From: Chloroflexus aurantiacus J-10-fl
GTDB lineage: Bacteria > Chloroflexota > Chloroflexia > Chloroflexales > Chloroflexaceae
NCBI RefSeq assembly: GCF_000018865.1
Contig: NC_010175.1
Coordinates: 4,960,001 to 5,024,000 of the forward strand
DNA: 64,000 nt
Direction of reading: 5' to 3'
A model generated the notes under the pieces. That model was not told the origin of the DNA. It worked only from the letters and a program-made list of their open reading frames with translations, and did no database searches. Below, in pieces: positions 1 through 64,000 of the stretch; position 1 is the first letter of the stretch, and each line of letters starts with the position of its first letter. The position numbers and the translations under genes were made by a program.

Positions 1-3000
1 GCTCGTCGTGGCGATCCGCGTCGTCAGTTCGCCGACCTGGTTCGCTTCTGGGAGCAATCGCACCAGATTGATCGCGCAACTGCTGAACACCTGCTTGCCT
101 TGTTACGCTCGCAACCTGGTGACACCGCAGTAGCCATACCAGAAGTCCGGCCAGCACCATCGCCAGGTGTGCCTGCGCTGGCCCCGGTACCGACAGCGCC
201 CCAGGCTGTTGCCTCGCAACCGGGCAGCGCAGCACCACCGGTTACGCCGACGCAACCGCCTCTCGCTTATGAGTATGGGGTGGTAAGCCCCGCCGCAGTA
301 ACGCCACTCACTCCCGGCACACAAGCCCAACCATTGCATGAAGGGCAGGCTGCTTCGTCAAGTCTTCCCGCAACCTCGTCGGCGGCGCCGGTTGCCTCAG
401 AACGCCAACCGGACGATGCCCAAGCCGTGCCGCCACTTCTGGCTGCCTTGCTCTCGATGGGTGCCCGCCGCACGCTGTTGATCATCGGTACCTTCCTGGT
501 GATGATCTCCAGCCTGGTGCTGGTGATCTTCAACTGGAACCGCTTCCCTGCCATCGTTCAGGTCGCATTTTTGAGCGCGTTCACCGGTGGTTTGTGGGGG
601 GCAGGCCATTGGATGCAGCAAAAGACAACCCTGACCACGGCAGGTCGCAATTTGCAATCGGTAGCGATGCTGATGGTGCCGGTAGTGGTGTTTTCGTTTA
701 CGCGACCCGGTTTATTCAATCTTGAGGGTTCTCTCGCGCTCCTGGTCACAAGTACGCTGAGTTTCCTTGTGTATACGATTGGCGCATGGCGCAGCCAGCG
801 ACTCTTCTACAGTCTGGCGGCCAGTACTGCTGCCTGTGCAGTGTTGATCAGTAGCTTCTGGTGGTGGTCGGTACCGGCAAGCTGGCAACCGGTCTGGTCT
901 TTTGTGTTGTCAGGAATTGCGCTCGTTACCACCAGACTTCTCGATGATCATCACCGCTCAAGGCTGGCGCTGGGACCGCGGATCATCAAAATCGCTGTAC
1001 CACCATTGGCCCTTGCGACTAGCATGGGTATCTTCCTGGTCAATCCAATCCCGGCTGAGGCGACTACAACCATCATCGTGACGCTGCTCAGTGCTGCTTT
1101 CGCGGTAGCGTTGGCGTGGCTCGACAGGCAGCCGCTCTGGCTGTGGGCAACGGCAATCCTGATCCCCATGGCGGCAATGGTGGGTGTGGTTCACGCCGAC
1201 GATGCACTGATGTGGATCAATCTGAGCTTCGCCGGTTTAACGCTGATCTATCCGCTGCTGGCAGTAATTGCTGAGCGGCGCGATCCGGCATACTCCAGAC
1301 CATTTCTGGCCCTGATCCTTTTTCTGGCCATTGTCGCCGCTGTGAGTGCGACCGACTGGATTGCGATTCGGCGCAGCTATCCAATCCTGATTGCCGCTAC
1401 GCTTCTGATCATCGGTCTACTAGAGGTTCGCCGCCTGACGCTCCTTCAACCCTGGCGCAACGAGGTGGGTGGTAGTTTACTGGCGGTACAGCTCGGTTTG
1501 CTGGCAATCTGGCCTGGTGCGTTTGTCGAAACCTGGGAGCTGCGGGCGCTGATTGTCATGGTTGTCGGTGCAGTGGCTTTTATCGTCAGTGCCATTCCCA
1601 TCAGAGGTTTCCTCTCGTATGCACCGCCGATCTGGTGCTATGGCGGCGCATTCCTGGTGGCAGTCGGTGCCGGATGGAGTAGCTGGTTTAATGCCGATCT
1701 GCGTCTGCCCACGCTCGCAGTCGCGACCGCCCTCTACGGCTGGCGGGCTATCATCAACCGTGAACATGTCTGGGCGTTTATGACGGTTACCACCGGGCTG
1801 GTATTGAGTGGCGTGATCCTGGATCGCGTTGGATGGCTGGCGAATACCGATCACTATCTGTTGGCGAGTGTATTGTTCGCAGGTGGTCTGAGTATCGGTG
1901 GAAGTATTCTCAACAAATACGCTGTTCGCTACAATTATTGGGCGCCATCAGCGCTGATCTGGGCAGGAGTGCTGGGGAGTATTGGTTCAATCCTCTTTCT
2001 GAGTGCATTTCTCAGCCCAACCCACGCCGCAGTGTATGCCGCCCTGATCGGGAGCGCAACTATTGCCGTCCTGAGTGTGATATATCGTAACTGGCGCTTC
2101 GGCTATCCCATCGCGTTGCTTCTAGCCGGCGCGTGGGCAATGGCGATAGCCAGCAATCTGATCACCTGGAACGGGAGCTGGCACACGCTGTCGGTGCTAT
2201 TACTCGCCCTTGCCGTCGGTTATGGCCTGATCACACTCGTACTGCGTGGCTGGTCGCCGTTTGATCGACCGTATGCCCAATCTGCGCTTGGCGTCGCATT
2301 ACTGGCACCACTACCGGCAATCTTCGAGCTGAACGCCTTTATCTTCCTGCCCCTACCTGCCTCACTGTTGCCGAATCTGGCCCTGACGGCTGCCGGTTCA
2401 GCCGTGATGATTGCAATCGGCGCATTTATATATCGGCGCTGGCGATTAACGAGTCTGACGCAGATTCAGCTTTTGATTGCCCTGGGCAGCACTATTCACT
2501 GGTTGAGCGCCGAAAACAGCACGGTAACCGGTTGGAGTCTGCTAGTTACGGCGAGCATTATCATGCTGAGTAGCGCGGCTGTTCGCCGCCAATTCTCAGA
2601 TGCCCCGGTCAACCACATCACTGCCGATAGTTATGTCATCAGTAGCACGGTCATGCTAGTGGCACTGGCATTTCTGTTCGATGGTGTCATTGGTCAGCTT
2701 AGTCTGCCGCTGCTGCTGGTCGCGATAACTATCGGCATCGTCGCCTGGCTTGAGCAGAGCCGCCTTGTTGCTGGTCTCAATCTGATAGCACTGGTGGGGA
2801 GTCTCCTCACTGCACTATCGCTAACACCGCTCACCCTCGCGTGGCAGGCAGCCTGGTTTGTGCTTCTGCTTGTTCCATTACTGCTGGTGGGCTGGTTAGC
2901 ACCACGGTTAGCCAGTACGGCCATCTGGCAACAACCATCGCTCTGGATTCCGCTGGCTGCGGCTGGATTGGTTGGGTTGCTGGCCCTGGTCGATCTGCGG

Positions 3001-3582
3001 GCCAGTGTTGTGGCACTGGTGAACGGTGGTGTTTTGCTTGTGACGGCTACGCTGCGGGAACGGAACAGTTTGTACGCTTACCTGGCCGGCGCCCTGTTTG
3101 TTGCGGCCAGCCTCGGTCAGTTTCTGGTGTGGGAATTGCGTGAGCTGCAACTGTACGTTGTGCCGGTGGGGGTCTACCTCTTCGGGCTGGCAGCCGGTAT
3201 TCGGCGATTTCAACGCCAGATTCAGGTGGCACGACTGGTAGACAGTGCAGCCGTCTGTTTGCTGCTCGGCGCAACCTTTATCCAGGCTGCCGGATCGGTG
3301 AGCAATATTGGCTACATTATGTTGTTTGGTCTGGAGTCGCTGCTGGTCGCAACCTACGGCACCCTTGCCCGTTTGCGGGCGCCATTTATTGGCGGTGTAG
3401 CCGGTTTTGTGATTGGTGTGCTCTGGATGGCCGCCAATGCAGCGAGGATGCTCAACCAGTGGCTCTTGTTAGGTGCGCTAGGGGTGTTGATGCTGCTGGC
3501 CTACGTGATTCTTGAGCGGCAGCAAGATCAACTGCGTCGTTTTGGCCGCGATCTGGTTGTGCGCCTGCAACAGTGGCAATAG
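1..3582 (+). CDS. giant polytopic membrane protein, 5' end outside window
   Basis: The reading frame is open from the first base, so the gene begins to the left of the window; a TTG at 100 is only an internal candidate start. The visible part opens with a short charged segment, then a Pro/Ala/Thr-rich linker of about 110 residues, then a very long run of hydrophobic segments (well over 20 by eye) reaching almost to the end. The tail is short and basic, ending ERQQDQLRRFGRDL and a few more residues. The architecture (cytosolic start, proline-rich linker, repeated pairs of helices) resembles the large SCO7613-C-terminal-type or DUF2157-like membrane proteins of Actinobacteria and Chloroflexota, but I see no catalytic motif. 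Function unknown; the membrane location is secure. Followed by repeat DNA and a terminator-like hairpin. Confidence 0.85.
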   Translation, partial: ARRGDPRRQFADLVRFWEQSHQIDRATAEHLLALLRSQPGDTAVAIPEVRPAPSPGVPALAPVPTAPQAVASQPGSAAPPVTPTQPPLAYEYGVVSPAAVTPLTPGTQAQPLHEGQAASSSLPATSSAAPVASERQPDDAQAVPPLLAALLSMGARRTLLIIGTFLVMISSLVLVIFNWNRFPAIVQVAFLSAFTGGLWGAGHWMQQKTTLTTAGRNLQSVAMLMVPVVVFSFTRPGLFNLEGSLALLVTSTLSFLVYTIGAWRSQRLFYSLAASTAACAVLISSFWWWSVPASWQPVWSFVLSGIALVTTRLLDDHHRSRLALGPRIIKIAVPPLALATSMGIFLVNPIPAEATTTIIVTLLSAAFAVALAWLDRQPLWLWATAILIPMAAMVGVVHADDALMWINLSFAGLTLIYPLLAVIAERRDPAYSRPFLALILFLAIVAAVSATDWIAIRRSYPILIAATLLIIGLLEVRRLTLLQPWRNEVGGSLLAVQLGLLAIWPGAFVETWELRALIVMVVGAVAFIVSAIPIRGFLSYAPPIWCYGGAFLVAVGAGWSSWFNADLRLPTLAVATALYGWRAIINREHVWAFMTVTTGLVLSGVILDRVGWLANTDHYLLASVLFAGGLSIGGSILNKYAVRYNYWAPSALIWAGVLGSIGSILFLSAFLSPTHAAVYAALIGSATIAVLSVIYRNWRFGYPIALLLAGAWAMAIASNLITWNGSWHTLSVLLLALAVGYGLITLVLRGWSPFDRPYAQSALGVALLAPLPAIFELNAFIFLPLPASLLPNLALTAAGSAVMIAIGAFIYRRWRLTSLTQIQLLIALGSTIHWLSAENSTVTGWSLLVTASIIMLSSAAVRRQFSDAPVNHITADSYVISSTVMLVALAFLFDGVIGQLSLPLLLVAITIGIVAWLEQSRLVAGLNLIALVGSLLTALSLTPLTLAWQAAWFVLLLVPLLLVGWLAPRLASTAIWQQPSLWIPLAAAGLVGLLALVDLRASVVALVNGGVLLVTATLRERNSLYAYLAGALFVAASLGQFLVWELRELQLYVVPVGVYLFGLAAGIRRFQRQIQVARLVDSAAVCLLLGATFIQAAGSVSNIGYIMLFGLESLLVATYGTLARLRAPFIGGVAGFVIGVLWMAANAARMLNQWLLLGALGVLMLLAYVILERQQDQLRRFGRDLVVRLQQWQ

Positions 3583-3697
3583 TATCAAATCTTGAGTGCC
3601 ACGGTGCCTGACAGCCCGTTACCGGATATGCGGTGAATCGTGACGATCCATCTCCTCCGCACTGTGGTTGTCACCTGCATGATATGGATAGGCAGGT

Positions 3698-3793
3698 AGG
3701 GGGCGTGGGGGCGGGTTCTGTAGAGGCGGGTTCGGTTGGGGCGGGTTCTGTAGAGGCGGGTTCTGTAGAGGCGGGTTTAGAACCCGCCCCTAC
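3698..3793. repeat. short GGGGCGGGTTCTGTA array ending in a palindrome
   Basis: About five imperfect 15-bp units of the form GGGGCGGGTTCTGTA (some with GAGGCGGG), closed by GCGGGTTTAGAACCCGC followed by CCCTAC. This is the same motif family as the 16-bp array at 29788-30147, which also ends in a GGGTT/AACCC hairpin followed by GCCCCTAC. Confidence 0.75.
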
Positions 3794-3879
3794 TCATTGC
3801 CATGCAAGGGATGCGGCGAACGGGTATGCCTTGAATCGCGTGACGCGCATTGTATTCTTCAGATTTGAACTAACATAAA

Positions 3880-3912
3880 CGGCAGGGACTGGCAATTGAG
3901 CAGTCCCTGCCG
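3880..3912. terminator. bidirectional terminator-like hairpin between convergent genes
   Basis: A perfect 12-bp stem, CGGCAGGGACTG / CAGTCCCTGCCG, with a 9-nt loop lies between the ends of the large membrane protein gene and gap, which converge. Read on the minus strand it is followed by TTTATGTTAG, a modest T tract, so it best suits termination of gap. Confidence 0.7.
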
Positions 3913-3935
3913 TGTTGTGTCACCGCGTGAACACT

Positions 3936-4961
3936 CTACTCGAAGCGGTCTGCCACCAGTGCGGTCAGATCGGCGACCCGCACCGAATAGCCCCACTCGT
4001 TGTCGTACCAGGCCACGATCTTGAAGAAATCGTCGCCCATGCTCATTGTGAGCGGTAAATCGACTACACTGCTGTAGGTGGTACCGATGAAGTCGGTGCT
4101 AACCAGCGGATCGTGGCTCACGCCGAGAATGCCCTCAAGCTCTTCGCTCTCGCTGGCTTCGATGAAGGCCTGGTTAATCTCCTCGACCGAGGTCTTGGTG
4201 CTCAGCAGCACCGAGAAGTCAACCATCGACACCGTCGGCGTCGGCACGCGCACGGCATAACCGTGGAACTTGCCTTTCAATTCGGGAATAACCAGCGCCA
4301 CCGCCTTCGCGGCACCAGTGGTCGTTGGCACCATGTTGATAGCCGCAGCCCGCGCCCGGCGCAAATCCTTGTGTACGTTATCCTGCAAGTTTTGATCCAT
4401 CGTGTACGAGTGGATGGTCGTCATCAGACCACGCTCGATCCCGAAGCGATCATTGAGCACCTTCGCTACCGGTGCCAGACAGTTGGTTGTGCAGGATGCA
4501 TTCGAGATGATGTGATGCTTCTCGTGATCGTATTTCGCGTCGTTCACACCCAGACAGATGGTGATGTCCTCACCTTTCGCCGGTGCCGTAATGATCACTT
4601 TCTTCGCACCCGCCGCGAGGTGAGCCTTGGCCTTTTCCGCATCGGTGAAACGGCCGGTCGACTCGATCACGATGTCAACCCCCAGCTCCTTCCAGGGCAA
4701 TGCTGCCGGGTCGCGCTCGGCCAGCGTCAACAACTCGTAGCGAATATCGTCCTGCTCTACCACAATCGCCTTCTCGGTCACCGTTACTTCGCCATCGAAG
4801 GCACCATAGGTCGAATCGTAGCGCAGAAGATGGGCCAGCGTTTGCGCGTCGGTCAGGTCGTTGATAGCGACGATCTCGAACTCTTCGGGGTAATACTCCA
4901 GCATTGCCTTGAAGCTCTGGCGTCCGATCCGGCCGAAACCGTTGATAGCGACGCGAACCAT
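3936..4961 (-). CDS. gap: glyceraldehyde-3-phosphate dehydrogenase, NAD type
   Basis: Converts glyceraldehyde 3-phosphate, NAD+ and phosphate to 1,3-bisphosphoglycerate in glycolysis, or the reverse in gluconeogenesis; cytosolic, tetrameric in the family. The 341 residues match the usual length. The Rossmann glycine motif NGFGRIGR is at residues 7-14. Asp35 in INDL, after strand 2, favours NAD over NADP. The catalytic motif SNASCTTNC puts the nucleophile at Cys157. The start is an ATG preceded by AAGGAGG at good spacing. It stands alone: the neighbour on one side is convergent and there are about 1.5 kb without genes on the other. An extended -10 promoter lies about 90 bp upstream of the start. 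Identification is very secure. Confidence 0.97.
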
Positions 4962-5052
4962 GTAAGCCTCCTTAAATGCTCAAACAAAGGTGCTCAGGCC
5001 AGCGGGCCGTGAGCCGCAATGGCATGACCTGTTGCCATTGACTGACGCGGTC

Positions 5053-5061
5053 ATTATAGCA
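5053..5061 (-). promoter_or_regulatory. extended -10 promoter for gap
   Basis: On the minus strand the sequence reads TGCTATAAT, a TG-extended consensus -10, about 90 nt before the gap start codon. No convincing -35 is seen at 16-18 nt, which is usual for extended -10 promoters. Confidence 0.55.
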
Positions 5062-5627
5062 TCTTTGCACGTCTGCTCGCATACAGATTTCTTGCCCACC
5101 AGGTAGAGAATTGTTCACATTGAAACGATTGGACGGCAGATACGAGTATGTTCGCTTCGGGCAAGACATTACTCGCGATGCCAGAACCTGTTTCAAAAAA
5201 CGTCTACGAGAAGGTATCTCATTCATTCCTGACCGACTCTGATTGTAACGAGCACATCCAGCATCCCCGTGACCACTATGCATTACCCATACCTCACGTT
5301 GCTCCCTTTGTCACCACAGAGACACGGAAGACACAGAGGATGGGGATAGCCCTGATTGCTACGGTGAGTCGTGAGATAGCACGTCTGTGAGAACTGGCTG
5401 CCCCCCACATTGTGCATGCGATTACACCATCCGGTGGTAAAGGTAACCTCGTGCTGTGCATCCTGACCGTCAGCACCTCTGGCCTGCTCACCGTATCGGT
5501 GGCAACGTGAGTGACCTATAACGGTATCGTTGCCATCTGTGTTGCTCATCAGGGCGTATTGTAGCCTGTGCTCCTCTGGTCATCACCGCACGGCACCAGC
5601 GCGGTCATGATGCCGGACGAGCGCGTC

Positions 5628-5649
5628 GGGGCACGGCATGCCGTGCCCC
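5628..5649. repeat. 22-bp perfect palindrome
   Basis: GGGGCACGGCA directly abuts its reverse complement TGCCGTGCCCC. It belongs to the GGGGC...GCCCC palindrome class also seen at 17597, 29718 and the ends of both G-rich arrays. Confidence 0.8.
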
Positions 5650-6002
5650 TCCGGGCGTATCACCGCACGGCACCAGCGCAGTCGTGATGCCGGAGGTGTC
5701 CAGTTCATTCGCCCATCACACTAGAGCGCACCAACGGAACCTGGATGGTGACCGCAGTGACGGACAGTGGCGTCGGGCCGAGCCGAACAGGGCCGGACGT
5801 TTTCCCGCTGGGTGCGCATCCCCGTCGTGGGCGCTGCTGCACCCTGATCAGACATTACCGGGTGCCAGCCGGCTAGGATTGTCGTCCTGTGGATGGCGGC
5901 AGCATCCCGCACCGGCAGTGGTAGGGGCGCACGGCCAGGACATCTCTGGTGGCACGTGACACGACCGATGCATCACACCGGCTACTGTGTGACATGTGGG
6001 TA

Positions 6003-6115
6003 ATGCATCCCCGTGACCAGGAGGGTTCACGGCATGCCACGCGCCGGATCGCGAGCATGGCTGTCGCACGCCAAACGTCGCGACACGCGCATGATGCGCG
6101 GGTAAGGCAACTCAT
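6003..6115. repeat. degenerate dispersed copy of the 286-bp repeat unit
   Basis: Reads ATCCCCGTGACCAGGAGGGT, then a CGCGCCGGATCG box, GCATGGCTG, GCACGCCAAACG and GCGCGGGTAAGGCAA. These boxes occur in the same order and spacing as in the tandem array at 23953-25667, but with many substitutions. A leader-like part (CTCATTCATTCCTGACCGAC) sits further left at about 5218. Confidence 0.6.
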
Positions 6116-6434
6116 CTAGCGCGTGATAGCACAGCCGGAGCTGTTCGCTGCCAACGGGCCAGGAGGAGGTAATCACACCATGACCAGGCGGGAGTGGGAA
6201 TTGTGCCGATGGTGTGGGTCAGGTGGAAATCAATGGCAGGCTGCTGTGCAAGCCGGAGGCTCACGCTCCCAAGGATAACCTATCTGTCTCACCTGCACCA
6301 GCTTGCGGTCGCTATGTCAAGCGGACGAAAGACGTGCTTCTGATCTGATCAGGCGCTGTGTGCTGCCACCAGAATTTGATCAGTCCTTCGTTCATTCTGG
6401 TGCAGCGACTGAGCCATCATTCAATGACAAGGTT

Positions 6435-6463
6435 TTGGCATTTTGCATCTGAATTGCTACAAT
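6435..6463 (+). promoter_or_regulatory. sigma-70-type promoter for the CvpA-like gene
   Basis: TTGGCA at 6435-6440, a 17-nt spacer, then TACAAT at 6458-6463 with a TGC extension just before it. This is a near-consensus vegetative promoter about 40 nt upstream of the start codon. Confidence 0.65.
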
Positions 6464-6501
6464 ATGTAGTATACACATGACGTTAGCAAAGGAGTGACGG
6501 T

Positions 6502-7116
6502 ATGAGGAGTCTGTTCATCGATGGGGGGGCGATAGTAATTCTACTTCTGTTTGTCATAGCAGGATTTCGGCGGGGGGCATGGCCGAGTGGGTTTGTGTTA
6601 CTCGGCACGCTTATCGGTACCGTGCTGGTCGACCTCTGGCGTGATGGGGTTGTGCATCTGCTAACGCCGATAGACCTGGCTTCCGGCTTGCCTCTCTTTC
6701 TGGCTCTGAGCGGTCTCCTGCTGATCGCGATAGTGGTTGGCTACGGGGTTGACACGATTTTTGAGCTTGGCCTGGAAAATGCTGCCGAGTGGTCGCATCG
6801 ACTAATCGGTGCAGCGATTGGTCTGGTGAATGCAGCCCTGGTCATCACATACCTTGCCCGCTATGCCGGTGCCGCCTGGCCTGATCCGGCTACTACGGCA
6901 TGGTTGACAACAACGACTGTTGTGCCACTGGTGATCAACCTGCTCCCCTGGGGTATGCTGGCTCTGACACTGATCGGTCTGTTGATCTTGTTGCTACGCT
7001 TTCTGCATGCGATTCATACCGAACGCGAATTAGATGCCGATAGATTACCACCGCAGGAAGCAACTCTGCGGGTATTGGAGCGGATCGATCAGGCGCTTGG
7101 TCACCGGCGTCGCTGA
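6502..7116 (+). CDS. CvpA-like small integral membrane protein
   Basis: 204 residues with four or five hydrophobic helices and a charged C-terminal tail. The pattern (N-terminal helix, FRRGAWPS basic turn, second helix, a long middle helix, then GAAIGLVNAALV) fits the CvpA/colicin-V-production superfamily of membrane proteins, whose molecular role is poorly defined. Cytoplasmic-membrane location is secure; the family call is moderate. The start is an ATG after AAGGAGTGACGGT, with a strong promoter just upstream. It is a single-gene unit, with about 460 bp lacking genes on its right. Confidence 0.65.
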   Translation: MRSLFIDGGAIVILLLFVIAGFRRGAWPSGFVLLGTLIGTVLVDLWRDGVVHLLTPIDLASGLPLFLALSGLLLIAIVVGYGVDTIFELGLENAAEWSHRLIGAAIGLVNAALVITYLARYAGAAWPDPATTAWLTTTTVVPLVINLLPWGMLALTLIGLLILLLRFLHAIHTERELDADRLPPQEATLRVLERIDQALGHRRR

Positions 7117-7579
7117 TGCAGATGCCTGAACTGAAACGTTAACCAGCACATACTGTCAGAACCGAGCCTTATCAATCGGGGAGCAGAGGAGTGTATCAAT
7201 TATGCTTCCTTTTCAGTTTTTAGCCCGATAGTGTTCCACGTCAATGGAGAAAGAGAGGAGAACGTATTGCATGCATCAATGTACATCGTTTAGGTGTACC
7301 ACCAGCGAACATGGATCGTTCAGGTGCAGGATCAGGGTAATGATTGGCTGGTGTGTCATGACCTCTATCCTGCCAGATTTGATATTACGTGCTGCACCCC
7401 TCTGATAAGTGGAAGTCAGGCTTCGTGCCCACCGTGATCGGTACATTTATACAATGGTTTAGAGTACGCCGACTCCGCATCTTCAGATGATTGCCTGAAC
7501 AGGTGTCTCAGATGTATTACAATATACTGTACGGCTATTCTGCATACAACGCGAAATTCTGCAATGAAAGAAGGCCACG
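7117..7579. other. gene-free spacer
   Basis: No credible gene and no strong hairpin. The last 90 bp are AT-rich with TACAAT/TATACT-like boxes at about 7515-7528 that could drive the following broken gene. Confidence 0.5.
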
Positions 7580-8485
7580 ATGCAGCAACAAACAGTATTC
7601 GCGTTTATCCTCATTCTTACTTTCGTGATCGTTGTTACGATATCCGGTGTTCGTGTTCTCATTGCCCAGAGAGCCGGCATATACGCACCACCGTCTACCC
7701 TCAACTGCACCACGCATACAAGTAATCTTGATCTGACGACAAATCAGGTTACGCCAGTAGTCGGCAGTATGGTTCAGATTACTGTTACCTTGACCAATGC
7801 TGGTTGTGGGTAGATTGGGCAGCCAACCTACCAGCTTTTGCTTGAACCGTCATCGATCCTGGCGCCGATCTCACCGCTCTCGATCACACACTATCGGGCT
7901 TTAGCAAGTGGAGAAAGCGATACGGCTTCGTTTCAGTTGCAAGCAATCGGGGTCGGTGAAGTGGCATTACGGGCTACGGCGAGTTTTGAGGTGCATCTAG
8001 GGTATCCCGGCCCGGCATACTGGGCATTCGATAGTTCACAACCGTTGTCGGCAACTGTTCCACCAACGCATCAGGAAGTTGTTGTATTGCAACAGGCAGC
8101 GTATGAGATCGGGTGCTACCAACAAGTTGATACGATCAACGACTCGACCTATCAATTTCAGTGTACCGGCGGCGCCGGTGAGACGATAGGAGCTACACTT
8201 GAGCGCTTTACCGACGAGCCGGCTGCTCAAGCTGCCTTTACTGATAGGCGAGACACCTTACCGTTGGTCACATTTCGCTGTTATGACGCTTTTACACGAG
8301 CGATGGACGATCCCGCAGGCACTATCCAGCACATCTGGCAGGCAGAGTCGTTGCTTGTGACGACGTATCACCAACGCATGACCGATACGCTTACGTTGTC
8401 AGATGCGGTGTATCTCGCAGCCGTGCGTAATGGCCTGCTTGTGGCGTGTGATCGGGTGTTTGTGCCGGTTGTGCAACGGCCGTAA
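7580..8485 (+). pseudogene. secreted protein gene interrupted by one in-frame TAG
   Basis: Two open stretches, 7580-7813 and 7814-8485, are in the same frame and separated only by TAG at 7811-7813. The break falls in TLTNAGCG-stop-IGQPTYQL, where TAG could derive from a TGG Trp codon. Read through, the product is about 301 residues: an N-terminal membrane anchor or signal (FILILTFVIVVTISGVRVLI), a region DLTTNQVTPVVGSMVQITVT that looks like one strand pair of a CARDB/DUF11-type beta-sandwich, and a C-terminal domain rich in Tyr, Gln and Thr. Function not recognised. Frame and composition are intact downstream, so the lesion is recent, tolerated, or a sequence error. Restart at TTG 7838 would give a protein without a signal. 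Confidence 0.7.
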
Positions 8486-8945
8486 CACCTTCGATCCATC
8501 TGTGTACGAGGCATGTTAGTGTTATATCCAGCATTGAGATGCGACACGCCCCTACCCTCACCCGCCCCCGCTGAAGGAGGTAACCACTGGTGAGGAGATG
8601 AGCGCACCGCAGGCGTGCGCTCCTGGCTCGCGGGGATTGCTGGTGTCAGTGACGAGCGCGCCGCAGGCGCGCGCTCCCAGCTCACCAGTAATACCAGTGC
8701 TTGCGCACCGCAGTGTGGTGATCGTGTGGCGGCCTTCAGGTGACGTTAGACAGTGTGCCGTGATAAACCTGATTTGCTGGGAGTGGTTTTATCGATAACC
8801 GGTGCGTTTGCGGTTGATAGCCTCTCCGTATCGCGAGGGCGGGCAGGCAGAGGTGGGGTGGCTTGGGCATCGCCGAGTGTATCGTGTCTGATGGCGATGC
8901 CCATTCCACCCATCATGATCCGGTCGTACTGGGGATGAGGAGAGG
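8486..8945. other. gene-free spacer with duplicated hairpin
   Basis: No credible gene. Two related hairpins lie at 8600-8622 and 8654-8676 (separate entry). The rest is unremarkable GC-rich DNA between two convergent genes. Confidence 0.6.
8600..8676. repeat. duplicated hairpin with compensatory stem change
   Basis: First copy: GAGCGCA, loop CCGCAGGCG, TGCGCTC (8600-8622). Second copy: GAGCGCG, the same loop, CGCGCTC (8654-8676). The A:T pair next to the loop in one is G:C in the other, and the loop is identical. Both are followed by CC(T/C)(G/A)GCTC. Confidence 0.7.
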
Positions 8946-10163
8946 CTATTCGGGCGACGGTAAAACCGGTAGCGGTTTGCCCAACCATTCGGTGTAGAGT
9001 TCGCCGAAGCGTCCGGCAGCCAGGGCGCTGCGGATGTCGGCCATCAGGTTGAGCAAGAATGCGACGTTGTGCAGGCTCACCAGTCTGATGCCGAGTAGCT
9101 CTTTTGAGCGGTAGAGGTGATGGATGTAGGCGCGTGAGAAGTGGCGGCAGGTGTAGCAGGGGCAGCCCTCTTGCAGTGGCTGCCGGTCGTCGCGGAGGGC
9201 GGCGTTGGTGACGTTGAGCCGCCAGTTGCGCTCGCGGTTGCGGATCAGGGCTGCCCCGTGGCGGCCAAGCCGGGTTGGGCTGACGCAGTCGAACATGTCG
9301 ATCCCACGCGCCACCCCTTCGAGCAGGTCGTCAACGTCGCCGACGCCGAGCAGGTGGCGGGCCATGCCGTCGGGCAGGTAGGGCACGGTCATATCAACCA
9401 CTTCGTACATCTGGGTTTTGTTGGCACCGAGCGAGCCGCCGATGCAGAGGCCGTCGAAGGCCATGTCGCTGATGTAGCAGGCGCTGGCCCGGCGTAGATC
9501 GGGGAAGATGCCGCCGTGGACGATTCCGAAGAGTAGTTGATCGGGGTTGGGTAAGGCCGACCGATCCCGGCGTTGGTGCGCGATCAGGCAGCGCTCGGCC
9601 CAGCGGTGGGTGCGGGCCATGCTTTGAGCGGTATAGTCGTAGCCGGCGCGAAATGGTGGCAGTTCGTCGAAGCAGACGATGATGTCGGCGCCGAGGTGGT
9701 GCTGTACTTCGATGCTGCGTTCGGGGGTGAAGACGTGGCGTGAACCGTCAAGGTATGACTTGAAGATGACCGCCTCTTCGGTGACGGTAACCATGTCGTT
9801 GAGGCGCGTGGGATGGGCAGGACGACGACCTTTCACTTCATCGGCAATCCCGCCGTAGACGAGTGAGAAGACCTGAAAGCCGCCACTGTCGGTCAGAATC
9901 GGGCCGTTCCAGCCCATGAAGCTGTGCAGGCCACCGTGACGGGCGATCAATTCGTGGCCGGGCTGGAGGTAGAGGTGGTAGGTGTTGCCCAGAATGATCG
10001 ATGCGCCATGGTCACGGAGTTCGTGGGGGGTGAGGGATTTGACGGTTGCCCGCGTGCCGACCGGCATGAAGACCGGTGTGGCGACCGTGCCATGGGCAGT
10101 TTGGAGAAGACCGGCGCGAGCGCGGCTCTCTGGATCACGAGCGGTGATGGTAAATGGTGCCAT
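8946..10163 (-). CDS. tgt: tRNA-guanine transglycosylase
   Basis: Exchanges guanine-34 of GUN-anticodon tRNAs (Asp, Asn, His, Tyr) for preQ1 on the way to queuosine; cytosolic TIM-barrel enzyme. 405 residues, slightly longer than the usual 370-385. TDSGGFQVFSL carries the active-site Asp92. GIVHGGIFPDLR and the SPTRLGRHGAAL segment are family signatures. The zinc site is CPCYTC with Cys334, Cys336, Cys339 and His365. ATG start, with its own TATAAT promoter about 60 nt upstream. It lies downstream of and in line with the flippase operon but 115 bp away, so probably has separate transcription. No other queuosine gene (queA, queC-G) is in the window. Very secure. Confidence 0.96.
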   Translation of the reverse strand: MAPFTITARDPESRARAGLLQTAHGTVATPVFMPVGTRATVKSLTPHELRDHGASIILGNTYHLYLQPGHELIARHGGLHSFMGWNGPILTDSGGFQVFSLVYGGIADEVKGRRPAHPTRLNDMVTVTEEAVIFKSYLDGSRHVFTPERSIEVQHHLGADIIVCFDELPPFRAGYDYTAQSMARTHRWAERCLIAHQRRDRSALPNPDQLLFGIVHGGIFPDLRRASACYISDMAFDGLCIGGSLGANKTQMYEVVDMTVPYLPDGMARHLLGVGDVDDLLEGVARGIDMFDCVSPTRLGRHGAALIRNRERNWRLNVTNAALRDDRQPLQEGCPCYTCRHFSRAYIHHLYRSKELLGIRLVSLHNVAFLLNLMADIRSALAAGRFGELYTEWLGKPLPVLPSPE

Positions 10164-10217
10164 ACAGTTTATTTCGTAGCTGATACGACTATCAGGTTGT
10201 TATCAACACAGGTCGGT

Positions 10218-10245
10218 ATTATACCCGACTACCATCGCTGATCAA
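10218..10245 (-). promoter_or_regulatory. promoter for tgt
   Basis: On the minus strand, TTGATC, a 16-nt spacer, then TATAAT within GGTATAATACC, about 55 nt before the tgt start. The -10 is consensus and the -35 matches four of six. Confidence 0.55.
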
Positions 10246-10278
10246 CAATAAGTGCTATTGTCCCCACCTATCACTTCG

Positions 10279-11910
10279 TCAGGGTGCTGTCCGACCGGCA
10301 ATTCGCCGCGCCAATGCCAGTTCTTCGGCACCGATGGCCCCCAGCATCCACAGGCCGGCAACGTAGACAACCGGGCCGATCAGGATGGCACCGACGCTGC
10401 CCAGCCAGCCCGGTAACCAGAGGATTGCCGGCGCCATCGCGACTGCCATCAGCAGACTGGCGAGGGCCGGGCGCCACATGAGCCGGTGTATCGCCGGTGC
10501 CAGACCCTCACGGCGTAACACCGGATGAAAGACCATGTACAACACTACTTCCGACAAGATGGTGATCACCGCCGCTGCCAGCAGAGCGTCTTGCGGGCGG
10601 CCCCACCGAATCGCGAGTGGGATCGCGATCAGGTTAGCGGTCAGGTTGAAGGCCGCACCGATTACAAAGGCACGGGTGATTGCCGTCTGGCGCTCAATCG
10701 CGATCAAGACGTACTGTAACAACCCGTTGACAAACGAAAGGGGGAGGAACCAGGCCAGCACTGCCAGAACCGTCACCGAGGGCAGGTATTCGGCGAAACG
10801 ACGGCGGGCGAAGAGCCAGACCAGATCGTCGGCCAGGACGGTCATGAGCATCGCCAGCGGAAACGCGATGAGTAAGAGGAGATGGAGGGTGCGCTGTTGG
10901 GCGGACGCCAGTTCGCTCCGTGCACCACCGGCCCGACGCGCTAGCAGCGGGAAAACGGCAAAGGTGACCGCAGGCGGTAAGACCAGGGCGATGTTGAGTA
11001 ACTGATACGGCAGAACGTATTGCTGCACCAGAAGATCGGCATTACTGCCGCCAAACGCCCGCACGATGAAGAGATCAAAGCGAAAGAAGATAACGCTCAG
11101 CAGATTATTGAGCATCAGCGGCAGGGCTTGCGGCACGAGCTGGCGGAGCGCTGTGCCATCGAAGCTCAGGGTTGGGGTGAAAAAGGTGCGTACCTGCAAG
11201 GCCAGAAAGATGAGCGCGGTGATCGAGCTGACGAACACTGCGGCCCAGGCCAACCCAATCACTCCCCAGCCCAGCACGAGGACACCAATTCGGGCCAGAA
11301 AGCTGAGGAGCGCGGTAAACACCTCAATGACTGCCGGTACCTCCATGCGTTCGGCGGCATTGTAGAGAGCGGTGACCGCGCCGCTGTAGGCGCCCGGTAC
11401 CAGGGTCAAGAGTAGAATCCAGATCGCCTGCTGCCCCTCGTTGGTGAGAGGTTCGCTGAGGCCAAGTGTACCGATAGCGTGATAGGCAGTGATGACCAGC
11501 CAGGCGACCGGCACGGCAGCCACGCCGATCAGGATGAGGCGCAAGCCGAGCGTAACCCCGAACAGGCGTTGGGCGGCGTTCGGATGGCGGGCGACTTCGC
11601 GGATGAGCAGGACACCCAGTCCGAATTCGGTAAATGTTGCCAGGTACTGGGCGACCAGCAGGGCAGCGGTGTTGTATGCGCCCAGGGCAGCCGGATCGAG
11701 TGAACCGACCAGGAGGAGCAGGATAACGGTATCCAGGCCGCGCACAAACAGCCGTAAGCCAAAGGTGATGGCGCTGTTTTTGAAGATACGGCGCGCAGTG
11801 TTGGCCGGGTCGTCGCGATACAAACGCCGCCAGAGTATGGCACCTGCACCGAGGATGAGCAGGCCGGCACCGATAAGTAACAAGACCAGAGTCAAACGAT
11901 CAATATTCAT
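10279..11910 (-). CDS. MOP-superfamily polysaccharide flippase
   Basis: 543 residues with one N-terminal anchor followed by about 13-14 hydrophobic helices, matching Wzx/MurJ-type flippases of the MOP/MATE superfamily, which move lipid-linked sugars across the cytoplasmic membrane. N-terminal helix LVLLLIGAGLLILGAGAILW, then a basic loop RRLYRDDPANTARR, then the repeat bundle with FRFDLFIVRAFGG and a QQYVLPYQLLNIAL segment typical of the family. The start ATG overlaps the stop of the upstream gene (ATGA-type junction at 11907-11910), so the two are translationally coupled. The substrate is not predictable. This is a second flippase, separate from the one in the polysaccharide locus at 48001. 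Confidence 0.8.
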   Translation of the reverse strand: MNIDRLTLVLLLIGAGLLILGAGAILWRRLYRDDPANTARRIFKNSAITFGLRLFVRGLDTVILLLLVGSLDPAALGAYNTAALLVAQYLATFTEFGLGVLLIREVARHPNAAQRLFGVTLGLRLILIGVAAVPVAWLVITAYHAIGTLGLSEPLTNEGQQAIWILLLTLVPGAYSGAVTALYNAAERMEVPAVIEVFTALLSFLARIGVLVLGWGVIGLAWAAVFVSSITALIFLALQVRTFFTPTLSFDGTALRQLVPQALPLMLNNLLSVIFFRFDLFIVRAFGGSNADLLVQQYVLPYQLLNIALVLPPAVTFAVFPLLARRAGGARSELASAQQRTLHLLLLIAFPLAMLMTVLADDLVWLFARRRFAEYLPSVTVLAVLAWFLPLSFVNGLLQYVLIAIERQTAITRAFVIGAAFNLTANLIAIPLAIRWGRPQDALLAAAVITILSEVVLYMVFHPVLRREGLAPAIHRLMWRPALASLLMAVAMAPAILWLPGWLGSVGAILIGPVVYVAGLWMLGAIGAEELALARRIAGRTAP

Positions 11911-12692
11911 GGCAATTGTGTTGTGATCTTGATTGCACGACCATCACTGATCAGGCGGATTGCGCCATCGAGTTTGGGATGGTATACCTGCGGTGCCAGT
12001 TGTCGGCGTTCGTACAGCGTGTGGAGCGCCGGTTCAGCGGCTTGAAAACCGGTACTGAAGGCTACCGCCTGCACACGGAGTTGATCAAGCAGCGGGTTGT
12101 CGATAGGGCGCTGCCAGGGATAAATCAACAGATCGATTGGTTGACCGGCCAGGGTAGCGAGGGCCGCATCACCACTGCTACCACCGGTATGGATGAGAAC
12201 ACGGATCGCACGATACTCAAGAGCAAGCACAGCCCCACCCTCTTCCCCCTCGTGGACGGCCAGTACCCGCAGCCGGGTACCACCGAGATCAAGCTGTTGG
12301 CCGGGCTGTAAATGGCGAATGGGGACTGCCAGATCGTGCAATACCGCACGCCATTCACCGCCAACGTCTGCCGGTGCCAGCGCCAGCGTCGGTTGATAGC
12401 GACGTAATGCGCCTAACTGCCCAGGCACACGCTGATCGTCGATCCGGGTTAACACCACAGCCGCAAGTCGACGCTGCCAGAAGGGGAGATATTTCCCCAG
12501 CTCAACCGCCAACCCTATTGGGTCACGGCCACCATCAATGAGCGTAAACGAACCGCCGGGCGATTGAATGAGGATTGCATCGCCGGCGGTTGGCAGCAAG
12601 ATCACGTGCAAATTCCCGTCAGGACGCTGGTGCCAGGCCAGCACCCCGATGATTCCGATCAGACCGGTAAACCACCACAGCCGCTGTTGCAT
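11907..12692 (-). CDS. ComEC-like metallo-hydrolase fold, metal ligands lost
   Basis: About 261 residues from the ATG at 12692, where the protein starts MQQRLWWFTGLIGIIGVLAW, one membrane anchor; a TTG at 12752 would add 20 unlikely residues. The rest follows the C-terminal beta-lactamase-fold domain of ComEC/Rec2: DAILIQSPGGSFTLIDGG, then a VVLTRIDDQRVPGQ segment where the family has THxDxDHxGG, a LDLGGTRLRVLAV strand, and RVLIHTGGSSGDAALA where the family has LLTGD. All expected His/Asp metal ligands are replaced, so hydrolase activity is unlikely; DNA or partner binding outside the membrane is conceivable. Operon member between RidA and the flippase. The fold call is by motif alignment in my head, hence moderate confidence. 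Confidence 0.6.
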   Translation of the reverse strand: MQQRLWWFTGLIGIIGVLAWHQRPDGNLHVILLPTAGDAILIQSPGGSFTLIDGGRDPIGLAVELGKYLPFWQRRLAAVVLTRIDDQRVPGQLGALRRYQPTLALAPADVGGEWRAVLHDLAVPIRHLQPGQQLDLGGTRLRVLAVHEGEEGGAVLALEYRAIRVLIHTGGSSGDAALATLAGQPIDLLIYPWQRPIDNPLLDQLRVQAVAFSTGFQAAEPALHTLYERRQLAPQVYHPKLDGAIRLISDGRAIKITTQLP

Positions 12693-12767
12693 ATTATTCT
12701 CTGGTTCACTATACGTGTGTGCTCTGTATAGTAAACCGGACAACAGCGGCAAACGTTGCAGTGGATT

Positions 12768-13148
12768 TCAGGCTAATGCAATAACTTCGATCTCGATCCG
12801 GGCATCGCGAGGCAAACGCGCCACCTGTACCGTCGAACGGGCCGGTGGTGCATCACCGAAATGTTCGGCGTAGGACGCATTCATCGCGGCAAAATCGTTC
12901 AGATCGGCAAGGAAGACGGTGGTCTTCACAATGCGATCGAGCGAGCTACCGGCGGCCTGGAGGATCGCAGCGATATTCGCAAAAATCTGCCGGGTCATTG
13001 CCCCAATGTCGTCGGTGATCAGTTCACCGGTAGCCGGATTGATCGGCAACTGCCCGGACACAAAGATCAGATTACCGGCCCGAATGGCCTGTGAATACGG
13101 CCCAATTGCTGCCGGAGCAGCGTCGGTACTAATGGGTGTGCGTTCCAT
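12768..13148 (-). CDS. ridA: RidA-family enamine/imine deaminase
   Basis: 126 residues from the ATG at 13148, which is 9 nt after GAGGT; the ATG at 13157 has the ribosome site directly abutting it and is less likely. RidA proteins hydrolyse reactive 2-aminoacrylate-type enamines and imines formed by PLP enzymes; cytosolic trimers. Signatures: AAPAAIGPYSQAI near the N terminus, NLIFVSGQLPINPATG, the GSSLDRIVKTTVFLADLNDF segment, and the C-terminal ARSTVQVARLPRDARIEIE with the substrate-binding Arg. Standard length. It sits in the middle of the minus-strand operon, just after the PH-like membrane protein (stop at 13165). Very secure family call. Confidence 0.93.
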   Translation of the reverse strand: MERTPISTDAAPAAIGPYSQAIRAGNLIFVSGQLPINPATGELITDDIGAMTRQIFANIAAILQAAGSSLDRIVKTTVFLADLNDFAAMNASYAEHFGDAPPARSTVQVARLPRDARIEIEVIALA

Positions 13149-13164
13149 TGGTGTCATACCTCGC

Positions 13165-15123
13165 TTAACGTAAGAGCCAGAACCCAAGCATCACAAAGAT
13201 ATTCCAGATCACAGGGAGTAGACCACCGAGGATCACCTGTGAACCATCCCATTCGTAGACTTCAACCCACAGCGCTGCCGTGACCCAATAGGCAATAGCC
13301 AGCGCGCCAAACCAGAAGAGAGCAGCTAACCAGGGCAGGTTGATCAGCAGACATACCAGCGCCAGCAGCATCGGCAAGAGGCGCGGCATCTGCACAAGCG
13401 GATAGAAGGCAAAAATGCGCGCCTGATCCTCTTCGTTGGTGAAATTGCCGTGGATCAGGAACGAGATTAGCACAATCAGCGGCCACTCCAGCAAACCGGC
13501 CAGCCAGAAAGCGAGACCGCCGAGGATCATCCCCATATCTGGCCAGCGATCCCCGTCGATCAACGCCGGGAGCGAAAACATCAAACCAACCGGCAACGAC
13601 ACCAGCAGCATTGAGCGGGCGGCGGCCCAGAGCAGCGAACTGATCGAACGCTCACCAGCCGCGAGTTCTACGGCCATGGCTTTGATAGTGGCAACCGGCT
13701 GTCCGATCAGTTGCAGGTTTGGCGCAAACGCTGTCGGTTGAAAGCGGGGTATCTCTTTAATCGGTGGCAGATGATTCAACCGCTCGGCACAACGAACGAT
13801 CAGATCGGCCCAGTTGGTCATCGTTCCGACCAGAATAACTCCCGGCTGCCACCTGCCGCTGACGATGAGGCCACACAAACGACAAAACCAGGGCAGGCGT
13901 GAGGATTGGACAAACGCGATCTGCTTGCCAAAACCCAGATCGATCACCTTGCACGCCTGTATCTGTGTCCAGGGGATGACGATACTGAGGCGCCGTCCCT
14001 GTAATCTCCGACTGTAGCGCATGGTCAGGCTCTGCTGGCCGGCCACGGCAACCACCGGTACTGCGGCAACGATAGCAATCCCGGCAATGACAGCCAGGGC
14101 AAGCATGATATGGGCAGCAATGATGAGCCAGAATGGTGCCGGTAGATCGGCACGTCCGGCAATACCAAACAATGATACGCCCACCCCTTGATACGCCTCG
14201 AAAATCGCCTTATAGACCGGATCGCGACTGACCCACAACGCAGCGGGGTTACTACGGTAGGTCGGAAAGAGCAGACTCAAAGCCCGATCCCAGTAGCTGC
14301 GGTAGTGGAGCAATGCCAGCAGCAGAATAACCGTTGCTGAGCCAAAGGTAACGATTTGCACCAACGAAAAGCGCGGCATTGTCGCCACCACATCAGGCTG
14401 GTTGGTCGGCGGCAGATTCACCGCTACTGGAGCTGCCTCGGCAGTCGACTCACCCCGGAGCAGCAGACCTAACAACGGTGAACGCCGTCGCTCATCAACC
14501 ACCACCGGTTGACCGCCCTCGATACCACGAATAACCCGTGCGTTCTCTTGCAAGATGGTGTTCAACAACTGATCGAACCCATCAATATCAGACGAGATGA
14601 AGAAGGCCGGTCGCAAGGTCGTGCCGTACAGCAGACCATACACACGGTGCCAGCCGGTCAGCCGCTTGGCCCGCTTCGCCGGAATAACCAGCAGGATAAA
14701 GCGTTGCCCAGAGGCATCACCGGTCACGTGAATGTGTTGCAGGTCTTCCCAGGCAACCGGCAGCCAGCTACCGGAAAACGCGACCAGCAGACCACGACTA
14801 CTCACCCGAACGGCGGGAAAGGCATTGAGCAAGACTAACGCAATCAGCAAGCCGACCAACGACCACAGCAGCACACCCAGTGCCTCACCCATCCAGAGGT
14901 TGAGGTCTTGAGGCAATGGCGAGAGCGCATCAAGCAGCGGGCGGAGCCAGGAGGTACGGCGCAACCAGACAACCAGACCTTCATTGGCTGCCAGCAAGCC
15001 GCGTGCCAGTTGGTACAGCGCACTGAACACACTGAGCAGCACAAGCAGATTCCCCAGCGTTACCAGTCCTATACGACGACGCCACGGGTAATCGTACACC
15101 TTTTCGGCAACCATGACGCTCAT
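13165..15123 (-). CDS. large membrane protein with PH-like segments
   Basis: 652 residues. It has paired N-terminal membrane helices (LVTLGNLLVLLSVFSALYQL and a segment after about residue 75), then a soluble stretch LVAFSGSWLPVAWEDLQHI followed by RFILLVIPAKRAKRL, which resembles bacterial PH-domain (bPH) strands. A central pair of helices follows at about residues 255-350, a second soluble part RLSIVIPWTQIQACKV with similar PH-like rhythm, and a C-terminal cluster of helices. It thus looks like an internal duplication of (helices + PH-like domain). Function unknown; cytoplasmic membrane. It starts 17 nt after the xseB stop, so is co-transcribed with the DNA-repair nuclease genes. Confidence 0.75.
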   Translation of the reverse strand: MSVMVAEKVYDYPWRRRIGLVTLGNLLVLLSVFSALYQLARGLLAANEGLVVWLRRTSWLRPLLDALSPLPQDLNLWMGEALGVLLWSLVGLLIALVLLNAFPAVRVSSRGLLVAFSGSWLPVAWEDLQHIHVTGDASGQRFILLVIPAKRAKRLTGWHRVYGLLYGTTLRPAFFISSDIDGFDQLLNTILQENARVIRGIEGGQPVVVDERRRSPLLGLLLRGESTAEAAPVAVNLPPTNQPDVVATMPRFSLVQIVTFGSATVILLLALLHYRSYWDRALSLLFPTYRSNPAALWVSRDPVYKAIFEAYQGVGVSLFGIAGRADLPAPFWLIIAAHIMLALAVIAGIAIVAAVPVVAVAGQQSLTMRYSRRLQGRRLSIVIPWTQIQACKVIDLGFGKQIAFVQSSRLPWFCRLCGLIVSGRWQPGVILVGTMTNWADLIVRCAERLNHLPPIKEIPRFQPTAFAPNLQLIGQPVATIKAMAVELAAGERSISSLLWAAARSMLLVSLPVGLMFSLPALIDGDRWPDMGMILGGLAFWLAGLLEWPLIVLISFLIHGNFTNEEDQARIFAFYPLVQMPRLLPMLLALVCLLINLPWLAALFWFGALAIAYWVTAALWVEVYEWDGSQVILGGLLPVIWNIFVMLGFWLLR

Positions 15124-15140
15124 AAGCGATCCGCCTTTCG

Positions 15141-15338
15141 TCAGACATCCGCAATCTGGCGAACCCGTAATTCCGCCATATCGAGCAATTGCTGACAGGT
15201 AGCGGCCAATTCAGCACCTCGTTCGTACAGGTGCAACGCTTCAGCCAGTGACAATTCGCCGCGTTCAAGGCGTTCGACAATCTGTTGCAACTCGGCCAGT
15301 AATCGCTCGTACTGCTCAACTGGATTCGGCTCACTCAT
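15141..15338 (-). CDS. xseB: exodeoxyribonuclease VII small subunit
   Basis: 65 residues from the ATG at 15338, starting MSEPNPVEQYERLLAELQQI. XseB binds the long helical region of XseA; together they degrade single-stranded DNA to acid-insoluble then acid-soluble oligonucleotides in repair and recombination. Family signature: VERLERGELSLAEALHLYERG, with two amphipathic helices. The start codon overlaps the xseA stop by 8 nt (ATGAGTGA), giving translational coupling and deciding the start against the longer form. Normal length. Secure. Confidence 0.93.
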   Translation of the reverse strand: MSEPNPVEQYERLLAELQQIVERLERGELSLAEALHLYERGAELAATCQQLLDMAELRVRQIADV

Positions 15339-16524
15339 TCGTCGACTCCACAGTTGCGTGTACAATCCCGGCGCGCAGCGTCAGCGCGATGCGCTCACCG
15401 GTCTGTACCTGAGATGAATCGGTAATGACTCGCCCATCGGCGTGCTGGGCAATCGCATACCCACGGGCAAGAGTTGCCTGCGGGCTAAGCGTGTTCAGAC
15501 GGGAATGGAGACCATGCAGGCGTGTGCGCTCAAGTTGAAGCCAGCGGGAAAAGGCGCGATCCAGCCGCAGCATCAGATCATCAATCGTCTGGCGGGCTGC
15601 ATCGAGCCGGCGACGGGGATGATGACGCTGCAACAGTAGCCGCTGCCGGGCTACTTCACTGCGTTGGGCATCGATGCCGGTCAAAAGCGCCACTTCTGCC
15701 CGTTCACGCAGATCGATAACCCGCTGCCGCAGATCGGCGAGCGGCGGCGCGACCAGCTCGGCAGCGGCTGAGGGGGTCGGTGCACGGACATCGGCCACTG
15801 CATCAACCAGTGTCGTATCGGTCTCGTGACCAACACCGGTAATAATCGGCACCGGGCTGGCAGCCACTGTGCGTACAACCTGTTCATCATTAAACGCAGC
15901 CAGATCGTCGCTGGCGCCACCGCCACGGGCCAGAATGATCACATCGAGCGGTTCGGCGTAAGCACGCCGCAACGCGGCGACAATACTGGCCGGCGCTAAC
16001 TCACCCTGCACCAGACACGGCGAGAGGATGACTTCAGCTAATGGATAGCGACGGCGCAGAATAGTGAGCATATCTTGCAAAGCAGCCGCCTGTGGCGATG
16101 TGACAATGCCGATACGACGAGGCAGAACCGGCAACAGTCGCTTACGGCGTTCGTCGAAGAGTCCTTCTGCTTCGAGACGAGCGCGCAGATGTTCCAGTTG
16201 GGCATTGAGCAACCCAACACCGGCTGGCACAATCTGATCAACGACAAACTGCAACTCACCGCGTGCCTCATAGAAACCGACCCGTCCGTGCGCCAGGACA
16301 GCGTCACCATTAGCCGGCAACAAGGCGATTTGTTCAGCTTTCGAGCGCCAGAGGACAGCCCGAATACTCGCCTGCTCATCTTTCAGCGTAAAATAGCAAT
16401 GGCCGGAAGGGTAGCGTCGAAACTCTACCACTTCCGCCAGCAGCCAGATGTCGAAGAACAAGCCTTCGTCTTCCAGATGAGCACGCAGTGCACTATTGAG
16501 ATCGGATACCGTAAATGCACGCAT
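15331..16524 (-). CDS. xseA: exodeoxyribonuclease VII large subunit
   Basis: 397 residues, a little shorter than the usual 440-460. Catalytic subunit of the ssDNA exonuclease, cytosolic. N-terminal OB-fold (FTVSDLNSALRAHLEDEG, then WLLAEVVEFRRYPSGHCYFT, residues about 3-100). The catalytic domain has PRRIGIVTSPQAAALQDML, the DVIILARGGGASDDLAAFND motif and ITGVGHETDTTLVDAVADVR. The helical XseB-binding region follows and is on the short side here, then a C-terminal LARGYAIAQHADGRVI hairpin. Its ATG overlaps the accB stop by one base. Secure. Confidence 0.95.
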   Translation of the reverse strand: MRAFTVSDLNSALRAHLEDEGLFFDIWLLAEVVEFRRYPSGHCYFTLKDEQASIRAVLWRSKAEQIALLPANGDAVLAHGRVGFYEARGELQFVVDQIVPAGVGLLNAQLEHLRARLEAEGLFDERRKRLLPVLPRRIGIVTSPQAAALQDMLTILRRRYPLAEVILSPCLVQGELAPASIVAALRRAYAEPLDVIILARGGGASDDLAAFNDEQVVRTVAASPVPIITGVGHETDTTLVDAVADVRAPTPSAAAELVAPPLADLRQRVIDLRERAEVALLTGIDAQRSEVARQRLLLQRHHPRRRLDAARQTIDDLMLRLDRAFSRWLQLERTRLHGLHSRLNTLSPQATLARGYAIAQHADGRVITDSSQVQTGERIALTLRAGIVHATVESTNE

Positions 16525-17048
16525 TAGAGTGGTTCGATCACCATCAGTGGTTGCCCATACTCGACCGGCTGACCATTCTTGACCAGAATGCGGGCAACCC
16601 GACCGGCCACATCGCTCTCGATCTCATTCATCATCTTCATTGCTTCAACGATACCAACCGTATCACCAACCCGAACTTCATCGCCTTCCTGGACAAAAGG
16701 TCGATCTCTCGGCGAAGGAGCAGCGTAGAACGTACCGACCATTGGTGCAGTAATCGTATGACCTGCCGGCATCTCGACCGGCGGCCCTTCCGGTGCAGGT
16801 GGCGGCTGAACAAATGGAGTGACCGGTGTAGCCGGTAGCGATGGACTGGGAACCGGTGCTGTTGGCAGTGGTGCCGAATAGATCACACCGCCGGGCTGAC
16901 CACGCTTGACGTGCAGCTTCGCATTACCATTTTCAATTGTAATTTCGTAGACATCGCTCTGTTCGAGCATTTGCAAGAGCACGCGAACGGCAGCAAGACC
17001 GAAAGGATCGGGCTGATCGGCTGGCAATTCTGTTGTTTCGTCCTTCAT
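16524..17048 (-). CDS. accB: biotin carboxyl carrier protein of acetyl-CoA carboxylase
   Basis: 174 residues from MKDETTELP (ATG at 17048, with GGGGAG very close upstream); an ATG at 17066 would add six residues and cannot be excluded. Carries biotin between the carboxylase and transferase partial reactions that make malonyl-CoA; cytosolic. An N-terminal AccB dimerisation-like region VRVLLQMLEQSDVYEITIEN, a Pro/Ala-rich linker (about residues 60-95), then a biotinyl domain with EAMKMMNEIESD; the modified Lys is about residue 138. accC is not adjacent; the gene instead leads an operon with xseAB. In phototrophic Chloroflexota malonyl-CoA also feeds the 3-hydroxypropionate cycle, if this is such an organism. 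Confidence 0.93.
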   Translation of the reverse strand: MKDETTELPADQPDPFGLAAVRVLLQMLEQSDVYEITIENGNAKLHVKRGQPGGVIYSAPLPTAPVPSPSLPATPVTPFVQPPPAPEGPPVEMPAGHTITAPMVGTFYAAPSPRDRPFVQEGDEVRVGDTVGIVEAMKMMNEIESDVAGRVARILVKNGQPVEYGQPLMVIEPL

Positions 17049-17083
17049 AGCTCCCCACAGCATCATTCTGGCGAAACTACCCT

Positions 17084-17089
17084 ATTGTA
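17084..17089 (-). promoter_or_regulatory. -10 box for the accB-xseAB operon
   Basis: TACAAT on the minus strand (within GATACAATAGGG), about 36 nt before the accB start. No clear -35. The repeated GCTACGCTACGCTAC just upstream is notable but unexplained. Confidence 0.4.
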
Positions 17090-17240
17090 TCACAAGAGGC
17101 GCTACGCTACGCTACATACCAGAATACGCCTCTCAATACCGATAAGTTATCGTCACAGCGAGTAGCAATATCTTTACCGACAACACTCACAGAGATTGTT
17201 ATGCTAGGCACGAGATATGGTGTAGAGAAAGGACAAAGCT

Positions 17241-17462
17241 ATGTTTTCTCGCAACATGGGCACACTTGATCGCGATATTCGTCTGGTATTGACCATGGTT
17301 TTTGGTCTCATTTCACTGTTTGGTCAAATATTCTGGCTCCAGGTCATTTGTGGTTTCCTGGCGTTGATTATGTTTGCTACCGCTGCATTCGCAGTTTGCC
17401 CACTGTACTCGCTGTTTGGCATCAACACCTACAAGCGAGAACAGGTAAAGAAGCGCGCCTGA
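17241..17462 (+). CDS. DUF2892 (YgaP-like) two-helix membrane protein
   Basis: 73 residues: MFSRNMGTLDRDIRLVL, then two hydrophobic helices (LTMVFGLISLFGQIFWLQVI and GFLALIMFATAAFAVC), then CPLYSLFGINT and a basic tail. The N-terminal NMGTLDRxIR and the CPLYxLFGINT block are the family signature of the YgaP transmembrane domain, DUF2892. In E. coli this domain follows a rhodanese; here it stands alone. Role unknown. Preceded by GAGAAAGGACAAAGCT as ribosome site. Single gene. Confidence 0.85.
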   Translation: MFSRNMGTLDRDIRLVLTMVFGLISLFGQIFWLQVICGFLALIMFATAAFAVCPLYSLFGINTYKREQVKKRA

Positions 17463-17929
17463 TCGGTACGTGTACGGTAATGGACTTCATGACGGCATCG
17501 GCTATGTGAATTATATCACACTCTCTACAAGGTTGCAGAAATCACCAACAGCCGTTCTTGAGCGTATACAGGCGGTATTGCTGCCGACGATGAGGAGTAG
17601 GGGCAAATACGCATTTGCCCCTACGTTCGTTGGTGCGCACCATCGTGTGCCATTTGCGAATATCAGCAGTGCGCTCTATGCATTAGTGTCACACGACCAA
17701 AGCTACACTACCAGATTTGACCTGATGCCTGCGCCGCCCCTACCGATGATTTGCCAACACTTCGTATGTTTTGGTATGCTGGGGAAAGCCGACTGGATCG
17801 CAGTTTCCATCCTCCGTTCGCTTGCAGGCGACCCTTCAACGGTGTACTGCACTGCAAATGACGAGACATAGCAGGCAGAGTCAGGCAGATCAATGCTCAA
17901 AGCGTATCATTCTACCTTCTAACCGACAG
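17463..17929. other. gene-free spacer with palindrome
   Basis: Holds a 28-bp inverted repeat at 17597-17624 (GTAGGGGCAAAT / ATTTGCCCCTAC, 4-nt loop) of the dispersed GTAGGGGC family. The ORFs across it lack ribosome sites and are not credible. Confidence 0.6.
17597..17624. repeat. GTAGGGGC-family palindrome
   Basis: 12-bp perfect arms GTAGGGGCAAAT and ATTTGCCCCTAC around ACGC. Same outer ends as the hairpins at 29718-29743 and at the ends of the G-rich arrays, but a different inner part. Confidence 0.8.
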
Positions 17930-18478
17930 ATGAAACAGCGCGAACTCATCCGCATCAGTAAGTTTCTCAGCCTGGTGCTGCGCCACCGTCCTGAACAGAT
18001 CGGCTTAAGCCTCGATCAACACGGCTGGGCAGAGGTTGATGAACTGATCCGGTGCGCCAATCGCCACGGCTTGCCGTTGAGTCGGGCGCAGCTTGAACAG
18101 GTAGTTGCCGAAAACGACAAACAGCGCTTTGCCTTCAGTGCCGACGGTCGGCGGATTCGGGCAAATCAAGGCCATTCGCTACCGGTTGATCTACAACTGA
18201 CACCGGCACAACCGCCGCCTGTGCTCTACCACGGTACGGCGGAGCGCTTCGTGGAATCGATCAAGCGTGATGGGTTACTCCCCGGCAAGCGGCAGTATGT
18301 ACATCTTTCCCAAGACGAAACAACAGCGCTTACCGTCGGGCAACGCCACGGTCGACCAGTTGTGTTGACGGTGCATGCCGCAGCGATGACGGCTGCCGGT
18401 TATGTGTTTTACGTATCGGCAAATGGGGTATGGCTGACGAAGCAGGTGCCGGCAAGGTTTATTGAGTTTCCGGCATGA
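17930..18478 (+). CDS. kptA: RNA 2'-phosphotransferase (Tpt1/KptA family)
   Basis: 182 residues from the ATG at 17930; upstream in-frame codons belong to repeat-like DNA and are excluded. The family transfers an internal RNA 2'-phosphate to NAD+, giving ADP-ribose 1'',2''-cyclic phosphate; in eukaryotes it finishes tRNA splicing, and the bacterial substrate is unsettled. N-terminal winged-helix lobe: ISKFLSLVLRHRPEQIGL, the start of the conserved motif with the Arg-His-Arg core, then HGWAEVDELI. C-terminal ADP-ribosyl lobe: VLYHGTAERFVESIKRDGL, then YVHLSQD and a GRPVVLTVHAAAM segment. Full length. No RtcB or tRNA ligase gene nearby. Confidence 0.93.
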   Translation: MKQRELIRISKFLSLVLRHRPEQIGLSLDQHGWAEVDELIRCANRHGLPLSRAQLEQVVAENDKQRFAFSADGRRIRANQGHSLPVDLQLTPAQPPPVLYHGTAERFVESIKRDGLLPGKRQYVHLSQDETTALTVGQRHGRPVVLTVHAAAMTAAGYVFYVSANGVWLTKQVPARFIEFPA

Positions 18479-18591
18479 TGGACGGGGTATCATCTGTACC
18501 GGCAGCGACACACGACCTGTGGAACGGGCTTTCGTTCCGCCTCGTCAATCGCCTGTACCACCGTTACATAACAGGAGTTGAAGAGAAGCAT

Positions 18592-18617
18592 GTGGGCAGG
18601 CTTCCAGCCTGCCCCAC
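18592..18617. repeat. GGGCAGGCT-type hairpin and flanking dispersed repeat
   Basis: GTGGGCAGGCT, loop TCC, AGCCTGCCCCAC (one bulged base). A CTCTGTGTACTCCGTGCCTC-type copy of the CACAGAGGCACAGAG dispersed repeat follows at 18682-18710 in reverse orientation. Confidence 0.6.
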
Positions 18618-18727
18618 GATCATTGACGATGACCACCTCTTGCCCAGAGAGGATCATTTTTCTCCCGTAGCAACACCATCACCCTCTGTGTACTCCGTGC
18701 CTCTGTGGTGAACACTGTCCCCGTGTA

Positions 18728-19813
18728 CTACACCGAGCGCTCAAGCACAAAGTGGGCAATGTCGATCAACGCCTGGCGAGCCGGGCTGGATGGGAACCGC
18801 TCAAGGTGACTTACCGCCTGGTCGATATAGCGAGCCGCCTCGGTCTGGGCCGCAGCCACCCCACCAGCATTGATCACTTCACGGATCACCTCGGCCACCA
18901 ACGTATCGGATGGTGGAGTGTGCAAAAGCACATCGCGTAAGACCTGACTCGGTGATGCAGCAGTGGCATAGATAAGCGGCAACGTAATCGTACCCTGACG
19001 TAAATCGTTCCCGGCAGGCTTCCCAAGGGTGCGCTCATCACCGATAAAATCGAGGACATCATCGATGATCTGGAAGGCCATACCCAGATCGTACCCGTAG
19101 CTCCCCAGCGCAGCAATCTCTTCATCGCTGCCGCCACCGGCAACCATACCGGCCTTGCAGGCGGCCTCGAAGAGCACTGCCGTCTTGGCCCCGGTTTTGT
19201 AGAGATACTGGCGCAAGGCTTTATCAAAAGGCTCGGCAACCGTGACCGGACTGAGTTCACCCTCACAGATCGTCTGGACAGCCTCGGCATAGAAGGTAAT
19301 AATCCGTGGATCAGGGCTACGGGCCATCTCGGCGGCGGCAAGAGCAAAAAAGTAATCGCCTACCATCAGTGCCACGTCGTTGTCCCAACGCGCATGCACC
19401 GTGATCTGCCCACGCCGACGATTAGCCTGGTCAACCAGATCGTCATGCACAAGTGAGGCAGCGTGAATCAGTTCAGCCGCCGCTGCCGGATGGATCACCC
19501 GTTCAAGCTGATAGTGCCCGAGGCGTGCGGCCAGCACAGCCAGGGCAGCACGCAGTCGCTTACCACCGGAGCGCACCGTATGCATACCGGCGGCACTGAT
19601 AACCGCAACACGGGACTGCGTACATTCCAGCAGACGTTGCTCGATAGCACCGAGATCGGCCAGAATGTCGGCCCGGTGGAAGATACCGGCTAGCCCACCA
19701 GCAGTCTGGGGTGGCAGTTCACCAACAAGGCGATGACTCGATGGCAGCGATGTACGAGCCTCTGGTACCGTGAATGAACCTGACGGATTGAATGGTAACT
19801 GGTAGCCGGCCAT
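18728..19813 (-). CDS. long-chain polyprenyl diphosphate synthase
   Basis: 361 residues. Adds isopentenyl units to an allylic diphosphate to make the side chain of menaquinone or a lipid carrier; cytosolic. An unusual N-terminal extension of about 45 residues precedes the fold. SGGKRLRAAL at about 82-91 binds IPP. The first Asp motif is HDDLVDQ (Asp124, Asp125, Asp128) and the second QIIDDVLDF (Asp251, Asp252, Asp255). Small residues before the first motif (IHAASLVHDD) suggest a long-chain (C30 or more) rather than farnesyl product; this is inference. Start ATG follows AAGGAACAGCCGC. It has a consensus promoter and two palindromic operator candidates in a leader of about 120 nt. Single gene. 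Confidence 0.9.
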   Translation of the reverse strand: MAGYQLPFNPSGSFTVPEARTSLPSSHRLVGELPPQTAGGLAGIFHRADILADLGAIEQRLLECTQSRVAVISAAGMHTVRSGGKRLRAALAVLAARLGHYQLERVIHPAAAAELIHAASLVHDDLVDQANRRRGQITVHARWDNDVALMVGDYFFALAAAEMARSPDPRIITFYAEAVQTICEGELSPVTVAEPFDKALRQYLYKTGAKTAVLFEAACKAGMVAGGGSDEEIAALGSYGYDLGMAFQIIDDVLDFIGDERTLGKPAGNDLRQGTITLPLIYATAASPSQVLRDVLLHTPPSDTLVAEVIREVINAGGVAAAQTEAARYIDQAVSHLERFPSSPARQALIDIAHFVLERSV

Positions 19814-19901
19814 GCGGCTGTTCCTTCCTAGGATCGCCGAGCCGGTCTGGCGCCGGAGGCGACGACGATCCGGCGATTGTGGTGACTAACGCCAGATACA
19901 T

Positions 19902-19936
19902 GGTGAGATATTCTCACCTTGTGATATTCACCACAA
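19902..19936 (-). promoter_or_regulatory. tandem palindromic operator candidates in the prenyl synthase leader
   Basis: 19902-19918 is a perfect 7-bp-arm palindrome, GGTGAGA TAT TCTCACC. Directly next to it, 19919-19936 reads TTGTGATATTCACCACAA, a related imperfect palindrome sharing the GTGA/ATATTC core. Together they cover about +1 to +34 of the transcript predicted from the promoter at 19942-19969, a position typical of repressor binding. The cognate regulator is unknown. Confidence 0.55.
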
Positions 19937-19941
19937 TCTGA

Positions 19942-19969
19942 ACTATATCATATTCATCGCGGCTGTCAA
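19942..19969 (-). promoter_or_regulatory. promoter for the prenyl synthase gene
   Basis: On the minus strand, TTGACA (perfect -35), a 16-nt spacer, then TATAGT. Predicted start of transcription near 19935, inside the palindromes. Confidence 0.65.
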
Positions 19970-20236
19970 GCGAGACGTTGTCAATATAACTGTACCATAA
20001 GTTTCGTTCCTTCGGGGGCATTGCCCAGGTTGTCGCGTTTAAAACAGAATGCTACGAAGCAAAAGCAAGCGATCAGCGGCGAATAAAGGCAGGAACTACT
20101 AACAACTACTACAGCTATGCAGACGAGGTATACCCTCATTGCGTCAACGCTCACGAGCGGACAAGGGATCAGTGTATAATAAGAATCGGTAATCTTCGCA
20201 CATCACCGCATTGATAGGCATCCAAATTGACGTGGT
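19970..20236. other. spacer before the sigma factor gene
   Basis: No gene and no strong hairpin. With the prenyl synthase leader this makes a gene-free stretch of about 420 bp between divergent genes. A TATAAT box is at 20175-20180. Confidence 0.5.
20175..20180 (+). promoter_or_regulatory. -10 box upstream of the ECF sigma gene
   Basis: TATAAT within AGTGTATAATAAG, about 90 nt before the likely sigma start. No -35 at normal spacing. Confidence 0.35.
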
Positions 20237-20263
20237 GTGCGTATATTTCATGTGAGGTTGGCT

Positions 20264-20863
20264 GTGGCCCAACCGATTGATGCAGCGCATCTGTCACGAT
20301 TAAGTGATGAATCTCTGATGGAGCTGGTTGCTGCCGGTGATAGTACAGCGCTCGCTCACCTGTACGACCGCCATTCGCGGGCAGTGTATGGTCTGGCCCT
20401 GAGAATGCTGGCCACCGCTGAAGCGGCTGAAGAGGTTGTACAGGAGACGTTCTGGCGTGTCTGGAAACGAGCGGCCACCTTTCAACGCAACAGTGCGTTT
20501 TTGCCGTGGATGTTCGGTATTGCCCGTAACCTGTGCATTGATGAATTGCGTCGACGTCAGGCCCGACCGGTGGCTGCCAGTAACAATGAAGATATTTTGA
20601 CAACGCTTACTGACCAGCAACAGAACGTTGAGCAATCAACCATTGAAACCGAACGTCGGCGGCTGATCACCAGCGCTCTGGCCGATTTACCGACCGACCA
20701 GCGTGAAGTTATTGAGCTGGCCTATTTTGGTGGCTTATCGCAGCGAGAAATCGCCGAGTATTTACAGAGTCCGCTTGGCACAATTAAGACGAGAATTCGT
20801 TTAGGTTTACAGAAGTTGAAACAGACCTTGCTTCACTACGGCATCGATGCAAACGACCACTAG
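20264..20863 (+). CDS. ECF sigma factor, SigK-like
   Basis: 199 residues from GTG 20264, 6-7 nt after GAGG; GTG 20237 would add nine residues without a ribosome site. Directs RNA polymerase to stress or envelope promoters. Sigma region 2: LYDRHSRAVYGLALRMLATA, then AEEVVQETFWRVWKRA and LPWMFGIARNLCIDELRRRQ. Region 4: LPTDQREVIELAYFGGLSQR and LGTIKTRIRLGLQKL, a helix-turn-helix that reads the -35. A linker of about 40 residues lies between. The next gene, 12 nt on, is its RskA-type anti-sigma factor, so the pair is presumably co-expressed with activity held by the membrane partner. The signal is unknown. Confidence 0.92.
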   Translation: MAQPIDAAHLSRLSDESLMELVAAGDSTALAHLYDRHSRAVYGLALRMLATAEAAEEVVQETFWRVWKRAATFQRNSAFLPWMFGIARNLCIDELRRRQARPVAASNNEDILTTLTDQQQNVEQSTIETERRRLITSALADLPTDQREVIELAYFGGLSQREIAEYLQSPLGTIKTRIRLGLQKLKQTLLHYGIDANDH

Positions 20864-20875
20864 AAGAGTAGCTGC

Positions 20876-21760
20876 ATGCACGACTCTGACCGCGAACATG
20901 AACAATCTCTCCTCGCCGCAGCCGCGCTCGGCAGCCTCGATCCCACCGATCTGGCAGCGTTCGAGCAGGTGCTGGCCAGCTCACCCGCTGCCCGATCTGA
21001 ATTCGAGCAGTTGCGCGAGGTAGTTGCTTTGTTGCCTTATGCAGCACCACCGGTTACGCCACCGGACCATGTCCGCACCCGCCTGATGGAGCGTATCGCC
21101 GCCGACCAGGCTGCACAGGCGCCGCCGCGACAGACACGGTCTTCGCGCCGCATTAGCACCGGCTGGGTAACACCACTGATACTGGTTGGTCTAACCCTGG
21201 TGATTACGTTGCTGGGCAGTCTGACGTTGTCATTACAACAACAGGTGATAGCCTTAAACGAGACAAATCAGCAACTACTGGCTGCGGTGAATAACCTCCA
21301 GGCAGCGGTGAATGCCAGCGAAGAACGACAATCTCAAATGACGGCACAACTGGCAACTTACGAGCAGCAGTTGGCACGTTTGAACGATCAGGTTGCCCAG
21401 GAGCGCTTATTGGTTTCGTTCGTGAGCGCACCTGGGGTGGCGACCCGTGAGCTGCTGCCAACACGGGCCGACGTTACGGCTCGCGGTGAGATGTACATGT
21501 ATCCAGGTGAAACGCAGGCGGTGGTTGTGTTCAGCGGATTGCCGGCGCTCGAACCAGATCGGGTCTACCGCTTCTGGCTCAGTGATGGCACACAACGCAT
21601 TGCTGCCGGCTCGTTTCAAGTCGATGCCACCGGTCTGGCGACGTTGATGGTTACGGCACCGCGCGAGGTGAATGCTTACACCGAAGTGATGTTGACGGTA
21701 GAGCCTGCTACCGGTACTGCACCGGGTGATGTCGAGGTTATTCTCACCGGGACGTTGTGA
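20876..21760 (+). CDS. RskA-family anti-sigma factor
   Basis: 294 residues. The N-terminal cytosolic anti-sigma domain (LLAAAALGSLDPTDLAAFEQ, about residues 10-75) lacks a zinc His/Cys motif, as in RskA. One membrane helix follows at about 100-120 (TPLILVGLTLVITLLGSLTL), then a coiled coil of about 50 residues (ALNETNQQLLAAVNNLQAAV region), then the extracytoplasmic RskA beta domain (GEMYMYPGETQAVVVFSGLP, then VYRFWLSDGTQRIAAGSFQV). RskA proteins hold their sigma factor and release it through regulated proteolysis. The gene is 12 nt behind the sigma gene and is followed by a clear terminator, so the two form a complete operon. Confidence 0.9.
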   Translation: MHDSDREHEQSLLAAAALGSLDPTDLAAFEQVLASSPAARSEFEQLREVVALLPYAAPPVTPPDHVRTRLMERIAADQAAQAPPRQTRSSRRISTGWVTPLILVGLTLVITLLGSLTLSLQQQVIALNETNQQLLAAVNNLQAAVNASEERQSQMTAQLATYEQQLARLNDQVAQERLLVSFVSAPGVATRELLPTRADVTARGEMYMYPGETQAVVVFSGLPALEPDRVYRFWLSDGTQRIAAGSFQVDATGLATLMVTAPREVNAYTEVMLTVEPATGTAPGDVEVILTGTL

Positions 21761-21807
21761 TGGTGGCAGGAACGGGCGCTTTCAGATAAACACGTTCATC
21801 CTCTGGG

Positions 21808-21834
21808 AACGCGAGCATCAGGCTCGCGTTTTGG
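21808..21834 (+). terminator. terminator of the sigma/anti-sigma operon
   Basis: AACGCGAGC, 5-nt loop ATCAG, GCTCGCGTT, then TTGGTTT; a 9-bp perfect stem 48 nt after the anti-sigma stop codon. Confidence 0.7.
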
Positions 21835-22008
21835 TTTATAACCAGGATGTGATGTTTTCAAAAAACATCTACTAAAAGTTAGCTCATTCACTCCCGACAG
21901 ACTCTATGAATGTGGCGAGCATCCACAGCATCCCCGTAACCAGCAGGGTCAACGGCGTACCACGTGCCGGATCGTGAGTACGGCTGCTGCGGCAGCATGG
22001 CTGCCGCA

Positions 22009-23671
22009 CTGGAGTTTGGCTGTTTCGTGGACGCAGGAGGGATGACGAGAGTCGGGAGCAGATGCTGGTGACTCTCGGTTGCGTGCTGATGGATGGGTCA
22101 TTTGGGGGGTAGAAGGCCGCTAGACCCCCCTACGCCCTGGCCGCCGCGCGTGCGGCGTTGGTCAGGGCGATGATCGTGTGCTCTTTGTTCAGCCAATCGT
22201 CCGTGGACGTCGTCCAAAGCGACCGACATGCCGCCGTGCCCCACAGGGCGGCCCGGTCGCTGCGCCACAACGTGGTGAACCGCCACCGCTGTGCGCCCCG
22301 CCACCAGCGTTCTGGTCGGGTGGGACCACGGATCCATCCCCACGCACGGTAGCCGGCCAGCACCAGCACTGCGTAGACCCAGCCACGCCACGGCCCACTG
22401 ACCACCGCTGACCGCTTGTTCCAGCACTGGTTCTGACCGACCCCAACGCCGGCGTTCAGCTCGCGATGAGCGACCTCCCGTTCCCAGCGTTGCCAGACCC
22501 AGGCCAGGATCTGCCCGACGGACAGGGGTACCACCCAGTCCGTGTCCGTTTGCACCGCCGTGACCAGCGAGCAGGCCGGCTCACGCCGTCCCAGGCGCGG
22601 ACGGCGCTTCCCTCGCTGCCAGGTCGCACCACCAACCACGATCAGGACGACCGCGTGGTCAGGCACCCCGTCGCACAGGTATGGCCCGTGGACCTGATAG
22701 CGCATCGCAATCCGTCGCCCCCGCACCAGCACCCGTTTCCGCCGGAACAGCTCCTGCTTGGTGAGCCAGCTCGCGGGCTGCGGAGCACGCTTCCCGTATC
22801 GCCGCGGCCGACCGCGGCCCGTCGGCGGCGGCGGCAGCAGCGACCGACAGCGATTGCGGGCCGTGCGCACGATCAGTGCCACCTGCGCCGGCACCCCGCG
22901 CCACATCCCCACGGTGGCACACGCGCCATCAGCCAGCACCACCACCCACTGCGCAGCGCGGCCGGCCGCCGTGAGCTGCTGCCGCACCCACCTGATGCAC
23001 GCCAATCCACCCTCCCATTCGTTCGCCGATGGCACGTCTGCCGGCGCGGCCTTGGGCGGAAACGCCGGCAGGAAGCGCAGGGGGATCGCCCGGGTAAACC
23101 CCTTCACCCGTGGTGGCAGCCAGGCGCAGTGGACAAACCGTTGGGCACGATGGATACCGCGCGTGACCACGGCCGTGCGGAGTGCGTGCAACCAACTTGT
23201 GCCGGGAAGGGTCAGGCTGCTCCGTGGAATCTGCGTGCTATCGATCCCGATCACATACGGATCGTGCTTGGAACACCGCTTCAGTGTCTCGCGGCAGAGA
23301 CACGCGGTCAGGGTCGCTTCGTCAAACCGTGACCGACTGAACAGGCGGTAGAACGCCGTCCCGTCCGTGTCGTGCATGCCGAGTGCCAGCAGCACCTGGG
23401 TGACGGTGTGTCTGGCAAACGCAAACAGCTCGCCAACCAGCAGCGCCACGGCCCGCCGGAAGGTCCGCTCCTGACGAAACGCCGGGCGGTGGGCCGTGAT
23501 AATCTGCATCAGGGTGGCGAGTAACATCGAGACAGGGGCCTGAGGGGGAGGGGCCTGCTTCCTGGGCATGGGTGCCTCCTGGCTGCTCGTCGTGGTCATA
23601 ACCGTATAGGATACCATATACCATGCTGGTACCCGCATGGCACGTCCCTCCCAGAAAGGGCCAAAGTCCAG
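22009..23671 (-). mobile_element. 1,663-bp insertion sequence with imperfect inverted repeats
   Basis: The left end begins CTGGAGTTTGGCTGTTTCGT; the right end, read inward on the minus strand, begins CTGGACTTTGGCCCTTTCTG, with 19 of the first 25 positions matching. Exactly outside both ends lies the same 21-bp sequence (21988-22008 and 23672-23692), the GCGGCAGC-ATG-GCTGCCGC palindrome plus TGC/GCA-type edges. Removing the element and one copy restores a continuous 286-type repeat unit. It encodes a single DDE transposase. The long palindromic duplication may reflect target choice, and the family assignment (IS4/IS701-like DDE) is tentative. Confidence 0.85.
22130..23569 (-). CDS. DDE transposase
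   Basis: 479 residues from the ATG at 23569, which follows CAGGAGG at 5-6 nt; the longer frame upstream (MECGSHAAAL...) only translates the IS end and the palindrome. Catalyses cut-and-paste transposition of the surrounding element. Acidic triad candidates: Asp110 in YVIGIDSTQIP, Asp214 in WVVVLADGACAT, and Glu365 in RWEREVAHRELNAGVG. The basic, Arg-rich RNRCRSLLPPPP and GRGRPRRYGKR segments between the second Asp and the Glu fit the beta-strand insertion of IS4-superfamily enzymes. Full length and uninterrupted, so possibly active. The end LNKEHTIIALTNAARAAARA is small-residue-rich. Confidence 0.88.
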   Translation of the reverse strand: MPRKQAPPPQAPVSMLLATLMQIITAHRPAFRQERTFRRAVALLVGELFAFARHTVTQVLLALGMHDTDGTAFYRLFSRSRFDEATLTACLCRETLKRCSKHDPYVIGIDSTQIPRSSLTLPGTSWLHALRTAVVTRGIHRAQRFVHCAWLPPRVKGFTRAIPLRFLPAFPPKAAPADVPSANEWEGGLACIRWVRQQLTAAGRAAQWVVVLADGACATVGMWRGVPAQVALIVRTARNRCRSLLPPPPTGRGRPRRYGKRAPQPASWLTKQELFRRKRVLVRGRRIAMRYQVHGPYLCDGVPDHAVVLIVVGGATWQRGKRRPRLGRREPACSLVTAVQTDTDWVVPLSVGQILAWVWQRWEREVAHRELNAGVGVGQNQCWNKRSAVVSGPWRGWVYAVLVLAGYRAWGWIRGPTRPERWWRGAQRWRFTTLWRSDRAALWGTAACRSLWTTSTDDWLNKEHTIIALTNAARAAARA

Positions 23672-25717
23672 TGCGGCAGCATGGCTGCCGCACTCCAAAC
23701 GCTACGGCACGCGCATGACAAGCGGGTAAAGCAACCGATCCGGCGGGTGATTTGCATCGGAGATGGTCACCGGCGCTGCTCGCCGCCATACCGGCGTGCC
23801 GTGAGCGGGATGAGCTGTCGTTGGCGATTGGCAAATGTTCATGCGCCTCGGCAACCGTCTGGTAGCACAACGGCACAGCTTTTGTGCAATAAGGTCTATG
23901 AAGTTAGCTCATTCATTCCCGACAGACTCTATGAATGTGACGAGCATCCACAGCATCCCCGTGGTCAGCAGGGTCAACGGCGTACCACGTGCCGGATCGT
24001 GAGCACGGCTGCTGCGGCAGCATGGCTGCCGCACTCCACACCGCGCCACACGCGCATGCCGCGCGGGCAAGGCAACCAATCCAAAAAGTGATGGCGCTAG
24101 AGATGAGCAGTAGCTCTCCTCGCTGTCATACCGACAGCCTGGGAGCAGGATATGCCGGCGTTGGCGATTGGTAAGCGTTCATGCGCCTGTGCGATAGTCG
24201 GGTAACACGACCGCACAGCTTTTATGAGATAAGTTCTAGCATCCCCGTGGTCAGCAGGGTCAACGGCGTACCACGTGCCGGATCGTGAGCACGGCTGCTG
24301 CGGCAGCATGGCTGCCGCACTCCACACCGCGCCACACGCGCATGCCGCGCGGACAAGGCAACCAATCCAAAAAGTGATGGCGCTAGAGATGGGCAGTAGC
24401 CCTCCTCGCTGTCATACCGGCAGCCTGGGAGCAGGATATGCCGGCGTTGGCGATTGGTAAGCGTTCATGCACCTGTGCGATAGTCGGGTAACACGACCGC
24501 ACAGCTTTTATGAGATAAGTTCTAGCATCCCCGTAACCAGCAGGGTCAACGGCGTACCACGTGCCGGATCGTGAGCACGGCTGCTGCGGCAGCATGGCTG
24601 CCGCACTCCACACCGCGCCACACGCGCATGCCGCGCGGGCAAGGCAACCAATCCAAAAAGTGATGGCGCTAGAGATGGGCAGTAGCCCTCCTCGCTGTCA
24701 TACCGGCAGCCTGGGAGCAGGATATGCCGGCGTTGGCGATTGGTAAGCGTTCATGCACCTGTGCGATAGTCGGGTAACACGACCGCACAGCTTTTATGAG
24801 ATAAGTTCTAGCATCCCCGTAACCAGCAGGGTCAACGGCGTACCACGTGCCGGATCGTGAGCACGGCTGCTGCGGCAGCATGGCTGCCGCACTCCACACC
24901 GCGCCACACGCGCATGCCGCGCGGGCAAGGCAACCAATCCAAAAAGTGATGGCGCTAGAGATGAGCAGTAGCTCTCCTCGCTGTCATACCGGCAGCCTGG
25001 GAGCAGGATATGCCGGCGTTGGCGATTGGTAAGCGTTCATGCGCCTGTGCGATAGTCGGGTAACACGACCGCACAGCTTTTATGAGATAAGTTCTAGCAT
25101 CCCCGTAACCAGCAGGGTCAACGGCGTACCACGTGCCGGATCGTGAGCACGGCTGCTGCGGCAGCATGGCTGCCGCACTCCACACCGCGCCACACGCGCA
25201 TGCCGCGCGGACAAGGCAACCAATCCAAAAAGTGATGGCGCTAGAGATGGGCAGTAGCCCTCCTCGCTGTCATACCGGCAGCCTGGGAGCAGGATATGCC
25301 GGCGTTGGCGATTGGTAAGCGTTCATGCACCTGTGCGATAGTCGGGTAACACGACCGCACAGCTTTTATGAGATAAGTTCTAGCATCCCCGTAACCAGCA
25401 GGGTCAACGGCGTACCACGTGCCGGATCGTGAGCACGGCTGCTGCGGCAGCATGGCTGCCGCACTCCACACCGCGCCACACGCGCATGCCGCGCGGGCAA
25501 GGCAACCAATCCAAAAAGTGATGGCGCTAGAGATGGGCGATAGCCCTCCTCGCTGTCATACCGGCAGCCTGGGAGCAGGATATGCTGGCGTTGGCGATTG
25601 GTAAGCGTTCATACGCCTGAGCGATAGTCGGGTAACACGACCGTACAGCTTTTATGAGATAAGTTCTCGATGAACCGCTAACAACTCCAGCATTGCTGCC
25701 GGGCAAAATATGACATC

Positions 25718-25745
25718 AAAAAACCCACCTCTGGCGAAGTGGGTT
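25718..25745 (-). terminator. terminator of the tRNA-Arg gene
   Basis: On the minus strand, just after the tRNA: ACCCAC, 10-nt loop, GTGGGT, then a run of T. A compact Rho-independent terminator only a few bases beyond the CCA end. Confidence 0.8.
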
Positions 25746-25751
25746 GCTGAA

Positions 25752-25828
<77 letters not shown>

Positions 25829-25884
25829 GTTTCGGTGTAGAGTATACATGATCAGCAATGAACTGTCAATGCGAGGAGGCAGGT

Positions 25885-26775
25885 GTGCAACGATTAAAGC
25901 GAGTTGTCGGTTGGATCGGTGCTGTGCTGGGGATCGGGCTGCTGGCGTTGATCGTGAGTATTCCGGTGGATGCGTTGATTGGGGGTGGACGGGTAGAGGC
26001 GCTGACGAATACCATCATCCCTGGTCCTGACGGTCCGATTCGGGCTTTTGTGGCCGAACCATCGACACCCGGCCCCCATCCGGCGGTGATTATGATCCAC
26101 GAGTGGTGGGGACTACGCCCGGATATTATCGAGAAGGCAACGGCATTGGCTGCCGACGGCTATCTGGTCGTTGCACCTGATACATTCCGTGGTGCCAGTA
26201 CCACCTGGATTCCGCGCGCAATTTACCAGGTGACAACCACACCACCAGAACAGGTGATGGCCGATCTTGATGCAGTGTTTGCCTGGTTGAGCGCACGGCC
26301 TGATGTGATCGCCGACCGGATTGCCGTGATCGGGTTTTGTTATGGGGGCCGGACTTCACTGCTCTACACATTGCACAACCCGGCGATTGCAGCTACGGGC
26401 GTCTTTTATGGGATGGCAGATGTCGAACCGGTAGCACTGCGTCAGATCCAAGGCCCAGTCCTCGGTATTTTTGGTGGCGCCGATGCTTCTATTCCGCTCA
26501 GTGAAGTGGCACAGCTTGAAGAAAATCTACGCGCTGCCGGTGTGTCCACCCGCTTTGTGATCTTTCCCGATCAGCCGCATGCGTTTGTGGGTGGTATCGA
26601 GTCGATTACTACGGGGGGCGCAGCAGGTGAGGCGTGGCAGGTGCTGCGCTCGTTTCTGGCTGAAGCGCTGCTCAATCGCCCACCAACAAGTCTTCCGGCA
26701 CCATCTGGTACACTTGCAACGCAGCGGATAACCTTCTTCGGTGACATCCATCGTCGTTTTGTGTGTGGATGGTGA
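25885..26775 (+). CDS. dienelactone-hydrolase-family protein, membrane-anchored or exported
   Basis: 296 residues from GTG 25885, which follows GAGGAGG at 5 nt; the ATG at 25858 lacks a ribosome site and overlaps the spacer after the tRNA. An N-terminal helix (WIGAVLGIGLLALIVSIPVD) suggests export or anchoring. The alpha/beta-hydrolase part: HPAVIMIHEWWGLRPDI (oxyanion region), IGFCYGGRTS with a Cys nucleophile as in dienelactone hydrolase, FGGADASIPL with the acid, and FPDQPHAFVGG with the catalytic His. Such enzymes hydrolyse lactones and esters; the substrate is not predictable. The last 30 residues (after about 265) are Pro-rich and may be an extension. Next gene downstream has its own promoter. 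Confidence 0.85.
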   Translation: MQRLKRVVGWIGAVLGIGLLALIVSIPVDALIGGGRVEALTNTIIPGPDGPIRAFVAEPSTPGPHPAVIMIHEWWGLRPDIIEKATALAADGYLVVAPDTFRGASTTWIPRAIYQVTTTPPEQVMADLDAVFAWLSARPDVIADRIAVIGFCYGGRTSLLYTLHNPAIAATGVFYGMADVEPVALRQIQGPVLGIFGGADASIPLSEVAQLEENLRAAGVSTRFVIFPDQPHAFVGGIESITTGGAAGEAWQVLRSFLAEALLNRPPTSLPAPSGTLATQRITFFGDIHRRFVCGW

Positions 26776-26796
26776 CCGGCATTTGCAAAGACTCTC

Positions 26797-26825
26797 TTGA
26801 CGAATCGCGCGGCGAGCAGTACAAT
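26797..26825 (+). promoter_or_regulatory. strong promoter for the TrmB-ATPase gene
   Basis: TTGACG at 26797-26802, 17-nt spacer, TACAAT at 26820-26825; ten of twelve consensus positions. Transcription would begin near 26831, inside the inverted repeat described next. Confidence 0.75.
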
Positions 26826-26827
26826 GT

Positions 26828-26851
26828 TAGTAGTTCGGAAATGAACAACTA
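26828..26851 (+). promoter_or_regulatory. inverted-repeat operator candidate overlapping +1 and the start codon
   Basis: TAGTAGTTC, spacer GGAAAT, GAACAACTA: 9-bp arms with one mismatch. It starts 3 nt after the -10 box and ends on the first base of the ATG. The position suits self-repression by the encoded TrmB domain. Confidence 0.55.
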
Positions 26852-29595
26852 TGGAGAACACAAATCTACTGGAACAACTGACGGCGCTGGGGCTTACTGA
26901 GTACGAGGCACGGGTGTACCTGGCATTGTTGACCGAGTATCCGGCGACTGGTTATCAGATCAGTAAACTGGCGGGTATTCCACGGTCAATGGTCTATGAG
27001 GCGTTAGGGCGGTTGGAAGGACGTGGTGCTGTGCTCAAATCGGTTGAAGAAAAGGCAACGCTCTACCGTCCGATTTCACCGGCAATCCTGCTCGACCGCT
27101 ACGAGCGCGAGGCGCGTGAACGGGCTGAAGCACTGCGCACGCAATTGATGCCACTGTTTCACCACGAAGAGAGTGATCGGCTCTGGAACTTCAGTGGTCG
27201 GCGTGAAGCGCTGGCCGCAGCGCGTGATCTGATCGAGAGCGCTCAGCACGAGTTGATGCTGGTACTGACCGATGCCGATGTGGAAGCGCTGTATCCGGCA
27301 TTGGCCGCTGCCCACGAGCGTGGGGTGGCGTTGGGAGTGATTCTGACCGGTGAAGCGCCCTTTTCGTTTGGGCAGGTTGTGCGCCACCCGAAGCGAGAGA
27401 CCGAGCTGCACGGGATGGTTGAGACGCTGATCGTGGTCGCCGATGAGCGTGAATTCTTGATCGCTTCCGGTCATCTTGCCACGACCGCCACGGTGACGAC
27501 TAACCGCAATATGGTCTTGATTGCGCGCCAGTTTATCTGGATGGAGCTGTTCGCCCAACGTATTTTTGCCCGTCTTGGCGAAGATTTGCTGGCCCGCGCC
27601 TCGATCCAGAAGATCGCCAGGTTTTGCACTCGTAATCAATGCCCGGCCCGCCAGTGGAGAGGAGCTATACAAATGATTACGACTTCGCGGGTTACTCCTC
27701 GACGGCTGTTTACCCAATTCTTCCAGGATGAAACCCTGGAACCGGCATTTGTGGTGTTGACGCTGGTTGGGATTGTTGCCGGTATCTGGCTGGAGGGTGC
27801 GCAGGCACCGGCTGGCCTCATTCTGGCGGTTCATGTTGCCACCTACTTTTTCGGCGGCTTTTACGCGGTGCGCGCCATTATTGAGGCGCTCAAAGAATGG
27901 AAAATTGAAGTTGATCTGCTGATGGTGCTGGCTGCATTGGGGGCGGCTTACCTCGGCGAATTCAGTGAGGGCGCCATTCTCCTTTTTCTCTTTTCGCTGA
28001 GCAATGTGTTGCAGGTGTATGCTATGCGGCGCACCGAGCAGGCGATTACGGCGCTGATGCAGCTCCGGCCCGACCGGGTCAGTATCCGTCGGCACGACCG
28101 CGAGTACGATGTTGCCATCGAAGAGGTGCAGGTTGGCGATGTGATGCTGCTGCGCCCCGGTGACCGGGTGCCGCTCGACGGGGTGATCGAGCGTGGTGCG
28201 GGTACGTTCGATGAGTCGGCGCTCACCGGTGAGTCGATGCCGGTACACAAGGGGCCGGGCATGACGGTGTTGGCCGGTACGCTCAATCAGACCGGTGCGC
28301 TTGAGGTGCGGGTGACAAAACCGGCCAGTGAGAGCACGCTGGCCCGGATTATCGCTATGGTGAGCGAGGCGCAGTCGCGCAAGGCACGCTCGCAGAGCTT
28401 CCTGGAACGCTTCGAGCAGCGCTACGCGATTGGGGTGATTGGGGCGGTTGCGCTGTTCATTCTGCTGATGCCACTGTTCAGCGGCGCGTCGTTCACCGAC
28501 ATATTCTATCGCGGAATGGTGCTGTTAACCGTCGCGTCGCCATGTGCCCTGGTGATCAGTGTGCCGGCGGCATTGTTGAGCGCGATTGCGGCCGGTGCCC
28601 GGCGGGGCGTCCTCTTCAAGGGTGGCGTGCATCTCGAAGAGTTGAGTCGGGTACGGGTGATTGCCTTTGACAAGACCGGCACGCTGACCTTTGGCAAGCC
28701 GGTGCTGACCGATCTCGTGCCGATGAACGGCTTGAGCGAACATGAACTGCTCACGATTGTCGCCCGTGCCGAACAGCCGTCAGAGCATCCGATTGCGCGG
28801 GCCATTTTGCAGGCGGCTGAAGAGCGTGGGATTGCGATTGTTCCTCCAGAGCAGTTTGTCGCAGTGACCGGGATGGGTGTGCGTGCGCTCTGGGATGGGG
28901 GAGAGACGCTGGTTGGTTCGCCACGGCTCTTCCGCGAAGCCGGGATTGAGGTACCCGCGAACTTGCTGGCGCAGGCTGATGATCTGATGAAACAGGGGCG
29001 GGGGAGTGTCCTGTTTGTATGGCGCGATCAGCAGTGGTTGGGGCTGGTAGCGGTGATGGATCGCGAACGGCCTGACGCAGCCCGGCAGATTGCCGCTTTG
29101 CGCGCAGTCGGTATTGAGCGGATCGTGATGCTGACCGGTGACAACCCGCAGGTGGCTGAAGCAATGGCCCAGCGCTTGGGGATTGATGAGGTGTACGCCG
29201 GGCTATTGCCGGCTGACAAATTGCAGCGTGTCGAGCAGCTCCGACAGCGCTACGGTGGGGTGGCGATGGTCGGCGATGGCGTGAATGATGCACCGGCGCT
29301 GGCAGCAGCAACGGTAGGCATCGCCATGGGAGCGGCCGGTACCGATGCGGCACTCGAAACTGCTGATCTGGTCTTGATGAGCGACGATCTGAGTGCTATC
29401 GTCTACGCTCTGCGGTTAAGCCGCCAGACGCAGCGTGTTGTCTGGCAGAATATCGTATTTGCGCTGGCGGTGGTCGTGGTGCTGGTGCTGACGACATTGA
29501 CTGTGGGGGTGCCACTGCCGTTGGGTGTGGTTGGTCACGAGGGAAGTACGATTATTGTGGTGTTGAATGGATTGCGGTTGTTGATCTTCCGCTAG
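26851..29595 (+). CDS. TrmB-type regulator fused in frame to a P1B-4 metal-transport ATPase
   Basis: 914 residues. Residues 1-70 form a winged helix (LTEYEARVYLALL, GIPRSMVYEALGRLEGRG); 100-250 are the TrmB-type effector region. From residue 275 (ATG 27673, with its own GAGAGGAG ribosome site) comes a complete heavy-metal P-type ATPase: TGES actuator motif, SPC (Cys565) in the transport helix, DKTGT with Asp607 phosphorylated, SEHPIA, GDGVND hinge, and HEGST near the C terminus (His896). SPC plus HEGxT marks the P1B-4 group, which exports Fe2+, Co2+ or Zn2+; no N-terminal metal-binding domain. The join looks accidental: dropping one CG from CGCG at 27595-27598 would end TrmB with RLDPEDRQVLHS and a TAA at 27633. 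Two proteins may be made by internal initiation at 27673. Confidence 0.88.
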   Translation: MENTNLLEQLTALGLTEYEARVYLALLTEYPATGYQISKLAGIPRSMVYEALGRLEGRGAVLKSVEEKATLYRPISPAILLDRYEREARERAEALRTQLMPLFHHEESDRLWNFSGRREALAAARDLIESAQHELMLVLTDADVEALYPALAAAHERGVALGVILTGEAPFSFGQVVRHPKRETELHGMVETLIVVADEREFLIASGHLATTATVTTNRNMVLIARQFIWMELFAQRIFARLGEDLLARASIQKIARFCTRNQCPARQWRGAIQMITTSRVTPRRLFTQFFQDETLEPAFVVLTLVGIVAGIWLEGAQAPAGLILAVHVATYFFGGFYAVRAIIEALKEWKIEVDLLMVLAALGAAYLGEFSEGAILLFLFSLSNVLQVYAMRRTEQAITALMQLRPDRVSIRRHDREYDVAIEEVQVGDVMLLRPGDRVPLDGVIERGAGTFDESALTGESMPVHKGPGMTVLAGTLNQTGALEVRVTKPASESTLARIIAMVSEAQSRKARSQSFLERFEQRYAIGVIGAVALFILLMPLFSGASFTDIFYRGMVLLTVASPCALVISVPAALLSAIAAGARRGVLFKGGVHLEELSRVRVIAFDKTGTLTFGKPVLTDLVPMNGLSEHELLTIVARAEQPSEHPIARAILQAAEERGIAIVPPEQFVAVTGMGVRALWDGGETLVGSPRLFREAGIEVPANLLAQADDLMKQGRGSVLFVWRDQQWLGLVAVMDRERPDAARQIAALRAVGIERIVMLTGDNPQVAEAMAQRLGIDEVYAGLLPADKLQRVEQLRQRYGGVAMVGDGVNDAPALAAATVGIAMGAAGTDAALETADLVLMSDDLSAIVYALRLSRQTQRVVWQNIVFALAVVVVLVLTTLTVGVPLPLGVVGHEGSTIIVVLNGLRLLIFR
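27661..27675 (+). promoter_or_regulatory. internal ribosome-binding site and start for the ATPase half
   Basis: GAGAGGAG at about 27657-27664 followed by CTATACAA and ATG 27673. Spacing and strength fit a genuine translation start, so the ATPase can be made as a separate 640-residue protein whatever happens at the fusion point. Confidence 0.65.
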
Positions 29596-29717
29596 CGGGT
29601 GTGATGGCCCATGCCACAGTGAGAACGCTAACTTGAATAGCGTGTGGCAGGCACGGTACACCTGCAGAACGCGACATCTGCACCACGCGAGTGTTTGCCT
29701 GTTGCACCGGGTCATAG

Positions 29718-29743
29718 TAGGGGCGCACGGTCGTGCGCCCCTA
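29718..29743. repeat. TAGGGGC-family hairpin
   Basis: TAGGGGCGCACG, spacer GT, CGTGCGCCCCTA: 12-bp perfect arms. A half copy (GTAGGGGCGCACGG) also stands at about 5923-5936. Confidence 0.8.
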
Positions 29744-29787
29744 TCGATATGTTAGCGGTACGCCTCGTCCTCGCCAGGATTACCATC

Positions 29788-30147
29788 GGGGCGGGTTCTG
29801 TAGGGGCGGGTTCTGTAGGGGCGGATTTCTATAGGGGCGGGTTTCTATAGGGGCGGGTTTCTATAGGGGCGGGTTTCTATAGGGGCGGGTTTCTATAGGG
29901 GCGGGTTTCTATAGGGGCGGGTTTCTATAGGGGCGGGTTTCTATAGGGGCGGGTTTCTATAGGGGCGGGTTTCTATAGGGGCGGGTTTCTATAGGGGCGG
30001 GTTTCTATAGGGGCGGGTTTCTATAGGGGCGGGTTTCTATAGGGGCGGGTTTCTATAGGGGCGGGTTTCTATAGGGGCGGGTTTCTATAGGGGCGGGTTT
30101 CTATAGGGGCGGGTTTCTATAGGGGCGGGTTCAAAACCCGCCCCTAC
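29788..30147. repeat. 16-bp G-rich minisatellite, 18 exact copies
   Basis: Two 15-bp units GGGGCGGGTTCTGTA (29788-29817), one variant GGGGCGGATTTCTATA (29818-29833), then 18 identical copies of GGGGCGGGTTTCTATA (29834-30121), ending in GGGGCGGGTT-CAA-AACCCGCCCC and TAC. The ends match the array at 3698-3793. Perfect identity of 18 units implies recent expansion. Confidence 0.92.
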
Positions 30148-30220
30148 AGGCGGTGTATGGGCCTGATCCGCGCTCAGGTCACCACCATCATCTACCATCT
30201 GCACCTCAATATAACAGGTG

Positions 30221-30229
30221 TGCTACAAT
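30221..30229 (+). promoter_or_regulatory. extended -10 promoter for the penicillin-acylase-family gene
   Basis: TGCTACAAT, the same extended -10 as at 6455-6463, about 43 nt before the start codon; weak -35. Confidence 0.5.
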
Positions 30230-30271
30230 ACGCACCACATTCAGAGATCGCGAACATACAGAGAGGCAACA

Positions 30272-32686
30272 ATGCGGTTGCAACGACGCTTCATCGGCTG
30301 GATAGCGCTACTGGTACTGGTTGTCGTGGTGCTTGGTGGGAGCGGTGGTTATCTCTGGCTAAGCCGCTCGCTCCCGCAAATCAGTGGTGACATACGAGTA
30401 CGCGGGATCAGTGGGCCGGTCACGATTGTGCGGGATCGCGATGGCGTTGCCCACATTACCGGCACAACCGATGCCGATGCCGTCTTTGGGCTGGGATTCG
30501 TGCATGCGCAGGAACGGCTCTGGCAGATGGAGGTACAACGGCGCATCGGGCATGCCCGTCTGTCGGAAATCTTCGGCGCAACCACCCTGCAAACCGATAA
30601 GTTTCTGCGCACCCTCGGCGTCGCCCGCGCCGCCCGGAGTGCGCTCGAACGTCTCGACAGCGAGACGCTGGCGTGGTTAGAGGCGTATGCCGCCGGGGTT
30701 AATGCGTTCCTGGCTACGAATCCGGTCTTGCCGCCGGAATTTTTGATCCTGGGCGTGCAACCTGAGCCGTGGCAGCCTATCGATTCGCTGGTATGGGCCA
30801 AGATGATGGCCTGGGACCTCGGTGGCAACTGGAGCAATGAATTGATGCGGGCAACGCTGATCGCAAAGATCGGGCCTGAAGATGCCGCTTTTCTGATGCC
30901 GCCATATACCGCTGATGGCCCGCTCATTATGCCCGCCGCCGGGGTTGTCTCACCAGCGACGGCTGCCGATACACCTCACACGCCTCTTAAGCCGGAAACA
31001 ACCCGTCGCATGCTTGATCTCGCTCAGGAGCTTCAGTTTCTCAATCGCATCGGCGACCAGTTGGCCGGTTCCAATAACTGGGTCATCGGCGGGAGCCGAA
31101 CGGCCAGCGGCAAACCATTACTGGTGAATGATCCGCATCTCGCCAACCGCATACCCTCGATCTGGTACCTGGCCCACATCCAGGGGTCAACCATCAACGT
31201 CATCGGCGCGACCTTTCCCGGTCTGCCGGTAGTGGTGATCGGGCATAACGGACGGATTGCATGGGGGGTGACGAACACCGGCCCGGACGTGCAGGATTTG
31301 TACATCGAGCGGATTGACGCTCGAAATTACGCCGAGTACAACGGCAGGCGTGAACCGGTCACGCTGATCAGCGAAGTCATCACTGTTAAAGACTCTGAGC
31401 CGGTGACACTCACGGTGCGGATTACCCGCCATGGCCCGGTGATCAGTGATGTGCTGGAAGATGTAGACGAGCCGCTGGCCTTTCGCTGGACGGCCCTCGA
31501 CCCTGAAGATACAACCTTACGCGGATTTATCAATCTCAACCGTGCCCGCAACTGGCAAGAGTTTGTGGCGGCCCTCAGCGACTACAAGGCGCCGATGCAG
31601 AGCTTTGTGTACGCCGATGTTGAGGGGAATATTGGTTTTTACGCGCCGGGGCTGGTTCCGATCCGGCGGAACGGTGATGGTAGCGTGCCAGTACCGGGTT
31701 GGACGGATGAGTACGAGTGGATCGGCTACGTCCCATTTGCTGAACTGCCGCACATTTACAATCCACCGCAGGATTACATTGTGACTGCCAACAACCAGGT
31801 GGTGGGTGACGACTATCCCTATCTGCTGGGGACATCGTGGGCAGCGCCGTACCGTGCCCGGCGGATCATCGAGTTGATCGAGCAGAAATCGGCGCTGACG
31901 GTTGCCGATATGCGCACGATGCTCGGCGATGTGGTATCGCTGCATGCGCGTGAATTGTTGCCGATACTACGCGAGGTGACCCCGAACGGGCCGCGTGAAG
32001 CTGCGGCCCTGGAGTTGTTACGCAGTTGGGATGGCACGATGGCCGGTGACAGTGCGGCGGCAGCAGTATTTCAGGGGTATTACCATGCCCTGCTCGAAGC
32101 GGTCTTTGCCGACGAACTGGGCGAGTTCTTCAGCGAGACGTATCGCCATCGGCGCGATTTTGCAGCCATGGCGCTGCGTCGGGTATTGCTGGAAGGCCGG
32201 CAAGAGTGGTGCGATAACGTCAATACCATCGCGACAACCGAGGATTGCGCCACAATCCTTGCCACTGCGTTCAGCAAAGGGTTAGCGGCGATGGCGACGG
32301 CACAGGGTGAAGAAGATCCAACTCGCTGGCGCTGGGATCGAGTTCATCAGGCTGTCTTCCCCCACAACCCGTTCAGTCAGGTCGGAGCGCTGCGCGGCAT
32401 CTTCGAGCGGCGGGTACCTACCGGCGGTGATAGTTTCACCGTCAATTTTGCGCCCATGCGGCTGAACGAAGGATACTTGCAATACAATGCACCATCGTAC
32501 CGCCAGATTATCGATTTCGCCGATCTGGCGGAGTCGCGCTTCATCCACACAACCGGCCAGTCCGGTAACGTGCTGAGTAATCGTTACAGCGATTATCTGG
32601 CGCTGTGGCAACAGACTGGCGACATACCAATGCGCTTCAGCGGCACGATTGACGGCGAGCGATTGGTGTTGCAACCGGATCGGTAA
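30272..32686 (+). CDS. penicillin-acylase-family N-terminal-nucleophile hydrolase
   Basis: 804 residues from ATG 30272, after GAGAGG at 6 nt. The family hydrolyses amides such as beta-lactams or acyl-homoserine lactones; the enzyme is exported and self-cleaved into alpha and beta chains. Residues 8-30 are a signal or anchor helix. Alpha chain: VRDRDGVAHITGTTDADAVF and GLGFVHAQERLWQMEVQRR. Cleavage should fall before Ser267 in QLAGSNNWVIGG, which becomes the N-terminal nucleophile of the beta chain; the NDPHL motif and IGHNGRIAWGVTN support this. No frame problems, usual length. Acyl-homoserine-lactone quenching is possible but cannot be separated from other acylase roles by sequence. Stands alone between two repeat regions. 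Confidence 0.92.
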   Translation: MRLQRRFIGWIALLVLVVVVLGGSGGYLWLSRSLPQISGDIRVRGISGPVTIVRDRDGVAHITGTTDADAVFGLGFVHAQERLWQMEVQRRIGHARLSEIFGATTLQTDKFLRTLGVARAARSALERLDSETLAWLEAYAAGVNAFLATNPVLPPEFLILGVQPEPWQPIDSLVWAKMMAWDLGGNWSNELMRATLIAKIGPEDAAFLMPPYTADGPLIMPAAGVVSPATAADTPHTPLKPETTRRMLDLAQELQFLNRIGDQLAGSNNWVIGGSRTASGKPLLVNDPHLANRIPSIWYLAHIQGSTINVIGATFPGLPVVVIGHNGRIAWGVTNTGPDVQDLYIERIDARNYAEYNGRREPVTLISEVITVKDSEPVTLTVRITRHGPVISDVLEDVDEPLAFRWTALDPEDTTLRGFINLNRARNWQEFVAALSDYKAPMQSFVYADVEGNIGFYAPGLVPIRRNGDGSVPVPGWTDEYEWIGYVPFAELPHIYNPPQDYIVTANNQVVGDDYPYLLGTSWAAPYRARRIIELIEQKSALTVADMRTMLGDVVSLHARELLPILREVTPNGPREAAALELLRSWDGTMAGDSAAAAVFQGYYHALLEAVFADELGEFFSETYRHRRDFAAMALRRVLLEGRQEWCDNVNTIATTEDCATILATAFSKGLAAMATAQGEEDPTRWRWDRVHQAVFPHNPFSQVGALRGIFERRVPTGGDSFTVNFAPMRLNEGYLQYNAPSYRQIIDFADLAESRFIHTTGQSGNVLSNRYSDYLALWQQTGDIPMRFSGTIDGERLVLQPDR

Positions 32687-32846
32687 CGATACCCTGCGAA
32701 GCCGGTCTTGCACTACAGAGGCACAGAGAATACGTAAAACTCTCTGTGTCTCGATGGTTTTATTTGCACCGCAGAGGCACAGAGGACACTGAGAGGGGTA
32801 CAGGTCATAGCGTGCTCGATGGTGGGAGAGGCTACCGGCCTGCCTA

Positions 32847-33545
32847 CCAGGGTCACGTACCGGCACGGGTACGCGCTGCGACTTGCGCCCTGCCGGTGCG
32901 TGCGGTAGACGCGGTAGCATGGCTGCCGCACGCCAAACGATGCGCCACGGGCGATCCAGGTAGGGAAGCGGTATCTTCGATGGTGAGTGAGATCACGGCG
33001 TGTGCAGAGCAGGCCACCAACCGGCACGCATCCATTCCCTTAACCAGGGTCACGTACCGGCACCGGTATGCGCTACGACCAGCGCCCTGCCAGTGCGTGC
33101 GGTGGATGCGGCAGCAGGCTGCCGCACGCCAAACGATGCGTCACGGGCGTTCCAGGTAGGGAAGCGGCATCTACGCTGGTGGGTGAGATCACGTCGTGTG
33201 CAGAGCAGGCCACCAACCGGCACGCATCCATTCCCTTGACCAGGGTCACGTACCGGCACCGGTAGGCGCTGTGACTTGCGCCTACCGGGGCGTGCGGTGG
33301 ATGCGGCAGCATGGCTGCCGCACGCCAAACGATGCGTCACGGGCGTTCCAGGTAGGGAAGCGGTATCTACGCTGGTGGGTGAGATCACGTCGTGTGCAGA
33401 GCAGGCCACCAACCGGCACGCATCCATTCCCTTGACCAGGGTCACGTACCGGCCCCGGTAGGCGCTGTGACTTGCGCCTACCGGGGCGTGCGGTGGATGC
33501 GGCAGCCGTGCTGCCGCACACCAAACGATGCGCCACGGGTCAATC
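32847..33545. repeat. four tandem ~196-bp repeats
   Basis: Units start with CCAGGGTCACGTACCGG at 32847, 33044, 33240 and 33436 (197, 196, 196 bp and a partial of about 110 bp). Each contains GGCAGC(C/A)(A/T/G)GGCTGCCGCAC with the ATG-centred palindrome in most, then ACGATGCG(C/T)CACGGGC. The palindrome core is shared with the 286-bp array, though the rest differs. Confidence 0.85.
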
Positions 33546-33685
33546 TGGCCCGAAAACTGTATCCACGCTGGATCCGTCATCACCGGCGTGATCATTCGCT
33601 CACGAGCAATGACTTCAGGTAAAGCAGACTTGATATGATATCCGTCCCTCAGTGTCCTCCGTGTCTCGGTGGTGGATAGAGGCAA

Positions 33686-33755
33686 ACCACCGAGGCACAG
33701 CGTGCACAGAGAATACGTAAACCCCTCTGTATCCTCTGTGTCTCGGTGGTGCATA
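33686..33755. repeat. inverted pair of CACAGAG-type dispersed repeats
   Basis: ACCACCGAGGCACAG with CACAGAGAATACG on the left and CTCTGTATCCTCTGTGTCTC, then GGTGGT, on the right, so the two face each other and could pair over about 25 bp with mismatches. Lies directly beyond the stop codon of the next minus-strand gene and might act in its termination. Confidence 0.6.
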
Positions 33756-33771
33756 TAGACACAACCGGGAA

Positions 33772-35205
33772 TTACTGCGATAGGACGACAATCAGCGTTG
33801 GGCGGTTGGCAGCGTTCCAGTCGCCGGTGCCGTTGGAGACGAAGTATTTCCCGCTGTGGTAGGCACTGTCGGCGGAGTAGAGCGCCAGCCGCAAGGGTTG
33901 GCCGCTGGTATACGCCTGAACCACCCCGCGTGTTACATCAATGGTTCGTTTCGGCAGTCTTGTCCAGTCGCCGGGGAAGCCAGGGATTGGATCGACCCAG
34001 CCGGAGCCGATGTTTTCGCGCACCAGTGGGGCGTTGTTCCAGGTGAGGGTTGCCGGACTCCAATCCTCGCCGACCAGCAGGGCCTGGATGAGGGAACGCT
34101 GCGCCTGGGCAGGTTCAGCATTGCCCATCTGACTCAATACCAATGTGGCTGAAATCACCGTGCGACCTGGTGGTAGCGACGTGAGGGGGAAGGTGATGTA
34201 GTACTTCGCGAAGCACGGCCAGTCGGCAATATCGGCCTGGTTCTGGATGCTGATGTCGGCCTGATCGGCTGGCCGGGGTCGGTTGGGCCAGGCATCCCAG
34301 TAATTGCCGCTATCATCACACATGTAGGGATTGACACCGCCAATCCCGGCATCAACGACGGTAACCCCATTCAGGCCGTGGCGGATTTGAAATGTCTGGG
34401 TGGCACTGACAGATGGTGGGGTGTAGACCGGTAACCCAAACCTGATCCCACCCCAGGTTGACGGCTGGCTGGCATTCAGCGCCGGCGGCCATACCTGATT
34501 GGGTATCGAGCTGCCGGTAGCATCATCGCGGTCGTGCAGGATCAGGGCCATCCGCCAGCGCGTGCCGTCAGGTGGTCGCCCACTGAGGCCAAGGCTGGTG
34601 AATGGAATCTGGAATGTCATCGCCCAACCCCGATCTTCGCTATCATTATTGTCATTCAGGCGATCACCGCGCCAGCCGGGAATCGACGAGAAAGCGACGG
34701 CGGTGGTTGTCCAGCTTCCACCGGTGCCACGCTGGCTCAATTGGTACGCGGGATCGGGGGTATCGCCGTTGCGCAATTGGGCTACAAACCGGAAACTGGC
34801 TGCACTGAGCTGGGTACCGTTGGCAGTATCAATCAGCAGTGTGGCCGCATCCCAGGAGGTGAGATCGGTTGCTGATGGGGTGGTATCGTACCAGAGTTGA
34901 CGATCAAAACTGGCCAGGTAGAGGAAAAGGGCGTTGTCGTTGTAACCGACTCGAACATCGGTATAGTTTGTACTGCGGCTGAGCTGCCCAAACCAGAAGA
35001 TTGCCATCTGCTCAAAGCGCTCGCCGGTGACGCTGGATACCGGAAAGTAGGGGGCATTGATAAGGTATTGTGGTTCAGGTGATGGCCCAAAAATCACTGG
35101 TACCCACTGCCGGTAGGGTGGATTGTTCGCCAGTGCTATGGTAGACGAAAGGATGAAGGCAAACGTAGCAATGATTAGCAATCGCTTCCGGTGGAAGTGG
35201 CTCAA
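33772..35205 (-). CDS. secreted DNRLRE-type protein with CBM9-like domain
   Basis: 477 residues; the start is TTG at 35205, after AAAGGAGAA at about 8 nt. Signal peptide: basic start then LLIIATFAFILSSTIALANN. The first half (ERFEQMAIFWFGQLSRSTNY to about residue 270) has the look of a CBM9/DOMON-like carbohydrate-binding sandwich: VGYNDNALFLYLASFDRQLW and WAMTFQIPFTSLGL. The second half matches the DNRLRE domain found in surface and secreted proteins: AKYYITFPLTSLPPGRTVIS, EDWSPATLTWNNAPL, GVVQAYTSGQPLRLALYSAD. Probably a cell-surface or matrix-binding protein; no catalytic motif. It sits at the left edge of the polysaccharide locus, which fits a sugar-binding role. Confidence 0.75.
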   Translation of the reverse strand: MSHFHRKRLLIIATFAFILSSTIALANNPPYRQWVPVIFGPSPEPQYLINAPYFPVSSVTGERFEQMAIFWFGQLSRSTNYTDVRVGYNDNALFLYLASFDRQLWYDTTPSATDLTSWDAATLLIDTANGTQLSAASFRFVAQLRNGDTPDPAYQLSQRGTGGSWTTTAVAFSSIPGWRGDRLNDNNDSEDRGWAMTFQIPFTSLGLSGRPPDGTRWRMALILHDRDDATGSSIPNQVWPPALNASQPSTWGGIRFGLPVYTPPSVSATQTFQIRHGLNGVTVVDAGIGGVNPYMCDDSGNYWDAWPNRPRPADQADISIQNQADIADWPCFAKYYITFPLTSLPPGRTVISATLVLSQMGNAEPAQAQRSLIQALLVGEDWSPATLTWNNAPLVRENIGSGWVDPIPGFPGDWTRLPKRTIDVTRGVVQAYTSGQPLRLALYSADSAYHSGKYFVSNGTGDWNAANRPTLIVVLSQ

Positions 35206-35249
35206 GAGCGGTTCTCCTTTCGCGAACAGCCGGTGAAGAAAGCTTCAGG

Positions 35250-35271
35250 TTGTGAACGTCTGCGAACATTC
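35250..35271 (-). promoter_or_regulatory. inverted repeat upstream of the secreted protein gene
   Basis: On the plus strand GTGAACGT, 6-nt spacer CTGCGA, ACATTCAC: 8-bp arms with one mismatch, 45 nt before the start codon. Possible operator; no regulator identified. Confidence 0.4.
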
Positions 35272-35449
35272 ACCGGCAATTGCTGCGACGTACACCGTCG
35301 AATAGCCTTGTTCTCCGCCCCCTCCCCTCACCAAATCATCTGCTGAGCCTTAATGAAGACATCAGCCTGCGTATTTCCTCTCTGATTGTACCAGGGGCGT
35401 CAATGATACCGGCCTTTGCCCAGGCGCAAGGCAAACCGGAAACGCATCA

Positions 35450-36436
35450 TCAACGCTCTTCAACATAAATAATCTTGCTCCCTTGTGGCTCGAACCGGAT
35501 CGGCACGTGGCGCAATTCTGGCAGGGCAGCCTTAATCGTCTCGTGGCGCTCTTCAGGCGCGTAGAGCAGCAGAAAGCCGCCTCCACCGGCGCCTAGAATC
35601 TTACCGCCGATGGCCCCAGCGGCCCTGGCCCGTTCGTACCACAGATCGATTTGTGAGCTGGAAATCCCGCTGGCCAGCTCGCGTTTGCGCATCCAACCCT
35701 CGTGGAGAATCTCACCGAAAGCATCGAGATCATCATTGTGGAGCGCTACCCGCAGGTCGTGGGCGAGGGCAACCATCCGGCGCACATGTTGCCGACGAGT
35801 CTCATCGCGCTCGGTGTTGGCACTCTGTTCGCGCAGTACATCGCTGGCGCTGCGTGTGGCACCGGTGTACATCATCAGCAAGCGCTGCTGGAGAAGCTGT
35901 TTGGTGTCGGCACGACAGATGATCGGATCGACAAAGACCGTCTCATCAGGATTAAATTGAATGAATTGAAAGCCACCATACGCGGCTATGTACTGATCCT
36001 GCTTTCCGATGGGTGAACCACACCGATCAATCTCGATGAAGCATGCCTCGCGGGCCAGACGCTCGGCACCGGCAAAGCGGCCTATAAAGGCGTAGAGGGC
36101 ATTGAGCAGGCCAACGGTGTAGGTACTCGATGAGCCAAGACCGGTACCCTGCGAGGGAATGTCCGAAATGGACGTGATTTCAATCGCGTGCATACGACCC
36201 ACCAGGCGCAGCGCTTCGCGAATGAGCTGATGTTTGAGATCATCAACCCGCTCAACAATTTCGGTGATCGAATAACTGGCGCGAATCTGGTGATCAAACT
36301 TCTCGTTGACGGTGATGTAGATGTACTTGTTGATGGCGGTGCTGACCACCGCACCCGGTTCATGGCGATAAAACGCCGGCAAATCGCTGCCACCACCGAC
36401 AAAGCTGACCCGCAACGGGGTACGTGAGATGATCAT
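35450..36436 (-). CDS. GHMP-family sugar kinase, heptose-7-phosphate kinase-like
   Basis: 328 residues from ATG 36436, which follows GGAGGG at about 6 nt; the longer frame has no ribosome site. Related to D-glycero-alpha-D-manno-heptose-7-phosphate 1-kinase (HddA) and to fucokinase-type enzymes. MIISRTPLRVSFVGGGSDLP at the N terminus is the family opening. GTGLGSSSTYTVGLLNAL is the ATP-binding motif 2; near the C terminus, AIGGKILGAGGGGFLLLYAP is motif 3. It diverges from a GmhB-like phosphatase gene, and the two are successive steps of GDP-heptose synthesis, which supports the substrate. The isomerase (GmhA) and guanylyltransferase (HddC) are not in the window. Confidence 0.85.
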   Translation of the reverse strand: MIISRTPLRVSFVGGGSDLPAFYRHEPGAVVSTAINKYIYITVNEKFDHQIRASYSITEIVERVDDLKHQLIREALRLVGRMHAIEITSISDIPSQGTGLGSSSTYTVGLLNALYAFIGRFAGAERLAREACFIEIDRCGSPIGKQDQYIAAYGGFQFIQFNPDETVFVDPIICRADTKQLLQQRLLMMYTGATRSASDVLREQSANTERDETRRQHVRRMVALAHDLRVALHNDDLDAFGEILHEGWMRKRELASGISSSQIDLWYERARAAGAIGGKILGAGGGGFLLLYAPEERHETIKAALPELRHVPIRFEPQGSKIIYVEER

Positions 36437-36493
36437 TGATACCCTCCAGAGCAACAAGGCGACATTTCGATGAGCATAGACTACCAAATGAAC

Positions 36494-36509
36494 ATGACAG
36501 GATTGTCAT
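36494..36509. promoter_or_regulatory. palindrome in the divergent kinase/phosphatase spacer
   Basis: ATGACA, spacer GGAT, TGTCAT: perfect 6-bp arms. It is in the only spacer between the divergent sugar kinase and phosphatase genes, so could serve both. No clear promoter pair could be placed with confidence. Confidence 0.35.
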
Positions 36510-36630
36510 AAATAGCTCCTACCTCTGTTAGCAGATCGTCAGCAAGAGCGTGTACTGTAACACTGTCGCCGCAGCCTACCGTCTTCACCACGTGGAATCG
36601 TCTTGCATGCAGCGCCAGGGGAGGGGTCTT

Positions 36631-37236
36631 ATGCGCGCTGTCTTTCTCGACCGTGACGGGGTTATTAATCACAACCGCCCTGATCACGTCAAAAATCTGG
36701 CCGAGTTTCAGTTCCTACCGGGTGCGCTGACCGCGTTGCGTCTGCTAACCAGTGCCGGGTTTCGCATCTTTGTTATCACCAACCAGGCAGCGGTTGGGCG
36801 TGGGTTGATGACGGTAGAGGCGCTGGAAGAAATTCATGCCCACTTGCGCGCGATTGCCCGTTATCACGGGGCAACTATTGACGATATCCGATACTGTCCT
36901 CACACCCCGGAAGAGCGTTGCGGGTGCCGGAAGCCGCAACCCGGTATGATCCAGGAGCTGGCAGCCCGGCACCAGATTGATTGTCGAGCGACATTCCTGA
37001 TTGGCGATGCGCTCACCGATATTGCTGCCGGTCAGCGGATGGGATGCCAGACGATTCTGGTCAAGAGTGGGAGAGGCAGTGCAGAATTGCAGAAACCGGA
37101 ATTACGGCGCTATCAACCAACCCACATCGCCGACGATCTGCTGGCGGCAACGCGATGGTTGCTGCAAGAGGAACTCAGGCCGGTATCGGTGACCACGCAA
37201 CCACTAACCGGTGTACTGACCACCGTACCACAGTAG
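36631..37236 (+). CDS. gmhB: heptose-1,7-bisphosphate 7-phosphatase (GmhB-like HAD)
   Basis: 201 residues from ATG 36631, after GGGGAGGGG at about 5 nt; the frame upstream is excluded. HAD-superfamily enzyme that removes the 7-phosphate from D-glycero-D-manno-heptose 1,7-bisphosphate. MRAVFLDRDGVINHN holds both catalytic Asp residues; FVITNQAAVGRG is motif II; the zinc loop CPHTPEERCGCRKPQPGM is diagnostic for GmhB and relatives; FLIGDALTDIAAGQRMG is motif IV. The C-terminal 30 residues after about 170 are a non-conserved tail. The next gene starts 13 nt on, so this gene opens the plus-strand polysaccharide operon. Cytosolic. Confidence 0.88.
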   Translation: MRAVFLDRDGVINHNRPDHVKNLAEFQFLPGALTALRLLTSAGFRIFVITNQAAVGRGLMTVEALEEIHAHLRAIARYHGATIDDIRYCPHTPEERCGCRKPQPGMIQELAARHQIDCRATFLIGDALTDIAAGQRMGCQTILVKSGRGSAELQKPELRRYQPTHIADDLLAATRWLLQEELRPVSVTTQPLTGVLTTVPQ

Positions 37237-37249
37237 TACAGGGAATGCT

Positions 37250-38821
37250 ATGGAAGACCGTCTACAGCGTGTTGTTCGGCATATCCTGATGATCACTCTC
37301 CTGGTCGGGTTGAGTGGGTGCAGCATCAGCAGCCTGGTTGGCGCCCCTACACCCGAACCATGGACGCCACCACCAACACCGGAACCAACGGTTGTGGTAG
37401 TGGAACCAACCGCCACGGCAACTGAACCGGTGCAGCGGACTGTTGCAGTCGCCCTGGGAACGTTCGAGGACCGGCGCGAGTTCAGTGGTCAGGTTACGCC
37501 CATCCTGGAACGCGACCTAGCGTTCCGCGAGAGTGGCATTCTCCGCAATCTGTACATTGAAGTAGGTGCGCAGGTCACAACCGGGCAGCTCCTGGCCGAG
37601 ATCGATCTGGGTACGCTCGAAGACCGGTTGCGTCAGGCGCAGATTAACGCCGAACAAGATCGACGGGCAATTGATCAGGCGGTAGCCCGTGCCCAGATCG
37701 AGGTGCGGGCCGCCGAAGTCGCACTGGAAACAGCACAGGATCGCCTTGCTGAACTGACAACTCCAGCCTCGGCAACCGAGATCGCGGAAGCACGTGCGGC
37801 TCTGCAACGGGCAGAGGCAGCACTGGCACGGACACGCAATGATGCCTCTGCCGTCAAGACGCGCGCCGAACGGGCACTGGCCGACCGGGTTGCCGAGTTG
37901 CAACGGGTGCAGGCTGCCTATGGTCAGGCTCGCGCCCGTCTGGAGGTCGAAGACACGCCGGAGGTACGGGCATTAGTTGATCGTTTGACGGTTGAGCTTC
38001 AGGCGGCTGAAAGTGCAGTAGCGCTGGCCCAGATCGAACTCGACACGGCTCGTGGCAATGAGATCGCGGCGGTGCAGGCAGCAGAAGCGGATGTAGCGCT
38101 GGCCCGCGCCCGCCTGGATCGGCTCCTCAACGGTGCGGATCAGTTTGAAATCACGGCGGCTCGCCGGGCAGTAGAACAGGCGCAGATTCAGCTCGATGCC
38201 GCACGCCAACGTGCGACCCCCGATCCGTTGCTGGTGAAGAGCCTGGCTGCTTCAGAACTCATGATCAAAGAGATCGAGCGTCAGATCGAAGCGCGCCGTA
38301 TTTATGCCCCCTTCGACGGGTCAATCACCGCCATTGACGCCCTGGTCGGTTTTCCGGTGCAGGCTGAAATGCCGGTCATCCGATTGATGGATAATTCGGG
38401 ATTACAGATCACCATCAGTGCAGTGAGTAGCACCGATCTTGAGCGGATTTCAGATGGTACCCCGGTCACGATCAGCTTCGTGCGCTACCCTGGCCGTACC
38501 TTTAATGGGGTGATTCGGAAAAGCACGATGCTGACCAACCCCCTACAGGCACCAGAGCTACACGTTGCCTACAACGCCGGCGATCTTGCGCTAGCCGTCG
38601 GCGATCCGGCTCTGGTAACGATTGATTTTGGCCGACGCGAAAATGTGCGCTGGCTCCCGATAGAGGCAATCCGTCGCGATGGTGGCACCCACGTTCTGGT
38701 GCCTACTGAACAAGGGCCGCAGCGGGTTGATGTTGAAATCGGTCTGATTGTTGATGGCAAAGCTGAAATCATAAGTGGACTGGAAGTGGGTGATCTGGTC
38801 ATCTTGCCCGCTACCAGTTAA
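37250..38821 (+). CDS. HlyD/RND-type adaptor lipoprotein
   Basis: 523 residues. Signal and lipobox LLVGLSGC, with the lipidated Cys at 24, followed by a Pro/Thr-rich linker (about 30-65). Then the membrane-fusion-protein order: barrel-sandwich half FSGQVTPILERDLAFRESGI and LYIEVGAQVTTGQLLAEIDL, a long coiled-coil hairpin (about residues 120-340, rich in Ala, Glu, Arg), second half RIYAPFDGSITAIDALVGFP, a beta-barrel domain and a membrane-proximal end. Such adaptors couple an inner-membrane pump or polymer machine to the outside. No ABC or RND pump gene adjoins it; the next gene is the Wzz-like protein, so a role in polysaccharide export is inferred. Confidence 0.87.
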   Translation: MEDRLQRVVRHILMITLLVGLSGCSISSLVGAPTPEPWTPPPTPEPTVVVVEPTATATEPVQRTVAVALGTFEDRREFSGQVTPILERDLAFRESGILRNLYIEVGAQVTTGQLLAEIDLGTLEDRLRQAQINAEQDRRAIDQAVARAQIEVRAAEVALETAQDRLAELTTPASATEIAEARAALQRAEAALARTRNDASAVKTRAERALADRVAELQRVQAAYGQARARLEVEDTPEVRALVDRLTVELQAAESAVALAQIELDTARGNEIAAVQAAEADVALARARLDRLLNGADQFEITAARRAVEQAQIQLDAARQRATPDPLLVKSLAASELMIKEIERQIEARRIYAPFDGSITAIDALVGFPVQAEMPVIRLMDNSGLQITISAVSSTDLERISDGTPVTISFVRYPGRTFNGVIRKSTMLTNPLQAPELHVAYNAGDLALAVGDPALVTIDFGRRENVRWLPIEAIRRDGGTHVLVPTEQGPQRVDVEIGLIVDGKAEIISGLEVGDLVILPATS

Positions 38822-38836
38822 GAAGGAGCCGATGTG

Positions 38837-40816
38837 ATGCTCACCTGGAGCGACATCTGGTCGTATGTGCGGATTATACTACGATGGTGGTGGGTGGCCC
38901 TCCTGGCAGCGGTGATTGCTGCCGGTGCCGCCTTTGTTTTTGCCTTGCGGCAGCCTGATTACTATGTGAGTCGCACAACGTTGCAGGTGGGTGATACACT
39001 TGCCGCCACGCCCGATCCGCAGACATTCGGCTTGAGTGCCACCGTCGCAGGTTTTTACGCTGAAATGGCGCGCCGCGAGGTCATTCTGGCTCCTGTCGTT
39101 GAGAAACTGGGTTTACCGTTTCCCTGGCAGGTGATCAGCACCTATATGCTCGCCACCAGTGTCAATCGACAGGCAAGCCTGCTTGACATTACCATTACCG
39201 ACACAAACCCGCAGCGGGCCGCGGCGATTGCTGATGCGATAGCGCATGAGCTGGTACGCTTTAGCCCAAATTCACCGGAAAACGTTGCTGCGCAACGTAA
39301 TTTGCTCAATGAACAGATTACACGCTCACAGGCCGAAATTGATCAGCTTGATCGCCAGATTGCCCAAACCCGCGAGATGCTGGCGCAGGCGACTAGCGCC
39401 ACCGATTTGCGCGAGGCGCGCAATCGGCTGCAGGAACTGGAACTGGCCCGTGATACTGCCCAGAACGCCTATGCGCAGTTACTGCGCCTCCAGAATACCA
39501 GTCTGGTGAATAGTCTGTCGATTTTCGAGTCGGCCAAGGTACCCACGGCTCCATTACCAAATAAGCGGAATCTGACGGTAGCTATCGCGGGACTGGTTGG
39601 GTTAATCCTGGGGATGATGGCCTCGTTTGTGCTGGAGATGATCGATACACGCTGGCGGAATCACAACGATCTGCGTAGTCGGTTTGGCCTGAATTTTCTC
39701 GGTGTGGTACCGGGTAAACACCCCTCGATCAGCCTCAGCGATGAAGAAGCCAGAATACGCTTTAATGCGGTGAAAGAGGCGCACACCCAGATTGTCCTCG
39801 CCGGGTTGCCGCGCAATGCGCGGATTCTGATGGTGAGTGGGCCACGACCTTCAAATGAGCGAAGTGCGTTAGCCGTCGATCTGGCGCATTGCTACACGCT
39901 ATCCGGCTATCGCGTGCTGCTGGTTGATGCCGAAACCGAGCGGGCTATCCTCAGCGAGTTCTTTGCCGATCCAAATGCGGTGCTGCAACCCATCTCTATT
40001 GACGGCGAAGCCCAGGTCTGGTCGAGTCTGCGGGTGACGCCGATCAAGAATGTGCTGCTGCTGGCCCGCAATACCGATGACCAGGGGCGTCCGTTGCCAC
40101 CCTCGCAGCCCTGGCCCGCGCTGGTTGACGGCCTGCAACGGGCCGCCGATATTCTGATCTTCGATGGCCCGTCAACCCTGAGCGGCGTGGAAGCTGCCCT
40201 GCTGGCGCCAATGATGGATGGAGTTATCCTGGCCTTGAAACCGGTTGAAGATAGCAGTCGCGACATCCAGCAGAGCCTGAAACGACTCACCCTTAAACGC
40301 ACTGATAGTGTGTTGGGTGCAGTAATGTTGACCGAAGAGTATGTGCTCCCCGGTCGAAAAGAACAGCCCCGCCTACCGTTACCCAGCCTGCGCCACCTGT
40401 TAGGCGACATTCCGCTGCGATTACTCAATCCCGGTAAGGGTGAGCGGACAAACACAACACAGCAAGCTGAGAACACCACTCATGCACATACTACCCGTGC
40501 AGTTGACACCAATCAGACACCACCGCCAACACCTGCCACAGCACCACAGGTCATCATCACGCCACCACCTCACGAGGATCGACGGGTGATTGTGGTACCG
40601 GCAATTGAAACCGATACAGCGTATGAAGCAGCAGAAGAGCTGTATGAACGGGCGGTTGGCGAGGCACCTCTCAACGTACCTGAAGAGCTGTATGAACGGG
40701 CTGTCGGCGAGGCACCTCTCAACGTACCTGAAGAACGGCAGTCATCGCTGCCACCGCCAGCGGCGAAACGACCAACACGGCGTCGTCCGCCTGCCGGTCG
40801 GCGTCGCCGGGGATAA
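38837..40816 (+). CDS. Wzz/BY-kinase-like chain-length protein with eroded Walker A
   Basis: 659 residues from ATG 38837 (GTG 38834 also possible; AAGGAG lies upstream of both). Wzz domain: first membrane helix WWWVALLAAVIAAGAAFVFA, a periplasmic coiled coil (about 150-220), Pro-rich APLPNKRNL, and a second helix TVAIAGLVGLILGMMASFVL. Then a cytosolic P-loop domain from about residue 325: ARILMVSGPRPSNERSALAV where BY-kinases have a GxGKS/T-type Walker A; VLLVDAETERAILSEFF is the Walker A' position; ADILIFDGPSTLSG the Walker B. The catalytic Lys is absent, so kinase activity is doubtful. The tail is Pro/Thr-rich with an exact tandem 16-residue repeat EELYERAVGEAPLNVP and an Arg-rich end, instead of a Tyr cluster. 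Controls chain length in relatives. Confidence 0.85.
   Translation: MLTWSDIWSYVRIILRWWWVALLAAVIAAGAAFVFALRQPDYYVSRTTLQVGDTLAATPDPQTFGLSATVAGFYAEMARREVILAPVVEKLGLPFPWQVISTYMLATSVNRQASLLDITITDTNPQRAAAIADAIAHELVRFSPNSPENVAAQRNLLNEQITRSQAEIDQLDRQIAQTREMLAQATSATDLREARNRLQELELARDTAQNAYAQLLRLQNTSLVNSLSIFESAKVPTAPLPNKRNLTVAIAGLVGLILGMMASFVLEMIDTRWRNHNDLRSRFGLNFLGVVPGKHPSISLSDEEARIRFNAVKEAHTQIVLAGLPRNARILMVSGPRPSNERSALAVDLAHCYTLSGYRVLLVDAETERAILSEFFADPNAVLQPISIDGEAQVWSSLRVTPIKNVLLLARNTDDQGRPLPPSQPWPALVDGLQRAADILIFDGPSTLSGVEAALLAPMMDGVILALKPVEDSSRDIQQSLKRLTLKRTDSVLGAVMLTEEYVLPGRKEQPRLPLPSLRHLLGDIPLRLLNPGKGERTNTTQQAENTTHAHTTRAVDTNQTPPPTPATAPQVIITPPPHEDRRVIVVPAIETDTAYEAAEELYERAVGEAPLNVPEELYERAVGEAPLNVPEERQSSLPPPAAKRPTRRRPPAGRRRRG
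40634..40729 (+). repeat. 48-bp tandem duplication inside the Wzz-like gene
   Basis: Two consecutive 48-bp units, 40634-40681 and 40682-40729, differing by one or two bases and encoding the same 16 residues. Confidence 0.9.
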
Positions 40817-40827
40817 GACAGACGCTT

Positions 40828-42777
40828 ATGCACTACTTGCAGCGACCGATAACCCGTCGAGCATTTCTCTCCGGCCTGCTGGCTGCCACCGGACTGGGTG
40901 GACTGGTGGCCTACGGTGCGGAACACTGGCCATTGCCGCCACCCGCAGCGGGCGCAAGCGTGAGTTTACCGCCAGTTACCGATGGCTTTGCCCCGCTACT
41001 CCTGGTAGCCGATCCGGCACCGCGGCCCGATTTTACCGCGTACCTCGGCGAAATACTCCGGGCAGAGGGGTTTATTGGTCTGCGTCGGATCAGCTTTGAT
41101 GATCAGATAGATCAGGTTCGTACTGGTGCAGTGATCATCATCGGTTCGGTACCGTTGTCCGCCGGACAGGTGGCGTGGTTGCAGCACTTTGTGCACGCCG
41201 GGGGCGGCTTGATCGGCATTCGCCCTGATCCTGCGCTGGCCGAGATATTCGGTGTCAGGTATCTGGGATCATCTCAGCGTGATGATTCACTCTTTCCCAT
41301 TCCTGCAACCGGCATCAGTGGCCCGCTGCAACTTCATACTGTGTACGAGCGGGTGACGGTGCAGGGGGCGGAGATTATTGCCACCGGCAGCAATGGTGAT
41401 CCGCTGGTAACGATTCACCAGTTCGGAGCCGGACGTGCGGCATTGTGGACGTTTGATCTGGCGCTGACGATTGCCCTGATCCGACAGGGCAACCCGGCCT
41501 GGACGAACCAGGAACGCGATCTGATGGAAGGGTTGCGGGCAAGCGATCTCTTCGTCGATTGGATTGATCTGGAACGAATCGCTATTCCCCAGGCCGACGA
41601 ACATCAGCGCCTGCTCAGTCGCATGATTGAAGAGGTAAGTCCATTACCGCTACCTCGTCTGTGGTACCTGCCCGACAACGCTCCCGGTGCAATCATTGCC
41701 ACCGGCGATGCGCATGGCAGTCGGGTCAGCCACATTGAACAGTGGCTGGGCATTGTTGAGCGTCATAACGGCACAGCTTCGATCTACTACACCCCACCAC
41801 CAACAGATGCGTCCGGGCGCTTGAGCCGTAAATTGCGTTGGATGCTGAGCCGGGCACCGGTAATCGGCTCGACCCTCGGCGGTGATGATCCGTTGCCGGG
41901 CCCACACCATGTGCAGGCGTGGCGTGATCGTGGTCACGAATTCGGCATGCATCCCTACGTCGAAGAGGGGCTGGAAGCCGGCTATTACCGACACTGGAGT
42001 GAATTCATCAAGCTCGGCTATGGGCCACTGCCGCCAACGGTACGCACGCATCGCATCCTCTGGCAGGGTTGGGTTGACAATGCCATCGTCCAGGCGGCTT
42101 ATGGTATTCGCATGAACCTCGATCACTACCATAGCGGCCCGGTTGTGCGCAAAACTGATGGCACATGGACAATGGGCTATCTGAACGGGAGCGGGTTGCC
42201 ACTGCGCTTCGTTGACCGGGATGGAACGGTAATCGATGTGTATCAGCAGGCGACCCACCTGGTTGACGAACACCTGATGCCGGTGTTTCAAACCGGCTAC
42301 GAGGTTGGTTTCAGCGGTGAACAGGCAGCCGCGCAAAGCATTGCCCAGATTGCAGCGAGTGTTGATCGTTACCCGGCAGCATTGGGATTACAGTGCCACG
42401 TTGACCCCTTCCTGATCGGTGGCCCGATTGCCGGTGAAGTCGCACGCTGGTTTGATCAAACACTCGCCTATGCCACTCAGGTTGGTTTGCCGATCATGGC
42501 GGCTGAGCAGTGGCTGCGATTTATTGATGCCCGCAGGGCGAGTGACCTGCAGGAGCTAAACTGGGACAACCAGCGACTCAGTGGCACCATCACCATCCCG
42601 TCAACGAGATTCGACCTCACCCTTTGCATCCCGGAAACGCATCGCACAGCACGGCTGGCCGCCGTCACCATCGGTACTGACAGGATGCCGCACTTGCAAC
42701 GCCAGATCGCCGGTAAAACCTACCGGGTGATCAGGCTCACGAGCGGCCAACACCAGGTACAGGCCACCTACACCTGA
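40828..42777 (+). CDS. Tat-exported polysaccharide-deacetylase-like protein
   Basis: 649 residues. Twin-arginine signal: ITRRAFLSGLLAATGLGGLV. Residues about 55-240 resemble a glutamine-amidotransferase-like or DUF4350-type Rossmann domain (AVIIIGSVPLSAGQVAWLQH, then GAGRAALWTFDLALTIALIR). From about 285 comes a NodB-like barrel: GAIIATGDAHGSRVSHIEQW (the TxD-type motif), RDRGHEFGMHPYVEEG with a metal-binding His, and LQCHVDPFLIGGPIAGEVA. Such enzymes remove acetyl groups from polymers outside the membrane. The gene is 11 nt behind the Wzz-like gene, so a role in modifying the exported polymer is likely. Activity not certain, since I cannot place all metal ligands. Confidence 0.75.
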   Translation: MHYLQRPITRRAFLSGLLAATGLGGLVAYGAEHWPLPPPAAGASVSLPPVTDGFAPLLLVADPAPRPDFTAYLGEILRAEGFIGLRRISFDDQIDQVRTGAVIIIGSVPLSAGQVAWLQHFVHAGGGLIGIRPDPALAEIFGVRYLGSSQRDDSLFPIPATGISGPLQLHTVYERVTVQGAEIIATGSNGDPLVTIHQFGAGRAALWTFDLALTIALIRQGNPAWTNQERDLMEGLRASDLFVDWIDLERIAIPQADEHQRLLSRMIEEVSPLPLPRLWYLPDNAPGAIIATGDAHGSRVSHIEQWLGIVERHNGTASIYYTPPPTDASGRLSRKLRWMLSRAPVIGSTLGGDDPLPGPHHVQAWRDRGHEFGMHPYVEEGLEAGYYRHWSEFIKLGYGPLPPTVRTHRILWQGWVDNAIVQAAYGIRMNLDHYHSGPVVRKTDGTWTMGYLNGSGLPLRFVDRDGTVIDVYQQATHLVDEHLMPVFQTGYEVGFSGEQAAAQSIAQIAASVDRYPAALGLQCHVDPFLIGGPIAGEVARWFDQTLAYATQVGLPIMAAEQWLRFIDARRASDLQELNWDNQRLSGTITIPSTRFDLTLCIPETHRTARLAAVTIGTDRMPHLQRQIAGKTYRVIRLTSGQHQVQATYT

Positions 42778-42807
42778 TCAGCAACCCATCCAGAAAGCGA
42801 GCACGGC

Positions 42808-45285
42808 ATGAAGTTTATCCCATCACTTCACTCGACTGGAAAGTATCTCGGTCTAACCCTCCTCAGCGGTAGCATTCTTGCCCTGCAGATCACCTTCACC
42901 CGTATCTTCTCACTCATGATCTGGCACCACTTTACCTACATGGTCATCGGTATCGCCCTGCTTGGCGGGGGAGCAGCCGGTACATTTCTCGCCGTGCGCC
43001 GATGGGGGCCAGACAAGCTTCAGCGTCGGTTGGGCAAACTTGCGCTCATCTTCAGTCTCACCAGCCTGAGCAACCTGATCGCGATCAGCACCATCGCCAT
43101 CGATCCCTTACGCGCTGCCCAGCTTGGATGGGCTATTGTCGGTCTTGGTATCTATTTCATCTGTCTGTTCAGCACCTTCTTTAGTGGTGGACTGGTGATC
43201 GCGGCGATCTTCGGTCGGTGGGCCAGTAGTTCGCACCGCCTCTACTTTGCCGACATGGCAGGAGCTGGTATCGCCACGATTACGGTTCTGCAGGTTATTC
43301 AGCTCATTGGCGGCCCGGCAGTCATTGCGCTGATTGCGGTGATCGGTGCATTCTCGGCCATCCTGCTGGGATACGAGGCACAAGGACGGCAACGCTGGTT
43401 GCCGGTAGCACTGATCGGGGTCGAGAGTCTCTTGCTGGTTGCGCTGATTGTGCGACCGCCAACCCTGGCCGTACCCGGTTCAAAAGAGCTGGGTTGGGCT
43501 ATGCAGGCGCAGGGAACCGGCCCGGAATTTACGCATTGGGATGCGGTAGGAAGAGTTGATGTGATGCCGGAGATTGTGGTCACCGAACCAATGATCGTGG
43601 GGGCAGTCAGCTCACGCTATCCACTTGAACAGCGCCCAGAGCTGCCGCTGAAGCTGGTCACGATTGATGGTACCTCGATGACCGGGATGTACCGGTTCGA
43701 TGGCAGTGACGCCGATCTTGAACGGTTTCGCTTCCTCGACCATGCGGTAATCAGTGCGGCCTACCATCTGGGCAATGAGCATCCGAGTACACTCTTGATC
43801 GGGGTTGGTGGTGGGCTTGACATTCTGCTGGCCCGGCTGTACGGAGCAGAGCGAATCACAGCCATTGAACTCAATCCAACCATCGTTAACCTCTTAAAAG
43901 GGAGATACGCCGATTACACGGGCAGATTAGCCGAGCACCCTTCAACTGAACTGATCGTCGCCGAGGGGCGCAGCTTTCTCAGCCGGACGACCGAACAGTA
44001 CGACATTATTCAGGGTATTGGCCTCGACAACCTGGCCGCGTTGTCGGGCGGTGCCTACGTATTGGCCGAGTCGTACCTCTACACCGTCGATGCGCTGGAA
44101 CAGGCGCTCAATGCGCTGACCCCCACCGGCATTTTTTCATGGACACGTGATGTAAACAGTCCGCCCCGTGAAATGCTGCGCCTGACCGGGCTGGCAGCCG
44201 AAGCGTTGCGGCGCATGGGGGTGAGCGATCCAGCCGTCCATATTGCAATCATCGCGAACGAGCAGGGGGTAAATGCTACGCTGCTGGTGAGCCGATCACC
44301 ATTCCAGCCGGAACAGATCGAGCGCCTGCGGGCATGGGGGGCGGCAAACAACTTCACCATGCTGCACGATCCCTTTGTGCGCCTGAACACACCGTTCGCT
44401 GAATACCTGCACGCCCCCGATCCACGCGCTTTTGAACGAGCATACCCCTTCCAGATTTTCCCGGTCACCGACGACAATCCCTTCTTCTACAACTACTTCC
44501 GCTGGGACAATCTGCACTTCAACAGCAGTTATGAGGGGCGCCTCAATCGCTTTCCCATCGGCAATCTGATTTTATTGACGATGGCTACGTTTGCAATTGG
44601 GGCGGCGATTGCGTTCATCGTCACGCCACTGGTGCGCTACCAGCGTGATGGTCTCCGCCTGCCCGGTGCCTTGCCCACCCTGGCCTATTTCAGCCTGCTG
44701 GGTGCGGCGTATATGTTTATCCAGATCGTGCTGATTCAGCGCTTCACGCTCTTCATTGGCTATCCGATCCACGCTACCACAACGACGATTGCCAGCATGC
44801 TGCTCTTTGCTGCAATTGGTAGCCTGTTCGGCAGTAAACACATTCGCAGTAGTAACGCCTTGCGGCTAGTCTTGATCGGGATCGCGATCACAACCGTCAT
44901 CTACATTGTCACATTACCGGTATTGTTTGCGGCCTGGATGCACTGGCCCGATCTGGCTCGAATTGTGGTGAGTATGATCATCATTGCCCCGCTCGCTACC
45001 CTGATGGGTATCCCCTTCCCTGCCGGTTTACGTCAACTGAGCGCACGCGCACCGGGACTGGTGGTCTGGGCGTGGGGTATGAATGGCGTCTTTTCGGTAT
45101 TGGGGTCTATTCTGGTGATTGTGATCAGCATGAGCAGTAGCTTTACAACGGCAATGCTGTGGGGGGCAGCCGGCTATGGTGTGGCAGGATTGGTGAGTGG
45201 TGCGCTCTGGCGGGTAGCCATTCGCGATAGTGTCGCCGAGATTGCAGGTACGCAGACCAACCCATCTGTTCAGCCGACGCCATAA
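42808..45285 (+). CDS. membrane-embedded spermidine-synthase-like protein
   Basis: 825 residues. An N-terminal membrane block (helices around GLTLLSGSILALQITFTRIF, TYMVIGIALLGGGAAGTFLA and on to about residue 215), a SAM-type Rossmann domain (LLIGVGGGLDILLARLYGAE, ITAIELNP; about 320-470), then seven or so C-terminal helices from about 590. This is the fused SpeE-like architecture of many bacteria. In true aminopropyltransferases a DxSDP-like motif follows the YD(V/I)I strand; here it reads YDIIQGIGLDNLAALSGG, so the catalytic Asp seems missing and polyamine synthesis is unlikely. The role in the polysaccharide locus is unknown. ATG start, 30 nt after the previous stop. Confidence 0.75.
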   Translation: MKFIPSLHSTGKYLGLTLLSGSILALQITFTRIFSLMIWHHFTYMVIGIALLGGGAAGTFLAVRRWGPDKLQRRLGKLALIFSLTSLSNLIAISTIAIDPLRAAQLGWAIVGLGIYFICLFSTFFSGGLVIAAIFGRWASSSHRLYFADMAGAGIATITVLQVIQLIGGPAVIALIAVIGAFSAILLGYEAQGRQRWLPVALIGVESLLLVALIVRPPTLAVPGSKELGWAMQAQGTGPEFTHWDAVGRVDVMPEIVVTEPMIVGAVSSRYPLEQRPELPLKLVTIDGTSMTGMYRFDGSDADLERFRFLDHAVISAAYHLGNEHPSTLLIGVGGGLDILLARLYGAERITAIELNPTIVNLLKGRYADYTGRLAEHPSTELIVAEGRSFLSRTTEQYDIIQGIGLDNLAALSGGAYVLAESYLYTVDALEQALNALTPTGIFSWTRDVNSPPREMLRLTGLAAEALRRMGVSDPAVHIAIIANEQGVNATLLVSRSPFQPEQIERLRAWGAANNFTMLHDPFVRLNTPFAEYLHAPDPRAFERAYPFQIFPVTDDNPFFYNYFRWDNLHFNSSYEGRLNRFPIGNLILLTMATFAIGAAIAFIVTPLVRYQRDGLRLPGALPTLAYFSLLGAAYMFIQIVLIQRFTLFIGYPIHATTTTIASMLLFAAIGSLFGSKHIRSSNALRLVLIGIAITTVIYIVTLPVLFAAWMHWPDLARIVVSMIIIAPLATLMGIPFPAGLRQLSARAPGLVVWAWGMNGVFSVLGSILVIVISMSSSFTTAMLWGAAGYGVAGLVSGALWRVAIRDSVAEIAGTQTNPSVQPTP

Positions 45286-45316
45286 TGCCGTTTTCTGAAC
45301 GGTAAGGAGAGAGCGC

Positions 45317-46480
45317 ATGCAAACCGCACGGATCGCTGCCGAAACCCGACCTATTGTTGTTGAGCAGCAGGCCAGCAGGCGGATTGTCGCGATTGACGCA
45401 TTACGCGGCATTGCGTTGATTCTGATGGCGCTTGACCACAGTGCCTTCTTCGTTGGCGCAGGGCTTCAGGCCGAGTCGTATGGCGGACAGCCGGTGGTCT
45501 TGCAAAGTGCAGCCTACTGGCTCAGTGGACTACTCACCAACCTGGCGTCACCGATCTTCTTCTTCCTGGGTGGGTATAGCCTGGCCCTGTATGCCGCAGG
45601 GCAAAGCCGACGTGGCAGGCCAGCTTCGGCAACCACGCGATTTATCCTTATCCGCGCCCTGATTATTCTGGTGCTCGATCTCACCATCTGTGCCTGGTTT
45701 TGGCGCGGTGCAACGCCCTACGTCCACGTCCTGACCAGCATCGCCACCGCAATGATCCTGCTGGCCGGACTGCGCCATCTACTTTCCCCGCGTCAGATCG
45801 GGTTCGTTGCCATCATCACCCTCATCATTCATCAAGCATGGATCGGCGCTATCGCCCCGGAACTGGTCAGGAATGAGCCGCAATCGTTCTGGCAGGCCTT
45901 CTGGCTCACCTACAGCTACGACACTCAACCGGCTGTCGGTTTTGCTGTCCTGGGATGGGGGCCACTGCTCTGGCTTGGTTACGCAATGGGACACCAGCAA
46001 GGGCAAACAGCACACCTGTCATCGCGCCGCTGGTTCCAGATCGGGACCGGACTCCTCATCGGCTGGCTAATCTTGCGCCTGATCGGAGGGTTCGGCGATC
46101 TGGGCGCGTTCAGGGCGGTCGGCAACACACCAGCGCACTGGCTGGTTATGAGCAAAGCCCCACCCAGCCTGAGTTACTTTGCCTTCAACCTCGGCATTGC
46201 AGCTCTCATCCTGGCCGCGGCCTACGCCAAACCAGACCTCTTCACAAACGGACTCTTCCGCTGGCTGCCGATGGTTGGTCAGGTCTCGCTCTTCTTTTAC
46301 GTGATGCACATTGTCATTTACCACCTGATTGCCCTGGTGATGAGCCAGCTCCCACTAAGCGGGCCGCGCATCATTTGGGGCTACAGTGCCTGGTTGATGG
46401 GTCTCGTGCTCTTGATCCCGCTCGGCTACTGGTATCGCCGGCAGCGCAAGCGATACCCGCAGGTGCTGGGGTACCTGTAG
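45317..46480 (+). CDS. DUF1624/HGSNAT-like membrane acyltransferase
   Basis: 387 residues, about 10-11 membrane helices. The N-terminal block RIVAIDALRGIALILMALDH is the signature of DUF1624 and heparan-alpha-glucosaminide N-acetyltransferase relatives, which carry acetyl groups across the membrane to amino sugars; the His of MALDH is the candidate catalytic residue. Starts at ATG after AAGGAGAGAGCGC, 31 nt beyond the previous gene. The setting suggests acetylation of a polymer sugar, complementary to the deacetylase-like protein two genes upstream; this is inference. The C-terminal tail is short and basic (WYRRQRKRYPQ). Confidence 0.8.
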   Translation: MQTARIAAETRPIVVEQQASRRIVAIDALRGIALILMALDHSAFFVGAGLQAESYGGQPVVLQSAAYWLSGLLTNLASPIFFFLGGYSLALYAAGQSRRGRPASATTRFILIRALIILVLDLTICAWFWRGATPYVHVLTSIATAMILLAGLRHLLSPRQIGFVAIITLIIHQAWIGAIAPELVRNEPQSFWQAFWLTYSYDTQPAVGFAVLGWGPLLWLGYAMGHQQGQTAHLSSRRWFQIGTGLLIGWLILRLIGGFGDLGAFRAVGNTPAHWLVMSKAPPSLSYFAFNLGIAALILAAAYAKPDLFTNGLFRWLPMVGQVSLFFYVMHIVIYHLIALVMSQLPLSGPRIIWGYSAWLMGLVLLIPLGYWYRRQRKRYPQVLGYL

Positions 46481-46894
46481 AGACTGGTCGCATATTGGGC
46501 AGGCGAAGATGTTGCCTTCGCCTGCCTGACTGTAAGATGGTTCGGATAGACTCACCGAGAACGGGTTGGCTGGAGGTGAGAAAAAGAACTGACAGGGCTT
46601 ATTAGCCGGGCAGAACCTGACGCGGCATGCATTTGCGCGTACAAGGATAGCCCCGCCAGTGAACCTGACTTCGACAATGATCCCCTTTTCAGGAATGAGT
46701 ACCAGCTTCGGCGAGTTCAATGCAGGAGATAAAACGTTCAATCCTTTGCGCATTGTCCAGTCGATCTCCATATCAACATCCGCACGTTCAACCAGCACCT
46801 CAGCCAAACCACCTGAAGCCTGAATGACGATGGCGTCATATTCGCTCTACAGTTTATTTAGCGGACTGTCAGCCATACGTGGTAAGGTAGGAAT
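46481..46894. other. spacer with hairpin and a possible gene remnant
   Basis: After the hairpin at 46498-46526, a minus-strand frame from about 46846 to 46600 reads EYDAIVIQASGGLAEVLVER, then DWTMRKGLNVLSPALNSPKL and IPEKGIIVEVRFTGGA. This looks like real protein sequence, but it has no ATG, begins just after a stop and runs into low-quality sequence. Possibly the decayed end of a lost gene; family not recognised. Confidence 0.35.
46498..46526 (+). terminator. hairpin after the acyltransferase gene
   Basis: GGCAGGCGAAG, loop ATGTTGC, CTTCGCCTGCC: 11-bp perfect stem 18 nt after the stop codon. No T run follows, so it may pause or terminate weakly, or be one of the dispersed GGCAGGC palindromes. 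Confidence 0.5.
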
Positions 46895-48004
46895 ATGCAT
46901 GAACCAGTAACAAGGATACTTGTGGTAGCGACAAATGCGCCGGTGCCAGGACTGGTAGCAGCGGTGAAGCAAGGCTTTCATCAGCGGGTTGATTATCTGG
47001 AGCTGGCAGAGCGCTTCGACAATCGCCACGTTGACTACGGCATCGTGCGGCCAAACCGCATGCTGGAGCGATTAGAGGGGATAACACGCTTCGATCTGCG
47101 TTTGGCATCACAGGTGAATCAGATAGTGCGCTCGGCGAGGTATCAGGCCGTGATCAGCCTTTCGGAGCGGGTTGGGATACCACTGGCTTTAATGCTCCCG
47201 CAGACAGTTCGCCATCTCGTGATCTTTCATCACGGCATGTCGGCACGCAAACTGCAACTGATACGAACACTCCATCTTCAACATCGGTGGGACATCGTGG
47301 CAGCGATTAGTGAGGCTGAGGCGAAAGGCATGCGGCAGGCTCTTGGATTACCGGCAGAACGGGTGGTTGCCCTGCATACACCAGTTGACACTGCATTCTA
47401 CCAACCGCAACCGGGTAGACAGCAAGCCAGCGTCGTGCAGAGCCTGGGTCTATCGCACCGCGACTACCCCACCCTGATCCGGGCAATGCGTCGGCTGCCG
47501 CATATTCCCTGCCATTTACGGGTTGGCAGTAGCTGGATCAGCGGTCGCAGCGGTCACGAACGTGAAGTATTACCGGCTAACATCAGCCTCCAGCCCTTCG
47601 TGCCACCGGTGCAACTACGAACCTGTTATCAACAAAGCCGCATCGTCGTTGTCCCGATTAAAGCCAGCACCCAGTGGAGTGCCGGTTGCACATCGGTACA
47701 GGCAGCCCAGGCAATGGGACGACCGGTGATTGCAACTCGCCGACCAGGGCTGGCCGAGTATGTGGACGAAGGAAGAACGGCGTTACTGGTAGAGCCGGGC
47801 GATGCTGATGGGATGGCAGATGCAATTGCTACCCTTTGGGAAAATCCCGACCGGGCAGAGCGGATGGGGCAGGCCGGGCGGCAGTTGATGGAAGAGCGTT
47901 TTACGATTGAACAGTGGCTTGATCGCGTGGTAGAGCTGACGCACAAGATGATGGATTGGCCGGCTCGGCGATCCACATCCACTATGACTGGTAGCGCTGT
48001 ATGA
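46895..48004 (+). CDS. GT4-type glycosyltransferase
   Basis: 369 residues, GT-B fold. N-terminal acceptor lobe with VTRILVVATNAPVPGLVAAV; a FHHGMSARKLQLI segment; hinge ISEAEAKGMRQALGLPAERV, then LHTPVDTAFYQPQ. Donor-binding lobe: SAGCTSVQAAQAMGRPVIAT followed by LAEYVDEGRTALLVEPGDAD, with the E-x7-E-like motif weakened (Ser/Gln in place of the first Glu). Retaining transfer from a nucleotide sugar at the cytosolic face. Start ATG with AAGGTAGGA upstream. Overlaps the flippase start by 4 nt (ATGA). Substrate unknown. Confidence 0.85.
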   Translation: MHEPVTRILVVATNAPVPGLVAAVKQGFHQRVDYLELAERFDNRHVDYGIVRPNRMLERLEGITRFDLRLASQVNQIVRSARYQAVISLSERVGIPLALMLPQTVRHLVIFHHGMSARKLQLIRTLHLQHRWDIVAAISEAEAKGMRQALGLPAERVVALHTPVDTAFYQPQPGRQQASVVQSLGLSHRDYPTLIRAMRRLPHIPCHLRVGSSWISGRSGHEREVLPANISLQPFVPPVQLRTCYQQSRIVVVPIKASTQWSAGCTSVQAAQAMGRPVIATRRPGLAEYVDEGRTALLVEPGDADGMADAIATLWENPDRAERMGQAGRQLMEERFTIEQWLDRVVELTHKMMDWPARRSTSTMTGSAV

Positions 48005-49446
48005 ACCAGCTTGCAGGCACGATTCTGCGCAACTCAGTAGCCGGAATGATCGCCCAACTGGCGATCAAAGTCCTCTCGTTTTGTTTTTCAATCTTTATTG
48101 TCCGCCAGTTGGGTGCAAGCGACTTTGGCCAGTACGCTGCGGTGATCGGCTTTGGGAGCATCTTTCTCTTCATCGCCGATCTGGGGCTGGCGCCATACAC
48201 CGTGCGTGAAATTGCCCGTCTGCGGAGCGAACCGGATCATCTGGATAAGATTCGCGATCTCTATGCCGATGTGTTGGGGTTGCGGCTGATCCTGGCCCTG
48301 ATTGCCGGCATGCTCGTCGTGAGCGCCGCAATTGCAACCGGCCGACCCCTCTTGATGATCGGAGCGATTGCGCTGAACGGGCTGACCCTGCTCATCTATG
48401 CTGTTCACGGGAGCAGTGAGGCAGTGCTGGCCGGTCACGAACGTCTCGATCTCACCGCCGGGATGCAGGTGGTGAATCAGTTGATCTTCGTGACACTCGG
48501 TGGACTGGCGCTCTGGTTGGGGCTGGGGTACTACGGCCTCATTTTCGCAACCATGATCGGTGTCGCGGTGATGACTGCCCTGGTTGTCCGTGCCCTGTGG
48601 CGGTTAGGGGTAACGCCGGGGCGCTGGCAGCGCGAACGCTGGTTGCGTCTCTTACGTGCCGCCTTTCCGTTTGGTGTGATTGGGTTGACGCTAGGGCTGT
48701 CGTACCGGTTCGATACAGTTGTGCTCAACGTTAGCTTCGGTGATAGCGAGACCGGCTATTACAATGCAGCGTACAACCTGATCTTTGCCCTGGTTACGCT
48801 CTCAAACGTCCTGAACACCGCCCTGTACCCTTCGCTGGCACGCCAGGCCAAAACTGATCCAACCAACCTGCCACGGATTTATGAACGAATTTTAAGCTAC
48901 CTGTGTATCGTGGCCCTGCCCATCACGGCGGGAGGATTTATTTTAGCCCGCCCGATCACCCTCTTCCTGTTTGGCGAGGACTACGCCGCTACTGCGCCAC
49001 TGCTGGCGGTGCTCATCTGGACACTACCACTCATGTTTTTGACCGAATTTCTCGGTTATGTCGTGGTGATTGCCGACCGCGAGGCACTGGTGGCGCGCTC
49101 GATCATGATCAGCAGTGGTATCAATGTGATTGCAAACCTGATCTTTACCTCGCGTTACGGAGCACCGGCCGCAGCCATCATCACGGTAGTGACCGAGGCC
49201 GTGCTGGCAGTGCAATATGTCTGGCTGCTGCGCGATCAACTGCGTCTGATGCGCTGGCAAGTGGTGTACCGGGCAGCGATTGCCGTGGCACTTATGGCCG
49301 GCATGGTCTATCTGGCGCGTGAATGGCCGGTGTTGCTGGTGATCGGCGGCGGCGGACTCATCTACGGAGCACTGCTGGTTGGATTACGAGTGATTGGTAC
49401 GGAAGAAACAACATTTGTGCGTAACCTGTTCGCTGCACGCCGTTAA
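48001..49446 (+). CDS. Wzx-type polysaccharide flippase
   Basis: 481 residues, 14 predicted helices; MOP superfamily. MNQLAGTILRNSVAGMIAQL, then KVLSFCFSIFIVRQLGASDF is the classic RfbX/Wzx opening, and GLAPYTVREIARLRSEPDH the first cytosolic loop. YRFDTVVLNVSFGDSETGYY and LYPSLARQAKTDP are also typical. Moves undecaprenyl-linked repeat units outward. The start overlaps the upstream glycosyltransferase stop, and the next gene begins 14 nt beyond the stop. Confidence 0.9.
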   Translation: MNQLAGTILRNSVAGMIAQLAIKVLSFCFSIFIVRQLGASDFGQYAAVIGFGSIFLFIADLGLAPYTVREIARLRSEPDHLDKIRDLYADVLGLRLILALIAGMLVVSAAIATGRPLLMIGAIALNGLTLLIYAVHGSSEAVLAGHERLDLTAGMQVVNQLIFVTLGGLALWLGLGYYGLIFATMIGVAVMTALVVRALWRLGVTPGRWQRERWLRLLRAAFPFGVIGLTLGLSYRFDTVVLNVSFGDSETGYYNAAYNLIFALVTLSNVLNTALYPSLARQAKTDPTNLPRIYERILSYLCIVALPITAGGFILARPITLFLFGEDYAATAPLLAVLIWTLPLMFLTEFLGYVVVIADREALVARSIMISSGINVIANLIFTSRYGAPAAAIITVVTEAVLAVQYVWLLRDQLRLMRWQVVYRAAIAVALMAGMVYLAREWPVLLVIGGGGLIYGALLVGLRVIGTEETTFVRNLFAARR

Positions 49447-49460
49447 GAGAGGAAGAGACG

Positions 49461-50771
49461 ATGCGCATACTGCTGGCAGTACATCACTTTCCACCGCGCT
49501 ACAGTGCCGGTGCCGAGCTGTATACGATGAGGCTGGCACACGAGCTGTTACGGCGTGGCGATGAGTGTGAAGTGGTGTGTGTCGAGACGCTCGATACGGA
49601 GCAGCCGTTTGGCGTGCGGGCTGAACGCGACTACTACCACAATATTCCGGTCTGGCGGCTTCACCTTGGTTTGCGCGATGCACCGGCCAACTGGAGCTAT
49701 GCAAACCCGGCTATTACAGCCTGGCTTGAGCAGCGAATCCAGGTCTTTCAGCCTGATATTGTTCACTTGCAGAGTGGATATCTGATCGGGGTTGGCGCCA
49801 TCAACGCCGCACACGCGCAGGATATTCCTGCTGTCGTTACACTGCACGATTACTGGTTTCTCTGTCCGCGGATTACCCTGCTGCGCGGGGATGGTACGTT
49901 GTGTAAACAACCACCGCTCGATCCAGCCGAATGTGCCTGGTGTTTGCAGCTTGACCAACGGCGCTATCGGCTTCCAGAACAATTGAGCGCGGGACTGGCC
50001 GGTAAAGCATGGATCACGCTCACCGGTGACCGTGGACGCGCCGCACAGCAGGTTCGCCGCGACACCTTACGGGCAGCGCTGGCGCAGGCCGATCTGGTCA
50101 TCTCACCCTCACATTTTCTAGCCGGTCTGTTTCGGGAATGGGTGCCTCATGTGCAGGTGGTTCGTATAGGCATCACCCAAGAACATTTACGCCGGGTTCA
50201 GCCAGTCCGGTCTGGTCAGCGCTTGCGGATCGGCTACATCGGACAGATCGTCCCCCACAAAGGGGTTCATCTGCTGATTACTGCCTTTAAGAGCCTGCCC
50301 CGCAGCAATCGTCCCGCTGAACTCATCATTTTTGGTAATCCTGACCAGAATCCGGCCTACACGAATCACCTGCGGCGCCTGATAGGCGACGATCCGGGCA
50401 TTCAGATCGCCGGCAAGTTTCGACACGATCAGTTGGCAGACGTGCTGAGCAGGGTTGATGTGATCGTGGTTCCATCCATCTGGTACGAGAATAGCCCGCT
50501 TACAATTCTGGAAGCACACGCAGCCGGGCGACCGGTGATTTGCTCACGGCTGGGCGGGATGGTCGAGCTGGTGCAAGACGAGGTGGATGGATTGCTGTTC
50601 ACACCAAACGATGATCGCGATCTGGCACGCCAGTTGCAGCGTTTGCGTACCGAACCGGGACTGCTGGAACGGTTGCGTGACGGTATCCAACCACCACGAA
50701 CATTTGCAGATGAGTTAAAGGAGATGTTGCAGCACTATACGACACTCAGCAAACGACGTACCACAGTGTGA
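49461..50771 (+). CDS. GT4-type glycosyltransferase
   Basis: 436 residues, GT-B fold. N-terminal lobe: MRILLAVHHFPPRYSAGAEL with the glycine-rich acceptor loop, and DIVHLQSGYLIGVGAINAAH; a Cys-rich insert at about 130-160 (LCKQPPLDPAECAWC) seen in several bacterial GT4 proteins. Donor lobe: RIGYIGQIVPHKGVHLLITA, then IWYENSPLTILEAHAAGRPV with the ExxxxxxxE motif (ENSPLTILE), and GGMVELVQDEVDGLLFTPND. ATG after GAGAGGAAGAGACG. Its stop overlaps the next reading frame. Substrate unknown. Confidence 0.9.
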   Translation: MRILLAVHHFPPRYSAGAELYTMRLAHELLRRGDECEVVCVETLDTEQPFGVRAERDYYHNIPVWRLHLGLRDAPANWSYANPAITAWLEQRIQVFQPDIVHLQSGYLIGVGAINAAHAQDIPAVVTLHDYWFLCPRITLLRGDGTLCKQPPLDPAECAWCLQLDQRRYRLPEQLSAGLAGKAWITLTGDRGRAAQQVRRDTLRAALAQADLVISPSHFLAGLFREWVPHVQVVRIGITQEHLRRVQPVRSGQRLRIGYIGQIVPHKGVHLLITAFKSLPRSNRPAELIIFGNPDQNPAYTNHLRRLIGDDPGIQIAGKFRHDQLADVLSRVDVIVVPSIWYENSPLTILEAHAAGRPVICSRLGGMVELVQDEVDGLLFTPNDDRDLARQLQRLRTEPGLLERLRDGIQPPRTFADELKEMLQHYTTLSKRRTTV

Positions 50772-50782
50772 GGGATTGGTGC

Positions 50783-51694
50783 ATGAAACCACGGGTAGCC
50801 GTTATCGTCCTGACCTACAACGGTATTGCCGATACACTTGCCTGCCTGCAATCGCTGGCCCAGATGGTGTATCCAGGCGCATGTTACGACGTGGTCGTCG
50901 TTGACAACGCATCTACCGACGGCACACCGGCGCAGGTACGGGCAGCGTTTCCGAACACGATTGTCATCGAAAATAAGGCCAATCTCGGCTTTGCCGCCGG
51001 CAACAATGTTGGGTTACGCTACGCTCAGACGCACGGCTACGACTACGCCCTCTTACTCAACAACGACACCGAAGTTGCGCCCGATCTCCTTGATCGTCTG
51101 GTAGAGGCGGCAGAAACCGATCAACGGATTGCCGCAGTGGGGCCAATCATCTACTACCACGCTGCCCCCAACCGCATCTGGTCGGCGGGTGGCAGCATCG
51201 ACTGGCAACGGGGAATTTGCCGGATGCGGGGTGAAGAAGAGGATTGCGGGCAATATCCGGCTCGCATCGTTGATTTTGTCACCGGTTGCGCCATGCTCAT
51301 CAGGGTCGCAGCGTTGCCGCGCATTGGCCTGCTCGATGAACGCTTCTTCATGTACTTTGAAGAGACCGAATGGTGTGTGCGGGCCAGTCGCGCCGGTTAT
51401 GTCTGCTATTTTACGCCGGCAGCAAAGGTCTGGCATAAGATACCGCTCAATGCGCGCTTTGATCGCGAATACCTGGCGTATTACATGACACGCAATCGCT
51501 TACTGTTCCTGCGGGCAACCAAAGCTGGCTGGCGCACCTGGATTGATGCGTTGATCGTGCAAGACTTACGCACCTACCTCAGTCTCTGTCTGCGCCCGAA
51601 ATGGCGGACACGCAAAGGTCGGATTGGCATGCGGCTGGCCTGGATCGATTTCTGGCGTGGACGGTTTGGGCCGGCGCCGGTGTTGGAAGGGTAG
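50783..51694 (+). CDS. GT2-family glycosyltransferase, rhamnosyltransferase-like
   Basis: 303 residues from ATG 50783, 8 nt after GAGGG; GTG 50768 overlapping the previous stop is the alternative. Inverting GT-A enzyme: VAVIVLTYNGIADTLACLQS, VVVDNASTDGT (first Asp), YALLLNNDTEVAPDLL (DxD-type metal site), then WSAGGSIDWQRG and FFMYFEETEWCVRASRAGY (catalytic base region). The pattern matches WbbL/RfbF-like rhamnosyltransferases, though the sugar cannot be fixed. C-terminal helices could sit on the membrane face. Confidence 0.88.
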   Translation: MKPRVAVIVLTYNGIADTLACLQSLAQMVYPGACYDVVVVDNASTDGTPAQVRAAFPNTIVIENKANLGFAAGNNVGLRYAQTHGYDYALLLNNDTEVAPDLLDRLVEAAETDQRIAAVGPIIYYHAAPNRIWSAGGSIDWQRGICRMRGEEEDCGQYPARIVDFVTGCAMLIRVAALPRIGLLDERFFMYFEETEWCVRASRAGYVCYFTPAAKVWHKIPLNARFDREYLAYYMTRNRLLFLRATKAGWRTWIDALIVQDLRTYLSLCLRPKWRTRKGRIGMRLAWIDFWRGRFGPAPVLEG

Positions 51695-51721
51695 CCGGTA
51701 CAGGGCAAGGGGGATAGACTG

Positions 51722-52891
51722 ATGCAACGCTCGCTCCGAATCGGTATTGATGTACGCTACCTCTCGCACGGCCTGGTCGGTGGTATTCACACCTACCTCC
51801 GCCACCTGCTGCCGGCTCTGTTTGCAGTCGGGAGCAACGAGCAGTTTTTTCTCTACGCCGACACCAAGGCACCGTTTGAGCTAGAGCACCTTCCGGCTAA
51901 TGTCGTGCTGCGTAGATTACCCTACCGCAATCCGCTTTCGAGTATTGCCAATGACCTTGTGGGGCTCCGGCGGGCGATGGCTGCCGATCAGATCGACGTT
52001 GCCCACTTTCCGGCAAATTATGGCTTTGGGCCGAGGAAAGCAGCAACGGTCATTACGCTCCACGACGCGATTAACGTGATGCCGTGGCATAAGATTATCG
52101 CCGGCCACAACAAAGACCTGCGCTCGATAGCGATGATGAGTTACCTGCACCTGATGAGTCGGCGAGCAGTCGGTCGATCACAACGTCTTCTCACCGTCTC
52201 GCAGCATGCAAAACGCGATATTCTGCGCTACTGTCGTTACGACAGTAATGCGATTGTCGTTATACCACACGGCGCACCGCCCGATGTGGTCAGGATCGAT
52301 GATCCACAGACCCTGGCCAGCGTTCGTCAGCGTTACGATCTGCGCCGTCCGTTCATTCTGGCCGATGGGCTAAAGAACCCGGCAGTGATTGTGCGGGCCT
52401 GGCAGATCTTGCCCAAAGAGTTGCAACAGCGCTACGAGATCGTCTTTTTTGCCCGCCGCGAGCCATGGCCGGCAGTGCAGAAGGCCGTCGACGCCGGGTA
52501 TGCGCGTCTGCTGTTGCGGCCATCGCGCAACGACTTGATCGCGCTCTACAGTATGGCCGCAGCGTTTGTCTTTCCATCATGGTTTGAAGGGTTTGGGATT
52601 CCCCTGCTGGAAGCGATGATTTGTGGGGCACCGATCATCGCGTCAGACCGGGGAGCAATCCCGGAAGTCGTCGGTGATGCCGGGCTGATCGGAGATGCGG
52701 AAGACGAACAGATCCTGGCTCGCCATCTGCTGGCCGTGCTTGGCAATCCGGCAGTGGCAGAGCGCCTGCGCCAGGCCGGCTGGCAGCGCGTGAAGCGCTT
52801 CTCCTGGCAGAAGACGGCAGAGCAGACACTGGCCGCGTACTACGCAGCGGTTGCACGACCACAACCGCGTGTGATTACATCGCCTGTTTGA
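51722..52891 (+). CDS. GT4-type glycosyltransferase
   Basis: 389 residues. N-terminal lobe: RIGIDVRYLSHGLVGGIHTY, typical of GT4 mannosyl/rhamnosyltransferases; DVAHFPANYGFGPRKAATVI then TLHDAINVMPWH. Donor lobe: FVFPSWFEGFGIPLLEAMIC with the ExxxxxxxE motif (EGFGIPLLE) and GAIPEVVGDAGLIGDAEDEQ. ATG, 27 nt after the previous stop with AAGGGGGATAGACTG before it. Complete and in phase with the locus. Confidence 0.9.
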   Translation: MQRSLRIGIDVRYLSHGLVGGIHTYLRHLLPALFAVGSNEQFFLYADTKAPFELEHLPANVVLRRLPYRNPLSSIANDLVGLRRAMAADQIDVAHFPANYGFGPRKAATVITLHDAINVMPWHKIIAGHNKDLRSIAMMSYLHLMSRRAVGRSQRLLTVSQHAKRDILRYCRYDSNAIVVIPHGAPPDVVRIDDPQTLASVRQRYDLRRPFILADGLKNPAVIVRAWQILPKELQQRYEIVFFARREPWPAVQKAVDAGYARLLLRPSRNDLIALYSMAAAFVFPSWFEGFGIPLLEAMICGAPIIASDRGAIPEVVGDAGLIGDAEDEQILARHLLAVLGNPAVAERLRQAGWQRVKRFSWQKTAEQTLAAYYAAVARPQPRVITSPV

Positions 52892-52910
52892 TTGGAAGGT
52901 GGCAGGGCCT

Positions 52911-54128
52911 ATGCGCATCCTCGTTCTCTCAACCTGGTGGCCTGAACCGGATGATAACGGTTCACGATTGCGGGCAATGGCCATTCTACGCGGCCTGGCC
53001 GAACACCATCACCTGCACCTGATTGCCTTCAGTCAGGGGCCGGCAACGGCAGTACAATCCCAGGAAATCAGTCGTCTTTGCCGCTCGTGGCAGGTCTTTG
53101 AGCGCCCTGATCGGCTGCTTACCCTGCGGGACAGGTTAGGCAGCCTGACCAGCAATAAACCGGCTTCGGTGCGGGTACGTTGGAGTCAACCATTTGCCGA
53201 TGCGGTGTTGGCAAGCGTGGCTCGCTGGCAGCCTGATGTGATTCTGGCGATGCAGATCGATGTCGCACCCTACGCCTGCCTGATTCAGAATGTGCCACTG
53301 GTACTCGAAGAGCTGGAACTGGCAGCAATTCTGGAAGACCATCGCAATCATTACGGTCTGCGTCGACTCCGCAGTCTGTTGACGGCGATCCAGCATCGGC
53401 GCTATATTGCGACGATCATTCCCAGCTTTGCCGCTGTTACTACAGTCTCTGAGAAAGAAGCCAGCTTGCTGTACCAGATCACCGGCCCGCATACGCCACT
53501 GCTATCGGTTATCCCCAACGGCGTCGATAGTCGGGCCTGTGCCGCATACCCTTATCAGCCGGAAGCCGATACGCTCATCTACCCCGGCGCCCTCTCGTAC
53601 AGCGCTAACTTTGACGCAGTCTATTACTTTCTCGCAAAAATCTGGCCCCTGATTCGTGCCCGCCATCCACAGGCTAAGTTCCGCGTCACCGGAAAGATCA
53701 CCGCTGACCAACAAGCGCATTTACCCAGGGTCAATGGCGTGGAATTTACCGGCTACGTCAACGACATTCGAGCACTCATAGCCCGCCATGCGGTTGAGGT
53801 CAGCCCGATCCGGGAAGGGGGTGGCACCCGGCTCAAGATTCTGGAAGCGCTGGCGTTAGGTGTACCGGTCGTGAGTACAACCAAAGGGGCCGAAGGGCTG
53901 GCACTCATTGATGGTAAGCATATCTTGCTGGCCGACACGCCGATGGACTTTGCTCGTGCCACCAGTCGACTGCTCAGCGACCCACCCCTGGCCCGCCGAC
54001 TGGGTGAAGCCGGGCGACGAGAAGTGGCGGCACGTTACGATTGGCGAGTGATCGTTCCCCGCTTAGATGATCTTTTGCGCGAGGTTGCTCAACGAAGGAC
54101 TGTTTCCTATGACCTGGCCCGTACCTGA
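52911..54128 (+). CDS. GT4-type glycosyltransferase
   Basis: 405 residues from ATG 52911 (GTG 52899 would add four residues). N-terminal lobe MRILVLSTWWPEPDDNGSRL; AAVTTVSEKEASLLYQITG hinge; SVIPNGVDSRACAAYP. Donor lobe: LIYPGALSYSANFDAVYYFL, RHAVEVSPIREGGGTRLKIL (the EGGGTRLKILE motif supplies the two Glu), GVPVVSTTKGAEGLALIDGK. This motif groups it with sugar transferases of the PEP-CTERM/exopolysaccharide type. Its last 20 nt overlap the next gene. Confidence 0.9.
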   Translation: MRILVLSTWWPEPDDNGSRLRAMAILRGLAEHHHLHLIAFSQGPATAVQSQEISRLCRSWQVFERPDRLLTLRDRLGSLTSNKPASVRVRWSQPFADAVLASVARWQPDVILAMQIDVAPYACLIQNVPLVLEELELAAILEDHRNHYGLRRLRSLLTAIQHRRYIATIIPSFAAVTTVSEKEASLLYQITGPHTPLLSVIPNGVDSRACAAYPYQPEADTLIYPGALSYSANFDAVYYFLAKIWPLIRARHPQAKFRVTGKITADQQAHLPRVNGVEFTGYVNDIRALIARHAVEVSPIREGGGTRLKILEALALGVPVVSTTKGAEGLALIDGKHILLADTPMDFARATSRLLSDPPLARRLGEAGRREVAARYDWRVIVPRLDDLLREVAQRRTVSYDLART

Positions 54129-55050
54129 TGTCAGTATCATTATTGTCAATTGGAACACACGCCAACTGTTGCTTGACTGTCTGGCTTCCCTCCCGGCAGC
54201 AACATGTGGGATTGAGGCAGAGATTTGGGTGGTTGATAATGGCTCACGCGATGGCAGTGTGGCGGCAGTAGCCCGGCATTTTCCAGACGTATTCATCATC
54301 GCCAACCCTGACAATCGCGGCTTTGCGACGGCTAACAATCAGGCAATCCGGGCCAGCAGTGGCCGCTATGTGATGTTGCTCAACAGTGATACGATTGCTC
54401 GACCCGGCTCAATTCAACGTCTGGTGCATTTTCTCGACACCCACCCGCAGGTTGGCGTCGTTGGGCCACGGCTGCTCAACGCCGACGGTACGCTGCAACC
54501 TTCGTGGGCCCTCTTCCCCAACCTGCTCACCGAGCTGACCGGCAAGAAAATCCGCTGGCGGCGGCGGTATCCAACGGTCGATGGCTCGCCGGCTTACGAG
54601 ACCGACTGGCTTGACGGTGCGGCGATGGTTTTACGGCGTGAGGTGTTGAAACAGGTTGGCTTGCTCGACGAGTCGTATTTTATGTATACGGAAGAGGTAG
54701 ACTGGTGCTATCGAATTAAGCGGGCCGGCTGGCCGATCTGCTACCTTCCCACTGCCGATATTGTTCACTTCGGCGGTCAGAGCAGTAAACAGGCGGCAAC
54801 GCGCATGAAGGCCGAACTCTACTTCAGCAAATTGCGCTTCTTCGCCAAGCATTATGGACAGGGGACTGCCCGCCTGTTGGGGCACGGATTACAGATGATC
54901 TTTTTCTTGAAAGCTACGATTGGCAGTCTGCTGATTGCCTGTAGCGGAGGCCGCCACACGGTTGGGAAACATTTTGTGCGCGATGGTGGTCTGCTCTGGG
55001 CGGCAATCGGTCGGCGTGTGCAACAACCGGTGCTACCGGAACGGTTTTAG
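54109..55050 (+). CDS. GT2-family glycosyltransferase, rhamnosyltransferase-like
   Basis: 313 residues from ATG 54109, 8 nt after GAAGGA; overlaps the previous gene by 20 nt, so coupled. VSIIIVNWNTRQLLLDCLAS, WVVDNGSRDGS, NRGFATANNQAIRASSGRYV, MLLNSDTIARPGSIQRLVHF with the DxD-like site, then DWLDGAAMVLRREVL and YFMYTEEVDWCYRIKRAGWP. Close in type to the GT2 gene at 50783. C-terminal amphipathic or membrane helix at about 275-295. Confidence 0.9.
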   Translation: MTWPVPDVSIIIVNWNTRQLLLDCLASLPAATCGIEAEIWVVDNGSRDGSVAAVARHFPDVFIIANPDNRGFATANNQAIRASSGRYVMLLNSDTIARPGSIQRLVHFLDTHPQVGVVGPRLLNADGTLQPSWALFPNLLTELTGKKIRWRRRYPTVDGSPAYETDWLDGAAMVLRREVLKQVGLLDESYFMYTEEVDWCYRIKRAGWPICYLPTADIVHFGGQSSKQAATRMKAELYFSKLRFFAKHYGQGTARLLGHGLQMIFFLKATIGSLLIACSGGRHTVGKHFVRDGGLLWAAIGRRVQQPVLPERF

Positions 55051-55059
55051 GTAACGGTA

Positions 55060-56472
55060 ATGAATTCGCTCCTGCGTCATATAGATACACCACCCTGGAT
55101 TGAACGGCTCCCCCGTCCGTTGGTGCTGGGAGGGGTGATTGGTGTCCTGATCGTCTACAGTCTGGCGGTTGGTTTCATGTTTGGCACCAATCGCCAACTG
55201 ATCGGCTTTGCACTGCTAGCGCTTCCATTAGGGTTGATCGGGTTAACCCTCTTACTCTACCGGTTTGAGTGGTTTGTGCTGATCCTCCCCCTCACCGGGC
55301 TGGCAATGCGTCCGCTCAGCCTGCCGGCAGGCAACGGGAGCGAATTACCGATTAGCATGCTGCTTACCCTGGCCCTCAGTGGAATCTGGATTGTCAGCAT
55401 GATCACCCGTCGCACGTGGCAACTGGTGCCCTCGCCATTGAATAAGCCACTGCTGGCGATGATGGCGATCTGTATCTTTTCGATACCGTGGGGAGCACTT
55501 TGGGCCGATCCGATCCTGGACTGGTGGATTATGGGCAATTTCCGCTTTGCCCAAATTGCCTCATTGCTCTCGTTGCTGGGATTGATGTGCATTCCTTTCC
55601 TGGTCGGACGGTTCATTCAGCACGAGTGGCAAATTAAAGCCTACCTGGGCATGTTTGTGGTCTGCGGCGGATTGATGACCATCGCTCAGGTGCTGAACAT
55701 CAATCACGTGATCCTCACCGATGCCGGGCTATGGGGTTTGTGGTTTGGCGTTACCCTGGCAGGTATCATCTTTCTGCAACCACAGGTACCCTGGGGATGG
55801 CGACTGGCCGGGGGCGCTTTGCTCATCCTGCACATCTGGCTGGTCGCCGTTCGTAATTCGCTCTGGATTTCAGGCTGGCTACCGACCTTCGTCGCTCTGA
55901 TTCTTATGGCCTTCCTCATCTCAAGACGACTCTTCTTCATCTTGATCCTGCTGGTCGGGTTAAATCTGGCCTTCGGGCCTGGCCGAAGTTACATCGATAG
56001 CGTCATTCATGACAATATCGAAGAGGGTGGCCTGGGACGATTAGAAATCTGGGCACGTAATTTATGGGTTGTGCAAAACCACTGGCTGTTTGGTACCGGC
56101 GTGGCCGGCTATGCGCCCTACAACATGACCTACTTCCGCTACGATGCACGTTCAACGCACAATAACTACTTTGATATTCTGGCTCAATTCGGCGTGGTTG
56201 GCTTCGGTATCTGGATTTGGTTTGCCATCGTGAGCCTCTATTACGGCTGGAAAACGATCCAGCTTGCCCCGCAGGGCATCTTGCGAACGACGGCGATCAT
56301 CGCGACCGCAGGCTGGGCTGCCGCACAGTTCTCGATGATGCTCGGTGACTGGATATTACCGTTTCTCTACAATCAGGGGGTACCCGGCTTCAAATACACG
56401 ATGTACAGTTGGGTGTTCGTTGGCCTGCTGATCAGCGTGCGCCAACTGATAGAGCGGAGGGCAGAGACATGA
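55060..56472 (+). CDS. O-antigen polymerase/ligase-like membrane protein
   Basis: 470 residues, about 11-12 helices with one large outside loop. The motif RSTHNNYFDILAQFGVVGFG, at about residues 365-385, is the (S/A)HNxxxxxxxxxG signature of the Wzy_C/WaaL family, and the Arg/His before it are catalytic in relatives. Polymerises repeat units, or ligates chains, outside the membrane after the flippase. Starts 9 nt after the previous stop; its stop overlaps the next start (ATGA). Confidence 0.88.
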   Translation: MNSLLRHIDTPPWIERLPRPLVLGGVIGVLIVYSLAVGFMFGTNRQLIGFALLALPLGLIGLTLLLYRFEWFVLILPLTGLAMRPLSLPAGNGSELPISMLLTLALSGIWIVSMITRRTWQLVPSPLNKPLLAMMAICIFSIPWGALWADPILDWWIMGNFRFAQIASLLSLLGLMCIPFLVGRFIQHEWQIKAYLGMFVVCGGLMTIAQVLNINHVILTDAGLWGLWFGVTLAGIIFLQPQVPWGWRLAGGALLILHIWLVAVRNSLWISGWLPTFVALILMAFLISRRLFFILILLVGLNLAFGPGRSYIDSVIHDNIEEGGLGRLEIWARNLWVVQNHWLFGTGVAGYAPYNMTYFRYDARSTHNNYFDILAQFGVVGFGIWIWFAIVSLYYGWKTIQLAPQGILRTTAIIATAGWAAAQFSMMLGDWILPFLYNQGVPGFKYTMYSWVFVGLLISVRQLIERRAET

Positions 56473-58124
56473 AGACGCGCTTTGCCCTCACCATCATGGT
56501 GTTTGTGCTTCTGATCGGTATTGCTGGTGAGCAAACCGCACGCAGTCAGGGATTTTGGACAGCGCCAGTCGAACTCTCGCCATTGCAGTACGGCCAGGTG
56601 CCACCAGAGCGGCTTGAGCGGCGATACGGCTGGTCGTGGCTACCAGATATGACCCTCGGCCCAGACGGTAGTGTGCATGTGGTCTGGTACGGAGGTCTCA
56701 TTGTCGACCAACGGGAAGGTGGAACCATCGATCTGTTGATGTATCGCCGGCGCAACGCCGATGGCAGTTGGGAACCGGTACGCGAGCTGCTGGCTCCCGG
56801 TGTGGGTGGCTACACTGTGCGGGCAAGCATCGTGCTAGGGCGTGATGGGCGGCTCCATCTGCTCTACCGGGCCGGGACGAGTATCAGGTACAGCTCGGCA
56901 CCGTGGGATACGGCTATTCAGCCGCAAACCTGGGATGAAGGGCGGCTGGTCAGCGATAGTGGCTACTACGTTGCCCTGGCTGCCGATCAAAAGGGTGTAC
57001 TGCACGCCTTCTGGAGTGATGTGGTAGCCGAAAACACCAACCCGCAATGCTTTCAATGTGGCGAAATCTTCTACCGCCGTTCAACCGACAATGGCGCCAC
57101 GTGGTCGGCAATTGTCAACCTTTCGCAGAGCGATTTGGGGGAGAACCGGCCCCAGGTACGGGTTGACACGCTCAATCGCATTCATATCGTCTGGGATGAA
57201 GGTGCCGACTGGTACGCCGGCCAGGGTCAGCCGCACTACGGTGTCTACCGGCGTTCAGACGATGGCGGTGAGACGTGGACGACGCCGGTCAAATTTCGCT
57301 TACCGACAACTGTTGTCCAACTGTTGCGGCAACAACCGGGCAACCGACAGCAGTCGACCAATGATCTGCCAGGGCCACCGTTGGAAGCGGTACAGCAGAC
57401 GGCACTGACCGTTGATGCCGCGGGAAATCCGTTTGTCGTCTTTCGCGGTGTGCGCAACGACCGGCTCTACTTTCAGCGGTCACTCGATGGTGGTGACACC
57501 TGGACACCTCCGGTTGAGCTGCCGTATGTACGTGCCCGCAATATCGGTGACAACAACCTCGACTACTACAGTCTGGCAAATGACGGTGCCGGTAATGTCC
57601 ATCTCTTGATGGTGGGATTTACGGCGGGCACGGAAACCGGTGACAGGCCACCGGCCTTGATCCATATGACCTTCGACGGCACGCGCTGGCTGCCACCGCG
57701 CATCATTATGCAGAACGATCTCTACCCCGAACTGCCACGGTTGGCGATCTACGAAGGCAACCAGCTTCATGCCGTCTGGTTCACCCGTTCACGGCTGTTT
57801 GAAGGTGATCGGCCCGAAGATCGACCGATCCATCAAATCTGGTACAGCAGCGCTCGCCTGAATCTGCCGCCACGTCCAGGATTACCGCTCTTCACGCCGA
57901 CGCCACTACCGCCGACACCCACGGCTGCGGCAGGTGTTGTCGTTGAACCAACGCCAACACCCATCGTTCTGCCAGAGACGATTCGGAATGCCCCGCCGTT
58001 GCAAGAACCGATGAACTGGGAGCGCGGGGGATTGGCGGTCATCGGTATCGCGTTGGCCTTTACAATCAGCATTCTCGGTGCAATTGGCGGATTGATCATC
58101 TTTATTCGCAATCGCCGACACTAA
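56469..58124 (+). CDS. anchored sialidase-fold (BNR-repeat) surface protein
   Basis: 551 residues from ATG 56469, coupled to the ligase stop and preceded by GGAGGG. Signal peptide FALTIMVFVLLIGIAGEQTA. Repeats of the beta-propeller Asp-box type: NADGSWEPV, TDNGATWSAIVN, SDDGGETWTTPVKF, LDGGDTWTPPVELP, spaced about 60-80 residues. Then a Pro/Thr-rich linker and a C-terminal anchor (LAVIGIALAFTISILGAIGG, then IRNRRH). It faces outward. Enzyme activity is not evident, as the Arg triad of sialidases is not placed. May bind or trim the surface polymer. Confidence 0.82.
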   Translation: MKTRFALTIMVFVLLIGIAGEQTARSQGFWTAPVELSPLQYGQVPPERLERRYGWSWLPDMTLGPDGSVHVVWYGGLIVDQREGGTIDLLMYRRRNADGSWEPVRELLAPGVGGYTVRASIVLGRDGRLHLLYRAGTSIRYSSAPWDTAIQPQTWDEGRLVSDSGYYVALAADQKGVLHAFWSDVVAENTNPQCFQCGEIFYRRSTDNGATWSAIVNLSQSDLGENRPQVRVDTLNRIHIVWDEGADWYAGQGQPHYGVYRRSDDGGETWTTPVKFRLPTTVVQLLRQQPGNRQQSTNDLPGPPLEAVQQTALTVDAAGNPFVVFRGVRNDRLYFQRSLDGGDTWTPPVELPYVRARNIGDNNLDYYSLANDGAGNVHLLMVGFTAGTETGDRPPALIHMTFDGTRWLPPRIIMQNDLYPELPRLAIYEGNQLHAVWFTRSRLFEGDRPEDRPIHQIWYSSARLNLPPRPGLPLFTPTPLPPTPTAAAGVVVEPTPTPIVLPETIRNAPPLQEPMNWERGGLAVIGIALAFTISILGAIGGLIIFIRNRRH

Positions 58125-58150
58125 CCTCAACCAGCAGGCAGGAGCATGAT

Positions 58151-59818
58151 ATGGCAATAACGCAAACGACCGAACTGAACGCCATCGAGCAGCGTGCAGC
58201 TCAACGAGTGAACCTCAACACTGCTGAATGGCGATTTTACGGTGTTGTCATCCTCGGTTTGATGCTGGTGATTTGGGCGCCAATCGTCTTTGCGTTTGTC
58301 ACCGCCCCACCTGATCGGCAATTCATGGGTGTTATTGATGGCGTCCCGGATCACAACCAGTATTTCGCGTGGCTACGCAGCTTCACGCATAGCGACCTGG
58401 CGGCCAACCGTCTGACACCGGAAGCCAACGAACCGGCCTTCTTCAACCTGCTCTGGTGGACAACGGCACGCTTCAGCGTCATCACCGGCGTATCGTACAT
58501 CACCGCCTACACGATTCTGCGCCTAGTGGCAATCTTCTCGCTCCTCGCCAGTCTGCTGATCTTCCTGCCGTTGATCAACGACCAACCCCGGCAACGTCAG
58601 ATTGCGTTCTGGCTGATCTGCACGAGCGGTGGCCTGGGAGTCATCTGGATCATTGTCAAGTATGCGGCAGGCTTACCCGAAGCGCCCTTCCCGATCAGCA
58701 TCTACACCGTCGAACCAAACACGCTCATGATCATGCAGGCGTTTCCGCACTTTACAATGGCCCTGGCCCTGATCATCGCCATCTTCAGCCTGATGCTGCT
58801 GGCATGGCGAACGAAGCAATCACGCTATGCGGTCGCTGCCGGCATCGTTGGTGCGGTACTGGCACTTCAGCACGCCTACGATCTCCTGATCGTCTACAGC
58901 GCATTAGGACTGTTTGGGCTACTCATCTGGTGGCGTGACCGACGGTTTCCGGTTGCCCTCTTCAAACAAGGGGTTATCCTGGCAATCTTTTCGGCGCCTG
59001 GGGCACTCTACCTGGCCTATCTGGTGGCGAACGAACCCACGTGGGGGCGTAAGCTCGAACAATTTGACAATGCCGGCGTCTTCACCCCAAACCCATTACT
59101 GCTCATCATCTTACTGGGTGTACCACTCCTGTTGGCGTTTGCCGGCTTGCGCAAGCGGATGTTCTTCAGTCGTGACGACCGGGAAATATTTCTGGTTTCA
59201 TGGTTTGTAGTTCACTTCGGGCTGATGTATCTCCCGCTCAAATTTCAGATTCACATGCTGCTCGGCCTGCAAATTCCGATGATGCTCCTGGCAGCGAAAT
59301 ACATTGACGAGCATCTGATACCTTTGCTTCGCCAGCGTGGGAAGTGGGCACTCACCATTGGCCTGATTACCGTGTTTGGCCTTAGCATCATCACCAGCGT
59401 CTACATCCAGGGCTGGCGCTTTGTCTATCTGGCCCGTTATGAACAGCCACACTACCTGACGAACGATGAAATTGCGGCCTTACAATGGCTCCAACAGCGG
59501 ACGACCGGCAACGATGTCGTGTTGGCCGATATTGAATTCGGCCAGTTTGTACCGGTCTGGAGTGATGCCCGTGCGTACATTGCCCACTGGGCCGGAACGC
59601 TCGATTTCTACACCAAGCGCGACAATTCCCGCATTGTGCTCGATCCGGCGACATCGGCGACGCAGCGTCGGCAACTGCTCGATGAGTTCCAGGTCTCATA
59701 CGTGGTGATGCGTGACCGTGACGGTAATCGATCTGAGCTGACCAGGCAAAGCGCTGATACGTTAGAGCCGGTGTACGAGAATGCAACGGTATCGATTTAT
59801 CGAGTCAAGGGGAGGTGA
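58151..59818 (+). CDS. GT-C-like polytopic membrane protein
   Basis: 555 residues with about 11-12 helices and a soluble C-terminal part (residues about 430-555, EIAALQWLQQRTTGNDVVLA onward). The first outside loop contains GVPDHNQYFAWLRSFTHSDL, with a D-H-x-x-Y pattern reminiscent of the acidic catalytic loop of lipid-phosphate-sugar-dependent transferases (GT-C). Function inferred only. ATG 26 nt after the previous gene, with GGCAGGAGCATGAT upstream; last gene of the plus-strand run. Confidence 0.7.
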   Translation: MAITQTTELNAIEQRAAQRVNLNTAEWRFYGVVILGLMLVIWAPIVFAFVTAPPDRQFMGVIDGVPDHNQYFAWLRSFTHSDLAANRLTPEANEPAFFNLLWWTTARFSVITGVSYITAYTILRLVAIFSLLASLLIFLPLINDQPRQRQIAFWLICTSGGLGVIWIIVKYAAGLPEAPFPISIYTVEPNTLMIMQAFPHFTMALALIIAIFSLMLLAWRTKQSRYAVAAGIVGAVLALQHAYDLLIVYSALGLFGLLIWWRDRRFPVALFKQGVILAIFSAPGALYLAYLVANEPTWGRKLEQFDNAGVFTPNPLLLIILLGVPLLLAFAGLRKRMFFSRDDREIFLVSWFVVHFGLMYLPLKFQIHMLLGLQIPMMLLAAKYIDEHLIPLLRQRGKWALTIGLITVFGLSIITSVYIQGWRFVYLARYEQPHYLTNDEIAALQWLQQRTTGNDVVLADIEFGQFVPVWSDARAYIAHWAGTLDFYTKRDNSRIVLDPATSATQRRQLLDEFQVSYVVMRDRDGNRSELTRQSADTLEPVYENATVSIYRVKGR

Positions 59819-59831
59819 TAAAACAACGCCA

Positions 59832-61331
59832 TCAAGGCTTCAATCGATACAACCGGTATGAGGCATTCTGATACACCAATTCATAATCATCCTGGAGTGA
59901 AGAAAATGGCACCATTTCAACAACCTGATTTTCGTGACCATCAATGATGTATTCAGCTCGCAGATCATTCATATCGGTAAAATGCGATATAGCAACATGT
60001 TTACCGACCTGCTTAGCGATCTTTGATTCATAATATTCGGCGGGAATAGGAATATAGGTTCTTGAACTATAGAACCATATGTCCCATTGCCCAGATACAA
60101 TACGAGCATCAGCAGGTATATACCTGTCGATATACATTGCCATCATTTGCGCATCATCATTCGCTTCTGCAAAAAGACGACGAACAGTATTCTGGGCTGG
60201 CCACAGGACAATAATGACACAAGACAAACCTATAAATATCGGGTAGGCCAATTGTGCTAATAAACGCTTTGGCTCCTCCGTGATATACCGGTGCATCATA
60301 ACCCGAATATCATCTAACAGTATTGCCAGCATGATACCGCCAACAGCCCAAATCGGATACGCATAGCGTGGCCAGCCAATTGAGAAACCGATATACCAGA
60401 TTGACCAGACTACCAGGAAGAAAGACAAAACCAGAAAACCTGAATCAATGTTAGTCTTGCGAATAAATAACACATACAACACAGATGGAATAACAAATAG
60501 CACCCCATTATCATAAAGAAATTTCGCATTTTGAAACCAAAGCAGTGGAGAAACAATCATAACCCGGCTCAACGACAAATGCACAAGGTTATGTTGATGA
60601 CCAAAGCCACTCAATAGGCTCATAATGTATTGAAACAACGACCAACCAGTGAATGCAACCAGGCATGCCACCATTGGCAATATGACACATAAGCGAGGGA
60701 CGATCACCCCACGCCAACGCTGATAGACAGATGTGATGACAATTGCGGCAATAATGACCGGTGCGAAGAGGTCCTTAGCCAGCACGGCGAGCGCAAATGT
60801 CAGACTGGCCGCCGGCAAAAAACGTGATGGTTGAATTACGGCACGTGACCATAGCCAGCATCCTGTAATGAAGAGAACCAACGCGGGAACTTCGCCGTAT
60901 ACACAGCGCCCCATTGTCACACTATTAAGCCATGGCGGACCGAAGAACAGAAATAACGCAACAGCGAGTATGGCAGCCTGCTGACCATACCAGTTATGAA
61001 CGACAAGGTAAACAGTAACGACACCAGCGATCAAAAACACACTAACCAGCAAACGAGCGAGCCATAACGAGGGGCCAAACAGCTTAAATGCAGCAATAAC
61101 AGAACCGAGAACAAGCAAACCTGTTGAATCACGCCAATATTCCTGATACCCATCTTGGGTCAGAATAGCCCATTTTCCATGTTCAGTCACATTTCTCGCA
61201 AAATAGAGCCGAAAACCTTCGTCTAATGCCATGAAATCAGGATAACCATCTAAGTTATAGACGGCTAAAAATCCAGACCCAAGCAACAGGAGAAAAACCA
61301 CCATCTTTTGGGCATTGATGAACCACCTCAT
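59832..61331 (-). CDS. GT39/ArnT-like membrane glycosyltransferase, AT-richer
   Basis: 499 residues, about 11 helices. The N-terminal loop FMALDEGFRLYFARNVTEHG holds the D-E pair of GT-C enzymes (as in ArnT/Pmt relatives), which move a sugar from a polyprenyl-phosphate donor to an outside acceptor. The gene is clearly richer in A+T than its neighbours (many AAT, ATA, TTA), is on the opposite strand, converges with the locus by 13 bp, and is followed upstream by a very AT-rich spacer, so it may have been acquired separately. Start ATG 61331 after GAGGAGCGCAT. Confidence 0.8.
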   Translation of the reverse strand: MRWFINAQKMVVFLLLLGSGFLAVYNLDGYPDFMALDEGFRLYFARNVTEHGKWAILTQDGYQEYWRDSTGLLVLGSVIAAFKLFGPSLWLARLLVSVFLIAGVVTVYLVVHNWYGQQAAILAVALFLFFGPPWLNSVTMGRCVYGEVPALVLFITGCWLWSRAVIQPSRFLPAASLTFALAVLAKDLFAPVIIAAIVITSVYQRWRGVIVPRLCVILPMVACLVAFTGWSLFQYIMSLLSGFGHQHNLVHLSLSRVMIVSPLLWFQNAKFLYDNGVLFVIPSVLYVLFIRKTNIDSGFLVLSFFLVVWSIWYIGFSIGWPRYAYPIWAVGGIMLAILLDDIRVMMHRYITEEPKRLLAQLAYPIFIGLSCVIIVLWPAQNTVRRLFAEANDDAQMMAMYIDRYIPADARIVSGQWDIWFYSSRTYIPIPAEYYESKIAKQVGKHVAISHFTDMNDLRAEYIIDGHENQVVEMVPFSSLQDDYELVYQNASYRLYRLKP

Positions 61332-61687
61332 ATGCGCTCCTCATGAACTTCAGAGGTTCAACATTCGCCAGTGGAGGCACGTATGAGAAAGTCAGCATGA
61401 TTGCGAGGGAATCGGCAGAATCGTCTCCTGATGTGAAACTTGTTAAAAACGAGTAAATAATTTTTGTAACTCCAATAACGATTAATCATGAATAATAATT
61501 TGTTATCATGAAAATATACGCAAAACTCCCACTTGATCAATAGGATTTTTAATATATTATTGTCATAAAACACAAAACTTAAAAATATGGATTCAAGCAT
61601 TTATACAAAAATCACCATTTTTACTGGCAAATGTTTTGTTTTACTTCAAACAATCCCAATTGATCTCATCACATAATGGAGATAAGA
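61332..61687. other. AT-rich spacer between divergent genes
   Basis: By eye about 30-35% GC from 61440 to 61670, far below the rest of the window. No credible gene (the 80-residue ORF at 61358-61600 has no ribosome site and unlikely composition). Could hold the promoters of both flanking genes; several TATAAT-like strings exist, and none can be preferred. Confidence 0.6.
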
Positions 61688-62509
61688 ATGTTAAAACCAT
61701 CCGGTCCGTCGTACCCTATGCTAACGACATATCTCATCCTGATCCTGGCCCTCACCGGTTGCACGTCGGCCAGCCAACCAGAGGCTCGACCGACACCGAA
61801 CCTCGATCCGATCAGTGCCGTCCGATACGAGGTTCGCTTCAAGGCCAACGATGGGATTGAGCTGGCCGGCGAATTAACGCTCCCACGCAATCGCTCCCAA
61901 CCAGCGCTGGCCGTGATCATTCATCACTCAGGGCCGGTTGACCGTGATGCCTACGGGTACCTGGCTGAACTGCTGGTCGCCCGTGGTTACGCCGTCTTTC
62001 GGTTTGACAAACGGGGGACAGGTGCCAGTGAAGGCACGTATGGCTGTTGTGAAGCCCAAGACGCGCTGGCAGCGTATCGCACCGCAGTTCACCAACCCGG
62101 CATCGATCCGGGTCGTGTCTTCATCATTGCTCAGAGCATTGGAACGCGCTATGTCGCAGATCTATTCGACGCATACGTTGCCGCTTCACCGCCCTGTGGC
62201 GTGGCACTGCTCTCGAATTTGCTCGGCCCGGATGAGATAATTGCAATTTCCGCCCCTGTGCATGTGATCGTTGCGGATAGTGAACCAGAACTCCAACGGA
62301 TTGGGCCTGACGCAGTTGCTGCCCACAATGCGCATTGGCCGTATGGGGCCAGCCTTTACATCGCGGAAGGCGCAGAACATACTCTGTTCGATATTCGTGA
62401 TGGCCCGATTGATTGGAGCAATCCTGATTGGGTACATCGCTATCACCGGGGAGCGATGGCGAGTCTGCTGGATTGGATGGATGAGCAGCAGTGTGGTGAT
62501 GCAGGATGA
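61688..62509 (+). CDS. alpha/beta-hydrolase lipoprotein
   Basis: 273 residues from ATG 61688, 7 nt after GGAG; ATG 61676 lies upstream of that site. Signal and lipobox [10 protein letters not shown], so the protein is likely lipid-anchored outside the membrane. Hydrolase fold: [36 protein letters not shown], nucleophile elbow [12 protein letters not shown] (Ser; the usual first Gly is Ala), acid in [10 protein letters not shown], His in GAEHTLFD. The insertion with Cys-Cys ([10 protein letters not shown]) is unusual. Substrate unknown; a Tpr/serine-aminopeptidase-like esterase is the closest type. Stands alone at the right edge of the locus. Confidence 0.82.
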
Positions 62510-63487
62510 CACGACAGCCGGGTAATGGAAAACAGACAGTCGTGTTAGGTGGACAGCAGACAACACCTTTCCCCGCCGTCAGGAAGCCCTGCTTTATGCG
62601 GACTACAGCCCTCTCTAACCACCTGCAAGCCACTCAGGGGCTATGATGCATCAGTATGCAAGCCCCCCGCTGTCAGGACCTATGTATTACCCATAACTGG
62701 TGTCAACCACGTGCGTATCAGCGGGGATGATCGCTAGGGGTGCTGGTTTGAGCGACTGGCCCGGTGGCAGAGCGCCGCTCCAGCCGTGCCGGCGCGTGCT
62801 GGAAGGATTGCTGTACCCGCTCGTTATGCGCGTGTCGCGTGGTTTGGAGTGCAGCAGCATGGCTGCCGCACCAGCTACGCTCACGATCCGGCGCGTGGTA
62901 TACCGTTCCCCATCATGGTCACGGGAGTGCTGAACGTGCTCGTGCCGATCATCGAGTCGGTCAGGCTTGCATGCGATACCTGCGCGTAGACGTGTTGTTG
63001 CAATAGGTTCGTGCCTGCGCACCAGCGGCCACGGCCAGCACCTGCCGGCGATGGTGGGGATGCCTGCACGCAGGCTGGAAGCCTGCGCCACGCTACCTGC
63101 GCTACGGGGAGCGCTTGCAGCCCGGACTAACGCAGCGTGACATGTGGGTAATGAAAAGCTGTCAGGACAGCCCCGCAGGGGACGCCACGACATTCACGCC
63201 AAACCACCAGGACTGCGGTTTGGCGCTACATAATCGCCTCTTGCTGAGTGTGAACGAGTTCCAGGCCATGGCGTGATTTCTCCACAGAAGTGAGAAATAA
63301 TTTCCACTCTGTTCACAGATACCCTTCAGAGATTGTCAACTCTCATCCAATACGGTTTAGCCCTCTCTTCAGTCCCTCCCAGCTACCCGGTAAGTGACAT
63401 AATATTCATTAACCCTCCCACAACATTCAAACATTGTTTAAGTTTTGTTCTTACACTCATGCTATCGCGAATAGGGGGAGGGGAGGC
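62510..63487. other. 1-kb gene-free region with degenerate repeats
   Basis: A reverse-orientation relative of the 286-bp unit lies at about 62780-62960 (GGAGTGCAGCAGCATGGCTG, then the CGATCCGGCGCGTGGTATAC box). A GGCTGGAAGCCTGC-type hairpin is near 63073. The remaining 350 bp before the last gene lose the repeats and become AT-richer, as expected for a promoter region. ORFs here are repeat artefacts. Confidence 0.65.
62780..62960 (-). repeat. degenerate reverse copy of the 286-bp repeat unit
   Basis: Read on the minus strand the order is ACTCCCGTGACCATGATGGG, ACGCGCCGGATCGTGAGC, GTGCGGCAGCCATGCTGCTG, ACTCCAAACCACGCGACACG, GCGGGTACAGCAATCC. These are the same boxes in the same order as the tandem array, with many changes. 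Confidence 0.6.
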
Positions 63488-64000
63488 GTGAAGCCATCAC
63501 ACATATCAGCAATCTGGCTTCGCTTGGCCAGCGCATTGACAATCACGTTACTGTTACTGCTCATTATCGGCAGTCTGTTGCCGGTGACCCCAGTTTCGGC
63601 CACCATACCCAACCGGCAGACGTGGGTGCATCAACCAGGGACGTGTCCACCGGCCCTCGAAGGGGCGGTCTTCGGTCTGGCCGGCGATGCTTGTGGCGGT
63701 ACCGGCACCACCTTCGATACCACCCAAATCTACGGCCATACCCTCATCCGTGATGCCGCCTCGCCTGCCGCCCCCTGTGAAGCCGGACGCACCACCGGCC
63801 TCTGTTATCGGATGTGGTACTCCGGCTTTGATAACGTCGGTGTCCGCCGCATCGGTCTTGCCCTCTCCCCCGACGGCATCACCTGGACCCGTGTGGTTGG
63901 TCCCGGCCCTAACGGCAGTGTGCTTGGCCCTGGCCCCACCGGCACTTTCGATAGCGCCAATGTCTCCTTCCCATCAGTGATCCGTACCCCAACCGGCTAC
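63488..64000 (+). CDS. secreted beta-propeller-like protein, 3' end outside window
   Basis: 171 codons from GTG 63488 are open to the window edge. A GGGGAGGGGAGG string directly precedes the start. Signal peptide: ASALTITLLLLLIIGSLLPV, then a cleavage site near VSATIPN. The mature part has RMWYSGFDNVGVRRIGLALS, PDGITWTRV and FDSANVSFPSVI, the short blade pattern (x-S-x-D-G-x-x-W) of five-bladed GH43/GH32-type or beta-fructosidase-like proteins. The domain is cut off, so catalytic residues cannot be judged. Likely a surface or secreted carbohydrate-active or sugar-binding protein. Confidence 0.8.
   Translation, partial: MKPSHISAIWLRLASALTITLLLLLIIGSLLPVTPVSATIPNRQTWVHQPGTCPPALEGAVFGLAGDACGGTGTTFDTTQIYGHTLIRDAASPAAPCEAGRTTGLCYRMWYSGFDNVGVRRIGLALSPDGITWTRVVGPGPNGSVLGPGPTGTFDSANVSFPSVIRTPTGY

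Follow-up and report, generated by a model that had tools for sequence, protein, structure and literature searches.

An IS701-like insertion sequence of Chloroflexus aurantiacus that probably targets hairpin-forming palindromes and duplicates them whole

The 64,000-nucleotide stretch of the Chloroflexus aurantiacus J-10-fl genome analysed here (the window) contains an insertion sequence (IS) with the same 21-bp palindrome on both sides, which raises the question of how the palindrome came to be there twice. The preliminary description of this DNA noted that IS4/IS701-like elements usually make short duplications, in line with the exactly 4 bp described for IS701 (PMC2266710), and it offered two options: a family that makes long duplications, or an element that targets hairpins, with the duplication arising from processing of the palindrome. 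From comparisons of sequence, we think it highly probable that the IS, which is of the IS701-like DDE type, targets hairpin-forming palindromes of whatever sequence and duplicates them whole.

At both ends of the IS we found, in agreement with the preliminary description, identical copies of TGCGGCAGCATGGCTGCCGCA, a perfect 21-bp palindrome in which 9-bp arms enclose the 3-nt loop ATG (Table 1). When the IS and one palindrome are deleted, an ordinary repeat unit is restored, as had been claimed: 286/356 alignment columns are identical to the neighbouring tandem unit, and the palindrome region aligns without a gap. Sister repeat units in the C. aurantiacus genome carry a single palindrome and no IS. 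The repeat units and the IS have no match in seven other Chloroflexus species, where the neighbouring gene is present, so these species offer no orthologous empty site. There are 82 exact copies of TGCGGCAGCATGGCTGCCGCA in the 5.26-Mb genome (5,258,541 bp, single contig) and 0 in the backwards control.

The palindrome-bearing repeat is approximately 335 bp long (window positions 23900–24240, with tandem units to 25463), has a tandem spacing of 286 bp in the window and is present as approximately 35 diverged, dispersed copies in the genome. Immediately to the left of the repeat array are a sigma-factor-like and then an anti-sigma-like gene (20237–21760; named by eye), and the anti-sigma-like gene is matched in 7/7 other Chloroflexus genomes searched. 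A second palindrome type, (GTA)GGGGC...GCCCC(TAC), is present in the window without an IS at 5628–5649, 17597–17624, 29718–29743 and 30120–30146.

Table 1. Features of the insertion sequence and the surrounding repeat units (window positions)
Feature	Position	Strand	Remarks
Insertion sequence	22009–23671	– (transposase strand)	1663 bp; ends common to relatives; 92%-identical second full copy
Transposase gene	22130–23569	–	479 aa (MPRKQAPP...); DDE_5 / IS701-like; Pfam PF13546, NF049999, Tn5-type fold (predicted)
Left terminal inverted repeat	22009–22020	+	CTGGAGTTTGGC
Right terminal inverted repeat	23660–23671	+	GCCAAAGTCCAG
Duplicated target palindrome, left copy	21988–22008	.	TGCGGCAGCATGGCTGCCGCA; directly adjoins IS end 22009
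Duplicated target palindrome, right copy	23672–23692	.	TGCGGCAGCATGGCTGCCGCA; identical to 21988–22008; adjoins IS end 23671
Interrupted repeat unit, left part	21861–21987	+	aligns with unit around 24013–24033
Interrupted repeat unit, right part	23693–23900	+	aligns with unit around 24013–24033
Unoccupied palindrome, next repeat unit	24013–24033	.	one palindrome per unit, no IS
Further unoccupied palindromes	starts 24299, 24585, 24871, 25157, 25443	.	one per unit, no IS

The transposase encoded by the IS matches the Pfam DDE_5 model (PF13546) at 128.8 bits (cut-off 27) and the NCBIfam IS701 model (NF049999) at 100.9 bits, which is below the cut-off of 170. NF049999 is the best named match for all 16 transposases that we scanned; the sole models matched are DDE_5, the IS701-type model and NF041680, and none of the 16 matches an IS1182 model. 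An alignment of the transposases shows full or near-full conservation of D110, D214 and E365. The tyrosine of the YREK motif is missing: R361 and E365 are present, position 358 is V or L, and the consensus K is at 372, where the window copy has N. An AlphaFold2 model of the transposase has modest confidence (mean pLDDT 61, pTM 0.66), and its top Foldseek hits are to Tn5 transposase (E 4e-9) and the inhibitor of that enzyme, with E values between 4e-9 and 2e-4. As modelled, the transposase has the same RNase-H-like DDE fold as Tn5 transposase, the criterion by which we place it in the IS4 superfamily. We do not file the IS as a member of IS701, because the 4-bp duplication that defines IS701 is not found.

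A second full copy of the IS (copy B; 2047967–2049629) is flanked by TGCGGCAGCCATGCTGCCGCC and TGCGGCAGCCATGCTGCCGCA, which are the window palindrome read on the opposite strand, apart from a change in one end base, and it lies in a different repeat unit. The pattern of palindromic flanks also fits most of the decayed copies in the C. aurantiacus genome. One internally deleted copy (3881566–3882399) lies between two copies of the palindrome whose loops are oriented oppositely. Another (3936317–3937127; L003, L009, L058) has two different flanking palindromes, GGGCGACGCATGCGTCGCCC, which belongs to another palindrome family, and CGCGGCAGCATGGCTGCCGC, an arrangement expected from recombination between two insertions. 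At the fragment near 234737, there is a degenerate palindrome at the surviving end; at the flank of the fragment at 3551806, we saw no palindrome.

A profile search with the transposase returned 27 loci, mostly in Chloroflexota and also in Armatimonadota (Fimbriimonadia) and Acidobacteriota. Ten source genomes were then searched whole, which added further copies of the IS, and a search of viral contigs and plasmids found no relatives. We examined 16 intact copies in which both ends and both flanks are readable (two full copies in C. aurantiacus, seven in Herpetosiphonaceae, five in Thermomicrobiales and two in Fimbriimonadia), and in all four lineages we found a whole palindrome on both sides of the IS (16/16 copies). 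In 14 copies, including copy B with its one different end base, the palindromes are direct repeats, and in the remaining two the loop is reversed. For the most part, the duplicated palindromes have unrelated sequences; their arms measure 8–20 bp and their loops 0–4 nt. The duplication ranges from 20 to 46 bp and is equal to the palindrome length or 1–2 nt longer at the edges (duplication/palindrome lengths in bp: 21/21, 21/19–21, 35/33, 38/35, 30/28, 32/32, 33/33, 34/34, 26/26, 22/22, 20–22/20, 25/25, 22/22, 46/44, 27/27 and 30/28). Palindromes with arms of at least 9 bp start no more than 2 bp away from 0.09% of positions drawn at random from the DNA flanking the 16 copies, so their exact abutment on both sides of the IS is not due to chance. 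Three copies cut by a contig end (L075, L076 and L078) have a perfect or near-perfect palindrome on the readable right side; on the left of L076, nine bases at the contig end mismatch its right palindrome. In copy B and in L077, one of the two junctions is irregular by a single base. We are nearly certain that duplication of the whole palindrome is a real and general pattern of the window clade.

When the 3.6-Mb genome of L073 is searched for its 33-bp palindrome with 3 mismatches allowed, the sole matches are the two IS flanks, and in an exact search the Fimbriimonadia palindrome is found in its genome only at IS flanks. These two targets are therefore doubled single-copy sites, as opposed to copies from a repeat family. 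Because the palindromes differ, the duplication tracks their length and the two palindromes tested are found solely at IS flanks, the target is a structure and not a sequence. The preliminary description had suggested that the window palindrome could be a preferred landing site and that other copies might always sit in GGCAGC-ATG-GCTGCC. The palindrome is indeed a very common hairpin in C. aurantiacus and is doubled at copy B too, but the preference is for structure, and the three other lineages have unrelated doubled palindromes. As for its two options, hairpin targeting with processing of the palindrome is supported by the length tracking and the differing sequences, whereas a family that merely makes long duplications is not favoured. 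Short duplications at unrelated targets, which it took as the sign of a double palindrome that was there beforehand, were seen neither in copy B nor in the three other lineages, and the Anaerolineales relatives described below are without a clear duplication.

A fixed long stagger in duplex DNA (about 21 bp), with palindromes merely preferred, agrees with the window copy taken alone, in which 21 bp corresponds to two helical turns. However, the duplications of 20 to 46 bp track the palindrome copy by copy, and they vary even among near-identical copies of one element in KatS3mg057 (26 to 38 bp); this length range contradicts a 21-bp stagger, which we regard as very improbable. We find it scarcely credible that the IS entered between two adjacent palindromes that already existed, or that the palindromes belong to the ends of the IS. 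The abundance of the palindrome in C. aurantiacus (82 exact copies) would suit such an origin, but both versions are contradicted: sister units hold only one palindrome, the flanking palindromes vary between copies of one element while the IS ends are constant, and in two other genomes the palindromes tested exist only at IS flanks.

In the mechanism that we propose for the window clade, the palindrome would extrude as a cruciform and the transposase would join both transposon 3' ends at (or no more than 1–2 nt from) the 5' foot of the top- and bottom-strand hairpins. The two attacked points would be a whole palindrome apart in the duplex and neighbours at the four-way junction. Each flank would keep one palindrome strand, which gap repair would then make double-stranded, so that the whole palindrome, loop included, would be present on both sides. 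The two copies with a reversed loop are L069, whose two palindromes have the loops CGC and GCG, and L080, whose loops are TT and AA. Plain gap repair does not predict these reversed loops, and a further step is needed: a hairpin strand might be released and rejoined, the template might switch between hairpins, or there might be later conversion between the inverted copies. For L080, a sequence elsewhere in the genome is an unlikely source of conversion, because the exact form of its palindrome is found only at that IS. The reversed loops also hint at handling of the hairpin at the level of single strands, which favours a target that is single-stranded DNA in replication, on the lagging-strand template, and not a duplex cruciform, with the two copies arising via replication and repair. 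Hairpins form readily on lagging-strand templates, and this too speaks for a single-stranded target; however, DDE transfer of two ends to one strand does not alone yield two palindromes on an intact duplex, and we consider this explanation unlikely.

In Anaerolineales members (L059–L066, L083, L086 and L106), we found neither an abutting palindrome nor a clear duplication of any length where both flanks are readable. Several of these copies have on one side an A-tract that ends in CC or CGC and on the other a T-tract that starts with GG or GCG, and such flanks look like intrinsic terminators minus the hairpin. At L066, the left flank is ACAAAAAACC, followed by the IS and then the right flank GGTGTTTGTTTATATCGCCTCAC; the counterparts in the sister genome G404 are ACAAAAAAAGCCTCCCGGCTACCTACCGGGAGGC and GGCCCCGCCAGCGACTGGCAGGGGCCTTTTTTATCGCCTCAC, respectively, and in another sister genome, G406, a terminator hairpin also precedes the flank orthologous to the right flank of L066. 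Because the terminator hairpins of the orthologous flanks are missing beside the L066 IS, the Anaerolineales branch seems to delete the target hairpin. The G404 counterpart is not a clean empty site, because its two flanks are on different contigs. In a permutation test, the two flanks of the same Anaerolineales copy showed no pair-specific inverted similarity (p 0.43) and looked A/T-tract-like whatever the pairing, and so the claim of hairpin loss comes from the orthologous flanks of one copy (L066). When we searched with the joined flanks of L059, each flank was found elsewhere and no uninterrupted site was present among the matches listed. Just to the left of the L059 IS (about 1285–1370) is a repeat of approximately 90–100 bp that is found again in numerous genomes from the same family; it has the hairpin CCGAAGGT...ACCTTCGG and resembles a miniature repeat element.

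On the transposase tree, the duplication and deletion outcomes need one change, with a weak dividing branch (73/0; 88% of bootstrap trees) and an unsure root, and one IS family may hold both outcomes. The chances seem about even that this is a hairpin-foot family in which the window clade duplicates the hairpin (5'-foot attack) and the Anaerolineales delete it (3'-foot or in-stem attack), with reversed loops recording the release or flipping of hairpin strands inside the transposition complex. Such a family would be a natural experiment, in which comparing members that duplicate the hairpin with members that delete it could reveal the transposase residues that choose which foot is attacked. 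For the host genome, hairpins would be landing sites that are doubled at every landing of such an element.

Three outcomes have been drawn for DDE ends that attack a cruciform: attack at the 3' foot deletes the hairpin (the IS1272 model), attack at the 5' foot gives two copies of the whole stem-loop, and with attack next to the loop it is the loop that is duplicated (Wan et al., PMC5678879). Duplication of the whole stem-loop is 'pathway b', a hypothetical alternative for IS1272, which is unrelated to the window element (PMC5678879). The flanks of every intact copy in the window clade match what 5'-foot attack is predicted to leave. Among open-licence papers on IS or transposon targeting of palindromes, cruciforms and hairpins, we found no report of whole-hairpin duplication, and the only precedent found for structure-directed hairpin insertion was IS1272/TnSha1, with deletion. 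The window clade would thus provide natural examples of an outcome that was predicted and is unreported in the literature searched, duplication of the entire stem-loop.

IS1272 and TnSha1 (IS1182 family) undergo stem-loop replacing transposition, in which the hairpin is deleted and no duplication is made (PMC5678879, PMC4923244). Like these elements, the window clade uses hairpin-forming inverted repeats as targets without a sequence consensus and with insertion points at or in the stem. In contrast to IS1272, it duplicates the hairpin, and the models that match its transposases are DDE_5 and those of IS701 type, with none for IS1182; the Anaerolineales members resemble IS1272 in outcome, with the hairpin apparently deleted. 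The IS701 family (IS4 superfamily) has the motif R-(3)-E-(6)-K, with the Y of YREK mostly missing, and the terminal consensus ---YACT-Y (PMC2266710). The window transposase is like this family in its best named model match and its YREK motif without tyrosine; compared with the consensus, the ends of L059-type relatives are CTTGACTTTGGC (ACT in place, G for Y) and the window end has CTGGAGT. Unlike the 4-bp duplication of IS701, the duplications in the 16 window-clade copies are 20–46 bp. IS1549 and IS1634 are also IS4-related with long, variable duplications (8–514 bp), which as of 2008 still lacked a mechanistic model (PMC2266710), and hairpin duplication is a possible reason for such duplications in some IS4-related elements; unlike those of the window clade, the IS1549 and IS1634 duplications are not described as palindromes in PMC2266710, a difference of description alone. 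ISPpu9 and other REP-targeting IS land in repetitive extragenic palindromes (PMC8450116), and the window clade likewise inserts in palindromes, which may be extragenic. As described there, REP-targeting IS use one repeated REP sequence, whereas the window clade uses unrelated, partly single-copy palindromes and doubles them whole.

Follow-up and report, generated by a model that had tools for sequence, protein, structure and literature searches.

The joined TrmB regulator and P1B-4 metal ATPase frame of Chloroflexus aurantiacus J-10-fl very probably reflects a frame slip confined to one record of a conserved two-gene operon

In the genome record of Chloroflexus aurantiacus J-10-fl a TrmB-type transcriptional regulator and a P1B-4 type metal ATPase are read as one protein, which raises the question of whether the locus encodes a membrane-tethered regulator or two genes joined by a slip of the reading frame. 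The DNA analysed, referred to here as the window, comprised positions 4,960,001–5,024,000 (64,000 bases) of a genome of 5,258,541 bases assembled as one contig. The frame at 26851–29595 on the forward strand is open over 914 codons from ATG to TAG, as described in a preliminary description of the locus, and both of its parts were recognised when the 914-residue translation was compared with Pfam. The regulator matched TrmB (PF01978) at residues 10–77 with an E-value of 9e-20 (70.7 bits against a cut-off of 25.6) and Regulator_TrmB (PF11495) at residues 111–212 with an E-value of 5e-8 (32.9 bits against a cut-off of 22.2), the latter match covering only positions 2–107 of the 233 in the model. 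The pump matched E1-E2_ATPase at residues 405–585 and the HAD hydrolase family at residues 601–820. A dienelactone hydrolase family protein (PF01738) is encoded just 5' of the operon at 25858–26775. On the other side, between the pump gene and a gene for an 822-residue penicillin amidase family protein (30218–32686; PF01804, E 2e-243), lies an array of 21.6 copies of the 16-base G-rich unit GGGGCGGGTTTCTATA (29788–30131, 98% matching).

Alignment of the locus from eight Chloroflexus genomes revealed a single length difference within TrmB, at 27595–27596, where two bases are present in this record and a gap is found in all seven congeners; the gain of a dinucleotide is therefore real relative to the congeners. 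The two bases form the surplus CG of the sequence CGCG at 27595–27598 and shift the frame, in agreement with the earlier proposal that a 2-bp slip at this position caused the join. The regulator portion that precedes the shift (26851–27597, residues 1–249 of the joined frame) is 93–95% identical to its congener counterparts. Read in the alternate frame from 27597, the DNA encodes RLDPEDRQVLHS followed by a TAA stop codon at 27633–27635. The TrmB frames of the congeners end with this same peptide, identical in six and with D for E in one, followed by TAA or TAG, and in all seven the pump is a separate gene. The congener TrmB has 260 residues from its ATG, so the protein-like ending and the normal length of about 260 residues that had been proposed for the alternate frame are both borne out.

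The old tail and its stop codon (27597–27635) are still undamaged in the window, two bases out of frame. Over these 39 bases there were 44 differences from the seven congeners, distributed 3/0/41 over codon positions one, two and three in the old frame, a sum over congeners in which inherited changes are counted more than once. The concentration of 41 of the 44 differences at third positions indicates that, before the CG appeared, the tail was evolving as part of the TrmB coding sequence, and the extra CG is thus either very recent, or an error and absent from the organism. Comparison of TrmB with the seven congeners gave dN/dS values of 0.016–0.027, indicating that the regulator is under strong purifying constraint.

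Comparison of the locus in relatives had been set beforehand as the test that could tell against the fusion, and a single CG and a TrmB stop codon were found in 7/7 congeners, which leaves a conserved membrane-tethered regulator-pump fusion unsupported. The same separation was observed more widely. No joined TrmB and ATPase frame was found at any of 43 loci carrying a relative of this TrmB; the TrmB frame ended at a stop codon in 42 of them and ran off the contig in one. The ATPase lay downstream on the same strand at 30 loci, on the other strand at four and elsewhere at one, with none within the DNA covered at the remaining eight. A scan of 158 genomes of the class, with up to five candidates scored per genome, gave seven matches spanning the query among the matches listed, six of them interrupted by one or two stop codons and only this record without any. 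A scan of 400 genomes of the phylum, with two candidates scored per genome and an E-value limit of 1e-150, listed five full-length matches, and again only this record was free of stops. The 400-genome set overlaps the 158-genome set and the two collections share assemblies, so the counts are not additive, and a distant fusion could appear in either scan as separate pieces. That no further fusion was found is a firm result within the genus and at the 43 loci, and a weaker one beyond them.

Several long pump frames were considered as possible fusions and rejected. The open frames of 940–994 residues in four genomes (G003, G017, G024 and G030), and those of 958 residues in G051 and 935 residues in G061, were each found from their DNA to have TrmB and the pump in separate frames. 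The locus in G061 (L115, minus strand) has an unusual layout of its own, with the 935-residue pump frame open across the whole TrmB gene and TrmB encoded in another, overlapping frame. None of 11 distant pumps with frames of 871–1030 residues matched the TrmB profile, which did detect the positive control, L071. The search for further TrmB-P1B fusions that the preliminary description had suggested thus produced none in the seven congeners, the 43 loci or the 11 distant long-frame pumps, and a gene uniting the DNA-binding and membrane parts is not conserved in the lineage.

Other sources were also searched for the joined gene. No plasmid record matched 27450–27750, and among the literature matches listed no title or abstract opening concerned a TrmB-P1B fusion or the operator described below. 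The accessible main text of a C. aurantiacus proteome study (PMC9316378) mentions neither the ATPase nor TrmB. A survey using 43 queries with a match of at least 55% identity to frames of relatives revealed no other frame slip in the 13,081 of 64,000 window bases covered, by a method that is also blind to the CGCG slip with its 13-codon tail.

The pump, read from its own ATG at 27673 to 29595, is a protein of 640 residues in which the motifs SPC, HEG(ST), DKTG, TGE and GDGVND are all present, the first two as TVASPCALV and GHEGST; SPC and HEG were also found in the pumps of all seven congeners. In the accessible text of PMC8880997 the P1B-4 class is defined by the membrane-helix motifs SPC and HEGxT and by a missing classical N-terminal heavy-metal-binding domain. 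Both motifs occur here and the Pfam scan of the 914-residue frame detected no such domain, which places the pump in P1B-4 as first described. The best subfamily model was the heavy-metal model TIGR01525 (E 1e-186) and the top-scoring solved chain was 7qbz, which we take to be sCoaT.

The pump has kept the ribosome site and start codon ascribed to it in the preliminary description. The 37-base spacer between the old TrmB stop and the pump (27636–27672) contains GGAGAGGAG, which ends 8 bases 5' of the ATG. A purine-rich GAGAGGAG or GAAGAGGAG precedes the pump in 7/7 congeners, nearly abutting the script-chosen ATG in G003. The spacer is 37 bases in six of the seven congeners and, depending on the start chosen, 105 or 111 bases in G003, the only congener with about 74 extra bases between TrmB and the pump (L059). 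In 4/7 congeners an open pump frame already extends upstream past the slip point, so a gain of two bases could easily join the genes by chance and the open join is not in itself remarkable.

These observations make it very probable that the fusion is a frame slip confined to a single record, either a very recent mutation of the strain or a sequencing error, in a conserved two-gene regulator-pump operon. The choice between error and real mutation is about even, and the CGCG rests on one genome record of the species. A sequencing or assembly error, which would mean that the strain truly has one CG and that its TrmB and pump genes are separate, like those of the relatives, stands close to an even chance. 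It would account for the lack of the second CG in all seven congeners, for the undamaged tail with its third-position differences and for the strong purifying constraint on TrmB, and the site is GC-rich, making miscounts plausible. A clean 2-bp duplication is, however, a less usual sequencing error than a single-base one. The quality of the record also weighs against a simple error, since the genome paper, in its accessible text (PMC3150298), gives 11-fold coverage, Phred/Phrap assembly and, for the finished sequence, fewer than 1 error in 100,000, a rate that still leaves room for as many as about 50 errors genome-wide.

A real and recent 2-bp duplication specific to this strain, either neutral or slightly harmful and possibly fixed in culture, with the operon making both a fusion and a free pump, has slightly less than an even chance of being correct. 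Replication slippage is expected to turn CG into CGCG, and the pump keeps its own start. In a structural model of the congener TrmB from C. islandicus (mean pLDDT 86.5) the long last helix spans residues 219–249 and is followed by a short helix of low confidence at 252–259; because the frame shifts just past the long helix, the rest of the TrmB fold could outlast the loss of the conserved tail. The duplication was seen in no other species examined, however, and the tail it removes is conserved among relatives, so that its loss would probably not be harmless. It is very improbable that the joined gene acts as a membrane-tethered one-component metal sensor, with the DNA-binding domain held at the membrane, repression coupled to the state of the pump and no free regulator left. 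The frame is open and the candidate operator intact, and the N-termini of P-type ATPases are cytosolic, which would make the geometry possible, but the arrangement is absent from every other genome examined, and the lack of decay in the old frame leaves no time for selection to have acted on a new linker.

Should the extra CG of this single-record slip be real, the regulator would exist only as a fusion with its last 12 residues or so replaced, and since every copy of TrmB would be joined to a pump, no free TrmB would be made. A free pump could still be produced, because its ribosome site and ATG are kept. Of the earlier suggestion that the gene may yield both a fusion and a free pump, the pump's own start holds up, and a conserved fusion is unsupported, the relatives having separate genes.

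Upstream of the regulator, a sigma-70-like promoter, TTGACG-17-TACAAT, was identified at 26797–26825 on the forward strand from consensus matching only (10/12 positions), with one match compared to a mean of 0.2 in shuffled sequence. Between this promoter and the TrmB ATG lies a 22-bp inverted repeat, AGTAGTTCGGAAATGAACAACT (26829–26850), a candidate operator that touches the start codon. At up to two mismatches the chance expectation for such a site in the window was 0.03 matches. The exact pattern AGTAGTTY-N6-RAACWACT occurs once in each of the eight Chloroflexus genomes. Among 31 genomes there were 15 exact sites in 14 genomes, each of them immediately 5' of TrmB or the pump; the reversed pattern, used as a control, matched once. 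The remaining 17 of the 31 lack the exact site, among them every one of the 12 that belong to other families of the order. Most of 29 listed relatives have this pattern or a similar one before TrmB. Some of these upstream regions had been used to define the pattern, which makes its occurrence in them partly circular. The circularity does not extend to its uniqueness over whole genomes or to the single match of the reversed control. At two mismatches the pattern matched 8 further places in its own genome, for a total of 12 matches compared with 28 for the reversed pattern, and no wider regulon is claimed.

Motif-based extraction of TrmB had lost 19 of 48 loci, and the operator was recounted at 45 loci in which TrmB was located by tblastn. 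A site with up to two mismatches was found somewhere in the locus in 34 of the 45. Three of the 11 siteless loci (L086, L112 and L113) have no DNA upstream of TrmB, while eight (L087, L094, L095, L098, L100, L101, L105 and L106) do. The sites in L103 and L107 each have two mismatches. In L111, where the pump does not lie downstream of TrmB, the site precedes the pump; in G015 it lies between the divergent regulator and pump, beside the pump; and in G018, with the two genes on separate contigs, there is one site for each.

The locus can be read as a two-gene metal-efflux operon in which a TrmB-family regulator of 260 residues is followed, after 37 bases, by the P1B-4 ATPase. The TrmB dimer would occupy the inverted repeat that separates the promoter from the start codon, repressing both its own operon and the pump, and excess metal would release the dimer so that the pump is made. 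In the present record the duplicated CG at 27595–27598 shifts the end of the regulator out of frame, and the frame runs on across the spacer to join that of the pump. The conservation of the repeat and the location of all exact sites beside TrmB or the pump suggest a TrmB-family regulator of a metal pump. No conserved cysteine was present among 24 aligned regulators, and one histidine, H179, was invariant among them and is a candidate metal ligand on the basis of this alignment.

The fusion, seen in one record only, need not be considered a conserved architecture, and the database entry should be treated as two genes until the site is resequenced. A TrmB-family regulator beside a P1B-4 pump was found in many members of the Chloroflexales, as well as in a few genomes that carry the label Anaerolinea. 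What remains useful is this pairing with a sharply conserved 22-bp repeat, a testable candidate for a metal-sensing switch, each Chloroflexus genome having a single exact site.

When compared with known systems, the pump resembles the P1B-4 type ATPases CoaT, CzcP and PfeT in its SPC and HEGxT motifs, its lack of a Pfam N-terminal metal-binding domain and its length of 640 residues, and differs, in this record only, in the TrmB that a frame slip attaches to its N-terminus. The regulator shares the PF01978 winged helix with the TrmB family (TrmB, TrmBL1 and TrmBL2), which is known mainly for the control of sugar metabolism in archaea; it matches part of PF11495, and its profile matched the solved structures 3qph and 5bqt. 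It differs in being short, at 260 residues, and in being paired with a metal pump, and it scored far below the cut-offs of the NCBIfam sugar-regulator models (for example 66 against 600 bits). The arrangement as a whole is similar to operons of a regulator and a metal-efflux pump such as CoaR-CoaT, where the regulator adjoins the pump and an inverted repeat lies at the promoter. It differs in that the regulator is of the TrmB type rather than of the MerR, ArsR or CopY type, and the repeat has the form AGTAGTTY-N6-RAACTACT.
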